A stretch of DNA of 64,000 bases from Polytrichum commune (lineage: Eukaryota; Streptophyta; Polytrichopsida; Polytrichales; Polytrichaceae), in NCBI GenBank assembly GCA_950295325.1, contig OX485805.1:26523501-26587500 (forward strand). The letters are read 5' to 3'. Position numbers and translations under genes: made by a program. This document shows positions 1 through 64,000 of this stretch, piece after piece. Below the pieces are notes generated by a model that saw only the letters and a list, made by a program, of their open reading frames with translations, was not told where the DNA came from and made no database searches. Numbering within the stretch: position 1 is the first letter of the stretch; every line of letters starts with the position of its first letter.

Positions 1-233
1 AAGAAGAATAGTAGGAAAAATAAAGTCTGTCTGTATAAACAAGAAGAGATACGCCTGCTGATAATCTGGATGTGAGAGAAAACCTCTATATGTGAAGTGA
101 AACCCTTTGTGTGAAAACTTGTATGGCTTCGACATCGTGTGTTGTCCGCATGTAATAGTGCTGCCTTGTGCTGAGAAGAATACCTTTGATGTCTGTTGAA
201 AAACCCTTGTTGTGAGATGTAATCTTTGTGTTG
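1..233 (-). other. 3' untranslated region of the Copia element
   Basis: This stretch lies between the gag-pol stop codon (236-234) and the window edge. It shows no similarity to the LTR at 4921-5242, so the 3' LTR must start further left, outside the window. I see no clear polypurine tract. The minus-strand frame of 64 codons that overlaps it (86-280) is not supported as a gene. Confidence 0.6.
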
Positions 234-3200
234 TCAGGGCTTGCGTTCTTGTGTGTCAGGTAGTTGTGGATGAGCGGCAACTTTCGATTGGCAGGTAGAT
301 TGTGATTCGTGTATCTCTGTCAAGGTGACCATATGTAGACTGCGGCGAAGACGTTCGAACCTGTCACGCGGTAATGCTTTCGTCATAATATCCGCAAGTT
401 GTTGGTCTGTTGATATATACAAAATGTCGATGTCGCCGCTTTCGAACTTTTCGCGAATGAAGTGATACTGAATGTCGATGTGCTTTGTCCGCTTATGGTA
501 TTCTGGATTCTTGACAAGCCGTATGGCACTCTGATTATCACCAAATAAAGGTGTTGGACCTGGTTGTGAGAACCCAATGCTTGTGAGTAGTCGGCGTAGC
601 CATACTGCTTCTTTGGTGGCCATGCAAGCGGCGATGTACTCAGCTTCTGTTGTCGATTGTGCAGTGCATTGTTGCGCTTTGGAACTCCAAGCAATGAGAC
701 TGGATCCGAGTTGGAATACGTACCCTGATCTGGATCGGCGAGAGTCAACATCTCCGCCGTAATCAGCATCACAGAAGCCTTGGAGATATGCAGTTGTTGA
801 GGTACGCGTATATAAAAGACCAAGATCTGATGTTCCTCTGAGGTAGCGTAGTATCCGTTTCACTGCTGTCCAATGTATTTGTCTGGGGTTTTCGCAAAAT
901 TTTGCGGCATGATTTACTGCATATGTTATATCTGGGCGTGTAAGTAAAGAGATGAACATTAAACAGCCTATAGCTTCTTTATAAGGAACTGTTAACGGCG
1001 TTGTGCTTTCTGATGGGTCAGGAACAATGGAGAGCGTGACATTTGGGTCTGCTGGAGTGCTGACAGTATAAGATTCGGCCATGCCGAAGCGCTCGAGTGT
1101 ATGTTGGATGTATCGATGTTGATGTAGGAAGGTAAGTCCTGCCTGTCGATTCTGATAGACTTCAAGACCAATATAATAGCCCATGTCTCCTCGGGTGATT
1201 TTGAAAACCCTGTCCAAATATTGCAATATATCTTCTAGCTTTGCTGCATTGGTTGAGGAAACGATACCATCATCGACAAAAATTCCCAGTATTGTTTCAA
1301 CCTTGTCTGGATGTGTGGTGTCTGTACTGTAATATACACAAGGGTCAGCTATGCTGGGTAGGAGATGAAATTGTTGCGCAAATTTGTCGAATGTCTTGTT
1401 CCAACGTCGCGCACTCTGCTTCAAACCATATAGGCTCTTAAGTAGAAGACATACATAAAGAGGCCATAGATCGTCTTGATAACCTTCAGGTTGTTCCATG
1501 AATATGATGTCGATAAGGTCAGCATTTAAATATGCTGTACAGACATCAAACTGGGCTGTAACCATTCCATGCGCATTACTGATTACAAAAACTGCTCTGA
1601 CTGCATCGTACTTTATAACTGGTGCATATGTTTCGGTGAAGTCAATACCAGCAACCTGAGAGAATCCTTTAGCAACGAGACGGGCTTTGAACCGTTCAAT
1701 CTCGCCAGAAGGTTTGTACTTGACCTTGTATATCCATTTGCACTTCACAGCTTTCCTGTCTGCAGGTAAGGGTTTCAGAACCCATGTTTTGTTGTTCAAT
1801 AAAGAGTTAAACTCTTTATCCATTGCTTCTTTCCATTGCTGAGCATGAGAGGACTGCATGGCTTCCTTGTACGTTTTAGGTTCAATGATCTGTGTTGATG
1901 ATGAAACAATGTATGCAGTGGAACCTGAATTGCTTTTATTGTTGTCATATTTAACCCAATCTCCATAACGAATGGGAGGTTGACGGGTTCTAGGTCTCAA
2001 AACAGAATCAGCAGGATCTGGCATGTTGTCACTCTCAATGTTGCTGCTCTCAGGAGGATCAGATGCACTGCTTGGTGTCGGGGATGATAAATCGGGAACA
2101 GGTAAAGTGACAAGAATCTCGTGATTATGGTCTGGAACAATCTCTCCCTGAGTATTGTCAATTTCCTCTCCCTGATGATGTGTAACAGTGTCTTCCCGAT
2201 TATGTTGAGTAAGCTCTCCCTGAATAAGTGTATTATTGTCTCCCTGAGAATGAGCAGTAGTCACACCTTGTATATTCTGATTTGTCTCTCCCTGATGAAA
2301 TGCTTCCATATTGTTGAATAATGGATATGTAGTATCAGCGTCAGAGTGAGCAGCATCATCTTGATGATCTTGTTGGTCATGAGCATTTGGATTGTCGTGA
2401 GGATGAGAATTTTCACTTACAAAAGGTAGACTGATACTTTGATTGTCTTGTTGATGCATATGTGGTGCAACTGGTGCTGCTGCGGTTGCTGGGATAACCT
2501 GCTGTTGTGAATAAGGTAATCCTATGATACTCAAATCTGATTCAGTAGAAGAGGATATGTAGTCCTTGGTGATAGTACCAAGTGTTTCATGAATGACTAC
2601 ATCTGTTCCAATATGGATGCGTTTTGTCTTAGGCTGCCATAATCTGTATGCTCTCCCTTTCTGGTCGTATCCCACAAAAATTAGTTTCCGACTTTTGGGT
2701 TCTAACTTGCTTCTCTGTTTCTTGGGTATGTGCAAGTATGCATCACTACCAAAAACTCTGAAGTAAGACACATCTGGGATCTGTCTGAACATTCGTTCAT
2801 AAGGAGTACGATCCGATCGTTGGGGACTGATGGTGCGATTCCAGATATGAACTGCTGTACTGGCTGCCTCAGCCCACAAACTGAGAGGTAAGTCCTTTGA
2901 ATGCAGCATGCTTCTTGTGGCTTCAACTATTGTTCTGTTGTTGCGTTCAATGTATCCATTCTGCTCTGATGAATATGGTGCTGAAAACTCATGAATAATC
3001 CCCTTCTCTTGTGTATAATCTTCAAATTGTTGACTCTTGAACTCTCCTCCTTGATCTGTTTTAATCTTTTGAATGTCAACATGAAGCTCTTGCTTCATCA
3101 TTGAATAGAGCTGTTTGATATAGATGAGAGCTTCTGATTTTGTCTTTAGAAAGAAAATAACCATATAGCCTGTGTTATTGTCTTTGCAAAGCATAAAATA

Positions 3201-4841
3201 AGATGCACCACCGAAAGAAGTAGTGCTCATAGGTCCACATAGGTCTATGTGGAAATACGTACCGGGTATGGAGTTTCTTTCCTTCTCTGTTAGGGCTGGA
3301 TATGTAATTCTGTGTTGTTTTCCTAGTATACAGCCTTCGCAAAAAAACTTGGTAGTCTTGTTATCTTTGATGGACATACCTTGAACTGCATGTTCTGTTT
3401 GGCGTAGAGCTTGTGTGTTAATGTGACAGAATCTGTGATGCCACATCTCGATAGAATCCTTGTGTATATCTCCCGGCTGGCTGGTTTCCCCTATATGTGG
3501 TTCAGGCGCTTCAGTGGAGACATGGTAAGCATGTGATGTTGCATTGTCTTGAATAATTGCTTTCATTTGAAGTTTGTACAAGCTGCTCCCTGTTCTTATA
3601 CCTGTAAGTATAATCTCTCCTTCGCCGTTATCTGCAATCATTTGACAGACATTCTTTCTGTATATGGTAATGATACCACGGTCTGCAGCCCTGCCAATAG
3701 AAAATAGATTTGTTCGCAGTTCTGGAATGTATAAGACATTATGTAAAATACCATCCAGCCATTGATTGTGAGCTCTTCGTTTTATTCTGATATTGCCTTT
3801 GCCTTGCACCCACAGGCTCTGCTCATTAGCAATGGCTACTGGCCATGTCCCCTTAGGGATTTCTTGAAAATCAATGAAGGCAGCACGATTGTCGGACATG
3901 TGTTCGGTGGCGCCTGCATCAGCATACCACACCTCATGAGTGTTGTCTTGTGCTAACACTGCTTCTGATATTGAGGTAAACAACATTGACTGTGTAACCA
4001 GTGCTATTGTATCTCTTGTTTCTGTAATCCTTGCTGCACTCTTGCTTGACTCTGGTCTTCGTTGTCCATATTGCCTGTTGTCCTTTCTTGAACACACATT
4101 GTCTTGCCACCAGTGTCCCAACTCTCCGCAGTTGTGACATCTGGATTTCCTTTTCAATTCCTTAATGCGCTCATTGTTATACTTGCTGTCTGCATCAGTT
4201 CGTCTGTGCTCTTCTCTCCTGTTGCGTATTAACAATGCACTGTCATGCTCTTCATTCTCTCTGTTGTTCAGCATTTTGTTCATTGCTTCTTCTTCGAACA
4301 CTCGCATAATTAAAGTCTTCCTTGTCTTCTGCTCCGCCGGCATGCTCTTCCATGCGGTAAGTACATGACGATACTCACTTGGTAGGCTAGTTATCAATTT
4401 ACTGATGATCTGCTCTTCAGACATCTTCTGGCCAATGTCTTCTAAATTCCGTGCCATCATTTCTATCTTAGCAACATGTGTAGCGATAGAATCTCCTTTG
4501 TTGTACTTATAATCAACAAATTGCTGAATCAGCATAAACATACTCTCTGCAGAAACCTGTTCATGAATGGACACTAACCGTTCCCACATCTCTGCAGATG
4601 TTTTACAGTTAATTATCGTGCCGAGATGCTCCATATCGACAGCTGTGGTAATGATCCACTTAGCAAGGTTGTCCTTCTTCCTCCAGGCATCCTTGTCTTC
4701 AGCATCTTCACATTTCTCTGTTCCATTAACGATGGTGAAGATATCACGTCCATCGAGCGCGATACGAAGCTGATGCTTCCACAGGTTGAACTGCTTCCCT
4801 GTAAACTTGAAAACAGCTCCTATTCCTCCCTCTTTTTCCAT
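234..4841 (-). CDS. Copia gag-pol polyprotein, 1535 aa, intact
   Basis: This is one open frame of 1535 residues that makes capsid, protease, integrase, reverse transcriptase and RNase H for copy-and-paste transposition. The gag domain (UBN2-like) spans about 10-200. A zinc knuckle has Cys235, Cys238, His243 and Cys250, so the last spacing is six residues instead of the usual four. The protease motif YADAGATEH has Asp308, with Ala where DSG is usual. Integrase has an HHCC finger at about 468-504 and acidic residues Asp533, Asp596 (KTDQGGEF) and Glu632. Reverse transcriptase spans about 1015-1260, with FDVCTAYLNA (Asp1099) and FVDD (1188-1191). RNase H spans about 1355-1500, with FCDADYGG and GDNQSA. 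A Gln/His/Asp-rich linker (about 750-950) with recurring QGE/QGD units separates integrase from reverse transcriptase. No stop or frameshift interrupts it. The first Met fits the family gag start. Confidence 0.95.
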   Translation of the reverse strand: MEKEGGIGAVFKFTGKQFNLWKHQLRIALDGRDIFTIVNGTEKCEDAEDKDAWRKKDNLAKWIITTAVDMEHLGTIINCKTSAEMWERLVSIHEQVSAESMFMLIQQFVDYKYNKGDSIATHVAKIEMMARNLEDIGQKMSEEQIISKLITSLPSEYRHVLTAWKSMPAEQKTRKTLIMRVFEEEAMNKMLNNRENEEHDSALLIRNRREEHRRTDADSKYNNERIKELKRKSRCHNCGELGHWWQDNVCSRKDNRQYGQRRPESSKSAARITETRDTIALVTQSMLFTSISEAVLAQDNTHEVWYADAGATEHMSDNRAAFIDFQEIPKGTWPVAIANEQSLWVQGKGNIRIKRRAHNQWLDGILHNVLYIPELRTNLFSIGRAADRGIITIYRKNVCQMIADNGEGEIILTGIRTGSSLYKLQMKAIIQDNATSHAYHVSTEAPEPHIGETSQPGDIHKDSIEMWHHRFCHINTQALRQTEHAVQGMSIKDNKTTKFFCEGCILGKQHRITYPALTEKERNSIPGTYFHIDLCGPMSTTSFGGASYFMLCKDNNTGYMVIFFLKTKSEALIYIKQLYSMMKQELHVDIQKIKTDQGGEFKSQQFEDYTQEKGIIHEFSAPYSSEQNGYIERNNRTIVEATRSMLHSKDLPLSLWAEAASTAVHIWNRTISPQRSDRTPYERMFRQIPDVSYFRVFGSDAYLHIPKKQRSKLEPKSRKLIFVGYDQKGRAYRLWQPKTKRIHIGTDVVIHETLGTITKDYISSSTESDLSIIGLPYSQQQVIPATAAAPVAPHMHQQDNQSISLPFVSENSHPHDNPNAHDQQDHQDDAAHSDADTTYPLFNNMEAFHQGETNQNIQGVTTAHSQGDNNTLIQGELTQHNREDTVTHHQGEEIDNTQGEIVPDHNHEILVTLPVPDLSSPTPSSASDPPESSNIESDNMPDPADSVLRPRTRQPPIRYGDWVKYDNNKSNSGSTAYIVSSSTQIIEPKTYKEAMQSSHAQQWKEAMDKEFNSLLNNKTWVLKPLPADRKAVKCKWIYKVKYKPSGEIERFKARLVAKGFSQVAGIDFTETYAPVIKYDAVRAVFVISNAHGMVTAQFDVCTAYLNADLIDIIFMEQPEGYQDDLWPLYVCLLLKSLYGLKQSARRWNKTFDKFAQQFHLLPSIADPCVYYSTDTTHPDKVETILGIFVDDGIVSSTNAAKLEDILQYLDRVFKITRGDMGYYIGLEVYQNRQAGLTFLHQHRYIQHTLERFGMAESYTVSTPADPNVTLSIVPDPSESTTPLTVPYKEAIGCLMFISLLTRPDITYAVNHAAKFCENPRQIHWTAVKRILRYLRGTSDLGLLYTRTSTTAYLQGFCDADYGGDVDSRRSRSGYVFQLGSSLIAWSSKAQQCTAQSTTEAEYIAACMATKEAVWLRRLLTSIGFSQPGPTPLFGDNQSAIRLVKNPEYHKRTKHIDIQYHFIREKFESGDIDILYISTDQQLADIMTKALPRDRFERLRRSLHMVTLTEIHESQSTCQSKVAAHPQLPDTQERKP
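2130..2320 (-). repeat. degenerate internal repeat in the Copia linker
   Basis: The plus strand shows the unit tctccctga recurring about every 35-40 bases, which encodes repeated QGE/QGD motifs on the minus strand. It lies in the low-complexity linker between integrase and reverse transcriptase. Such linkers are usually poorly conserved, so this is probably replication slippage without a known function. Confidence 0.6.
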
Positions 4842-4903
4842 TATTGCATCTCTCTTTTTGTTGTTTCAAATAAACCTTTGAGTCTTTGCTAATCAATAGC
4901 GGT

Positions 4904-4917
4904 GTGGGCCCATAACC
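4904..4917 (-). promoter_or_regulatory. primer binding site, internal (half-tRNA) initiator-Met type
   Basis: The plus strand reads GTGGGCCCATAACC, which is identical over 14 bases to the anticodon stem-loop region of plant initiator tRNA-Met as I know it. The RNA of this minus-strand element would therefore pair with an internal tRNA segment and not with the 3' CCA end. The site starts three bases inside the presumed LTR end (4921). Drosophila copia is the classical case of priming by a 5' half of initiator tRNA-Met, whereas most plant Copia elements use the tRNA 3' end. The match is seen directly; use as primer is inferred. Confidence 0.75.
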
Positions 4918-5102
4918 TTTTGACACAATAGGTTTAGCAAACAAATGAACAGACAATAGTAAAAGAGTAATAACAGTTTATTACGAAACAAGAATATACA
5001 CTTGATTTCTGTCACTGTAATTAACACTAGAAAACTATCCTGCTTGATCTCTATCTCTCCATGTACAACTGAAACAACTAACTACTAAACAATTGGTTCA
5101 CC

Positions 5103-5109
5103 CTTATAT
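5103..5109 (-). promoter_or_regulatory. TATA box in the Copia LTR
   Basis: The minus strand reads CATATAAGGG here, about 60 bases downstream of the heat-shock-type element and about 180 bases before the inner LTR end. This is the expected place for the U3/R boundary promoter of a Copia LTR. Confidence 0.5.
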
Positions 5110-5168
5110 GTGCAGGTGATGGAAACCTCTAGAAGACACCTATAGAGCTTCCTGAGAGGCAAAGTGAC

Positions 5169-5181
5169 GAAGCTTCTAGAA
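5169..5181 (-). promoter_or_regulatory. heat-shock element (three perfect units) in the Copia LTR
   Basis: The minus strand reads TTCTAGAAGCTTC, a perfect TTCnnGAAnnTTC array of three alternating heat-shock factor units. It lies upstream of the LTR TATA box in transcription direction. Heat-activated Copia elements such as Arabidopsis ONSEN carry elements of this kind in their LTR. Heat induction here is an inference. Confidence 0.6.
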
Positions 5182-5262
5182 AATAGTATTTCATATAATA
5201 GTAAGTAGTAAGTTACTATTAGGACTCTACAAGTAAACAACACTTCATTATTTGCATTATAC

Positions 5263-5512
5263 TAATAGTCTCCTGGTTACGCAGGATCTCGTCCTTGGTG
5301 ATGGTCTTTTTGGTAGCCCGGTCCACCGCCTCCCTCAAACCTCCCGGTCCCCCACTTGTTGCATCGCACCTAACCACCCTGCAGCCTGCAGGAAGCATCG
5401 AGGTTCCCACCCCACGGCCGGAGCTTACCTTGGGGTTAATCCTAAGAAGACTGCCCCCAAGTCCAAGCTGCTTGGCTGCACTACCCATCATCACCATGCT
5501 TGTAGCTGCCAT
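5263..5512 (-). CDS. plastid-targeted protein, first exon only (possibly ELIP-like)
   Basis: From ATG at 5512 the frame reads MAATSMVMMGSAAKQ..., an N-terminus rich in Ala, Ser, Met and Arg with few acidic residues, like a chloroplast transit peptide. After about 50 residues come Cys-Asp and a Gly/Arg stretch, then the block ending KDEILRNQET. That ending recalls the segment before the first membrane helix of early light-inducible-type thylakoid proteins, but I cannot confirm the family. The exon probably ends at 5263 with GT at 5262-5261; after that the frame runs into the Copia LTR. Later exons would lie beyond the retrotransposon, off the window. The frame stays open upstream to 5959, but the TATA box and the good ATG context favour 5512. 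Either the gene is split by an intronic insertion or it is broken. Confidence 0.55.
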
Positions 5513-5699
5513 TGCAACACAAACCAAGTCCACACAAGACTTGGTGTATCTTCGATCGGCAAGTTGGTGTCGCCTCTCTTCGATTTCCTCGAACAAACTA
5601 CAATACCAATCTACGGAAACTACTGTGAAGTTTTGTGCTGAAGGCTGTACTGAATTGACGAATGCGTCTGATACTGAATCAGCCCTGGCTAACTGAGGC

Positions 5700-5714
5700 T
5701 TTATATAAGTTATC
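5700..5714 (-). promoter_or_regulatory. TATA box and GATAA motif of the plastid protein gene
   Basis: The minus strand reads GATAACTTATATAAAG. The TATATAAA box is about 190 bases upstream of the start codon at 5512, and the adjoining GATAAC resembles the I-box of light-regulated plant promoters. This supports 5512 as the start and a 5' leader of roughly 160 bases. Confidence 0.5.
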
Positions 5715-6120
5715 TCTACTTGATGCGGAGGGGAGTCGTCCGGTGAGGAATGTGAGCGTGGGGATTGCCATGGGGTGCCATGTGGGCAGGAAAATTTGGA
5801 AAGGAAACCCTTAAAGGTGCATGAGTGGGGGCTTTCCAGGTTGAGGATTGCGGCAGTGTCCATGTGGTGGGATTTCACCTTGAGTTTTGAATGTGCCGCT
5901 CTCTTCTCTTCTTTCCTCAGGTTGCATGGTGCGGTGTGTCGCCGATCTGCTGCATGCACAGGAAGCTAGCTCCTTTCTAGCCAGCTTTCATGCGTCCGTC
6001 CCCTTCGCCCAACACATACTTAGGAAGTTGGAGACGCGCCACTGCATTATCTAGGAAGGGTGTAGATGATACTCCTGGCGAGAGCTGTACATCTACCACT
6101 ACACATCTTCCCAAGTCCTC
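5715..6120. other. upstream region of the plastid protein gene
   Basis: This is gene-free sequence upstream of the minus-strand plastid gene. At about 6019-6118 it contains a weak copy of the small repeat seen at 7218-7530 (shared ctagga...gtagatg and gtacat segments). Nothing else recognisable. Confidence 0.4.
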
Positions 6121-6122
6121 TA

Positions 6123-6541
6123 AGGTAGAAATACCATAACCCATTAACCACCCTCTAGCCGTGCACTAGACCGTCGTCATAATGGTGAAGTGCCATTTCT
6201 AAAACCGATCATGGCTCAGTGGCAACTATAATGCGTGTACACTTAGTGTAGCCAATGGGAGTCGTGTGTTAATGTACTCATGAGGTAACCGATTTAGGCA
6301 TTGTTTTGTATGGAAATGAGGATTACCATGTTCGGTGTAGGGAGAATCTAGTGAACGAGTAGGGGTTTGGTCAACTTTCCACTTTGAAAAATTGTAGCAA
6401 TTTTTGTATAGGGCAAAAAATTATGAAACAAATTGCATTCTTCATGAATCTTCTCGTCTATCTTGGAAAATTATCTCATGATTCTCAGACGAGATCTTCA
6501 ATGCGAATCATTTTTTCTCATGGGTTATGGTATTTCTACCT
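6123..6541 (+). mobile_element. TA-flanked MITE, copy A (419 bp)
   Basis: The ends are near-perfect inverted repeats: AGGTAGAAATACCATAACCCA at the left is matched by its complement at the right. TA dinucleotides lie directly outside at 6121-6122 and 6542-6543, as for Tc1/mariner-derived (Stowaway-like) MITEs. There is no coding capacity. Copies B (6617-7058) and C (36201-36622) share both ends and much of the interior. Confidence 0.85.
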
Positions 6542-6616
6542 TATTTTATATTGGGATGGGTGTGATAATGTTATTGATCCTTGTGTTCACCATAACTGCT
6601 ACCAGCCGTTTCATTA

Positions 6617-7058
6617 AGGTAGAGATACCATAAACCGTGAACTACCCTCTACCCGTGCAGTAGACTTCTGTCAGAATAGTGAAGTGTCATTTTTGAAACC
6701 GATCATTGCGAGGCTGACAGCTTGAATGCGTGTAAAGTTAGTTTAGCCAAATTTAATCATGTTTGACTATCATCAATCACAGTTTAATGTACTCATGAGT
6801 TCAATGGTTTAGGCTAGGTGATGTTGGGTGTGGAAATGAGGATTACCGTGTTCGGTGTAGTGTAGTGAATGAGTAGGGGGTTTGACAAACTTTCCACTTT
6901 GAAATGTTGTAGAATTTTTATTACATGGAATAAAAATATGAAAAAACTTGCATTCTTCGTGAATCCTTCTCTTCTACCTTGGAAAAGTATCTCATGATTT
7001 TGAGACCATATCTTCAATGCGAATCACCTTATTTTCACAGTTGATGGTATCTCTACCT
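6617..7058 (+). mobile_element. TA-flanked MITE, copy B (442 bp)
   Basis: This is a second, more diverged copy in the same orientation as copy A. Its ends are AGGTAGAGATACCAT and the complement, with TA at 6615-6616 and 7059-7060. The interior shares blocks such as ccgtgca.tagac and gtgtagtgaatgag. It lies only 75 bases from copy A. Confidence 0.8.
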
Positions 7059-7060
7059 TA

Positions 7061-7217
7061 GTGACAGTGCTTCACCCGAATCTCACTTGTTTTGTAAATT
7101 GAATCTATTTACAAACAAACATTCATAAGGCATAATTCTAGCACCTTCCATGACATAGTCCCAGCCTCATCTAGCACGATCACTCAACTGAATAATGTTG
7201 TGACAACAAGGGCGTGA
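7061..7217. other. gene-free spacer
   Basis: AT-rich sequence between the MITE pair and the small repeat. I see nothing in it. Confidence 0.4.
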
Positions 7218-7530
7218 TCATCGCCTTTGGACATCCAATATTTAAGAAGTGGAGTGTACATGTGCCACTTTCAATATCTAGGAGGTAGGTAGATGGTAAC
7301 GCTAGTGAAAGTTGTACATTCACCACCTGATCTTCTATATTGGGACAAATGGGATGAAGTTTTTGGCACATGTGTTTGACATCATCATTGTCCAATATTT
7401 TAAGAAGTGGAGTGGTACATGTGCTACTTTCAATATCTAGGAGATTGGTAGATGGTAATGCTAGTGAGAGTTATACATCTTACCTTACCTAGATATTGGG
7501 AGAAAGGTGATGAAGGTACTTGTCTCGGCG
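7218..7530 (+). repeat. tandem pair of a ~165 bp repeat
   Basis: Two units lie side by side (about 7218-7380 and 7385-7530). Each has tccaatatttaagaagtggag, a cactttcaatatctaggag block, gtagatggtaa.gctagtga and a tattggga.aaa..gatgaag end. A third unit lies at 8187-8335. No inverted ends and no coding potential were found; the origin is unknown. Confidence 0.75.
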
Positions 7531-8186
7531 AGGTCACTCCCTCTTGAACTAATGCATATACGTGCGTTCAGGACTTATTTATTATGAGGTTATTTACCTT
7601 GCACAAAAGAATATAAGGTATGGTATTTTTCAAAATAAAGGTAAATGCTTGTATTTTAATACACCCTATAAGTAATTATAAGTTTTGGGGGGTTTCATCT
7701 AAATATACCCTATATTACTTATACTACTACAGAAAATTGGAAAGAATATTGCAATTCATACAATGTGTTGAAAATTTCCCTCCCAGCACGTAGGTAGAGA
7801 ACATTAACTCCATATTGGATACGTTGGTTCAGTAACGTTCAAGCCAACCAACCTACAAAGTCATCCATCCAAGCTTTTTCAACTAGAAAATTACCTCTTT
7901 TCATCCACAAGCAGAGACGCTACACTAGACCCGCTACACCTAGTAATTGTTTCCACGTTATTTTACATGTACTGACTAGATAAAACATGTCATTATATGT
8001 GATGCTATTTTACATATAAACATGTTTCATTATTTTAAAATCCCTATATTATATGTACGTTTTTTTTTGCAAAAGTTATCTACAACGAATATATTATATC
8101 TTATTTTTTATCGCACATTGTTTCTACGATTTTTGCTAGTGACCTCCCCGAAGTAGTCGTGCATCATATGTTCATCCTCTTTGTCC
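7531..8186. other. gene-free AT-rich stretch
   Basis: This stretch lies between the tandem repeat pair and its detached third unit. It contains a few T-rich runs and no convincing frame. Confidence 0.4.
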
Positions 8187-8335
8187 AATATTTAGAAAGG
8201 TGGAGTAGTATACGTGCCACTTTCAGTACCTAGGAGAATGGTAGATGGTAACAATAGTGAAAGTTGTACATGGAACATCAACTACCACTATCATGTATAT
8301 TGGGACAAAGGTGATGAAGTTCCTTGTGCATGTGT
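8187..8335 (+). repeat. third copy of the ~165 bp repeat
   Basis: It shares tccaatattta.aa..tggagta, ccactttcagtacctaggag, gtagatggtaacaatagtgaaagttgtaca and tattgggacaaaggtgatgaag with the pair at 7218-7530, in the same orientation. Confidence 0.7.
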
Positions 8336-11300
8336 TTGTAATCTTTGTCAATGAAGGTCTTGTAAAACCAAAGTTATAACACCTTTAGTAGCACTTTTGG
8401 TAAGGGTAAAGTATGTTCCGTGCAAACAATGGTATCATCTAGTTTTAATTTTTTGTTATGCAGATGCAACTATCTGCACCTATAATCCCACTTGGAGTGA
8501 GGAGGATAGTTCACCCATGGTCCTATGGTATAGTAGATGACATGATATGGCTTCGTTCAATAGAAGTTGAGATCTTGATTTGTACATGTCTTTACGTGTT
8601 CATGTTTGTAACTCCATGGCATTTGTGCTCATTTTTTAATGATATTATATCGTTATTGGATGCATTATGTTTTCTTATCCAAACTTGTGCTTTGTATTAG
8701 AGAGCTTTGCAACAAATATGTATGGGAAGGAATACCTTTTACACCTCAATCTATACCATTGTCATGTAGAAGCAAACATGGGACTTCCAATATGTGCTAT
8801 GCACCAATAATTATGGTCAAATTTGTGGTGTGTGTAGTAGTAGTTCATTCTAGTGTGTATTGTTTTCATAGTAAAATAATTGTTTCATCATCTACCAATC
8901 TTGAAAATTATACAAATAATTTGCGAAGGTTGCAATATAGACAACAATGTACATATATAGAAATTGTTTATGATGAGTGTGTTTCGTAATATCCAAGGTG
9001 GTAATAAAGTTTGCAAGGAAGGTCTTGTAAAACCCCTGCACATAATTTGATGTCACCAACTTGGACTCCTCAACTTGAACTCCCTCATGTTCAACAGTTT
9101 GAAATGTCTATCAAAGCATAGTGCTACAACCTTGGAGCCTATTTTGTTAGTGTCTTTTGACTAAGTTGTGTTGTGTATTGCAAAACATACCACTTGAAAC
9201 GTGTCATAGTCATTGTCATACCAATAATGGAAATGTGCCAAGGCATGGGCAAAACATCAATCTCGATAATTTGGCCAAGTCGAGGGCTTGAAGGCATGTA
9301 GCATCATAAAATTCTTGGCAACTTGGGTGTGTTGAAGTGTGACACAACCCTGACGGTGTGATTCATTTGGTGCATATCACCATTCAATCTACATTTTGCA
9401 GAGCCAAAACATTCTTCGCCTTCAAGATGTGGAAATCTATCATGAAACTTTGAAGCATGTTTGCCACTGTCTCACATGTGCCTTTTTAACTAGGATTTAA
9501 GTATATGGATTAATGCATGAATTTTGGACAATTCCAACCGCCAATATAACGTACACTAGATTGCAAAACTACACAAATATTGAAATATAGTGGTTGGCAA
9601 ACATGGAATACAAGCATTTGAAGTTGTGGTTGTTGTATTTGTTGTCAATTGATATTCTTGGCCCCACAAGTGCACATCCCTTCTTTTTTTTGCACAAGGA
9701 ATTTGTCCAAATATACTTAAATGCCAATATTTTGTGTTTATCTAGGGATCAAGTCTAGTGGAAATCACAAGCTCTCTCTATTCTCTCAATTGGCTCTTTG
9801 GGGATTCCACCAGTCACTCTTCTAACACCCATCCAATTTGCATGAGCATTGTCTGCCATGAATCCTCAAAATTACATGTTTATGACATGATCATTGAGCA
9901 AATAGTGATTGTTAGATCCTCAAATTGCATATCATATGTAGTGATTGTCATTATTCTTCAAAAATGAGAGTCATATATGTGGGAAGTCATAGTCGTCCAA
10001 TTCTTGATCCTCTTAGCATGATCAAAGAACAATCATGCACCCTCGAGTGAACCACATGGTTGCATGCACTTCACCAAATCAACATCATATCATGGTCCAA
10101 TATTGGGAATGTCAAACAAATACACCTTTGATGAACCATGCCATGGGAAAACATTATCTTATATGAATCGAACCTGCTATGGAGTTTGAGGTCAAGAATT
10201 TGATCATGCTACCCTTTTGTGCACATTGGTTTCTAAAGAAGTGAATTTGATTGCGGATTTTTAGGAGAGGAATTATTCTTGGATTTTGCAAGGAATTCGG
10301 ATATGCAAGGTATGTCAAAAGAAGTTATTGTCTCCCCTTTTGAAACCAACATTTATGTGAGCACCCATGAGTTGTACTTGCAAAATAGATGCGATCATAC
10401 AAGTTGAGCTCTTAGCAGTCTCTTCACACACTAGATTTTCATTGTGTCGATGGTATCTCTACATATTAGACATTTTGTGAAAAGAACATGAATATGACTA
10501 ATTTCAAGGTTCTTGCAAGTTGGACTTGCATCAACACTCTTCCTTTGATCAAGAGTGATGAGCTTGGAAGGAAGATATTGCCTCAATGTAATTTTGTTGG
10601 AATTGTTCTAGTGTATACATATGGCCTTGTTCATTTGTCCTATTGGATTTGATGTGCAGACCAAAGGTTTAAGACATTTTCTTTTGTAGAAGGCAAATTC
10701 CACCAACTCTTATTTGTTTTTTGAAGCTCCCTTTCTCAACCTTGGCCATGGTAGCATACCTAGTCCATTTTATCCCTTCAAGGTTCATATTATTTGCAAC
10801 AATGTGGAAGTGGGTAAGTTGTCAAAATCAGAATATGGTATTCCACAGAGGGGAGCCCGTGAGAAAGTGCATGCATTTGTGCTTGGATTCCTACAATATT
10901 GTAGCGAGGACAATGTCATTGTGGACTTGGACATCTCCATGGGTATGATATTCCCTGGCCACTTTGTTTCATTCACATTCAATTTCATTTGCTACCATTG
11001 TATGTGAAACTCAAGTACTTTTAACATTTTAAACCATTGTTTCATCAAGTGCCACCATTCAAGCATTTCATGCATCAACGCGGAATTTGGTATTTATTAT
11101 CTTCTTGATTATGACATCTGCAAACATGTTCTTATTCTATTGTTGCAATATGTCCAATCTACCACCAACAATTGCTATGGGTTGGACACAAAAGTAGGAT
11201 AACCTCGCATGCAAGAGGAATCCGTTGGATCGAATCTAAATGTTTTCAAAGGGGAGAGCTTTCAACATCCGTTGCTCTCAACATCTTGCATCTTGATCGT

Positions 11301-14030
11301 TGTATGCCTTCATAAGGTTATTTTGATCTCAATGCAATATAGTCCTTGATTTTTGTGCAGTATAGTCCTTGATTATAGTCTAGATTCTCCTTCTCCTCAT
11401 TTTACACTTCTAGCTTATGCCAAGGCAATGGCATTGCAGTATGGGAGAGTTGGCTCTTCCCAATTTAAGTCTAGTTGTCACCAACCATATCCACATGCTG
11501 AGCATTTTATGGATAGCAAGGTTGTTGGGCATAATATATTTGAAGTTTCCCCCTCATAGCTCCAATATAGGATGCTACATTTCAAATGTGCTTGAATGTG
11601 TACTTAACTACAATATTTGAATGAGTACTTCGTTATTCCTTGTCTATTACTGGCTCCCTTAAATAAAAACAATTTTGCCATGATTTGGTTTTCCGCTTTT
11701 GTTTTGTCAACATCATGGCATATTTCAAGTGTGAGTATCAATGTAGTCAATGGTTACATGTGTTGAGATGACTACTTGTGGTCATTTAATAGTTTCATGG
11801 CTACACAAATTGTGGTGAAATTGAGTTCACTAAGTTGACCATGCAATAACTCTAACACTCAATCTGCATGCATAAAACTAGTGTCCTCAAAGCTATAGTG
11901 TTGCACTTGTCGACTTTATGAGTTTCCATAATTTCACATGCATGTACAAATGCGATGTCAAATCAACTAAGATGTTTCATTAATTGTCACATGTGGCACC
12001 TATGCCATAAACTAGTCACTAATTATTGTTGACACCATCCATGCATCTATGTCTTACACTTTCACATTTGGTGGTTAGGAATTTTGAGGAATATTCTCAA
12101 AACGTTGGGATTGTTTATTGAAAGAAGAGGTTGAAGTGGTTGTCAATTTGATGTCTTTCACCTTATTCCATGACCTTCATATCCTCCATCTTCATCATAT
12201 GTGCACATTGTTGTCTTTGAATGTTTAAAATATGTAGGTGAATATGTGCTAAAACCAAATGTTAGTTTCTATTTTTGTGCATGTTGTTGTCATCCAATCT
12301 TTGTGTATTGGTTCTTCTGCTCACCCATCTCCAATTCTAGCACTACAAAATTCCTTAGGTGTTTATACTCTCCTTGCTAATTCCATTTCAGGTTGTCACG
12401 GAGGGTTATGGGGTTCTTGCAGGTTGGAGGTGGTTGTTGGTGTTTGGCAAATCACATGATTGCAGTATGACATAGAAGTTATGAAAGGTGCAATTAAGAT
12501 GCGGATACTAGAGAACATAGATTGTTCCTCAAATATTATGGATTACACTATTCGTCTTCTTCAACCAAACATGTTGCAGTCACGTTCCTCCGTGCCCACA
12601 CAAGATGGATGCCATGCCATGAACTCATCACAAGGAAATCAATTGGCCATATTGTGGGAGCATATGGGATTGCCTTAGCAATGTGCAATGTGGGGATTGG
12701 ACATCATCATAACTTGCATTCACAACCTTGTTGGAGAACATTTGGGCACCTATATGGAGGATGGTCATGACCAAGATATCTTTGACTACAGAGCATTTTC
12801 CAGCTACATCGACATTGGGTGTTCGTGAATGTTTAACTTTCTTGTTTTTCAAATATGTCTTGTTACTGGATGTCACTTAAGATCCTAAGGGGTTTTCCTA
12901 CCTTGCCACAATAAGATATATGGTTTCCACTTATGTATGGGGATTTGGTCTCATCCTCCCTCTTAATCTTGCAATTTTACATGTTTTTGTCTCATAGTTT
13001 GATGTTCTCATTCTAAAATGCCTCCTGTGTTAATATCATGTGGATTGAATGTATTTGTCTCACATGTTTACAAAATATATTCTATGCAAGTCAATCTTTC
13101 TTTGTAATATGATCAATCAATGTCACATCCTCCATATTGTAGATATGTTAGGACTGTTGGACCTCTGGCCACAATCAATTGCATTTGTTGAGTTGGCAAT
13201 ATCTTTGTAAATATTGGACTTCAATTCAAAAGGCTTTATGATGATTGTTTATGGTAAACATGCTTGCCCAAAGGTGGGGGGTTTGATTTTGCACCCTAGA
13301 CTTCAACTCTTTACAAAGCTCTAGGTCTTGAATTGAGTTGCCCACAACTTAATGTGGGTAGCTCATTTTACTGCGCAAAATTGGACACATAGTTCTAAAT
13401 ACGTCATCCTTTTATGTATCGATTCCTTAGTATCAAATCATAAATCTCGTAATACTACCAAACCTATAAAACATAAATGAATTTATTTTGCTTTGTTTCA
13501 TTTGAGGCAAGTGGCATGGGGCGAGGGTGGGAGAGGTTCAAGCCCTACATTTTTCAAGCATTTCGGGAAAACCATAAAATATTTTGATATCCCAATATAA
13601 TTTTTTTACTATGACCTAATATTAAGCCGCCCTTAATTTGAATTATTTTTAATTTCTTGTAACGGGGCCGTGGTCCATGGATTTAAAATCTCCTAAACAT
13701 GCGCAAGCCCACTTTTTGTCATGATATGGATTTGTTGAGTGTTTTTGGCATATTAAGAGGAGTATTAGGTAGTGCTAACAAATCAAGTTTTTATTGAGGT
13801 CCAGACCCAACAAAGATTGAGCAAAATCTCACAAAAGTCACAAAAAAAGTGAACAAAATGGGGACCCAATGAACAAAATGAACAAAAACATATCATTCGA
13901 CAAAACCCTCCAACAAATACATGAAGTGTCAATTAAGCAAGACTCAACAAATACTCAACCCAACAACAAAATAAAAATAAAAAAAACAAAAAACTTGGTG
14001 GCCCAACATTAATCTATATATGACGCACAA
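8336..14030. other. long gene-free, decayed intergenic DNA
   Basis: About 5.7 kb without a supportable gene. The sequence is AT-rich, full of TG/CA and nearly free of CG, as expected for old methylated transposon DNA. Short open stretches (for example 8458-8700, 8639-8989 and 10714-11007) have neither recognisable motifs nor splice structure. The source element could not be named. Confidence 0.5.
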
Positions 14031-14639
14031 CATGGTGGTGGCATGGTGATCTTGGTGGTGTTCCCCAGTGTTCCCGAACGTTTCGGAAAGGTGGGGGGAC
14101 CACATCAAAATGATGTGTCATATGCACCGGTGGAAAGGGCTAGGGTGGCATATATATATATGTCCATACCAACTCAATCATATAAGAAACAAAATCCCAA
14201 CAAAATCCTAGAAATTGAACAAAAATCTCTCCCTATGACTTAGTTGCCACACACAACCCCCCACAACCGGTCCTCAAGTTCAACTTTGGTCTTGACTTGA
14301 AAATGAATCCAAGAATAAAAAGAAAAAAGAAAAAACAAAAAAAACAAAAGCTCCACCATTTTAGGCACATGTAGGGTCCAAAGCATGCAACTTCTTCTAC
14401 CTTGGCCCACCGAACTTGGAAACTTGAGTTTGAGCTCAAGCTATGTGTGGCTTGGCCCATCACAGGCGATCGGCGTGACTGCAGTGGAAGAAATTGGAGG
14501 ATTTTGCAACTGTGCTCCACACGCCTACCACCGACAGTACCAAGAACACTCGCAGTACTGAATCCTCAGACATTATATATCATGCATCGTGAATCATGGT
14601 CATACATTACTACCCGCATTCCACAAATCTAATAATAGA
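14031..14639. other. upstream region of the CASP-like gene
   Basis: CpG content rises here compared with the DNA to the left, which suggests the start of gene territory. There is an A-rich run at about 14320-14350. I found no separate gene. Confidence 0.35.
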
Positions 14640-14803
14640 GCCACAGCCGTAGAAGGTATTCTCTCTCTTACTTAACTTACCAGAACGGAATGTCAAGTTA
14701 CTTTCGGAAGTCGGTAGTAGCTCCTCGCAATCTTCTTTCACCCCTTGCAGCTTCCATCCATACTTTGCGCCTCTCTTCTCAATCAATCCGCCCAACTCTA
14801 CAA
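14640..14803 (+). other. possible non-coding first exon of the CASP-like gene
   Basis: A pyrimidine-rich stretch (ctctctcttactt...) ends at aag followed by gtaagtaag, a very good plant 5' splice site at 14804. It reads like a leader exon spliced towards the coding exon at 15691. This is a sequence-pattern inference only. Confidence 0.3.
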
Positions 14804-15690
14804 GGTAAGTAAGTAGGGGTGTAATCGACAGGATCATTGTGGGAGCATCATCATTGTGGTTTGAATTCTGCAATTTGGACGAGTCAGGGGACTAGTAGGC
14901 ACTTACCGTTGTTTTTTTTGGATTTGATTTGCTATTAGTGTGTATGAATGGGTTTTGCGCTTCTGGTTCTTGTTCTTGGCTTCTTTTCTTCTTCTTTTAA
15001 TAATTTATCAATTGAGTCTGTCTACTTGGATGTGGCCTGGCTGAGTGGGGCAATTGATAATAAGAGGAGAGTTTAGATCTGGCGTTGGGTTGACAAAATC
15101 TTTCTGGGTTTGTAGAGAGAGGCATTTGCTAGGTATTTGTCTGAGTTGCCCACTAAAAAACCTCAAAATGCAAGTGACCAGTGTTTGATGTGGAGGCAAG
15201 TCTTGATGATATATAACCCTTCGAGTTTGATTGGGCTTAACATCTTTTCCCGTGTTGCCTCAACATTTAGCCACTGACTCATTCACCATGTATTCAACTC
15301 AAATTTCAACCTTTGGGGAAGACTTGCAACTATGAAAGATAGATACAAGAGACTACAATCGCAACCCTATGTTTAGGAGGCATTATTGATTCAGTGGCGT
15401 AGTTTGATTTGACTGAATGAATGGAACATCATTGTTGATGATATGTGAATTTAGAGGTTTGTAATGCACCCATTCTGAAATTCCATTTCGGATTTCTGGG
15501 AAGACGGAGAATAGTGGCATAGCCGAAGCAGACAGGAATTGATCATTTTCCACTGTCGGTGAACATAAACAAAGTGCAAAGGAAGAACCCAAGAGGAGCA
15601 GGAAGGAAATTTACAGTAACTCCTTCAAGATTCTTTGTAGTTTATGTTTTTGGGAGGTTGGTTTGGGAGGTCTCCGTAGACATAGCCATT

Positions 15691-17991
15691 ATGCACACAG
15701 GGGAGTCACCGGAGGGCAATCCGCCGCGGTCTGCAAGTGGAATGGAACAAGGCAGCCCTGCGCCGTACTACAATCACACGCCCAGCCCCGCATTGCAGGC
15801 GGTGAAGAAGAATCTGAACCACATGAATGGACTCAACTTGGGTTTGCGCATCGCCGAATTCTTCTTGAGTGTGATTGCGTTCAGCGTGATGGCATCTGCG
15901 AACGAAAACGGAGCAGTTTTCAGCACCTTCACTACGTACAGGTAAAGTAATCAATCAGCTCACCACAAATCCTCTCATGTTTGGGTTGGTGCATTCTGGG
16001 GTTCGCAGCATACGATTGAGTGTGTCTAGGTTTCTCCGCATACTATCAGTTAGGTGCCTCAAAGTTGGGACTTTGAAAATGAACTGTCCCAATATTAGAT
16101 GTGAGATGGGGTTATCCAAAATGGAGGCATTAGAAGCTAGGAAAAATACCATCTCGTATTCGCCGTCAATGATTCATTTGATTATGTGAATCACGAGGAG
16201 GAAGCACCATTTGCAGGTGAACTTGAACTGACATGTGGGTAGTTGACCCCATAGTAGGAGTAGCGAGGTGGGAAAATGACTCCCAACAGACAGATGCTTG
16301 AGAAATGAAAGGCGCTTGTTGTGTGCAATGGTTTATTGTTGTTGCATAGTAAAGTGAGGTTTTAAGATGGAGAGAGGGGTTTCCGGGGAAGATCTGAACG
16401 TTTTGATCCACATGGGTTACTACTAGAGTAAATACATCTTATCTACTCTCGGATTGTTAGTATGTATTGTGGTAATGCCCCCATCACTCAGTGTTGTGAC
16501 CAGTGTTGGTGTGATATTTAGGTGAATGGATGGTATCAATATCCAACATAAATAATGGTATCAAAGAGCCCATTTGTGAGTATTGATTGGATTATTGGAG
16601 TCAAATATTGATCATTGGTGGGTAAATCAAGGCGAGAGAATCTTTGTATACCGGAGTAATTATGTGGGTCAATAACATTCTAAAACCATATACATACTAG
16701 GTCAATTTTCCCTAGGTATGAAAGTTCTTACATAGTGTATAGACCCGAATGGTATCAAAAAATGTGAAGTCCTCATTATAGATACTTGAATGATATAAAA
16801 AAAAAGATGAAACCAGTCCAACACTGGTTGTGACCCAGGGTTGCTTTACGATTCAAAGTACAACTTCTACTGTTAGGGCAACAAGATTTGACTGTGGATG
16901 GCCAAGATTCGAGTGAACCATGTTCTCCATGTAGCTACCATCCACTGTTTTACATATGAATGTCCTATGTGCAGAGAGATAAGATATCGTACTTCACTGG
17001 GTTATGATGGCAGAAAGTTTTTGAATTTGTATGATGTTCAAGTTCAGTGACATTGACATAACCTGTGTCCATGGCCAATATCAGGATATGAATTACTACA
17101 TTCTTGTCACTAGTCTGCAAACCTAGTTTTTTGTTATTGAAGTTAAGATACATCCGCCGAGGTCACCTTATGATGTATGGAACATTGTATGAGGCCAAAT
17201 GTGGCTCTCTGTCTGACTGCTCAACTGAAAATGCCAAATTGGAATTTGTGCAGCTTCGTCGTGGCAGTGAATGTGCTTGTTTGTCTCTATACTGTAGTGC
17301 AAATCGTTCTGAGCATCATGTCTCTGGCATCTGCAACTCCTCCCAGCAAGAATTACTGTTTTGCCTCCTTTGGGTGCGACCAGGTATATATGTCAACCCT
17401 ATTACCTGTTTCTTCCATATCAAAGCCATCAATGCTTGATCAAGTGATATCAACTTTTTCCTCAAATACTAGAAAATACAGGACCTGTCTACATAGTGGT
17501 ATTTCACCTGGTCAGTATAGATATTGGTTACACCTTGCTAACCGAGCTTCAATCTCAAAACGCTCATATGCTAAAGAGCTTAAATGAGCCATAACTGAAT
17601 TGAGACTTCCAAGGTGGTACTAGGAAAAATAATGAGGCCCACAATAATTAGTTCAATGTTCATTGTTGTGAATTGATTTTGAACAGTGTGGGAATTTGAT
17701 GTATTATGTTAGTTGAACTACAACCTTTAACAAGTGAGTGTATTTAATGCTTGCTTGTAGGTTCTGGCATTTCTACTCATGGCGGCAGGAGCTGCGGGAG
17801 CCTCGTTGAGTCTGATACTCACTCACAAAGGTACCCTAGACGCTACAGGCAATGGGTGCAAAGACGGACACATTATGGGCTTCTGCTCAAACGCACAAAC
17901 GTCTGTGGCCTTCACCTTCCTATCATTCTTTTGCATGGAGTTTTCTGCACTGCTTGGTGTCTACAGCCTAGCCCCATACCTTATTCTTTGA
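15691..17991 (+). CDS. CASP-like four-helix membrane protein, three exons, 203 aa
   Basis: Exons are 15691-15941, 17254-17383 and 17761-17991, and all borders are GT/AG with consistent phase. CASP-like (DUF588/MARVEL-related) proteins form plasma-membrane domains and scaffold local wall modification in land plants. A Pro/Ser/Gly-rich cytosolic N-terminus of about 48 residues precedes helix 1 (about 50-70), which has the conserved Arg53. Helix 2 is about 85-108 in exon 2. CysAsp (Asp126) precedes helix 3, which starts exon 3 with VLAFLLMAAGAAG. A loop with Cys residues comes before helix 4 (about 178-200). The Arg in helix 1 and Asp at helix 3 are the family hallmark. The length is normal. The ATG at 15691 gives the best start; an in-frame ATG at 15742 is possible. 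Confidence 0.88.
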
Positions 17992-18690
17992 CCCATATCA
18001 TTGCTCCATCATTTTTCTTGTGCTTTTTAAAGAGGGACTGCATTTTGCATAATTCGACTGTCTTTGTGAAGGTGTTACATGAGAACTTCCTAGATCAGAA
18101 GGTGTAGTTATGATGAAGTTTTTGTATGGTCAAACTTCTCAAGAACACACATCTCCAATACTACTGGTGAAGTTCCTTACCGACAAGAATGTCTACCGTG
18201 TAGACCTAGTCCTTGGTGTCCAATATCTCTTCACGAAATTCTCATGACCTGATGGAGACAGACATAGGTTGTTTATGAGGGTTAATCCTTCTGTATGCAT
18301 TGAGCAAGTGTAGTTTCCAAGCAATCTGTGTCTTGAGCCCCATTTTTTTGAGTTCAATCCAAAATTGCCCCATCCTCATTTATGATAAGCTTGATAACCC
18401 TCATGGGAGATCATATTCGAATAAAGTTTGTACATCTGGGTGCATCTCCTTGTCCAGTCTGTGATATGCATTCTTCATTGAAAATACTCCCACTTCTTGG
18501 AGCTTGTGAGTTGAATAATGATGTCATAACATTACTCAACTAATGAGCCATGTTCAGTTGCCATGACTTCATATTTAGATTGAAGCACTCGGATTCCGGC
18601 ATGTGGAGGCTTTATTCTTGAATCTATTGCAGGGCCCATGAACACTGCTCATCAGCTGAGAAATGTTATGATCTTGCTTAGAACAATCAT
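17992..18690. other. 3' region of the CASP-like gene and unassigned DNA
   Basis: The first 200 bases probably hold the 3' untranslated region. The rest up to the LINE remnant has no recognisable gene. Confidence 0.35.
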
Positions 18691-18699
18691 GTGGCATGG

Positions 18700-19790
18700 T
18701 TTTTAATTGGAGAGTTGGTGTCGCTAACTATATATGTCAACCCTTGGATTGAAGTGTCACATGTAGAAGGCAAGGGATCGCAGGTATGAAAGCGATGATG
18801 GGAACTTTGAGGAAAGAAGCGGTAGTGAACATCACATGTTGGGAACTCAAATCTCACCTATTCAAGGCTTTAATGCTTCCTATTTTCACGTATGGCATCG
18901 AAATTTGGGGAGGCAACTTGAAAAACTCTCACTGATAAGTCTTTGAGAAGGGTATGAAGATGCATATGTCTCACATCAAAGTGTGTTCTTTGACTACCTA
19001 TCATATCTTACTAGCTGAATTCAAAGAACCTCCCATAGAATTAAACGCTCTCAAGCTTACTATGGGCTTTCAACAATAACTCACCCACCTATCCCCATTT
19101 GGGCTAGTAAGTAAAGAGGCCTCATTATCCCAACACTTGGCCAAACAAGGATTTAACACTTGGTACAAATCGACAACCATGTGGAAGACATCATGTGGTC
19201 TATCTCATTGGGAAACCCATGACAACCCAACCACATCAAAAACAACATATGTTGATGTCAAGGAGGCTTTTCTTGCAAAAGAGTGGAACTCTTTCCACCT
19301 CTCTAGGAAGAAACTAGATTACCTTCACCTCAAGGATTTCCTTAAATACGAATGTGAATTGTACTTGAAGCAACCATTGACTCCACCACAGCCCAAGATC
19401 ATTGTTGCCTACCGCACCTCGAATCATAGGCTTATCATTTCAACTAGATAATGAACAAGTACCCCTATCTCTAGAGATACTAGACTATGCCACTTTTTCT
19501 CCTCTAATGCAATTGAAAATGAGGCACATTTCGTGTTGGAATGTCCCCTATACAACCCCATTATAGATAAGTTTCCATCACTATTTGAGAACGTAGTTCC
19601 AAGGAGCCTCAAGTCTTTCTTTCAATTAGATCCACAAATTAACATTAGGCTCTATTTCATAGAGGCTACCGCACTCTACCACTCTAGAGAATTACCTAGT
19701 TTGAAACCATCTTGATGTATTGTCAACCCCATTAGCCTTTTTCAGCTTCCTGGACTTAAAATCAATTTCATTTCATTTCATTCATTGCTT
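18700..19790 (+). mobile_element. decayed LINE (non-LTR retrotransposon), 3' end
   Basis: Broken plus-strand frames keep the C-terminal end of a LINE polyprotein. At about 18855-18915 a segment reads LFKALMLPIFTYGIEIWGG, typical of the region after the reverse transcriptase core. At 19137-19451 a longer open piece follows. At 19500-19715 a segment reads NEAHFVLECPLYNPIIDKF, the usual Cys/His-containing C-terminal motif. Stop codons and frameshifts separate these pieces, so it is dead. The element ends in a run of ttcatttcatttcatt (about 19768-19790), a short-repeat tail as seen in several LINE families. The 5' part is absent, as is usual for 5'-truncated insertions. Confidence 0.75.
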
Positions 19791-20620
19791 TGTGACATAA
19801 CGTCTTAAGACCAGATTCTAAAGATTACAGGCCGGATTATTTGAGAATCTGAACAATATAACATTGCTGATAAGCCATGTCCAATTTCAGAGCACAAACA
19901 ACCTATGAGCTCTGTAAATAGAAGTGGTAAAATTCATTCATATGGCTAGGTCTTGCAAGTAGCAAACATAATTCTTGTATGATTTAGAATCAATTCTGAT
20001 AAGCTTACATATATATCCACAAATATATGAGCATAAACAAGTGTGAATCACATATAGTAGTCATGCATACTTATATTTGGGGTTGCAAATCTATGGTGCT
20101 TGCAATATGACTTTATCACAAACTGCAATGAACTTAAAGAGGGATGGAATTCAAGGAAATTTATAGAATCTGAGGAAGGGTGATGCAAGCCCTCCTAAAG
20201 TACTCATTACCCTGGAATTGGCGTTTTCACCATGTATTTTGACTTATAAAAAGACCACTTCTTACTAAGAAAGTCCATTGAAATATAGTTTTGGAAAAAT
20301 CTGTAATACGAATTAATCAAAAGTTGCTCAGACAGAGCACACTTTCCATGACCTAATTGGACAATCAGTTTGAATCTTTTAATAAAAAGCTTGGAGAAGT
20401 CATCTCTCCAGCTTGTGAAATTGATGCCTGGACTGCTCCAACGAAAAGAGGCCTACAAGTGGTTTGTTATACAAGCTCAAGGTTATTTACCTTGTTACAT
20501 GATAAACAATACAACTACTCCTGCCCCCAAGTAAGACGTGAAGTGTGACAACCCTGGTTTCAGACAATCAAGGACAACTTCATCCTCCCCCCTGTACCTC
20601 CAGACATCAATCCACATAGC
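19791..20620. other. gene-free stretch
   Basis: AT-rich sequence between the LINE tail and the repeat array. No convincing gene was found. Confidence 0.4.
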
Positions 20621-20626
20621 CAAGCC

Positions 20627-21696
20627 CAACCATATATGCATCACTTCCACACTTATAAGCTGGGGCTCATTCCACAACAGCGGCGATTCTTTGCCATTCA
20701 AAGTAGACAGATGTCAGATTGCCAACATTCATAACCTCGGCTGTGAAGTTCACAGACCTAAATTCTAATCACAACACTACATCGTAGGCTTTTACCAGCT
20801 GCCTCCATCCCCTATATACTAATTCAAATCCCTTGCTGTGCCAGAGCTCAGTTGCAACTGACCTGGCTACCACAATGGTGACATAAAAAACAATAGCAAG
20901 CCAATTAATGCCAGGGGAGACATCCATACATGTACCACCTCCACAATTATGACCTGGGAGTTACTCCACAGCAGCAGCAATTCTCTGCCATTCAAATGAG
21001 GCAATTCTTAAATTGCCGACTTCCATAACCTTGGCTACGAAGTTCAGAGACCTAATTTCTAATCACAACACTACATTGTCGGCTTTCACCAGCTGGCTCA
21101 ATATCCAAGGGTCAAACCTAAAATACTAATCCATAAACCCTAGCTGGGTCAGAGCTCATCAAAACATTGGCGACATGAAGGAACAATTACGAGTAAATTA
21201 ATGCCAGTGATGCCCGGGGAGACATTCATAATCTTGGAGAACAACAATTATCTTCGACCAATTAAGCAAGGAGAACGAAAGAGAGGACACAAGGCCATCC
21301 ACACATATACCACCTCCACAATTATGATCTGGGGCTTATTCCACAACAGAAGCGATTCTTTGCCATTCAAATGAGACAATTCTTAAATTGCCAACATCCA
21401 TAACCTCAACTACGAGGTTCAGAGACCTAATTTTCTAATCACAACACTACATCGTCGGCTTTTACCAGCTGCCACATTATCGAAGGGTCAAGCCCTCCAT
21501 TACCCTATATACTGATCCAAAACCCTAGCTATGCCAGAACTAAATTGCAACTAACCTCGCCAGAGCTCATCAACACAATGGCAGCATAAAGAACAATTAC
21601 AAGCCAATTGATGCCCAGAGAGACATTAACGAGCTTGAAGACCAGCAATTCCCTTTGACCAATTAAGCAGGGACAAAGGAAGAGGGACCACAAACC
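20627..21696. repeat. three tandem copies of the NDUFB10 gene 3' flank
   Basis: Three direct repeats, anchored at tgccattca at 20692, 20986 and 21361, are spaced 294 and 375 bases apart. Each contains cacaattatga.ctgggg, ccacaacag, tctttgccattcaaa, cataacct, cacaacactaca and accagctg blocks. Units also share aaaccctagct, a ccagagctcatca block and agccaatt.atgcc..ggagacat. The last unit runs into the stop codon of the gene at 21697. The middle unit contains a further partial copy of the sequence next to that stop codon (gaccaattaagcaagga). The 3' untranslated/downstream region has therefore been duplicated in tandem. Confidence 0.8.
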
Positions 21697-21996
21697 CTAA
21701 CTCAGATTGTTCAGGTAATGCGGGCGGGCGTCTTTGCCCCACCCGATGTTCTGCAATGACTCCATGTACCGCTTCACATGTGGCCGGCACTTCTCGTAAT
21801 GGTTGACGCCCTCCTTCCAGTAGCACTTTTGCAGGCGGTCTCGCAGGATCTTGGCCTTCTCCACTTGGATCAGCTTCTCCCGCACCCGGTACTCGCGCTG
21901 CTCGAGCATAGCCACCGGGTCCGCGTACGGCTTGGCCGGATCGAAGTCCTCCGGCGGGGCGTCATCGAACTTTGGGTAATCCGCCTTGAACACCAT
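21697..21996 (-). CDS. NDUFB10: NADH dehydrogenase (complex I) beta subcomplex subunit 10-like, 99 aa
   Basis: This is a single-exon accessory subunit of mitochondrial complex I, in the membrane arm on the intermembrane-space side. The protein starts MVFKADYPKFDD and carries the plant family blocks DPxxPYxDPVAMLEQRE, VREKLIQVEKAKILRDR and YWKEGVNHYEKC, then a GWGKDxRP motif near the end. A Cys-X11-Cys pair (in the CYWKEGVNHYEKC block) fits the known disulphide-type cysteines. The length is close to the plant proteins I know (about 105 residues). An upstream in-frame ATG at 22029 would add 11 residues (MVLLLRR...), but the family start is at 21996. The coding part keeps many CpGs. Downstream, its 3' flank is present in three tandem copies. 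Confidence 0.92.
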   Translation of the reverse strand: MVFKADYPKFDDAPPEDFDPAKPYADPVAMLEQREYRVREKLIQVEKAKILRDRLQKCYWKEGVNHYEKCRPHVKRYMESLQNIGWGKDARPHYLNNLS

Positions 21997-22029
21997 CGCC
22001 GCTGCAAATCTCCGCAACAACAACACCAA

Positions 22030-23350
22030 GCTTCTTCACGCAATGGAATGGCGTAAACACACAAGAGCCACGACGCTGCGTGGAGCGTAGGTGGGTCGCA
22101 ACATAATACTACTAAGCTCCCCGCTAATGGATGGATGATTTCTGTGGATGTCGTCGCGGACCTCTGAATGATTTCCTTGGTACTCAAATATGTTATCATA
22201 AACTACTTGATATATGCGGTGGACCTTATGTGGTCACTTTAATTATGAGACACCCTTGATTGATTGGCAAAGTTTGTAGTGGAAAATGGACGCCATTGAT
22301 AAGACACTAGGTATTTAGGTTCAATGCCTAGTTCACCCAATTGGATTGCTCTATGTGATTTTTGAAAGAGAAAGAGAATCTTTACTTTGACTTTTATAAG
22401 ATGAAAATGAATTGAACATTTTCCTCCTTCGGTTTTTTATTTTATTTCAATGTCAAATCTCTATCTCTTTTATGAAATAAATAAGTTATGAAATAATTAT
22501 AAGGAGGAGACAAAGGGAGACCCTATGTGCCAATTCATAAGTTGTTCCATGTAGTAAGATCTCTTCCTTATGCCCCTTGATGGACTTGTCCACTACATAG
22601 TTTACTCTAATAGCTAAAACTCCGAGCCAAGGATTTGGCCATACTCTAAATACAATTGAATACATGTGAACCCACATTTGGTGAGCATGGTTTTGAGCAA
22701 CACCCAAGATTATAGGATGATTTCTTTTCACTTTAAAAAAGTTATCCCTTTGGCAACAAAGTGTCATAAGCACCAATTGCAAAGGACCCCACTTAATTAA
22801 TAGCAAATGGTGTAATATGGAGATCTTATATATTTTTAATTGGAACAATCATCAACCCTTTAAAGGATATAAAAGTAAACTTCTTGGCTTCAATTTTCTA
22901 TAGACCAACTACTCTTAGGTTGAGCACATGGCTTGCACTTCCATAACGTGGACGGCCCTTGAAGGACGAGGGTCACAACGATAAATTATAAAAATATGAA
23001 GACAACACTAAATTTTTTTGGCAAAAACTCATATTTATAATGTCGGGTAAAACACATATAATGTGTTTATTACATTGGGATAAAATGCAAGCTGCATTTT
23101 TAATGCATCATATGATATGCATGGTGGCTTGTCCTAGCTGTAGCATGAATTAACTACACACTACCGCTGCCCAATTGATCCTTGACCTCCCAAGCAGGGA
23201 CCTACAACTAAAGTGGCCCAGTTTTGGGCCATGTGCCCAAGCCTTCTATCTTGAACGCCCATACCCTCTAAATTTATTTGGCTCAACACGTGGAGTGCTC
23301 AACCTTAATTTCCACGTAGGAATTTGTAGGTTATGAACCAATCTATAAGA
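22030..23350. other. intergenic region between two divergent genes
   Basis: It lies between the minus-strand complex I gene and the plus-strand GRAM gene. The part near 22030-22170 is GC-rich and is likely promoter and leader of the complex I gene. The middle is AT-rich. A 120-codon minus-strand open frame at 22486-22848 matches nothing I recognise and lacks gene-like codon use. Confidence 0.4.
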
Positions 23351-23351
23351 G

Positions 23352-23372
23352 ACACGTGGCATATATATATAT
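23352..23372 (+). promoter_or_regulatory. G-box/ABRE-like motif next to a TATA box
   Basis: ACACGTGGC (23352-23360) is followed at once by an alternating AT TATA box (23361-23372), about 290 bases upstream of the GRAM gene ATG. ACGTGGC is the core of plant abscisic-acid response elements bound by bZIP factors. Regulation by ABA or light is an inference. A leader with a telo-box (tagggttt, about 23454-23461) follows. Confidence 0.5.
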
Positions 23373-23658
23373 CCTGAGGACCACCAGACATAGAATGAGA
23401 AGGAAGCTTCCAGTGCACTCTGAGAAGCCTCATGGAGAGCCTTCCAGAGGCTTTAGGGTTTGCTCATTGCTCTCCTAAATCTGTAGTCGAACGAGCTCGA
23501 GGTGCTCCAGATCGTAACCCGTGGCTCTATGAATGAAGTCTACGCAATCGCTTGAAGCATCTGCCAAGCAGTTCTCTTCTTAATTTATCAGAGCGGTGAA
23601 ATTGCTGTGCTCATATTTCGCAAGGAAGGGGGGAATCGAGAGAAAATTTTGAAAAGAG

Positions 23659-25896
23659 ATGGCTCTCAATCCACAGCTGTTCGGGAACAGCACCCCGGTG
23701 CCGTTTGTTGATGAAATGTTTGTATTGCGGCGAGAGTCCGTGGAATTTGAAGTCGACAAAGTCGCAGAGTACGTGCCTGCTCGCCCCTAATTTTTTGTCT
23801 CCAAGTTTTAGAACGATGACGTGGAGTGCAATATTACCTTCAAATTTCTGTAATTATGTTTTGAATAACGAAGAGAAAAGATGACTCTGATGTTGTCACC
23901 GGCTTGAATTATAGTGCTGCTTCATCTTCAAGTTAGTCTAATTCTACATGTAGTTTCATAATATGTAATTCCGTAACGGACATCACAAGAATTAGAGGGT
24001 TACCTAGAAGACTATTGCATCCTTTGAAACGGGCGAGGACAAGCCGGCCCGCGCACCTATCTTCCCCAAGGGCAAGTCTCCTAGGGATCTCATGGTTGGT
24101 TGCAACCAACATCCATAGCTGGTAGCTGGGAGGGTGCACCGGAAATCAAGTGCTAGGCAGGCTGCTTAACCTCGGAGTTCGCATGGGATCTGCGTTAAAA
24201 CCATCTCTAGCGGAAACATTTGGCTTATACCTAGATTTTCTACAATCTCAAACGTGTGATTGACTTCTGGATGCCATTTGTGATTTGGCGGATTGCCGTG
24301 ATGTGTAGCCAGCAGAATGAACATCACCACATTCCTGGAGTCATTTCCATGCATTAGTACTGTCTTTGGCGCTTAATTTTCAGATCTTTCTCTATACCTT
24401 CCCCTGTTTTAGCGTGTGTTATCACTTTGCTTTTGGGTATAAAACATAGAGAAGGCCATGAAATTAGTGGACGATGAATCGATAATGCAGTGCATTGCAT
24501 TTCTAAGGATGTTTCTGAGGCTTTATTGTTGGATGTGCTGATGCAGGGCTCCTGGAAGCAAGTTCTCAGGGAAAGGGACAGCTCACCTTTCAAACTATCG
24601 GATTGTATTTGTGCTGAGTAAACCTTTGGGTGAAATTCGTGCATTTGACTTGCCTCTGGTGGGTTTTTCTCATCTCACCATTTCTGTTTCTACTGGCTAT
24701 ATTGTTACAACTAGGTATTGGCGATTTATTTACTAATTAAGTTTTCAGAGCTGTGTGTATTCTCATCATCTTGAGCAGCTGTCCTCCATGTTCGACTTTG
24801 CTACACAGGCTCACATCAACTTGCTTTCTTTCATAACATGCTACATGACAAGTTTGGATTTGTGATAATAATTTGAGATCGTTGGTCTTCCTGGATTCTC
24901 GAACTTGCTTGTAATCTGGTTATGTTTATTGTTGTTGTATGCAGTTGTTTATACACGAGGAGAGGTTTAATCAGCCCATTTTTTTCTGCAACAATCTTTC
25001 TGGCAAAGTACATCCTGTAAGTTAATACGTGACCAGTTTTAAAGTGTGAGGTGCCCTGCACATATAGTTTGTGGATATACACAATATCCACCTCAAGATT
25101 TGTGTTTAATACTGAGGTCACTCATTCATGTTACCCAAGTCGTTGCAGTATTTTTAGTTTTTGAGTAATGCTCCAATTTATTAGGTGATTGTGCTCAATT
25201 TCATACTGAACAACAATGAAAATAAGTGCCAGTGAAGCTACACCATGAGGGTTGTTGTTCTGAGCAACATATTGATCATGGTCATGTATGCAGGTCATTC
25301 CGGAAGGAGGTAACAGAGCTCTATATGCACCACATTCCTTCAAGATCTTGTTCAAAGAAGGTGGAACTGGAACTTTCATCCCGCTGTTCATGAACTTGAT
25401 AAAGGCTGTAAGGGCAACTCAAAGGATGACAGAAGAGTCACAACCCAGTGCTCCACCCTGTGATCCACTACCAACAGACTCTGCACCAGTTGATGAGTTG
25501 ATGCGACATGCGTAAGTTCCAGACCCACTCAGTAGATGTAGTCATTTGATTGTGGATCATGTCACACTAGATGTGTCTCTTCATTTTCACATGAGAGGTG
25601 TGAATTACCAAAAGTTGGCATGATCTAGTTTACTGATGGTAAAATTTGTGAATGTAATAGCTACCCCCTCAAATTGTTTCCATAGAAATAAGTGTCTCAA
25701 CTCTATTTTATTTGCCCTCCCTTTTAGAACCATTGTACATAGGTTAGTTTTTCTGTTTCTTACCGACTCTCATTGTTTGTGCAGGTACTTTGATCCATCG
25801 GACCCAACAAGACTCTATTTAGAACAACCTCTGCAGTCTCAACCAACTTTACGGAGGCGGAACTACAATTCTGCTCCTGCAGAAGGCCAGATATAA
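23659..25896 (+). CDS. GRAM-domain, WBP2-like protein, five exons, 207 aa
   Basis: Exons are 23659-23768, 24547-24658, 24945-25016, 25294-25511 and 25785-25896, with GT/AG borders and one continuous frame. The protein begins MALNPQLFGNSTPVPFVDEMF, as in the conserved plant homologues of WW-domain-binding protein 2. The GRAM fold (a PH-like lipid or protein binding domain) spans about 22-140, with LSNYRIVFV, FNQPIFFCNNLSG and HSFKILFKEGG blocks. A variable Pro/Ser-rich stretch follows, then the conserved end DELMRHAYFDPSDPTRLYLEQP. The homologues are soluble proteins of poorly known function. Compared with typical plant copies, the C-terminus has a short basic extension (LRRRNYNSAPAEGQI). No defect is seen. 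Confidence 0.92.
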
Positions 25897-26547
25897 TTAG
25901 AATTTTGACCATATAAGTTAATCTATGACCTTCTACTGCTTTGTAGATAAGGATTGCACCCATCAACACCCAGAATTGTAGTTTGGTTGGAAGCCATCTT
26001 GAGGGACAAATTAGAGTCAACAAATGTTGGTTGATGAAAGTTTGGTGTGACGTATATACCTTTCAGTTTCAATTCAAGTGTAAAAATATATTAAGGACTC
26101 TGGCTATCTGCCTCTTGTAAGTTGATCCAAATCAGAGAGGAATGGACACATTTATGGAGGTTTCCCAAGTTTATGTTTATTCCTTGCATGAGCTTCCTAT
26201 GTTCACAACACAGTTTCACCACAAATTGATCATTGCATTGGCAACTTTTGACTAAGGCTGAGTAGTAGTGTGTTTATCCAGAGGTGATATGTGTGTAGAG
26301 CCTCAGTATAAAGTTTCCTTCTGAGTCTCTCTTCACACAATGTTCTCTGTAAAAATCCTTTTACTTCAGTAAAACCCTATATCTGATGATGTTCATGTTC
26401 TCAGATTTTTGTTTCTATAAAAAGAAGGGGCTTGTTCGAGTAGCTTGGAATCTTGGATGGAACACAACTCTAAACATCTAATGATCTTTCATTTATGAGA
26501 GTTTTGATGAATGAGAGATTTAATAGTCTTCAGCAAGGTGACCCTAT
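25897..26547. other. 3' region of the GRAM gene
   Basis: This probably holds the 3' untranslated region, then a short spacer up to the Harbinger target site. No other gene was seen. Confidence 0.4.
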
Positions 26548-26960
26548 TTAGAGCATCCGCACCCCTGCTCTCTATCCACCACTCATCAAAGGGCCAGTAG
26601 AGGGAACCACAAGGGTTTAGGGACTCGCCAAAAATGACGACCCCCACTCTTGCTCCATAAATATGCAGAGCAGTCCCGAATAGATGGCCGGCTGACGCGA
26701 TCCTTATGCGTTGGCCCAGTGTCGTTGTCAGAGGGTTAGGTATTTGCCACGTCTTCGCTGCCACGGTAGCACTTTAGAGTTTTCCCGCTGAGTTGGCAGG
26801 TGATGTGGCCGGGTGAACGGGGAGCTGCAGGGGCTGCGAGCTCTCCCACAGAGACTGTCACAGAGGCTGCGAGCTAACTGTCTGCTCTTCAAGCAGGTTT
26901 TCATTTGTTTGCTTTGATAGTCCCACACGGTTTCACATGTGTTTTTTTGTAGTTGATAGT

Positions 26961-27806
26961 ATGGATCAATGGCGGGAACGCCTTCTTGCCACTCGGGAGC
27001 TCTTTTTGGAGGACGATGAGGAAGATGATTTCAATGTTAATTGGATTATTGGATTAGGTTTGAGTGCACCGCGTGGTCAAATACCGAGCATTGTCCGTGG
27101 ATCACGTCCAGGGAAATCGCCCAACATTGATAGGCATAGACACGAGATGCATGCCCGCATGATGTTTGATTATTTTGCAGATGAACCGGTGTATGGCCCA
27201 AACTTTTTCCGCCGTCGATACCGTATGCGGAGGTCATTATTTTTTACCATATTGGATAGGGTTTGTGCTAGAGACGATTATTTTCTTCATAAAATAGATG
27301 CATGTGGTTTTTTAGGGTTGTCCCCTCATCAGAAGATCACATCCGCTTTGAGGATGTTATGTTACGGGTTGTGTGCCGATGCTACAGATGGATATTGCAG
27401 GACTAGTGAAACCACCGCGATGACATCTATGAAGCGATTTTGCATTGCAATTAGGGTTGAGTTCGAGGCTTATCATATGAGACAACCTACACGTGCCAAT
27501 TTTGATAAACAGTTGGCAATTAATGATGACCGTGGATTTCCAGGCATGTTTGCCTCACTTGACTGTATGCATTACGAGTGGAAGAATTGCCCGGTGGCTT
27601 GGCAAGGGGATTTCGGTGACAAAGATGGGAAGAAGTCCATCATATTGGAGGCCGTGGCGGATGGTGGTTTGCACATATGGCATGCGTTTTTTGGGTTGCC
27701 CGGTTCCAACAACGACTTGAACGTGTTGGATCGGTCACCGCTCATCCACAACATGTTGACTAGCCATGTGAATAATGTCGGATTCTTTACTACCACTTTT
27801 GTTTAA
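26961..27806 (+). CDS. PIF/Harbinger transposase (DDE_4/ALP1-like), C-terminally truncated, 281 aa
   Basis: The protein starts MDQWRERLLATRELF (an upstream in-frame ATG at 26937 would add eight residues). It carries the family blocks RRRYRMRRSLFFTILDRV, the helix-turn-helix-like region around GLSPHQKITSALRML, and the catalytic segment with Asp201 in ASLDCMH and Asp252 in PGSNNDLNVLDRSP. The third catalytic acidic residue normally lies some tens of residues later, in an IYPEW-type motif. Here the frame ends after about 30 further residues without it. The family length is usually around 400, so about a quarter is missing. It is unlikely to cut DNA by itself, although the N-terminal half may still bind the ends. 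Confidence 0.88.
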   Translation: MDQWRERLLATRELFLEDDEEDDFNVNWIIGLGLSAPRGQIPSIVRGSRPGKSPNIDRHRHEMHARMMFDYFADEPVYGPNFFRRRYRMRRSLFFTILDRVCARDDYFLHKIDACGFLGLSPHQKITSALRMLCYGLCADATDGYCRTSETTAMTSMKRFCIAIRVEFEAYHMRQPTRANFDKQLAINDDRGFPGMFASLDCMHYEWKNCPVAWQGDFGDKDGKKSIILEAVADGGLHIWHAFFGLPGSNNDLNVLDRSPLIHNMLTSHVNNVGFFTTTFV

Positions 27807-28454
27807 TCTTTTGATTTGATTATAGGCTCCGATGAATTTTCCCACATCGTGTTTAATCGTGCCCCATTTCGATTCCAATGATCGCGCGCCCCTATGCCCA
27901 CCTGGTCTACATTGTTCATAATGCAAATATATTCGTTCCCATAAAGCATTACCCTTTTGTTGATTCCCGCAAATTGGGTCCTGAGAGATTGCGAGGACAC
28001 TTCTAGTCAACTGGCGCTCTTCCTCCGGAACATAATTTTTACCTTTCGCCGGCCGCACAGACCCTAAACCACGACCTCTGCCCCGGCTTCGACCAAGATC
28101 AAGCGAATTCTGAGCAAACTGTAAATTTGAGTGGTCACTCACCTGGGATTGAGGGCCTGGTGGGGTGGTCGAATCCGGCCAAGTTGCAGCTCCACCCGCA
28201 GCTCCATGATCGCGAAGAGCACCTGCTGCCCAAATCGAAGTTGGCTGGTTGCGTCCGGTTCCAAGCCGCCGACTAGGGTCATGCGAGAGATCTACTCGCG
28301 GCGCCGGCCTCCCTCGCTGGAACCCTTCGAATTCGACTTCATCGAATTCCTGTGAGCCAATGTGGAAATCACCCGTTGCAGGAGCTCCTCGCTGCACACC
28401 ACCGCGCTGCACTCCTCGCTGCTGCACCGACTGCCCATGGCCACGACCTGCCAT
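27735..28454 (-). CDS. Harbinger Myb/SANT-like DNA-binding protein, C-terminus altered, 239 aa
   Basis: This is the second gene of PIF/Harbinger elements; in known elements its product binds the transposase and helps it reach the ends and the nucleus. The N-terminal half (1-130) is Gly/Arg/Gln-rich and disordered. A Myb/SANT-like trihelix segment follows (about 140-215), with RQLTRSVLAISQDP, ALWERIYLHYEQ and SLESKWGTIKHDVGKFIGAY. The last 15-20 residues are antisense to transposase coding sequence, so the original C-terminus has been lost at the deletion joint. It converges with and overlaps the transposase frame by 72 bases. Confidence 0.8.
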   Translation of the reverse strand: MAGRGHGQSVQQRGVQRGGVQRGAPATGDFHIGSQEFDEVEFEGFQRGRPAPRVDLSHDPSRRLGTGRNQPTSIWAAGALRDHGAAGGAATWPDSTTPPGPQSQVSDHSNLQFAQNSLDLGRSRGRGRGLGSVRPAKGKNYVPEEERQLTRSVLAISQDPICGNQQKGNALWERIYLHYEQCRPGGHRGARSLESKWGTIKHDVGKFIGAYNQIKRLNKSGSKESDIIHMASQHVVDER

Positions 28455-28701
28455 CCCGCCAAGAAATCTTCGAACAACGGGGAAAACTAAAAATTAGAAC
28501 AAAATCTTCCTAAAATCACCCGGTTTTTGGGCGCGCCCAGAGAACTCAGAGACTCTGGAAAATGGCGCGACAGGGGAGTCTTTTGACGAGCCCGCTCTTC
28601 AAAGAGCCGTTGCCCGGGTTGCGGTGGGGGGGTCCTTCATGCCCGGGCCCGCCAAAGGTCATTGAGGCCGGGTATATAGAGCAGGGGTGCGGATGCTCTT
28701 A

Positions 28702-28955
28702 GTGCGCATGGGAATTTGCACTACATATGCCCAAATCCCAAGCAAATGTTTTTGGTTGACATTTACACAGTTTTTAGTATGAATGTGTGATTTCAGGACA
28801 AGCAGAGAGATCCCCATGAAAGGTGGACAAATCCACGACTCTGTTGAACCAAATACTATAGATCTACAATGCTAACTATAGCGAGCATATGATAATAAAA
28901 ACCAAATAACTCTTCAATGTTGAAGAATGTTGTGACCCTTAGAAGTCCTAGATTG
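28702..28955. other. spacer between Harbinger and the promoter repeats
   Basis: AT-rich, no gene seen. Confidence 0.35.
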
Positions 28956-28959
28956 CATT

Positions 28960-29770
28960 TTATAATGAAACCCCATTCCATTCATATGGGTGGTCATAGA
29001 GGTTCAGTGGTGGTGTTAAGTTGAGCTACCTTATTAGCTAGCCTCTACTCCTAGGAACCAATTTGTCTCTCTTCCCATGTTGGGTTTATCTCCTTGTGTG
29101 ATTGTTGCCTTCGAAATGCATCCTCCCCCTATCACTCTTGCCCTTCTCTTCAGTGTCTCCCATTCGATATCTTTGATTGATAATCTAAAGATCTTTCATA
29201 TAGGAGAATTTAAATAAATGAAATATAATTGAAAATCTTTTCAAAATTCATGTTATATTTTGAAGCCCTACCATCCATACAAGTGGTCATAAGTTCAGTG
29301 TTGGTGTTAGGTTGAGCTACCTTAGCTTTGCATTATGCCTACAAACTAGTTTGGCAGGTCACCTAGAGAATGTGGCGGTCTCTCGATCACCTATCTATGT
29401 TTCTTTCCTCGTGTGGGTGTTGTCTTCAAAATGCATTGTCCTTTTCTTGAATCTATGCCATTCGATTATTAATTTATGAAAATTTCAATGAATGAAAAAT
29501 CTTCGGAAATCATAGATTTGCTTCCTTATACGAAGCCTTCCATTCATGTGAGTGGTCATAGGTACGGTGTTGGTGTTATGTTGAGTTACCTAATTATTAG
29601 TCGCTAGACTATATACGCCAAGGAACCGGTTTGTCGGGTCAGCTGGACAACGTGGCGGTTTTCCGGTCATCGTCTCTCTCCCCAGGCTGGGTTTCTCCTC
29701 TGGCGTGCCTGCTCCCTTCGAAATGCACCCTCCCCCCAGCCACTCTCACTCTTCTCGTCGATCTCTCCCC
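28960..29770 (+). repeat. three tandem copies of the VHA-B promoter/leader region
   Basis: Direct repeats are anchored at tggtcata at 28991, 29284 and 29553, spaced 293 and 269 bases. Shared blocks include ccattcat, gtggtcata, ggtggtgttaagttgagctacc, aggaacc, ttcgaaatgca and a tct...cccattcgat or tctctcccc end. The third copy keeps its CpGs and leads into the VHA-B leader. The first two have many C-to-T and G-to-A differences from it, the pattern of decay after methylation. The working promoter therefore seems to be the third copy only. Confidence 0.75.
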
Positions 29771-29829
29771 GGAGATCGCTGCTCAGGAGCCCCACTCTCC
29801 ATCGTCACCAGCTTCCACAGCAATCTGAG
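29700..29829 (+). other. VHA-B: probable non-coding first exon of VHA-B
   Basis: A C/T-rich leader (ccctcccccc...tcttctcgtcgatctctcc) ends in ctgag followed by gtacttc at 29830, a usable 5' splice site. The matching acceptor tttttcag ends at 30675, just before the exon carrying the start codon at 30712. The leader intron would be about 850 bases. The exact 5' end is not known. Confidence 0.45.
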
Positions 29830-30711
29830 GTACTTCTGGCTTCTTTTGATCTTCTAACGAGCTTCTTAGACCCGTTTGTCTACTTTTTATGCCCTTTGTT
29901 GGTTCCAGGAGGAGGAACGTTGTTGTCGGAGGAATGTAGTGGGAGAAAAGCATTAGTATGAATGTTGGCAAGAGGGAGAGATCTGCAGGTGAAATGTCGT
30001 TCAATGACGAAATTTGGAATAAGAGGTTGCGAGATTGGCGTTTAGAAATAGTTGTTTTGTCTGCATTCTTTTGTCCGAGCTTATCGTGTCGAACAGTACA
30101 TCCAGTGAAGTGCTATGCAGTGCAGTGCAGTGTTGGAGATTGATCGGGATTACGTGAATGTGAATTTCTTGCTGCAAGCTTAGTGGACCATCTTAGATTA
30201 TGGCATAGTTGTTGAGAGGTTTACCCTAGGCCGTGTGTGCAATACAAACAGGACTTGGAACCAGACTCTTATAATTACGGCAACAGTGAACCACTTGGAG
30301 TTCTGTCATTGATTCAGTGAACCACTTAGAATTAGGATGTGAGTTCCCTGAAATTGCTGTTCACTTACTCTGCTGGAAGACTATATGTGGAAACTGCTTT
30401 ATGATTATAAAACTTGAATATTTGAAGGTTAAGACGGAACGAGAGTAGCTATTCTGGTTTCTCACGATTGTGGAGGATGTCACCATATTAGGGTTGGAAT
30501 GCTCAGGGAAGATATTTATTTTACTATAGCAAATTGCAGTGCCAAGAGTCATTAACTGATGAGAATTTCAGAAGATCGTACTACGAGCAGACGTGTAATG
30601 TCGAAATGATACTGTTTTTTCATTTCTTTTTTAAAGTGCTGCTGATTGTCTGATGTGAGTTTACTTGTTTTTCAGCTTTCTCTGTTCGAAGCTCTGGTCC
30701 AATTCAATAAA

Positions 30712-35516
<4,805 letters not shown>

Positions 35517-36198
35517 TGGATTTCTGAATGTCACATTTTTCATTCTGATAGCCTTATTTTGTATTTAGCTTTCGTGTTTTTCAGCGTAGTAACAACAGGT
35601 TGCTGATTAGCACATTTGCTGTTACATTAGTGAATACACTGTCATGGATTTTAGGTGCAATGTTAGTAAGTACATATCCTCTTGGCGGCTTTTGGATCCA
35701 TTCTTTGGTGGGTGAGGCTCCAGGTCCTCGTACACATGCATTCAGGATTCCGGTGTCAGGATTTCAAGTCTACGGAGCATGTAGTTTGTAGTACTATATA
35801 GGTTTCCAAACATGTCTCTAAGAAAATTGCTTGGGTAATAAACAAGTGACAGCCTTCTTTTCTTGTCATATTATGTGAGAAAGCTGGGAAGCAATAATGA
35901 ACTCACAAAAATTCGTCCTGTATGAAACGCATGATCTCCAATACATGTGTAAGGTACAGTAACTGTCTCTTATGAGTAGATGATTTGGTGTGGATGGTGT
36001 TCAAGAGTATTGTGTTGTATTGCGTTGGATGGTGCATGATGTCATAAAAGAGAGTTGAGAGTTTGAAACACGTAGAAAGGAAGTAAACATTGAATGCCTG
36101 CAGTTGCGGTCTATAGGGGATTAAATACAAGAATCAAGATGCAATGGAACATTGCACATCAACTTCAGCAATTAACCTTGGGCCTGTCTACCAAGGAA
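35517..36198. other. 3' region of VHA-B
   Basis: Probable 3' untranslated region, then AT-rich spacer up to MITE copy C. Nothing else was seen. Confidence 0.4.
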
Positions 36199-36200
36199 TA

Positions 36201-36622
36201 AGGTAGAAATACCATAACCTGTGAAAATAAGGTGAATTGCATTGAAGATCTGGTCTGACAATCATGGGATAATTTTCCAAGATAGACGAGAAGGATTCAT
36301 GAAGAAATGCAGGTTGTTTCATATTTTTCTGCCTTGTACAAAATATTCCACAATTTTCAAAGTGGAAAGTTTGTCGAACTCCCTACTCATTCACTAGATT
36401 CTCCCTACACCGAACACGGTAATCTGCATTTCCCTACAGAACATCGCCTAAATCGGTTACCTCATGAGTACATTTACACTTGACACCCCTTGGCTACACT
36501 AAGTGTGCAAGCATTGAAGTTGCCGCCGAGCCATGATCCGTTTCAGTAATGGCACTTCACCATTATGATGGCGGTCTAGTGCACGGCTAGAGGATGGTTA
36601 ACCGCTTATGGTATTTCTACCT
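36201..36622 (-). mobile_element. TA-flanked MITE, copy C (422 bp), inverted
   Basis: Ends AGGTAGAAATACCATAACC and the complement, TA at 36199-36200 and 36623-36624. The interior is the reverse complement of copy A, for example the block around gcacggctagag against ctctagccgtgc. It lies 30 kb from copies A and B. Confidence 0.85.
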
Positions 36623-36624
36623 TA

Positions 36625-37690
36625 CATGGTTTGCCATCAATATGATTTGAATTGGAACTGTAAAATCAACTTCAAGATATATCAGGGCATAGCTGCACTT
36701 GCTCTTTAGCTAACAACATCCATGTTAGCTAGTCTAACGTGCATGTTGCCTAACAATGCCTTAATTGGTTCCACACTTGAGCTTTTGACATAATTGACCT
36801 TGTAGTTGACTATTGGAGTCAGTTTTGTTTTCTTCTTCTTTATGTTGGGTAATGTTTATATTTATTTTATTTTATTGTTATATTTTATGCTTTCTTTATA
36901 AAATGTATGCCACATTTTGGTGGGAGGAATGCATTCCATGGACTCGACCAAATGACCAGATTGAGTTCAACCATAATTATGTAAAATAAAATGTTGGAGA
37001 GAATGTGGCATGGGCTGAAATTGCCAGTTCTTGGTAGCAAACCATGCACAATTCACATGTGAGAACTAGCACAAGTCTTTCTACAAATTTCTCAAGATTG
37101 AAGTGGCAGGTAAGAGATACTTGATGAAGGGAGAGAGAGAATGTTTGTCAAGATTGCTGAACTTATGTGTGCTTTTAAATCACACAAGAGTCGGAGTCTA
37201 CCAATCTCACTTTCAATTAGCTTCGAACTAACATATTGAGCGACTCTAACCCCTAGTGTTTGTTATTGCAATATGTGTGTGGCACAATTTGTCCAAGGAC
37301 GATAAAGCCATAATATGTGGTCTACATTGCTCGTCGTTGTTGCACGTGCAGACAACTTTCTTGGGTTCCTGCACACATCATAAATAAATAGACACTTTCA
37401 AATATGTGCAAGAACTTGGATTTTTCAGTCATCTCACAACATATATCAACATATGGAATCGGAAATCAAGATGATTGGCATACACATGTATGAGTTTGCT
37501 CCACATACCACAAACACATTTGTAATTCATTCTCTAAGTCCCTTGTGATCTGATCCAAGCACTATATTCACCTCTTGCTATCCTAAACCCAAATTGGACT
37601 AAAAACAGGTAACTCTACGCAACAAGCTCCAGGCACACCCATAGTTTAGTTGAAGACTTGATCCTGTCATAATGTCACGAAGAATGGTAA
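36625..37690. other. gene-free stretch
   Basis: AT-rich, CpG-poor DNA between the MITE and the first repeat module. No convincing gene. Confidence 0.4.
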
Positions 37691-37694
37691 TCAA

Positions 37695-38375
37695 GGTTTT
37701 ATAACACAGACCATGTTCGGGTCTTGTGCCAATCAATCCTAATTTGTGGAACATGGAGGATGTATCTAGATCCTCGTCCATCTTGTTTGCCCAAGGTTTA
37801 TCCAAGTTGGGCATAGAAGCACATCATGTACTCACGCAAACCGTTCACTTCACATAGATTCCATGTGTTTAATAACTATTTGGGAATATATCTACTATAC
37901 TCTCAAAATGAACAATTAATTTTTAATGCTTTTATAATGTTTACTACAAACAATAATCGAGACCCTATCTTTTATCAAATTGTGTTTCTAGTGGAATGCC
38001 AGTTACCCGCTCCCTCCTCCCCTCCCCTCCCTTGTGGTGATGTACTTGAGATTGTTTCTAGATTTATTTGCGAATTGTTGAAAATGAAGGTTACATGTTG
38101 CAAAAGAAGGGATTGATGTTAGGATGTGCCACTTTGGGGATTGATATTATCGATTATCATGATATGCTCATGATATGCTTATTGTTGCAACAAATAGCCA
38201 TGACAAGTGGAAAATGTATGTAAAGCTTGATAGTTTTTAAAGATTTTGGCGTCATCTGCTTCATAAGCACTGGTGCTTTGGAATGAAATAGCTACCTAAT
38301 GATGTGAAGTCGGTAAAGAATTTTTTTTTCCTAGTGCTTTGAAAATCATGCAGATTCATTGGTTTAAGGAGGGGT
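37695..38375 (+). repeat. module U (resistance-gene upstream type), decayed copy 1
   Basis: It aligns along its length with 44494-45180, the region directly upstream of the TIR-NBS-LRR gene. Shared blocks include ctaatttgtg, gtagatcctc.tccatctt, tgcccaaggtt, catagaagcac.tcat.tactca, taccatactctcaaaa.g and gttgcaaaag.agggat. This copy has TG/CA where the gene-proximal copy has CG. A third copy is at 62828-63283. Confidence 0.75.
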
Positions 38376-38459
38376 GGGGGAGGAACTCGGGTTTTATAAT
38401 AAGAAATCGATTTTTCAATATATTATGGTTACTTGCCTTTCAAATATCTTATTCTTCCA

Positions 38460-39900
38460 ATGAATTTTATCTTCTTGCAAAGAGCGCGACAAGATAAGTC
38501 TAGTAAAATTATCTCTTAACATGGTTGACCTCCATATTCATCATGAAGGCTACTCAAGGAGTAAAGAGGAAATCTTTTATGCAAGGGTCACAAGATATAA
38601 TAAATGTTTATGAACATCAATAAAAATATGGCTAGTTACATTTTATTATACTTTAGTTGAACACATGATAATTTTATTGTAACAATTTTATGCTTTAATA
38701 TGAATTCATTATAATTTGTGAGAGCCTTTAAAGATCCATTTATCTCAAGATTTTCCCATTCAAACCTACTAGCATGATGAATTTATCTAAAAACCATACA
38801 AGTCTCTTCAATTCTAAGTTCCTCGGATAAGCAAACATACCTTAATACCTTTTATGTCTTATTAAAGAAGATACATACACATGTATATGGGCAAAGAAAA
38901 CGGCATGGCAATTGAACTCCTAATTCCCCACCAGAACTCGGGTGGTGCACTTAGTGTATATTTTCATGACTGCACGCGTGCAACCAACAATTAAATGTAG
39001 CCTATTATTTTGCTTTTGGTGTTTATGAAGAGGGCTATACTTAAGTAGTTTCTCAAGATGGGTTGTTTGATGTGACCCACTCTTTATTGGAAATATGGCA
39101 GAGTCCAATATACTTGGGGGATGAACTCTTCTTGGGAAACTTAAATGATGTGCGTGGGTCACTATGAACTTAACCCCCCTTATCCATGAGAAATATATAG
39201 AGGAAAACATATGTATACGTACTAACCACATGTTTAGAATGAACTCATGTATTTATATTAAATGTTCTTTTTTTATGTGAGAAATGCCTCCACTACATAC
39301 ATACACTATACATCATGACTTGAATGATCCTTTATTACATACAAAATCCACTTTCATTTTCGAAAGAGAAAGTCGTTCAATTTTTTTCATCCATAGCATG
39401 TAATTGAATGATTGTACAAAAACAAACAAAGAGAAGAGCACATACAACAACGGTGAGTTTCCAATTAGGCCGCTTGCTCACGAGATTCTATTTTGAATAA
39501 GCACAAACCTGCCCAAAGGTATATGGAACCTGGTGGGGTATGGTTTGTATGTGCCAACTAGATACTCCCGTCTTCTCATATCCAAGCCCACTTACAAACC
39601 TTTTCCTCCCGTTTACCAAGGATGGAGTTCTATACCATCATTGATTCTCTTGTGTCTTCAACTGGTCTTAATCGTTCGGTGACCTACACTTGTAGGTCAA
39701 AAGATTCTTGAGAGGGTGTAAGGAAGTCTAATGGCGTTTGTCCACAACCCTCCATATTCTAGTGACCACCATAATGTGGTTGGATGGCGGCTTGTTCTTA
39801 ACTACATGAGAATACCCTCTACCAATTGTTATCTAGAATCAAGTGGGCGAGCGGCCTGCATGGAAACTCAGCTTAACTTAGCCATAACCTAGAGAGCAGA
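38460..39900 (+). repeat. module R1, copy 1
   Basis: It is similar over long stretches to 52764-53740 and to 57620-58535. Marker blocks are aaagatccatttatctc, gcatgatgaattt, agcaaacata, gaactcgggtggtgcactta, gcaaccaacaattaaatgtagcct and atgaagagggctatact. There is no coding capacity. It is followed by module R2 in the same order as near 60.5 kb. Confidence 0.7.
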
Positions 39901-39904
39901 AATA

Positions 39905-41165
39905 AAGGAAGCCCATGAGAGCTCCAAGAGCCTCTAGTTTGTGAAAACCTAGAACCCAAATCTAACCTGATAAGAAGACACATGGTAGTCATTGAGGACT
40001 ATGACCATATGAAAACAATGGATGAAAATGTGAAGTGGATGAAACTAACACATCTATCGTTATTCTTGTCTCTAAACTTTAGGGCCCCTTTTGTACATCT
40101 ACCTTTGCTTCATTAAATATAATAGCCTTTTTAAATGTGCACACTAGAGAAGAATAATACCTCTCCCTTATGTGTATTATGTAGTACACTAATGCCTTGA
40201 ATAATACCCCTTCATACACTCACATTAGTTTGTATGTGGTATGAAGAGTCCATCCCTTGGGCCAATATATTGGCTCTTAGTTATTGAAACTATTTTTTTT
40301 TTTAATTTTAAAATTTCACAAATTTTGGGGCAAAGAACATGTAACAACCAACTAATTCAAACAAATCTCCCTCTAAACAAGAATCTTTGCACAAAACCCT
40401 AACATGGAGATATAAGCTTAGCAATTCCAAGTGCGAAGAAGAAGGCATACAAACCATGGAATTTGTGGATCCGAGGGAATAAGCCAAAATCGCCAATGTC
40501 CATACCCGTTCACACCCTCTTCTTCAAGACTTACGCAATATCGGCAACATTATTGGTCTTGTATCCAATTTCATTGAAACCCATGTATTTTCCCTATAGG
40601 TTCCCCAAGACACCTATTCATATATTTCCCTGTAATTCATCCACAACATAAATCCATATTTCAAGGTATGTATATTTTGATAAAACATATTATGAATACT
40701 ACCAAATCTTACATGGTGGTGGATTTATGGTGTTGTATCTTTGAACTTGTGGAGTTCAAAATTAAAGACTAAGTTGCAATTGAATTTTCAATTTGTGCCA
40801 AAAAAAGAAAAAAGAAAACTAAAGACTAGGTGCACCCCCCATGCATCGGAATGGCCACGGAGGGGGTTAATGAAGACGTTGCCTCCATCTCCCTCTCCAT
40901 TCCATCAAACAAAAACAACACATATATCATCAATTTTTTCTCCAAACATTTGGACCACCTTTTATACCTCTACCACTACTTTTGACATCTCAATAGTTTT
41001 TTTGATTTTAGAATCTATAGTGAAATATTACCTCCCCTTCATGTATTATGTTCATTTATGCCTCAAGCAAAACCCCTTTCTACACTCCCGGTAGTTTGTA
41101 CATGGGATGAAGAGTGCATCCTAGTTGTGAAGCCTACTTACCTTACTCTTTTTCATCTCTTAGTG
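39905..41165 (+). repeat. module R2, copy 1
   Basis: It matches 60494-61540 in order and orientation. Shared blocks include gagagctccaagagcct, catatgaaaacaatggatga, tttgcttcattaaatataat, caaatctccctctaaacaa, ccatacccgttcacaccctc and aaatcttacatggtggtgga. Non-coding. Confidence 0.75.
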
Positions 41166-41202
41166 TGGGCCTTATAACTTTGAACTAATCATTTATTGCA
41201 CT

Positions 41203-41990
41203 TGAGCACATTGTTGCACTTGAAATAAGGGGCACTAGTAATATCATAGCTTAAAGAAATTTAGTATCACCTTCATCATTTCCCACCCCTTACTATTAGC
41301 CCACCTTCACTAATTGGGAAATTTAGTGTAGACCAAAACCTTCAAATATTTACTGAGATAAGTGGGTATAACTAAGTTGTCCTTGTAAACGGGGACTCAT
41401 GTTTGACTTACATGTGGTGATGTGTGGATCTAAGAACGGACATAAAAAGACATGTGTCTGAAAAAACTTCGAGTACATGGTCAAAACTTCTTAATCATTC
41501 TTAGTTTCAATAGAAAAAGTAAGTGGAGAGATCCATATGTTCATGTAATGAGGAAAACAATCTTCACTTGACAATGAATGAGATGTTCATACGAGCTCAG
41601 AATATCATGAGGAAAATGGGTACAGACACAATTTGAATTTGCTAAATATCTCCCACTAATTGCGTATTTTCATCCCTCCAAGAAGTGGGTGCAAGAGAGA
41701 AAAGTGTGTGCTTAAGACTCGCTTACCTTATAATGACATAAGAGTGTAAAATACTACGATCAGGAGAAAGATCTAGTCATAGAGAAAGGACGCATCAAGC
41801 TGCAGTGGAGATGGATGATAATGGCTCGATAATTTCATCCACAAACGCATCCATCCATTGGTGGACTAAGTCTGTCGGGATCGGCCGTGAAGTGTAGAGC
41901 ATATTGTCGCCAAGTTTGTCAATTGTCGGTAAACATTCGTGAATGAATTGGTCATGGAGAGACGGGATGAAGCTCAAGATAAAGAGTTGT
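41203..41990 (+). repeat. module R3, copy 1
   Basis: It matches 54055-54720 and the shorter 49615-49955. Shared blocks are attgttgcacttgaaat, ggcactagtaatatcatag, tttcccacccct, tatcatgaggaaaatgggta, aagatctagtcatagagaa and gtggagatggatgataa. A 60-codon minus-strand frame in it (41795-41977) is not clearly kept in the other copies. Confidence 0.7.
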
Positions 41991-42385
41991 GACGAGAGTT
42001 TTGTAGGGAAGTTATGTGCTCAGAAGCTGATGAATTAGTCGGAGAAACATTGTCGGAGACGTGGCGGAGTTCTGAGAATCTATCTTAGTTGCAGGGGAAC
42101 AGGTTGAGGAAGAGAGGTGACCGAAGATTGGAATTCTGGGACGTCCAGGTATGGTAACCTGTCCTAATATTGCGCAGCAATGTTCATGCTGCCCAATTGC
42201 TCATTGGAGCCGGAGTTAAGGCGGAGGACGAGGAAGCTCGAGTCTCGAAGACTCCGAACCCCCGGTTTCGGTATTAGAACCAAAAAATCAGGGTTTCAAG
42301 CTCAGAGGGTTCATTTCAGGTCTCGGTGTGCTTGCATCCATATGCGGTGGAAGAAACCTTAGTGTAGGAGAATTTGTAGGTTTCC

Positions 42386-43925
42386 ATGCGTCTTCTCGTC
42401 ATGGATCGATTCACGGTGGCGGCTCTGCTGTGTGTTCTTCTCACGCTCTCTTCCCTCCAGCATCAGCAGAGTAAGGCGATCCTTTGATGCATCTGTTAAA
42501 TTCTGTGCAGATGAAGTCGTGGAGTTGGACCTTGAAATTATAGTTGCGGGCGAAGAAGTTGAGGGATCGAGGTATATATGAGAAGGTTAGAATTGTGAGC
42601 CATCTTCTTTGTCAAATTTTTACTGCTCACAAGTTGATGCATCGGCTGAGGTTTGCTCTGAAAACTTTGGAATAAGATCGCGGTTGCAGGCTGTGTTTCA
42701 CTTAGAAGATCAAATTTTTTGGGACATCAGAAAATTGGGGTTGGGGTACATTGGCTATGGCTTGGCTATGGCTAGAAAATCACTAGCTTCAGATTCGTGT
42801 GCACACTGTGATTGTTAATCATCCTTAACTCAAATCTACCCATCTTTTGGACATTCAAAGGATTGCAAAACATACCCGCTCCGTTCCGTAAATCCAAAGA
42901 GTATGCTAAGACAGTGCCAGCTTAGAGGATTCTTGTGATTGTGCCCGTGTGTTGAGTTTCTTCCCCCACGCATTCTTGTTCATTTCCACCGGTTCTGGTT
43001 TTCCTCTTGTACGTGCATTCGAATGCCTTAGGATTATAAAATTACAAGAGATTGCACTAAAATCTCATATTTCAGGAATTGCGACAATTTTTTGAGGAAG
43101 GCAGCGTGGAGAAGACTAAAAAGATGAGTTAGACGGATTGGTTGAGGAACCTTTCATGGTTGGACAGCTCGAATTTCTGAGCATGACGGCAGCTGCGCAG
43201 CATTTGTGATCGCGGGAAAACACGAGTAGCTTTAGGTTGTGTAGCATCGGCTGGTGACAAAGTGGAACCAAATGTTGCACTGTAAATTTTAGTGATCAAT
43301 AGTTTCAAGTCTGGCCTACTTCGTTGGATCTCCTTCCAACAATTCTGCTCGTCTAGGTCTTGGCAATGGCAGCTGGCGCTGAAACGGGTTTGGGAAGCTT
43401 CCTCTCCACTCACAGCCTGATTCAATCACATGGTCTTACATCCAGTGATTTTCAGGAAATAAGTATTTGCGCACCAGAGCTCGTAAATTCTTGTAACCTA
43501 CTAGAGCTTCTTTATGCCCATAATTTCAGTATCTGAGGACAAAGAACATTCTGATTTGCCTTGTAGATGTAAAGAATTATGTGACCTGCATGCAACCATT
43601 TCCTCAGACAAAACAACCCCCTCTTTCCTCCTTGAAAGTAAACATTCCCGAGTCCCCCTCTATCAGCACTACATCATTCATGCCTCCTGATATTAGTAGT
43701 ATAACTATGTACACACATACCTGCAACCTCAGGGACATGTTAAGATTTGTTAGCACAAAAGCAGTGGGCTTAACTCAAATCTACCCATCTTTTGGACATT
43801 CAAAGGATTTGATTACAATTCCTAAATATGGCTTAGTTGGGGAGTACCAGGAGCTCTTTTGTGATGTCAATGAGTACGTATTTGATCAAGTTCTTGGAAT
43901 TCTCTTTCCTTATGTTTTGTGCTAG
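42386..43925 (+). CDS. possible two-exon small secreted protein, 147 aa
   Basis: I do not recognise this gene. Exon 1 (42386-42470) encodes 28 residues with a clear signal-peptide-like core (FTVAALLCVLLTLSSL) and ends at a GTAAGG donor. A TTGCCTTGTAG acceptor at 43566 opens exon 2 (43567-43925), whose phase fits exactly and whose frame runs 118 codons to a stop. The mature part would be about 115 residues with a Pro/Ser-rich start, four cysteines (in TCMQP, HTCNL, LFCDV and at the C-terminus), and a well-formed stretch TQIYPSFGHSKDLITIPKYG. The intron (1096 bases) contains an exact copy of about 40 bases of exon 2 (42824-42863 versus 43769-43808). CpG content is gene-like. It could be a remnant of a neighbouring gene or a pseudogene. 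Confidence 0.35.
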
Positions 43926-44493
43926 TCTAATGTAACATTAGCTGAGATTAAAATATAAAAAACTCATTTTGGAAACCATTCAAAATGGAGGTCCATCATG
44001 TGATTGCATTCATAAATTGGGAGTAAACAAGGTGGCCGGATTCTCTAGTGATGTGTGTTATAGACGTGGTTGCTTTGACATGGTGGCGTGGACTGTGATT
44101 GTACTCTCCACATCAGTGTTGTAGATATCTGGCTTTCATTTCCAGGATGATGTTTGTATGAACTTGTGGCTGAACATCCTGTTTCCTATATGGATTTGAG
44201 CGTTTCCTCACATGGTCAGGTTTGCTTTGATTTTCGGATGTGATGGTGAGACAGGGAGCTCGTCGAAGTTGCTATCCTTTGATTTCTTTTAATCCCAAAG
44301 TGGAAAGATGTGGTATGATATCAGCTCTAATTCTTGTATCCTGTTCGAGTGCTGATACTCTTCGTGGGATATTTTGCCTCGAACTATTACAGAGCAGGAG
44401 GTTAGTTAACGAACTGCTTGAATTTGTAGTTTGTCGTGGGTGGTATCTGTTGAAGAATTCTGCGTTGCTTGCTAAGTGACTTGATGGCTTAGT
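43926..44493. other. spacer before module U
   Basis: CpG-retaining sequence that may be the 3' part of the preceding candidate gene. No exon could be assigned. Confidence 0.3.
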
Positions 44494-45180
44494 TTTATGA
44501 GACAAACCATCTTCAGATCTTGTACTGATCGATCCCTAATTTGTGAGATGTGGAGTCCGTGTGTAGATCCTCTTCCATCTTTCTTGCCCAAGGTTGTCCA
44601 AGTCGGCCATAGAAGCACGTCATATACTCAAGGGGGTCAGTACCTTGTTTAGGTATGTATGACCTGAAATAAAGGGCTATTTCCAGGGATTCTGCGTTTT
44701 TTGTAAATATGTTCAGGATGGATCTACCATACTCTCAAAACGGACCCTAGATTTTTTTTGTGCTTTTATGATTTTCAGTTGGAACATTAAATGAGACTCT
44801 ATTGCACCGTGATTTCTAGTTGGATGCCCGTTTAGGAGCCCCCCACCTCCCCTCCCCACTTTTTCTTGAGATTGATCTTAGGTTTATTTTTAGACTGCTG
44901 AAAATGAAGTGTATATGTTGCAAAAGGAGGGATAGTGTCTGGATATGGCATTCTGGGTATTGACGCTCTTTGATGTTGTGATATGCTTGATTGTATTCCA
45001 CGACATGTGGGAGGTTGATGTAAAGCTCGATAGTTTTTTGAGATTATGGTGTGCGCAGTGATCTGCTTGATATAATTTAGCCCTTTGGACTGAAGTAGTT
45101 GCCTCGCGGCGTGAGGTGGGTGACCAGATTCCTTCTTCTAGTGCTTTCGAGAATCATGCCGCTTCACTGCCCTGATTCCA
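44494..45180 (+). repeat. module U at the TIR-NBS-LRR gene (best preserved copy)
   Basis: This copy lies directly upstream of the TIR-NBS-LRR start at 45348 and probably contains its promoter. Decayed copies occur at 37695-38375 and 62828-63283 (the latter starts about 250 bases into the module). The CpG-rich state of this copy suggests that it is the one in use. Confidence 0.7.
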
Positions 45181-45347
45181 AAAACATGGAGGAAATTGTT
45201 AGGTTTACGAAGTGCTCAAGCAAATGTGTCATCCGAGATTTCATCAGGCTTAGAGGGGAAGTATGAGCCGTGAGTTGCATGGAAGCACAACATTAATGGT
45301 ATGTTGTCTTGCACCAATCAGGTCAAGGTGGTCATGCAATAAGAGAC

Positions 45348-48300
45348 ATGGCTGCTGGCGTTGAAGAGGCCAGTACTTCGTCCGAGTCTCCACCTGCCGA
45401 AAGGCAACGAAGGTATACTTTGATTCATTCCTGTTTGAATGCAATTTATTCAGTGAACCTCAAATTTGGGGTTATATTGAGATTTATGGTTGATTATCTA
45501 ACAATCTAGGATATGATTGACGAGGAGGCTATGCTATCAATCAAGTGAGTCTTGGTTTCCTAGGTCTTGGTGAGAAGTGTGAAATTGTGATTTAACAGGA
45601 CAGACAGTGGCCCATGTGGGCTTGAGAAGAAACACAAGGTGTTCTTGAGCCACAATGGCGCAGACAAGGCTTTTGTGAGCCATCTGTGTCATCGCCTAAT
45701 TTCAGTGCATCACTACCCTTTCTTCGACGTGCGCGAGGACAGCTTGCCACTAGGAGATAAGTTTGCAGACATCATCTTTCAAGCTAGCAAACAATGTCGG
45801 TTGGCAATTGTTGTAGTCTCGGACGATTACTTTAAGAGCAAGTGGCCCATGTTGGAGTTGGCTTCTTTTGTGGAGGCCAAGGATGGTGTCAACCCTGAGT
45901 TGAAGATTTTGCCACTGTTTTATAGAATGACAGTGGCTGAGTTCAAAGAGCCTGAACGACAAAGGGTTTGGTTTGAGAAGTGGAAGATGCTGAAAGAGTC
46001 TGACGAACGTTTGGACATTTTGAGCTGGGAGAATGCATTGAGGGTTTTGGGTGGACATAAAGGCATTGTGTATTGCAGAACTCGACAGACTGAAGATGAG
46101 TACATCGAGAGTATAGTAGAATCGGTGTTCAGATCTGTTCCTCCAGATGTTTTATATGATGATTCTCATGTGAAAGGTGGCACGCATTTGTGTGAAGTAA
46201 GTAACACAGTTTGAGATTTTCTGGAATATGATTTCTTAGTTGACTAGAAAATTTGTTTCGTTTCAGTTGCTTTGAAGTATGTTGATGAACATGTTACTGG
46301 TCCATCATTGAGTGTGCACATATCCAACATGCCATCTCAAAGTGGATAATCTAGTGAGCACTCATCTTATTTTAACTGTGTGTCATATTATGTGGGACAG
46401 GATATCGATGCAATTTTCAAGGAGTCCAAGGGATCCAGGCCGACGGGGATGGTGCAATGTCCAATCATTGGCATTTATGGCCTGGGTGGCATTGGAAAAA
46501 CCAACCTCTGCCAAATTGCTTACAATAAGTTTGCTGGAGAGTTTTTTGGAAGGGCATGTCTCATAGAGATCAGAAGCAAAACCAAAAGCTCTCTTGAATC
46601 ACAAAAAGAAGTGTTGAGAGCTTTGACGGGTGCACATGATGAACTCCTCAACTCCGTCACAGATGTTGACAAGGTATTGTGAATTACTAGGTCACTGACT
46701 TATCTCGCATGGTCATAATTTGATTTTGGCAGGGCTTTGTAATAGAGGGAATTCGTTTTCATCAATGTGTGGAGCTTGTTACCTGAAACCCTTTGTGTTG
46801 TGTAGGGGCGACGCCTATACAAGGAGAGAGTTGGAAGCCATAAGGTGTTTCTAGCGATTGACAATGTTTGGGATGACCCTGCATCTCTTGAAGAAGCTAA
46901 TGGTTATCTAACTAATGAACTCCATCCGGAGAGCAAAGTAGTAGTGACGGCACGATGCAAGGAAACTTTGAGAAACTTGGATATTGAGGAAGAATGTTGC
47001 TTTGAGATGCCTGATCTTAGGGAGGAGGATGCCATGGGCCTATTCTTGCACCATGCGTGTCTTAGCCCCTCAACCATTAAACTTGCAAATCCCAAGCATC
47101 TTAAAGTTGTTAGGGATTGCATCTCTTATGCTCGGTACTCCAAAAGAGGGGACACAGAAATGTCTCGTGCATACCACTTTCATCCTTTGGCATTGAAAGT
47201 TCTAGGGTTGTTCATGAAGACATTGACACCCTTCCCAAGCAATTGGATTGAGAAGCTTAACAATCCAAAGATTTTGGGAACCAAAACGAAAGATGTTAAT
47301 TTAGTTTTGCGGACAAGTTTCGACATGCTCCCAGAAGATGATCATAGAGCCATGTTTCTAGATGTGGCTATATATGCACCCAAACAATATCATTACCTTT
47401 ATGGCGAGGGCAAAGTACCAAGAGTGGAAGAAGTGTGTGAGTGGTTGAGCATCGTGTATGCACAAGAAATCGAGGTTGTCAAGGATAAGGTGAGTTCACT
47501 AAGCATGTGTGACGACGCATTTATTGTGTACTTCCCACCGTTTAGATAGAAAAATGCAATGTAAGGAATGGCTAGTTGATAGTGGTCTAGGATGTCTTTT
47601 GTTTTACATAAATGATTAGAGAAATGCTCTTTAGGATCGAGAGGTAGCCTAGTTCTGGCATCTAGAGATTGAACACATATATGACAATCTATAGATAGAA
47701 TTTATCGTTTTAGTACTCAACACTAATTTGTTTGGGGTGTAGTTGGAGGTTCTCAGTGCTCGAGGTCTTTTGAACCAATGGGATGACCTCACAAAATTTA
47801 TCAGCATGCATGACCTTTACTTGGAATTTGCTGAAGCAGAAGTGAAGAGAGACGACAATGAGCGGGGACGAACTCATTTGTATCACAAGAATGAAAATAA
47901 CATACCAAAATGCCTTACGAGGAATCCGAGGGGGGCCAAATCATTTCCTTTTGAAAGGATGCGATTCAACAATGTGTGTAATCTTGAAATCTTCAAGCAA
48001 GCCAAATTGGATAAGTGTGCAAATGTTGAAGTACTTAAGGTGGACCATTGTTATGGATTGCAAAGCTTGGACCTAGATGGCCTTGAAGAATTACGCAGCC
48101 TGGAGTTGATCAAGTGTCCAAACTTGGAATATCTTCAAGGGTTGGAGAATCGAGATAAGCTCGTCTGGATGAGATGGGATAATGCCAAAGTTGTGGATTA
48201 CAAACCATTGACATCCCTGCGAGTGCTTCAATTGGTAGGGATATCTCACACCATAGCAATCGATCTTCAAAATTGCCATAATCTTCACGAACTGGCAATT

Positions 48301-48672
48301 TGGAAGTCATATTTGGAGGACTTTCCCCTATTTCCAAATTCCAAGAGCATGCGCAAGATTCGCTTCAGATATTGTAAGAAACTGAGACATCGTGGACCAG
48401 AACTTCTCAACCTCGAGGGATGGATAAATGTGGAGTTTCTTGATCTGACACAGTGCAAGTCTCTCACAAATGAATTGGAAAGTTGCCCCATCATGAAGAA
48501 CTTGAAACATTTGGATGTATCAAATTGCGATAAGCTGAAAGCTTTGCCTGACCTCACGAAGTCCAAGAATTTCATGACCTTACATGTCTGGTGGTGTTAT
48601 GAGTTGTTCAAGACTTATGCTTCTTCAAGCCAATTTTCAGATTCAATGCTATGGACCTCCATGTTGGCCTAA
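45348..48672 (+). CDS. TIR-NBS-LRR immune receptor-type gene, about 849 aa
   Basis: Exons are 45348-45412, 45599-46196, 46401-46673, 46806-47489 and 47743-48672, with one frame and GT/AG borders. The TIR domain (about 34-190) has HKVFLSHNGADK, a BB-loop (FDVREDSLPLGDKF) and the likely NADase Glu in SKWPMLELASF. The NB-ARC has the P-loop GLGGIGKT (248-255), kinase-2 KVFLAIDNVWDD (325-336), KVVVTAR (RNBS-B), HPLALKVLG (GLPL variant) and MHDL (562-564). A short irregular LRR region (about 600-840) follows. TIR makes NAD-derived signals and NB-ARC acts as the ATP switch in plant immunity. An extra exon starting at 46267, joined from a donor at 46201 and reading IALKYVDEHVTGPSLSVH, is possible, but I could not close its 3' end in frame. 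The last frame ends in SDSMLWTSMLA; a shifted frame stays open to 48766, so the C-terminus may be shortened. Confidence 0.9.
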
Positions 48673-49610
48673 ATACATCACGTCTAACATTGCGGGCCCA
48701 ATTTGTAGCATCAAGAATTATCGGGAAATTTGGAGTTTCCACACAGGTGTGTTCCCTCCAATTTAAGAATTGATATATGAATGTTTTATTTGATAATATG
48801 TTGTTGAAATTCCGGAATGGTTTGAGTCAAATGCCTAATAGTTTCATACAATTTCAACTGACATGTAGGCCATTGAATGCTCTTCTATTATTGGACGCTT
48901 ATGATAAAAGGCAATCGCAAACACTGAACATAAAATGCTAGACAAATATTTGTGCATATTACATGAAATAATTTATAATTTTTTTGAATGATATAGATGG
49001 TTGGAAAATGATTTGCATTCAGTTTGCATATTGAAAAGTCCATTGAATTTGTTTGGAAGTGAATTTAAGGTGCATATGGTGTTCTTCTTGTAGGGAGCAC
49101 AACAAAGCTTGATTGACTCCATCGATGAACTTTGTCTATTTGGTAAGTTCAAATAAGCACATGGAATAGTGCTATTCAAATATTGGACCTCCCGATGTAC
49201 TTCATCTTTGGAAACTTGAATGGCTACCATCCAATTCTTATGTGAGTTGAAGCCTCGCAATTAGAGAGGATGTTGTGAACCTTGTTCATCCTCATTTGTT
49301 AGTGTCCAAAAGTAATCCGTTTTGTTTCAATTAAGGAAGTAACAATTCACCTACAAGATAATTTCTACCTTTCAATAATAAGGATAGATAGATTCACATA
49401 TTTGACAATATTGACAAATGTTTTTCAAGGGAATTGGGCCTTTAAATCAAAGTATAATATGAACAACATGAAGGGCAAACCCACTCAAAAAGACGTCAAA
49501 GTGGTTTATAACGTTGATTTCCCTAAGTATTGTTCCCAACGATGCCATTCCACATAAATGGTTGGTAAACCCAGCCAACCGACCTTGATGCAAGAAGAAC
49601 ATCGTGGACA
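48673..49610. other. 3' region of the TIR-NBS-LRR gene
   Basis: AT-rich. The first 100 bases remain open in another frame; the rest has no gene. Confidence 0.4.
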
Positions 49611-49614
49611 TAAC

Positions 49615-49955
49615 ATAATAAGATATTCGTACGACCTCATAATATCATGAGGAGAATGGGTACGGACACGATTTGAATTTGCTAAATATTGCACACGAAT
49701 TGCGCATTTGCATACCTTGAAGAAGTGGGTGCAGAGAGAAGAGTGTGTGCTTAAGACCCGCTTAGCTTATAATGACATAGAGTATAACAAAATATAACCA
49801 GAAGAAAGATCTAGTCATAGAGAACGGGCGCATGAAGGTGTAGTAGAGGTGGATGATAACTGCTCGATATTTTCATCCACAAACCCTATCCTTCCACCAT
49901 GGACGAATTCTGTCGGGATTGACTGTGAGGTGTTGATGCATCTGTCAAATCATGT
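49615..49955 (+). repeat. module R3, copy 2, downstream of the TIR-NBS-LRR gene
   Basis: It matches 41580-41925, which lies upstream of the receptor gene, in the same orientation. After 49935 it still shares gatgcatctgtcaaat..tgtgcagat with 42483-42512. The receptor gene is thus flanked by direct repeats about 8 kb apart. Confidence 0.7.
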
Positions 49956-51335
49956 GCAGATCTACGCAGCAAAGTATGGAGGATTGCAAAATGTGGAGAA
50001 TCAGAAGACGCATGGTAATTGAGTTCAAATCCGCTCTTCAACTACAATTCCACCTCATATGTAAAGACAACAAGATCATGGTTTATGATTGAAGGTGGAC
50101 TCGAACCACAACCGCTTGAGTAAAGTCCTTAGTTGTGTGGAAACGATGGTCATGCACACCATCAAGCAAGGAATTAGGGAATACAAGTTATGGTTGAGCA
50201 AGTTTTGAGGAGCTGGTGACTTTGGTTTTCGTACCATGTTACTCTTAAACAAACTCAACACTCTCAAGTCCATAAATTGTTTATCACTACACTAAATATG
50301 ATAGTTAGCGTGTGATTATATTTAATGTTGTTACCACCCTACCGTACTGTACACTAATTTTCAATTCCTTGACAATTAGTGTTACAAGAAATGCTAGAAC
50401 TCTCCTTTTATCATTGTTATTTTTTTTCTTTTCCATATCCTTAGTAATAGTAAATTCAAACATGTAACTTCCACATATCACCATAGTTGCTATGTAGTGT
50501 TTGAGTTTGCATTAAATGTTACTTACTTTCATAGGGTTATTGACATTTAGTGTATGCGCTCGTATTTAGTGTATCAAACGCTAGATATCATATGTAGTGT
50601 ACTTCATGGATTGCACCAACAGGAGGGATGTTAATTGAGATCAATTTCACTCTTCAACTATGGAGAGAGGGAATGATGACATGTGAGCATACATCCAACA
50701 TGGACGCCTTGAAAAAGTATGTGTTCCGTAGGTTACCATTTCTAGTTGATTTAACCCCCAACTTAGCTTTAAAATCCTCAATTGTCTTGTTGGAGTAATC
50801 TGGAATGAATCAACCACAAACTTCTAAACTGTCAAGCTTTTATGTTGAATGGATGAGCGGTCTCTCTCTCTCTCTCTCCACCAAGTTCACCTCGTATGTA
50901 AAGAGAAATTTGATTAAAACTCCTAGTTGGTGGTTGAGGATGGACCAAAATCATAACCACTAGCACTTGTGTATATTAACTTACGTAACATTACATAGCT
51001 CCTTGGTTGCATTTTCGTGGGACTCGGTACCACATGAGCATACCTCTCCTCCAATTCTAAAATTCTTTGTTTAGGAGGAGCACACAGTCTGTGTACTGGG
51101 AGCTTTTCGACAAGCCATCGTAAATTACCAAAGATTTTTCTTTTGAAACGGAATGCCTGTTATCTTCAGAAGGAGACCATCATGTAGTAGTTGCTTCTTA
51201 TTGATGTAATGTCAACAACGGACCTACACCCCAACCCAAGCGAGGGTCGAAATACGGGGGCTACTGCACAATAAGTAAGTTCATCATCAAGCAAGTGGTG
51301 CCAACGAGTGATTTTTTTATTTTTTTATTTTCTTT
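49956..51335. other. gene-free stretch with a CT microsatellite
   Basis: AT-rich DNA with no supportable gene. A (TC)n run of 18 bases lies at 50861-50878. Confidence 0.4.
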
Positions 51336-51339
51336 AATT

Positions 51340-51960
51340 ATTTTTTCAGTTGGAAGTGATGTCGAGGTGTGGCGAGCCGTTGATGAAATTCGATTCCGTT
51401 AGCGGGCCAAGTCAAACGTGGAGACTGAGTCGGAGTTGCAAAGAAGAAAGCTGCACTCTCGTCCACCGCCTTGTTGGAAAACTTGAAAGACACCGGACGC
51501 CGGCCGGCAGAATCTAGACCCAGCATAGATTTCAGCAGCCCTTAACTTCCAGGGAGCTGATCACACACGAACGTACTCACGTCAAAGAAGTCCATTTTTT
51601 ATTTTTAACTTTATTTTTATTTTTATTTTATATATAAATGCACCGGTTTCACGTCCTCCAGTTTCCCACTTCAACCGGACTTTTTGACAAAACCAACCGA
51701 CCGCCATTACACTAAATACCACTTCTCCCCGGACATTGCATCAACCGCTCTGTCAGCAAAATCTAGGCCCCACGTAGATTTCAGCAGCCCTCCACTGCCG
51801 GGAAGCTGACCTCCCCCGGGTCGCCTGTCCAGCCCAGCCCCCTGACTATTCACATGCGATCTCATCCTCTGATCGGAGAGAACCGGCAGTTACTCACAGA
51901 AGAAGCGGAATAACCGGAATAAGTTTGAGGAATAAGCAGTTGGAGTTGAAGACTGTGGGA
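51340..51960. other. CpG-rich island with TATA box and internal direct repeat
   Basis: GC content and CpG frequency are far above the surroundings. A direct repeat (gatttcagcagccct with neighbouring aatctag and gggagctga blocks) occurs at about 51510-51560 and 51760-51810, 249 bases apart. A TATA-like tatatataaatg lies at about 51629-51640. It looks like a promoter region, but no following exon could be recognised. A minus-strand frame at 51338-51526 is unsupported. Confidence 0.35.
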
Positions 51961-52017
51961 AAATGATCCATCATTTTATGAGGAACTTATAGAATATACC
52001 TGAAATTAACAATATAG

Positions 52018-52345
52018 GAAAACCGGAGGATGTCAACATGTAACCGGTTGGGCTTGCAAACACTAAGGATCTCAATTAATTATGAATGCCCAAAAATCTT
52101 TGGTGCAGTCCATCATTTCCACATTCGAACGTAGCATCCTCTCGTCTGGCATCCGACATGAAACCATTTTGTGGCTTCTTCATCTCAATTAAAATGGCAT
52201 AGTTGCATAGACATAGACATGCTTGCCTAGTTTTATGTAAATGTTTCTACAGTTTGCCTCAACCAATTTCTTCAAATTAATCAATTATTCGGATTTTTTT
52301 TGCCCAACTTGCTATCAACCTACGGTATACCTCTTCTCTATCCAT
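52018..52345 (+). repeat. module R4, copy 1
   Basis: It matches 61739-61925 (gaggatgtcaacatgtaacc, cttgcaaacactaaggatct) and then 62345-62492 (ttttatgtaaatgtttctac, cccaacttgctatcaaccta). The last part also occurs at 56345-56460. Confidence 0.7.
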
Positions 52346-53740
52346 TGTAATGAATTGATAATAAATAAAAAATAATAGCTTCAAAAAGGTATCAAAGAGA
52401 TTTCCAATGTGGGTGTCGGGACACTTTTCCAAAAAATGCAACTACCATTATGACCTCACCAACTTTCCCGCTCCTTTATAGGTATTTAGATTTGTTTAGA
52501 TCATAATTTAGCCTAGATTAGAACCTTTACCACCACTTGGCATTAGTTTTGTCCTAGAAACCAACATAATTAATTCTAAGCATTGAGAGTAACTACTCAA
52601 ATAAATTAAAAATAACCAAAGCAAAACTCAAAGGTAGTGCTTGCTACCTTTGCTCTTGAAATAACATCAGTCCAGCACGTGCTAATTTGATGCTCTTTTG
52701 AGAAGGTCATTCCAGGCTTATTATTAATGGTATGCATATTCACCACAAAAAAATAATGAAGGAATAAAAAGGAAGTTTACTATAAGACACAAAAGATATA
52801 ATAAAGTAACTATAAAAATCAATAAATCTATGCATGACTATATTTTATTTTACCTTATTTTAACACAAACTAATTTTATTGTAACAATTTCATGCTTTAT
52901 TATGAACTTATCATAAGTTGTGAGCGTCTTTAAGGATCCATTTATCTGAAATATTTCCCAGTCAAACCTCCTAGCATGATGAATTCATCTAACAACCATA
53001 CGGGTCTCTCCAATTATAAGTTCCTAGAATAAGCAAACATACTTGAATATCTTTCATGTCTTATTAATGAAGATGGTATACATATATATATGAGCAAAGA
53101 AAACAACATGGTAATTGAACTCCTAAATCCCAAACGGAACTCGGGTGGTGCACTTAGTTCACATTTTCATGACTACATGTGTGCAACCAACAATTAAATG
53201 TAGCCTAATTGTTTTGCTTTCACTGTTTATGAAGAGGGCTATACTTGTTTCATTTCTCAAGATGGATTGTTTTAAGTGACCCATTCTTTATTGGACACAT
53301 GGCAAAGTCCAATATATCCGGGGGTGGCCTCTTCATAGGGAACTTAAATGACGTGCTTGGGTCACTATGAAATCAAACCCCCTATATACAAGAAGTTTAT
53401 AAAGGAAAACATATGTATACGTACTAACAACAGGCTAAAAAGTGGACTCATGTATTTATACTAAGCTTTGCAATTTCATGTGATAAATGCCTCCACTACA
53501 TATACAAAGTGTGCATGATGACTTGAGTAATCCTTTATTTATATACAAAATCCATTTTCACTTTTCAAAGTGAAAGTCGTTGAATGGTTTTCATCTATAG
53601 CATGTAAGTCAATGATTGTACCAAACAAACAAAGATAAGAGGACACACAATAAGTGTGAGTTTCCATGTAGGCCGCTTGCCCACCGCATTCTAGTGTGAA
53701 CAAGGACAAACACGCCCAAATGTAGATGCCAACAATATAT
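52343..53740 (+). repeat. module R5 joined to module R1, copy 2
   Basis: The first 450 bases match 63530-64000 (attgataataaat, tccaatgtgggt.tcgggacac, cttggcattagttttgtcc). From 52764 it continues as module R1, matching 38560-39480. The join with R1 is also starting at the window edge near 63950, so this order is ancestral. Confidence 0.7.
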
Positions 53741-54050
53741 CCTTTCGGATTGGCAGTGGTGAGATTATATTAGATTTACCTGGAGAGAAACTTGAAGGAA
53801 ACACACTTGAGTGTCAACCACGCTTGTATGGGCCCCATGGGTTGCAAGATAAGAGCTCGGAGTGGGAGTGGCTTGCGGCTATGTCATGGTGTTGGCTTTA
53901 GGCCGCTTCGAGGTCCGTATTGAGCAACAATCACCAAGACTAGTGTGGGTCGTTCAAGTTCATTACTCCCATGTGCCGTGAATTCTTCCAATTCACAATC
54001 ACGATGTGCTAAAATAGAGATGCTAAATAATTTGAAGAATTGTGGTTGTT
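53741..54050. other. unassigned spacer in the repeat mosaic
   Basis: Sequence between module R1 and module R3 not seen elsewhere in the window. No gene. Confidence 0.35.
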
Positions 54051-54054
54051 TTTT

Positions 54055-54720
54055 AGCACATTGTTGCACTTGAAATTGGTGGCACTAGTAATATCATAGG
54101 GTAAAGAAATTTTGTATCACCTTCACTATTTCCCACCCCTCACAATTAACCCGCCTTCACTACTTGGGATATTTAGTGTAGACCATAACCTTCAAATATT
54201 TATTGAGATAAGCGGGTATAACTAAATTGTCCTTGTATATGGGCACCTATGTTTGAGTTACATGTGATGATGTGTGGATCTAAGAACTAACACAAAAAGG
54301 CATGTGTTTCAAAAGACTTGGAATACGTGCTCAAAACTTCTTAATTGTTCTTAGTTCAATAGGGAACAGAAGTGGAGAGATCCATATGATCATCTAATGG
54401 GGAAAACACTCTTCACTTGACAATGAATAACATATTCATACGTGCTGAGAATATCATGAGGAAAATGGGTACGGACACGATTTGAATTTGCTAAAGATCT
54501 CACACTAATTCCATATTTTCATCCCCCCAACAAGTGGGTGCAGAGAGAAAAGTGTGTGCTTAAGACCCGCTCACCAACATGATTATGGTATAACCAATAA
54601 ACATAATAAGCGTGTAACAAAATACCATCTGGAGAAAGATCTAGTCATAGAGAAAGGCCGTATCAGGCTGCAGTGGAGATGGATGATAGTTGCTCCATGT
54701 TTTCATCCACAAACATGTTG
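54055..54720 (+). repeat. module R3, copy 3
   Basis: It matches 41203-41870 with the same internal order (ggcactagtaatatcatag at the start, gtggagatggatgata near the end). The sequence after 54720 differs. Confidence 0.7.
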
Positions 54721-56165
54721 GACGGATGACAAGTACGCTCGTATGCAATCCTGTCCTCTCGCTTGCACGAGGTTTAAGAGGCACTTGTCGCATGCAACTA
54801 TTGTAGGTTAGTATCTGTCATGGCAATTTTCTCCAAGACCAATCGATTCCTTCTTTTATGAAAATGAGTGATTCTCAACCACACATCCATTGAACAAAAT
54901 GCCTCCTAGGCGACTTTAACCCTTAAAGGTTGTAGGGGCTCCATGCTCAACATAAATACACAATGTATACAAGCCTCGCCAAGTCTCCAAATCATTATCT
55001 TAAGTGTGGATATTGGAAAGCATAGAGGTGCAAATTCAAATAGAGGTTGGATTGGAAATCAAATTTCTTATGTTAAAGGATAAAATAATACAATACTTAT
55101 ATGTGATAGTGATAATTGTATACAAAGTTTGCACTCGTGTCCAAAGACACTCATGCTATATAATTGAACCTTAAATTCAATGTCATTGAGGTTTCTAACC
55201 AATTCCAAGAAGGCACTTGAAGAACAAGTTGATTTAGATATCATCATTTTCTACAAATGTGTAAAATTGGAAGTATGTAGCTCAAACACACATTCTTGTG
55301 CATGAAGAGGTCCAGTCTAAGCATCTTGGACACTTCGGATTATAGCGGAGTCTCAATGTTATCAATCTAAATCAACCAAGGAGATGTTGAAACAAAAATT
55401 AATAGGCCATGCTATGTTTAATGGGGACCCACCTAAGAATCTCATGTTCTGGGTGCATGTTCATAACACCTATGATTGGGGAGGGTAAAAACGTTGATTC
55501 TTATGGAGAGCTTGGAAATTGCATCTTTAGACAATTTAACACCTAAATATGGATCAAAGACCCCAAATTAGTCTTGTATGGTTAATTTAGTATAAATGAA
55601 CAATAAATTTGTAGGAGCATATTTTTACTGCATCCCCGATTGTAGGCATTAGGAAATTAAATCCTACATTTGCTAGTTGACTGTTTGCTTGCAATGGTGT
55701 GCAAAAGTTGTATGATTTGCAACAACCTCTGATGTGAAAATCATCCGTGAAAAATGAGGCTCTTGTTAAGTTTAAGTCAATTATAACATAATGACAGTGG
55801 GAATTGGATAATGATGATGTGTGCAAGATAAACCAAGTGGGATCAATTTGATTTGGTTTGTGAACCATTTTGGATGTGTGTGTGATTTATACCCCTGTTG
55901 TTTTGTTGTAGTGCTATAAGGTTCCACACAAAACATGTTCTCGTTAATGGTTGGTGGATTTTATATTAATTTGGTTATGACGATGATGTGTGCAAGATGG
56001 AGTGATTGTTGGGATGAGTTTCATTGGGTTTGTGCACATTTTTGATTGAGTGAGAAGGAGTTAGCTAGGGTTTGGCATCTCGGTGTTCATGTTGGGGTGG
56101 GGGACTAAAGAAGCAATGGATGTTGGGAATTGCATAAGGAAAATGTGCCTAATTTGGTTCAACGA
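54721..56165. other. gene-free stretch
   Basis: AT-rich, CpG-poor. A segment at about 54717-54795 (gatgacaagta.gctcgtatgcaatcc) is shared with about 62075-62150. No gene. Confidence 0.4.
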
Positions 56166-56640
56166 AAAATAATTCCAAACAATCAAGTCTATATTCCTTG
56201 GAAAAGTTTTAGAGTGAGATGGCCTAAATGAAATAATCATCAAAATGTCTAAATTCTAGGAAATTTGGTGCATGGGAACAACCACTACCGAAGCACAACA
56301 CAAGAACAACATAAAACATGGATTTGTATGCCTTTTTTTAATATGAATGTTTTTACAATTTGCCCCAATCATTTTCTTGAAATTAATTAAACTTTGGGCA
56401 AAATTTGCCCAACTTATTACCAACCTATGGTATACCTCTTGTCCATCCACTGTAAAAACTTTACCTTCCCAAGGTTTGTGGGTGATTCATATCAATGACT
56501 TCGCCTTGAAAAGATGCAAGATCTTTGGAGCTAAACCTAATGTCAAATAAACCAACCCACTTACAAATAGGTTTCTTGATATTAAAAAAAAATTAAAAAA
56601 AAAACAACAACAACAACAACAACTCCCTCAACCATCCATT
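56166..56640 (+). repeat. module R6, copy 1, ending in a CAA microsatellite
   Basis: It matches 62178-62645 (aattccaaacaatcaag, gagatggcctaaatgaaata, ctaggaaatttggtgcatgg). An A-rich run and (CAA)n lie at about 56583-56621. Confidence 0.7.
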
Positions 56641-56885
56641 CTAATCCATCCCCGTAAAACTTGGAAGTGGTCTGAGAGGGAAGTGTTGCATACAACTACA
56701 CCTCTCATCCATCCCACATAAAATCCTTCATCTCTTATAGATTTGTGGTTGATTCATCTCAAATGACATCGCCTTGACAAATTTAACATTTTGATGCCAG
56801 ATGAACTAGCACAAAAAAAACCCCATCCTTTGTAACATTATCTAGTTGAATATGGAGGGTACAATAGGATAGTTGAGTAATATAG
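56641..56885. other. spacer before the VHA-B fragment
   Basis: The first part continues similarity to 62650-62830 (aaaatccttcatc, gattcatctcaaatgac). No gene. Confidence 0.4.
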
Positions 56886-57609
56886 AGAGGTACGATTTGA
56901 TCAATTCATGCAATCAAACGTCCTAGTTGGAGGCTGTAAATTTGATCTGCGATCTTTGAGCAATTGTTATCCTCAACTTGGTGGATAGAGCAAATTGACC
57001 TAACATTGAGTGGTCAACTGATGGAGATCTATCCACCTATCAATGTGCTCCCATCTCTGTCTCCATTGATGAAGGTGGGTTCCACCAAGGGGTGCTTCCA
57101 TTTGATTTTCGTGAAATCAAGTAATCTTCAGTTATTTCAGCCTTACTATTTCTATGCAACGTAATGAGCATTCTCGAGGACTTTACATATAGACATTGAT
57201 GCCTTTACAAATACAATGCTGATCAACCTCACAATCTCTTCATAGTTTGTTCATGGGTACATCCACATGTTTCATATTGTGTATGGAGGTTTGTGCCCTG
57301 ATCCAAGCCTATTATTATATGCATATGTTTGTATGTGGTGGTTGCAGTTGTGCGCAAATTATGCTATAGGAAAGGACGTGGAAACCATGAAAGCAGTGGT
57401 GGGAGAGGAAGGTTTATCTTCACAAGCTTACCTGGTAATCTCGGCACTTTCACCCATCCTTGTTACCATTTCCACTGAGCTTCCATTTCTCGATTATGTT
57501 GCAGTCTATATCCTACACTAACATATCGCTTGGTGTGACATTGCAGTTGTATTTGGAGTTCCTTGACAAGTTTGAGCGCAAGTTTGTTGCTCAAGGACCT
57601 TATGATACC
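56886..57609 (+). pseudogene. duplicated fragment of VHA-B (intron 10 to exon 14), non-functional
   Basis: This 724-base block is a close copy of 34416-35393 in the intact VHA-B gene. It keeps intron 10, exon 11, part of intron 11, then, after a deletion that removes exon 12, exon 13, intron 13 and the first third of exon 14. Introns are present, so it was copied as DNA and not from mRNA. Exon 11 has a Arg-to-Pro type change (tctcgattg to tctccattg), exon 13 carries an inserted triplet and its donor is shifted, and start and end of the gene are missing. At 57609 it joins module R1 sequence. No frame is usable; it is a relic or captured segment. Confidence 0.92.
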
Positions 57610-57619
57610 TCAAGTGTTT

Positions 57620-58538
57620 CTCTTGAGTTCCCCACTGGAACTCAAGAGGTACACTTGGTGTAAAATTTTATGACTATGTGTGCGCAACCAACAATTAAAT
57701 GTAGCCTATTGTTTTGCTTTCAGTGTTCAAAATGAGGGCTATACTTATGTAATTTCTCAAGGTGGGTTGTTTGATGTGACCCACTCTTTACTGGAAATAT
57801 GGGAAGGTCCAATGTACCCCAGGGGGTGGACTCTTCATGGGAACCTTAAATGACGTGCGTGGGTCGCTGTTGAATTAAACTCCCTATATACGAGAAATTT
57901 ATAGAGGAAAGCATATGTAAACATGCTATACATCATGACTTAAATGATCCTTTATTATATACAAAATCCACTTTCACTTTTCTGAAGAGAAAGTCGTTGA
58001 ATGTTTTTCATTCATAGCATGTAACTCCATGATTGTACCAAACAAACAAAGATAAGAGCACACACAATAAGGGTGAGTTTTTGAGTAGGCCGCTCGCCCA
58101 CCTGATTCTAGTGTGAATAAGAACAAACACGCCCATACGCAAATGGAACCTATTGGGCTAGGGTTCATATGTGCCAACTTGCTACTCCCATCTTCTCGAC
58201 TCTGGCCCGCCTACTAACCTCCTCCTCCCAGTTACCGAGGATGGAGTTCTCGTCCATTATTGGTTCTCTCGAGTCATCAATTGGTCTTAATTCTTTAGCG
58301 ATCGACATTATTAGGTTAAAAGATTCTTTGGTGGGCTTAACATGACATTCTAGCGGCTTGTGTCAATAGCCCTCCACATTCTAGCAGACTGCCTGAATGT
58401 GGTTGGATTGCGGCTTGTGCTTAACTACATGTGAACACTTCCAACCAACTATTATCTAGAATCTAGTGGGCGACGGCTTAGATGGAAACTCACCCTAACT
58501 TAGCCATAATCTAAAGAGCATAACTAAAGGAAACCCAT
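57620..58538 (+). repeat. module R1, copy 3 (later part)
   Basis: It matches 38925-39905, from gaactc...tggtgtaaaattttatgact through the aacttagccataa..taaagagca end. It starts exactly where the VHA-B fragment stops, and it is interrupted at 58538 by the solo LTR; module R2 resumes at 60494. Confidence 0.75.
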
Positions 58539-60488
58539 TGTGAGCCCAAGATTGTGCCCACATGTCCTCTTAACATTTAGAAATGTTAAAATTGAGTATT
58601 TGGGTTGGGTGAATAGTTAAAATGGACAAGTGTTAGATTTAGGTAAGTGTGTTAGGTGTTAAATAGATTTTTGTTGAGCTTTAGTGTGAACTTCTTGTTA
58701 TTAAAAGCGAAAATCCAAAAAAGAGTGAAGTTGTTCTAATTAGTGTTTGAGCAATGCTAGGTTGAAGTGGCTAGTCCAATGATTAATGTTCGGATAGGGC
58801 CAGAGTCGTGTTCGTTTAAAGGGGGGGTTGCTTTTCTCAAGTTGCCTTTCTGGATTAGGCTACAGGAATGTCGGATCGGAGGAGAGGCACAGGGGACTCT
58901 AGCTCGGTGCGGCGACTCTCTCTCTGAGGGATGTGGGGACAGGTTGGAAGCAATGCTGGAGAGTTGCTAACAAAATTCAGGCTAATGGGTAGAACAAGCT
59001 AGAGTTCAACAGGAGGGCGGAGCCATGCCGGATCTTTGAATCCCTGGGTTTTTGTGCTCGGTCCCCAACTAGCAGGTTGCTGGTGGGTCTTTTTTCTGTT
59101 GGGAGTTTGGGTTGAGTGCTAACTCCGGAGCCGCCGAGGGAATGCTCTGAGGAGCTGGGAGAGGATTCAGCAGCGGGGAGCAGAGCAGCCACCTTCGGAG
59201 CTACTCATAGCTCGGAGAAAGGTGAAGGCTGGGGTGAGCCCAGTGTGACCGAACAAGCGGAGACCTCGAAGAGGGAATTTGAAAATGTGGCCCAATTGTA
59301 GCTGGGTTGTGGGCGTTCAATGTTGGTTGTAATCCTCTGCCCAGACCCAAGGCGCCCTACACACAGGCCACGAGCAGAATGCAACCTTCGAGAAACAGGT
59401 GGTATTCAGAAACCATGCTGGAATTTCAGAAATTGTGGAGGGTCTCTACTCTGGAAGCTATGAACAAGTGAACTGGTCGGTCAAGGGAGAGGAATGCAGA
59501 GGGAGCATCGGGGAGAGATGGTAGCAGAGAAAGGAGAGCGACAACAGCTGTGAATGCCGCTGGTACCGGGTTGTTGGTCTGTATCAGGTGGGAGGCGTGA
59601 AGGTGTGGCCTACCCTGAAGTGGTGGTGAAGCGTTCTGAAGGGATGAGTAGTCGGCTGGGGGGTCGTTGCAGGGAGGCAGCGCCTCTGAGCCTGCGGGGA
59701 GGATGAATGGGATGCAAGCCAGAAGAGGCCGAGCTCTTCGTGATCACAGTGTAGGTAGCGTAAGGGGTAAGGAGGGAGCTGTGTGAAAGACCCTCATCTC
59801 TGGAGCTTAGGATTGACTTTGAATTAGTTGATTACTGAAATAAGAAGAAGCTGACCATAATGAAGGCTGGGTAGTGAAGTTGGAATTTGGTTGTGTGGCA
59901 AGTAGGTGACTAAGTAGAATTGAATCTTTAGGCATGGGCAAGCCAAATGTAGGATTGGTGTTGTTTAACCCTTAAAGGACAATGCTGCCCCACGGGCTTG
60001 GTATTATTTTGGGAGAATCTTGTTCAAACCTTCTACTCCATTGCACCAAATGGGTTTTTTAGAATGCCAAATCGAGCACCTTAGCAAGATCTATACTTCT
60101 TTAGAATAGAGCCTATGTAAATTAATTGGTTAATCATGCTTAAAATGAATTTTAAAGTTCATTTTGGGTGTGGTATCGGGAAAGCATATGTCCTTTAAGG
60201 GTTAAATGCCCTCAGGAAGTGGCCCACGGTAGTTGAGTGGCCCAATTATTGTAGGTAGTGGGTTTGAGAGTGGGTGTTGATGTTTATTGAGTGATTGTGT
60301 TCAACAACGACTACAAGGGAAGAGAGTATTTTTAAATACTCGTGGCCTTGTGTTCTTTAAATAAAAGTGGTGTGTTTGATATTTACATTATTGGAGTATT
60401 GGAGGCTAAGTGGAGTCAAGTAATCACATGTAAGCCTTAGGCTCTTACCCGGACTACGACGCACAAGGGTGAGAGTTTAGGGCTAACA
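58539..60488. mobile_element. solo LTR, 1950 bp
   Basis: Comparison with the uninterrupted copy at about 39905 shows an insertion here. It begins TGTGAGCCC and ends GGGCTAACA, a 9 bp inverted end with one mismatch and the TG...CA form of LTRs. The flanking five bases are cccat (58534-58538) and ctcgt (60489-60493), a target duplication with two transitions if real. It contains no pol coding sequence, hence a solo LTR, probably of a Gypsy-type element given its length. A late polyadenylation-like stretch (aataaaag at 60358) is present. The CpG-rich part at 58750-59780 explains several short open frames that are not genes. Confidence 0.75.
59969..60201. mobile_element. TTAA-flanked MITE (233 bp) nested in the solo LTR
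   Basis: It begins CCCTTAAAGGACA and ends with its exact complement TGTCCTTTAAGGG. TTAA lies directly outside on both sides (59965-59968, 60202-60205). CCC...GGG ends with TTAA targets are the piggyBac signature. There is no coding capacity. Nesting shows it entered after the LTR. Confidence 0.7.
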
Positions 60489-60493
60489 CTCGT

Positions 60494-61540
60494 GAGAGCT
60501 CCAAGAGCCTTTGATTTGTAAAAACCTAGAACTCAAATCTAACCTAACAACAAGATGCATGGCAGTCATTGAGTACTATGCCCATATGAAAACAATGGAT
60601 GAAAATGTGAAGTCAATGAAACTTACATGTCTATATTTAATATTGTCTCTCAACTTTAGGGCCCCCTTTTGGATATCTACCTTTGCTTCATTAAATATAA
60701 TAGCCTTTTTAGATGTTCACCTTTTTGGCGCACAAAACATGTAACAACCAACTAACTCAAACAAATCTCCCTCTAAACAAATAGTTTTTGTCAATACCAA
60801 CTGTTCAAAACCCTAACATGGAGCTATAATGTTAGCAATTCCAAGTGCGAAGAGGAAGGCATACAACCCAAGGAATTTGTGGATTCAAGGGAATAAGCAT
60901 GAATCGCCAATATCCATACCCGTTCACACCCTCTTCTACAAGACTTACACAATTAAGGAACATTATTGGCCTTGTATCCAATTTCATGGAGACCCATGTA
61001 TTTTACCTACATATTCCCCAAGACACCTATTCATATTTTTTTCCCTATAATTCATCCACAATATAAATCCATATATTCGAGGTATGTATATTTTGACAAA
61101 ATCTATTACACATACTACCAAATCTTACATGGTGGTGGATTTATGGTGTTGTATCTTTGTACATGTGGAGTTCAAAACTGAAGACTAAGTGCACCCCCCA
61201 AGCATCATAACGGTCATGGAGGGCAATGAAGCCGTTGCCTCCACCTCCCTCTCCATTCCATCAAACACAAACAATACATTTATCGTCAATTTTTTCTCCA
61301 AACTTTTGGACCACCTTTTACACCTCGACCTCTACTTTTAAAATCTCAGTAGCATTCTATTTCTAGAGACTATAATGAGATTTTGCCTCTCCTTCATGTA
61401 TTATGTTCATTAATGCCTCAAGGAAAACCCTTTTCTACACTAACGGTAGTTTGTACATGGCATAAAGAGTGCATCCTAGTTGTGAAGCCTACTTACCTTA
61501 CTCTCTTTCTTCTCTTAGTGTGGGCCTTATAACTTTGAGC
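60494..61540 (+). repeat. module R2, copy 2
   Basis: It matches 39905-41165 in order. It is the continuation of module R1 copy 3 across the solo LTR. Confidence 0.75.
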
Positions 61541-62177
61541 TAATTATTTATGGCACCAATCATCTCCTATCCAAATATTAAGAAGCTAAGCACTCTTTGA
61601 CAACAAAGTCGAAACTCTTGAATAGGAGGAGAAATCATGTCATAAGCATCTGCTTTAACTACCAAATTGTGGTTGGGTAGACTTTGTACACTCCTTGTTG
61701 GCACACTATCCGTCTTGGTTGCCGAGCACATTTATTTGAAAACCAGAGGATGTCAACATGTAACCGGTTAGGCTTGCAAACACTAAGGATCTCAACCGAT
61801 TATGACCGCCCAAAAATCTCTGCTCCAGTCTAGCCCCGTGAATTTCCACATTTCAACTTAGCATCCTCTCGTCGGGCATCTGACATGAAATCACTTTGTG
61901 GCTGATTCATCTCAATTAAAATGACTTTGCACCGACTCATGTGGGAGTTTTGAAGCAACTTATGGTGCCAACTGTTGTATCAAGTTGGAAAAGAGCAACC
62001 TCCAAACACCACATTCTTTATTTAGAGGTTAGGTTGCTTCTTTTCTTTTCTTTTCTTTTCTTTATGTTGAGGGGATGACAAGTATGCTCGTATGCAATCC
62101 TTTTCTCTCGCTTGCATGAGGTTTAAGAGACACTTGTCGTTTGCAAATACCCTAGGCTGGTAGCAGGTTTGGCGGGA
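61541..62177 (+). repeat. module R4, copy 2 (first part), with spacer
   Basis: From 61739 to 61925 it matches 52018-52200. A (TTTTC)n run lies at about 62039-62062. The segment at about 62075-62150 is shared with 54717-54795. No gene. Confidence 0.6.
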
Positions 62178-62827
62178 AAATAATTCCAAACAATCAAGCC
62201 TATATTTCTTGGAGAAATTTTCGGGTGAGATGGCCTAAATGAAATAATCATCAAAATGCCTAAATTCTAGGAAATTTGGTGCATGGGAACAACCATTACC
62301 AAAGGAGAGCACAAGAACAACTTCATAAATGGCTTTGTATGTAGGATGAATATACATAGACATATTTGCCCAATTTTATGTAAATGTTTCTACAATCTGC
62401 CCTCAACCAATTTCTTGAAATTAATGAATTATTCGGAATTTTTTGGCCCAACTTGCTATCAACCTACAATATACCTCTTCTCTATCCATTGTAAAAACTT
62501 TACCTTCCCTAGGTTTGTGGTTCATTCATCTCAATGACTTGGCCTTTAAAAGATGTAAGATCTTTGAAGCCAAATCTAATGTCAAATAGACCAACCCACC
62601 CTACAATATAAAAAAATTAATTAAAGAAAAAAAAACAACAATTCCCTCAACTAACCGACCATTCCAATCCATCCCTATGAAGCCTGCAAGCAATAGGAGA
62701 GGGAAGTGTTGCGTGCGACATCCATCCAACATAAAATCCTTCATCCATTACATGTTTGTGTTTGATTCATCTCAAATGACTTTGCCTTGACAAATTCAAG
62801 ATCGTTGAACCTAATTTTAATGTCAAA
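62178..62827 (+). repeat. module R6, copy 2, with the second part of R4
   Basis: It matches 56166-56790 almost throughout; 62345-62492 also matches 52200-52345. Non-coding. Confidence 0.7.
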
Positions 62828-63283
62828 ATGACCCCTTGTTTTTTTATGCTTTTATAATGCTTACTAGAAACAATAATTGAGGCCCTATCTTTTATCAGAT
62901 TGTGTTTTCTAGTGGAATGCCGGTTAACCCCCCCCCCCCCTCCCATGTGGTCATGTACTTGAGATTGTTTCTAGATTTATTTGCAGATTGTTGACATTGA
63001 AGGTTACATGTTGCAAAAGGAGGGGTTGATGTAAGGATCCCCAAAACTGATATGGGGATTGACATTATGGATTGTTGTGATATGCTCATTGTTGCAACAA
63101 AAAAGCCATGACAAGTGGAAGATGTATGTAAAGCTTGATAGTTTTTTGAAATTATGCTGTGATTTGCTTGATGTACTTTGGTGCTTTGAAATGAAATAGC
63201 TACCTAGTGGCGTGAAGTTAGTAACCATATTTCTTCTTCTAGTGCTTTGGAAATCATGTAGCTTCATTGCCCTAACCAGGGGT
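62828..63283 (+). repeat. module U, decayed copy 3
   Basis: It matches 44744-45170 upstream of the TIR-NBS-LRR gene, and 37925-38375. It contains a 13-base C run at 62928-62940. No receptor coding sequence follows it. Confidence 0.7.
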
Positions 63284-63529
63284 GGGGAAGGAACTCGGCA
63301 TTTCTAATAAGCAATTTATTTTTCATTATATCATGGTTATTTTCCTTTCATAAAATTATTCTTCCAATAAATTTTGTCTTCTTGCAAAGAGCCCAACAAG
63401 ATGAGTCAATTAAATGTTCTTTTTAACATCGTTGACCTCCACATCACATTAAGTAGCAACGCTAGCAAGTTACCCTTTGAGTACCCGTAATATTACCTCA
63501 ACAAGAGGAGAAAACTTGCAAAGCAAGGG
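63284..63529. repeat. junction segment shared with 38390-38500
   Basis: Shared blocks such as tcttcttgcaaagag and gttgacctcca show that module U is followed here by the same sequence as at 38.4 kb. Confidence 0.5.
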
Positions 63530-64000
63530 TGAATAAATTGATAATAAATCAAAAATAATAACTTAAAAAAGGTATCAAAGACGTTTCCAATGTGGGTATC
63601 GGGACACTTTTCCAAAAAAATGCAACTACCTTTATGACCTCACCAACTTTCCCGTTTCTTTATAGCTATTTAGATTTGTTTAGATCGTAATTTAGCCTAG
63701 ATTAGAACCTTTACCACCACTTGGCATTAGTTTTGTCCTAGAAACCAACATAATTAATTCTAAGCATTGAAAGTAACTACTCAAATAAATTAAAAATAAC
63801 CAAAGTAAAACTCAAAGGTAGTGCTTGCTACCTTGCTCTTGAAATAACATCAGTCCAGCACGCGCCAATTTGATGCTCTTTTGAGAAGGTCATTCCGAAC
63901 TTGTTAATTAATGATATGCATATTCACCACAAAAAAATTATGAAAGAATAAAAAGGAAGTTTATTATAGCGGTCAACGTATATAATAAAATGACTATATA
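63530..64000 (+). repeat. module R5, copy 2, running off the window
   Basis: It matches 52343-52820, including the beginning of module R1 at about 63950. The order U - junction - R5 - R1 is therefore the fullest form of the large repeat. Confidence 0.7.

What the first reader, a model, noticed from the sequence alone, without database searches (positions are those of the whole stretch)
5100..5181. Perfect three-unit heat-shock element upstream of the TATA box in a Copia LTR
TTCTAGAAGCTTC (minus strand, 5181-5169) fits TTCnnGAAnnTTC at all nine fixed positions and sits about 60 bases upstream of a TATA box inside the 5' LTR. A chance match in a 320-base LTR is unlikely. Together with an intact gag-pol frame this suggests a heat-inducible, possibly still active element, comparable in logic to Arabidopsis ONSEN but in a different lineage.
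Basis: partly seen in the sequence, partly recalled or inferred. Interest (0 to 1): 0.7.

Follow-up and report, generated by a model that had tools for sequence, protein, structure and literature searches.

The report
Heat-shock motif in a Copia LTR
A plant jumping gene carries, just ahead of its own start signal, the DNA switch that plants use to turn genes on in heat, so it may wake up during heat stress; similar switches are known from other jumping genes, but this one seems to belong to a rarer, differently primed branch.

Summary
The motif is real. TTCTAGAAGCTTC (5181-5169, minus) fits TTCnnGAAnnTTC at all nine fixed positions, 60 bases upstream of TATAAGG, in the 5' LTR of a Copia element with an unbroken 1535-codon gag-pol frame. 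59 of 20,000 dinucleotide shuffles of the LTR hold a perfect match. A one-mismatch site lies nearer the TATA box. Two things change the picture. (1) The primer-binding site, GGTTATGGGCCCAC, is complementary to the anticodon arm of initiator tRNA-Met (tRNA letters recalled): half-tRNA priming, reported among plant Copia elements only for Osser, Bryco and part of Gymco-II (PMC6317226, passages). (2) The element seems to sit inside a host gene in the same orientation, so read-through can mimic induction. The 3' LTR is off the window and no family copy could be reached: conservation of the motif and heat induction are untested. Verdict: a credible candidate heat-responsive LTR, a known trick in what looks like an uncommon Copia lineage. 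New member of a known kind.

The parts
5169..5181 (-). Perfect three-unit heat-shock element TTCTAGAAGCTTC (3P type)
   Evidence: 0 mismatches; shuffles; unit positions
5122..5134 (-). Second, imperfect HSE TTCTAGAGGTTTC (middle unit GAG), 13 bases upstream of the TATA box
   Evidence: 1 mismatch; 11 of 13 bases equal to the first site; as a repeat it is not beyond chance (350 of 1000 shuffles have a self-match as good)
5141..5151 (-). GAAGCTCTATA, one mismatch from the HSE-like motif GAAGYTCTAGA printed for heat-induced Physcomitrella promoters; weak
   Evidence: 4 hits at one mismatch in the window, none exact; motif from PMC7073223 section 9
5102..5108 (-). TATA box TATAAGG of the LTR promoter
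4921..5267 (-). 5' LTR; 3' edge placed at TGTCA before the primer site, 5' edge at GAGAC/TATTAG (5268/5267) or at the first TG after it (5256); both edges placed by eye, no second LTR to compare
   Evidence: no second copy in the window
4977..4982 (-). AATAAA, likely polyadenylation signal in the LTR
4904..4917 (-). Primer-binding site GGTTATGGGCCCAC, complement of bases 26-39 of plant initiator tRNA-Met (half-tRNA type)
   Evidence: tRNA letters recalled, not fetched; form extended by ACC: 1 match, 0.00 expected from 100 shuffles
234..4841 (-). Intact Copia gag-pol frame: gag, pre-integrase, integrase core, SH3-like and reverse transcriptase domains, RNase H motifs
   Evidence: Pfam PF14223, PF22936, PF13976, PF00665, PF25597, PF07727; motifs, RNase H by motif only
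5268..5512 (-). Apparently interrupted host gene: ATG at 5512, 81 codons and two bases to the junction; plastid-protein-like N-terminus (by eye); same orientation as the element
   Evidence: no Pfam match; gene identity not established
5700..5707 (-). TATATAAA of the presumed host promoter, upstream of the element in the same direction

Best explanation
The upstream part (U3) of this Copia 5' LTR is a heat-responsive promoter. In heat, a trimer of a host class A heat-shock factor would bind the three alternating units at 5181-5169, possibly helped by the imperfect site at 5134-5122 next to the TATA box, and drive gag-pol RNA from a start near 5075. That RNA would be packaged and reverse-transcribed from a half molecule of initiator tRNA-Met bound at 4917-4904. 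Shown here: the motifs, their spacing, the open frame and the primer site. Inferred: factor binding, heat induction, start site and current mobility.
For: Perfect motif at a promoter position, 60 bases above TATAAGG. Rare by chance in this LTR: 59 of 20,000 shuffles; with another site at one mismatch or less, 18 of 20,000 (the joint criterion was set after seeing the data). The window has 28 sites at 0-1 mismatch, and this is the only pair within 60 bases that includes a perfect one. In seven Brassicaceae, heat response of Copia families correlated with putative high-affinity elements in the LTR; COPIA37 with 3P elements rose about 5-fold in A. thaliana and up to 25-fold in A. lyrata (PMC5059998, abstract and sections 6-7). 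The intact frame with RT, integrase and RNase H motifs means that RNA could matter.
Against: One LTR of one copy only; no family copies, 3' LTR, RNA or binding data. The other perfect HSE of the window (6441-6453) lies 734 bases upstream of the presumed host TATA box, with no promoter shown there, so perfect matches may occur idly. The near-repeat of the two LTR sites is not beyond chance (350 of 1000 shuffles), so an ONSEN-like duplication history is not supported. CHG sites are at the window's usual level (8; 99 of 184 tiles have 8 or fewer) although CG is low (2; 20 of 184 tiles have 2 or fewer), so silencing could override the motif. The protease reads D-A-G-A where D-S/T-G is usual (recalled), and the zinc knuckle has 6 residues between H and the last C, so this copy may not be fully competent.
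Confidence: 0.5

Rival explanations
1. Chance match: the 13-mer has no role, and the LTR promoter responds to other signals or is silent.
For: Window-wide the motif is not enriched (2 found, 0.92 expected; 22 of 100 shuffles reach 2). 2 of 182 tiles carry one. A CGTCA (TGACG) box at 5169-5165, a bZIP half-site by recalled knowledge, overlaps the HSE by one base and could be the working element.
Against: Rare inside this LTR (59 of 20,000 shuffles), placed at promoter distance, with an imperfect second site between it and the TATA box.
Confidence: 0.33
2. Read-through: RNA of this copy comes mainly from the promoter of the host gene that it interrupts, which points the same way; any stress response seen in RNA data would be the host gene's.
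For: The frame from ATG 5512 runs to the junction near 5268 and on into the LTR until a stop; TATATAAA at 5707, same strand. The window's other perfect HSE, 6441-6453, lies 734 bases upstream of that TATA box, so the host gene might itself be heat-responsive. A moss Copia solo LTR was found to be transcribed by read-through from a stress-induced gene and could have been misread as induced (PMC7466625, passages).
Against: The LTR has its own TATA box and poly(A) signal. Read-through would not explain a perfect HSE in the LTR.
Confidence: 0.12
3. The sites are a stress-responsive enhancer for a factor other than HSF (wounding, oxidative or pathogen stress), as in tobacco Tnt1/Tto1 (recalled).
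For: Two similar 13-mers and an overlapping CGTCA box.
Against: The letters fit the HSF consensus at 9 of 9 positions. No motif library was searched; only a few hand-picked boxes were looked for, so this is weakly tested.
Confidence: 0.05

Closest known systems
ONSEN / COPIA78 (Arabidopsis and relatives)
   Same: Copia element with alternating nGAAn units in an AT-rich LTR; ONSEN's HRE is bound by HSFA2 in vitro and its activation needs HSFA1 genes (PMC3907296, passages)
   Different: ONSEN has a 4P plus a gap element and no CG or CHG sites in the LTR; here 3P plus one imperfect site, 2 CG and 8 CHG, and a half-tRNA primer site
COPIA37 and TERESTRA / Alesia.FAM.7 (Brassicaceae)
   Same: Independently gained HREs in Copia LTRs; COPIA37 with 3P elements is induced about 5- to 25-fold (PMC5059998, section 7); Alesia.FAM.7 is also commonly inserted in coding sequences (PMC10881000, passages)
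   Different: Flowering-plant elements; Alesia.FAM.7's primer site is described as complementary to methionine tRNA, with no half-tRNA type mentioned in the passages seen
Drosophila copia
   Same: [quoted passage not shown] The only solved-structure matches to this gag are two sequences named 'Copia VLP protein' (8vvw, E 9.9e-17; 8s41, E 6.3e-13; that they are the fly's is recalled). Half-tRNA-iMet priming (recalled)
   Different: Animal element; lacks at least three more nGAAn copies needed for high affinity, and is transcribed without heat
Bryco, Osser, Gymco-II (half-tRNA-Met plant Copia lineages)
   Same: Primer site complementary to half tRNA-Met (PMC6317226, passages)
   Different: No heat response is described for them in the passages seen; phylogenetic placement not tested here

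Membership tests
Heat-responsive Copia elements of the ONSEN kind (way of working) | Three or more adjacent alternating nGAAn units in the LTR, upstream of its promoter | tested here: met
   3 perfect units at 5181-5169, 60 bases above TATAAGG
Heat-responsive Copia elements of the ONSEN kind (way of working) | Transcript raised by heat | not testable with these tools
   no RNA data
Heat-responsive Copia elements of the ONSEN kind (way of working) | Bound by a heat-shock factor | not testable with these tools
   no binding data
Heat-responsive Copia elements of the ONSEN kind (way of working) | HRE kept in heat-responsive full-length copies | tested here: inconclusive
   no genome held; no relative in viral contigs or genome contigs; no second LTR in the window
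ONSEN / COPIA78 family | 4P heat-responsive element | tested here: not met
   3 perfect units only; no GAA or TTC starts at 5186 or 5166, the next in-phase places
[quoted passage not shown]
   2 CG and 8 CHG in 347 bases, one-strand count
ONSEN / COPIA78 family | RT nucleotide identity above 80% | not tested
   no ONSEN sequence fetched
Ty1/copia superfamily | gag, then integrase before reverse transcriptase and RNase H in one frame | tested here: met
   (RNase H by motif only)
Half-tRNA-Met plant Copia lineages (Bryco, Osser, Gymco-II) | Primer site complementary to half tRNA-Met | tested here: met
   14-base exact complement to bases 26-39 of a recalled plant initiator tRNA; no 3'-end site TGGTATCAGA within 2 mismatches in 4840-4990
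Half-tRNA-Met plant Copia lineages (Bryco, Osser, Gymco-II) | Clusters with one of them in INT/RT/RH trees | not testable with these tools
   no reference Copia pol proteins reachable (one search gave none)

The most novel reading that the evidence does not exclude
A half-tRNA-primed Copia lineage of a non-flowering plant, probably a moss, has on its own acquired a heat-shock-factor-driven LTR promoter, repeating the ONSEN strategy outside flowering plants and in the same priming class as fly copia, and this copy has landed in a host gene that its LTRs could bring under heat control.
Probability: 0.3. Interest if true: 0.6.

Novelty: new member of a known kind. Interest (0 to 1): 0.4.

Why it matters
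If true it shows that capture of heat-shock elements by LTRs recurs across distant Copia lineages and perhaps across land plants, which makes the gain of stress switches a testable general route by which retrotransposons escape silencing. If the host is a moss it would give a heat-triggered Copia in a group where the expressed Copia families looked weakly expressed (Physcomitrium RLC4 and tRLC5; passages of PMC7466625).

Tried and rejected
Plasmid records gave no match to window 4500-5500. Reverse-transcriptase pieces gave no relatives in viral contigs or genome contigs, and an exact 23-base LTR stretch gave none in viral contigs. No second LTR or solo LTR was found in the window, and the first 240 bases do not match the 5' LTR. 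Solved structures helped with gag only, not with the RT part. Rfam at gathering thresholds and ARAGORN found nothing in the window. A moss genome paper on heat (PMC10619864, passages) had nothing on Copia or on heat-shock elements.

Considered and dropped: that the two HSE-like sites are a duplication as in ONSEN (350 of 1000 shuffles have a self-match as good); that the motif equals the moss heat-promoter motif as printed (GAAGYTCTAGA has no exact hit in the window; the perfect site differs from it by one inserted T). Host taxon: a TIR-domain ORF near a leucine-rich-repeat ORF at 45639-48672 argues against a grass (recalled: grasses lack TIR-NBS-LRR genes); the primer type favours moss or gymnosperm, or alga (Osser as algal is recalled); neither settles it.

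Full report
What is there. On the minus strand, a Copia element fills the left end of the window. Reading in its own direction: host sequence down to about 5268; a 5' LTR of about 347 bases (5267-4921, or 5256-4921 if it starts at the first TG; edges placed by eye); a primer-binding site at 4917-4904; a single gag-pol frame 4841-234 of 1535 codons. The 3' LTR is outside the window: the first 240 bases have no match to the 5' LTR beyond chance. Pfam finds copia-type gag, the beta-barrel and pre-integrase domains, integrase core, the SH3-like domain and RVT_2 reverse transcriptase in the Copia order. Catalytic-type motifs of integrase, reverse transcriptase and RNase H are present; the protease reads DAGA and the zinc knuckle has a longer last spacing than usual (usual forms recalled), which may or may not matter.

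The motif. TTCTAGAAGCTTC lies at 5181-5169 minus with all nine fixed positions right. TATAAGG is at 5108-5102, leaving 60 bases between, and AATAAA is at 4982-4977, so the HSE is where an upstream promoter element should be. A second site, TTCTAGAGGTTTC at 5134-5122, has one mismatch in its middle unit and stands 13 bases above the TATA box. A wheat survey calls such mismatched sites non-canonical; it found that canonical sites more often come with a heat response, but that response size was comparable for both (PMC7010933, passages including the abstract).

Chance. Over the window the consensus occurs twice with 0.92 expected, and 22 of 100 shuffles reach two, so there is no window-wide enrichment. 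In 4921-5270, 59 of 20,000 dinucleotide-preserving shuffles have a perfect match, and in 5101-5270, 24 of 20,000; a perfect match plus another site at one mismatch or less occurs in 18 and 11 of 20,000. The joint test was framed after seeing the data. Of 182 tiles of 350 bases in the window, 2 hold a perfect match. The best ungapped self-match within the upstream part is the pair of HSE-like sites, but 350 of 1000 shuffles have one as good, so I do not claim a duplication.

The primer site. GGTTATGGGCCCAC at 4917-4904 is an exact 14-base complement of bases 26-39 (anticodon arm) of plant initiator tRNA-Met; no 3'-end type site (TGGTATCAGA, up to 2 mismatches) lies in 4840-4990 (the tRNA letters are recalled, not fetched). 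The string extended by ACC has one match in the window and none in 100 shuffles. In a survey of 5410 plant Copia elements, half-tRNA primers were reported exclusively for Osser, Bryco and Gymco-II (tRNA-Met; only part of Gymco-II) and Bianca (tRNA-Ile), Bryco and Gymco being groups of relatively few elements from moss and gymnosperms (PMC6317226, passages). By this feature the element is not one of the common flowering-plant lineages. The gag's only solved-structure relatives are two sequences named Copia VLP protein, weak evidence because few Copia capsids are solved.

The surroundings. The frame that starts at ATG 5512 (MAATSM..., plastid-targeted in appearance) runs 81 codons and two bases to the junction near 5268 and then on into LTR sequence and a stop; TATATAAA lies at 5707 on the same strand. 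I read this as an insertion into the coding part of a host gene in the same orientation, without proof, because the other side and the target duplication are off the window and the junction is placed by eye. It matters in two ways: the host gene is probably broken by this copy, and host-promoter read-through can mimic induction of the element. That risk was described for a moss Copia solo LTR (PMC7466625, passages). The window's only other perfect HSE (6441-6453) lies 734 bases upstream of the host TATA box, so the host gene itself could be heat-responsive; I have not tested that. Elsewhere an ORF with a TIR domain and a nearby one with leucine-rich repeats make a grass host unlikely; a moss is my best guess, not shown.

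How it most likely works. Heat frees class A HSFs, which bind three alternating units as a trimer; the LTR promoter then fires. In Brassicaceae, 4P elements went with 185- to 976-fold induction of ONSEN and 3P elements with about 5- to 25-fold induction of COPIA37; species with only gap or step elements showed little or none, though some heat-responsive COPIA37 copies had only such elements, and Boechera TERESTRA rose strongly with a cluster that a strict reading calls a gap element (PMC5059998, sections 6-7). Here there is one 3P element and one imperfect site, so a moderate response is the prediction. Moss can read such signals: a soybean small-HSP promoter is heat-activated in Physcomitrella, and 49 of the top 100 genes of its heat module share an HSE-like promoter motif (PMC7073223, passages and section 9). 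The printed moss motif has no exact match here; one LTR site (5151-5141) differs by one base, as do 3 other places in the window.

Against it. ONSEN's LTR lacks CG and CHG sites (PMC3907296, passages); this one has 2 CG, low for the window (20 of 184 tiles have 2 or fewer), and 8 CHG, usual (99 of 184 have 8 or fewer). One CG begins at the last base of the HSE, 5169. So the silencing-evasion half of the ONSEN strategy is at best partly matched. No copy of the family, no RNA and no binding data could be reached.

Novelty. HSEs in Copia LTRs are known from several Brassicaceae families, and heat response with heat-shock consensus sequences from Drosophila copia (as told in PMC3907296). In the listings of my ten library searches I saw no heat-responsive half-tRNA-primed plant Copia; the listings are capped, only openly licensed papers are held, only joined half-tRNA with heat terms, and I opened eight papers, in passages or sections. 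In Physcomitrium a Gypsy family, RLG2, is heat-induced. I therefore file this as a new member of a known kind, with a lineage twist worth testing.

Noticed in passing
4904-4917 (-): Half-tRNA-Met primer-binding site, a type reported in plants only for Osser, Bryco and part of Gymco-II Copia elements.
   Followed up: yes
5268-5707 (-): Plastid-protein-like host gene with its own TATA box, apparently cut in its coding sequence by the element in the same orientation; no Pfam match.
   Followed up: partly
45639-48672 (+): ORFs with a TIR domain and leucine-rich repeats, with an ORF between that looks NB-like by eye but has no Pfam match: a TIR-NBS-LRR-like gene. 19 of the 20 repeat families shown (of 32) lie between 34 and 64 kb, at 61-96% identity, so the region is heavily duplicated.
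   Followed up: partly
26937-27806 (+): ORF matching Pfam Plant_tran (PF04827), a plant DNA-transposon protein.
   Followed up: no
6441-6453 (+): The only other perfect three-unit HSE of the window, at the end of an 89-base direct repeat (6362-6450) whose second copy (6877-6965) has no perfect match; 734 bases upstream of the presumed host TATA box.
   Followed up: partly
6112-6439 with 36306-36633; 6953-7060 with 36199-36306: Inverted dispersed repeat, arms 84% and 88% complementary, 29-30 kb apart.
   Followed up: no
gag-pol motifs beginning at 3920 and 4139 (-): Protease motif DAGA and zinc knuckle CX2CX4HX6C depart from the usual D-S/T-G and CX2CX4HX4C forms (usual forms recalled).
   Followed up: no
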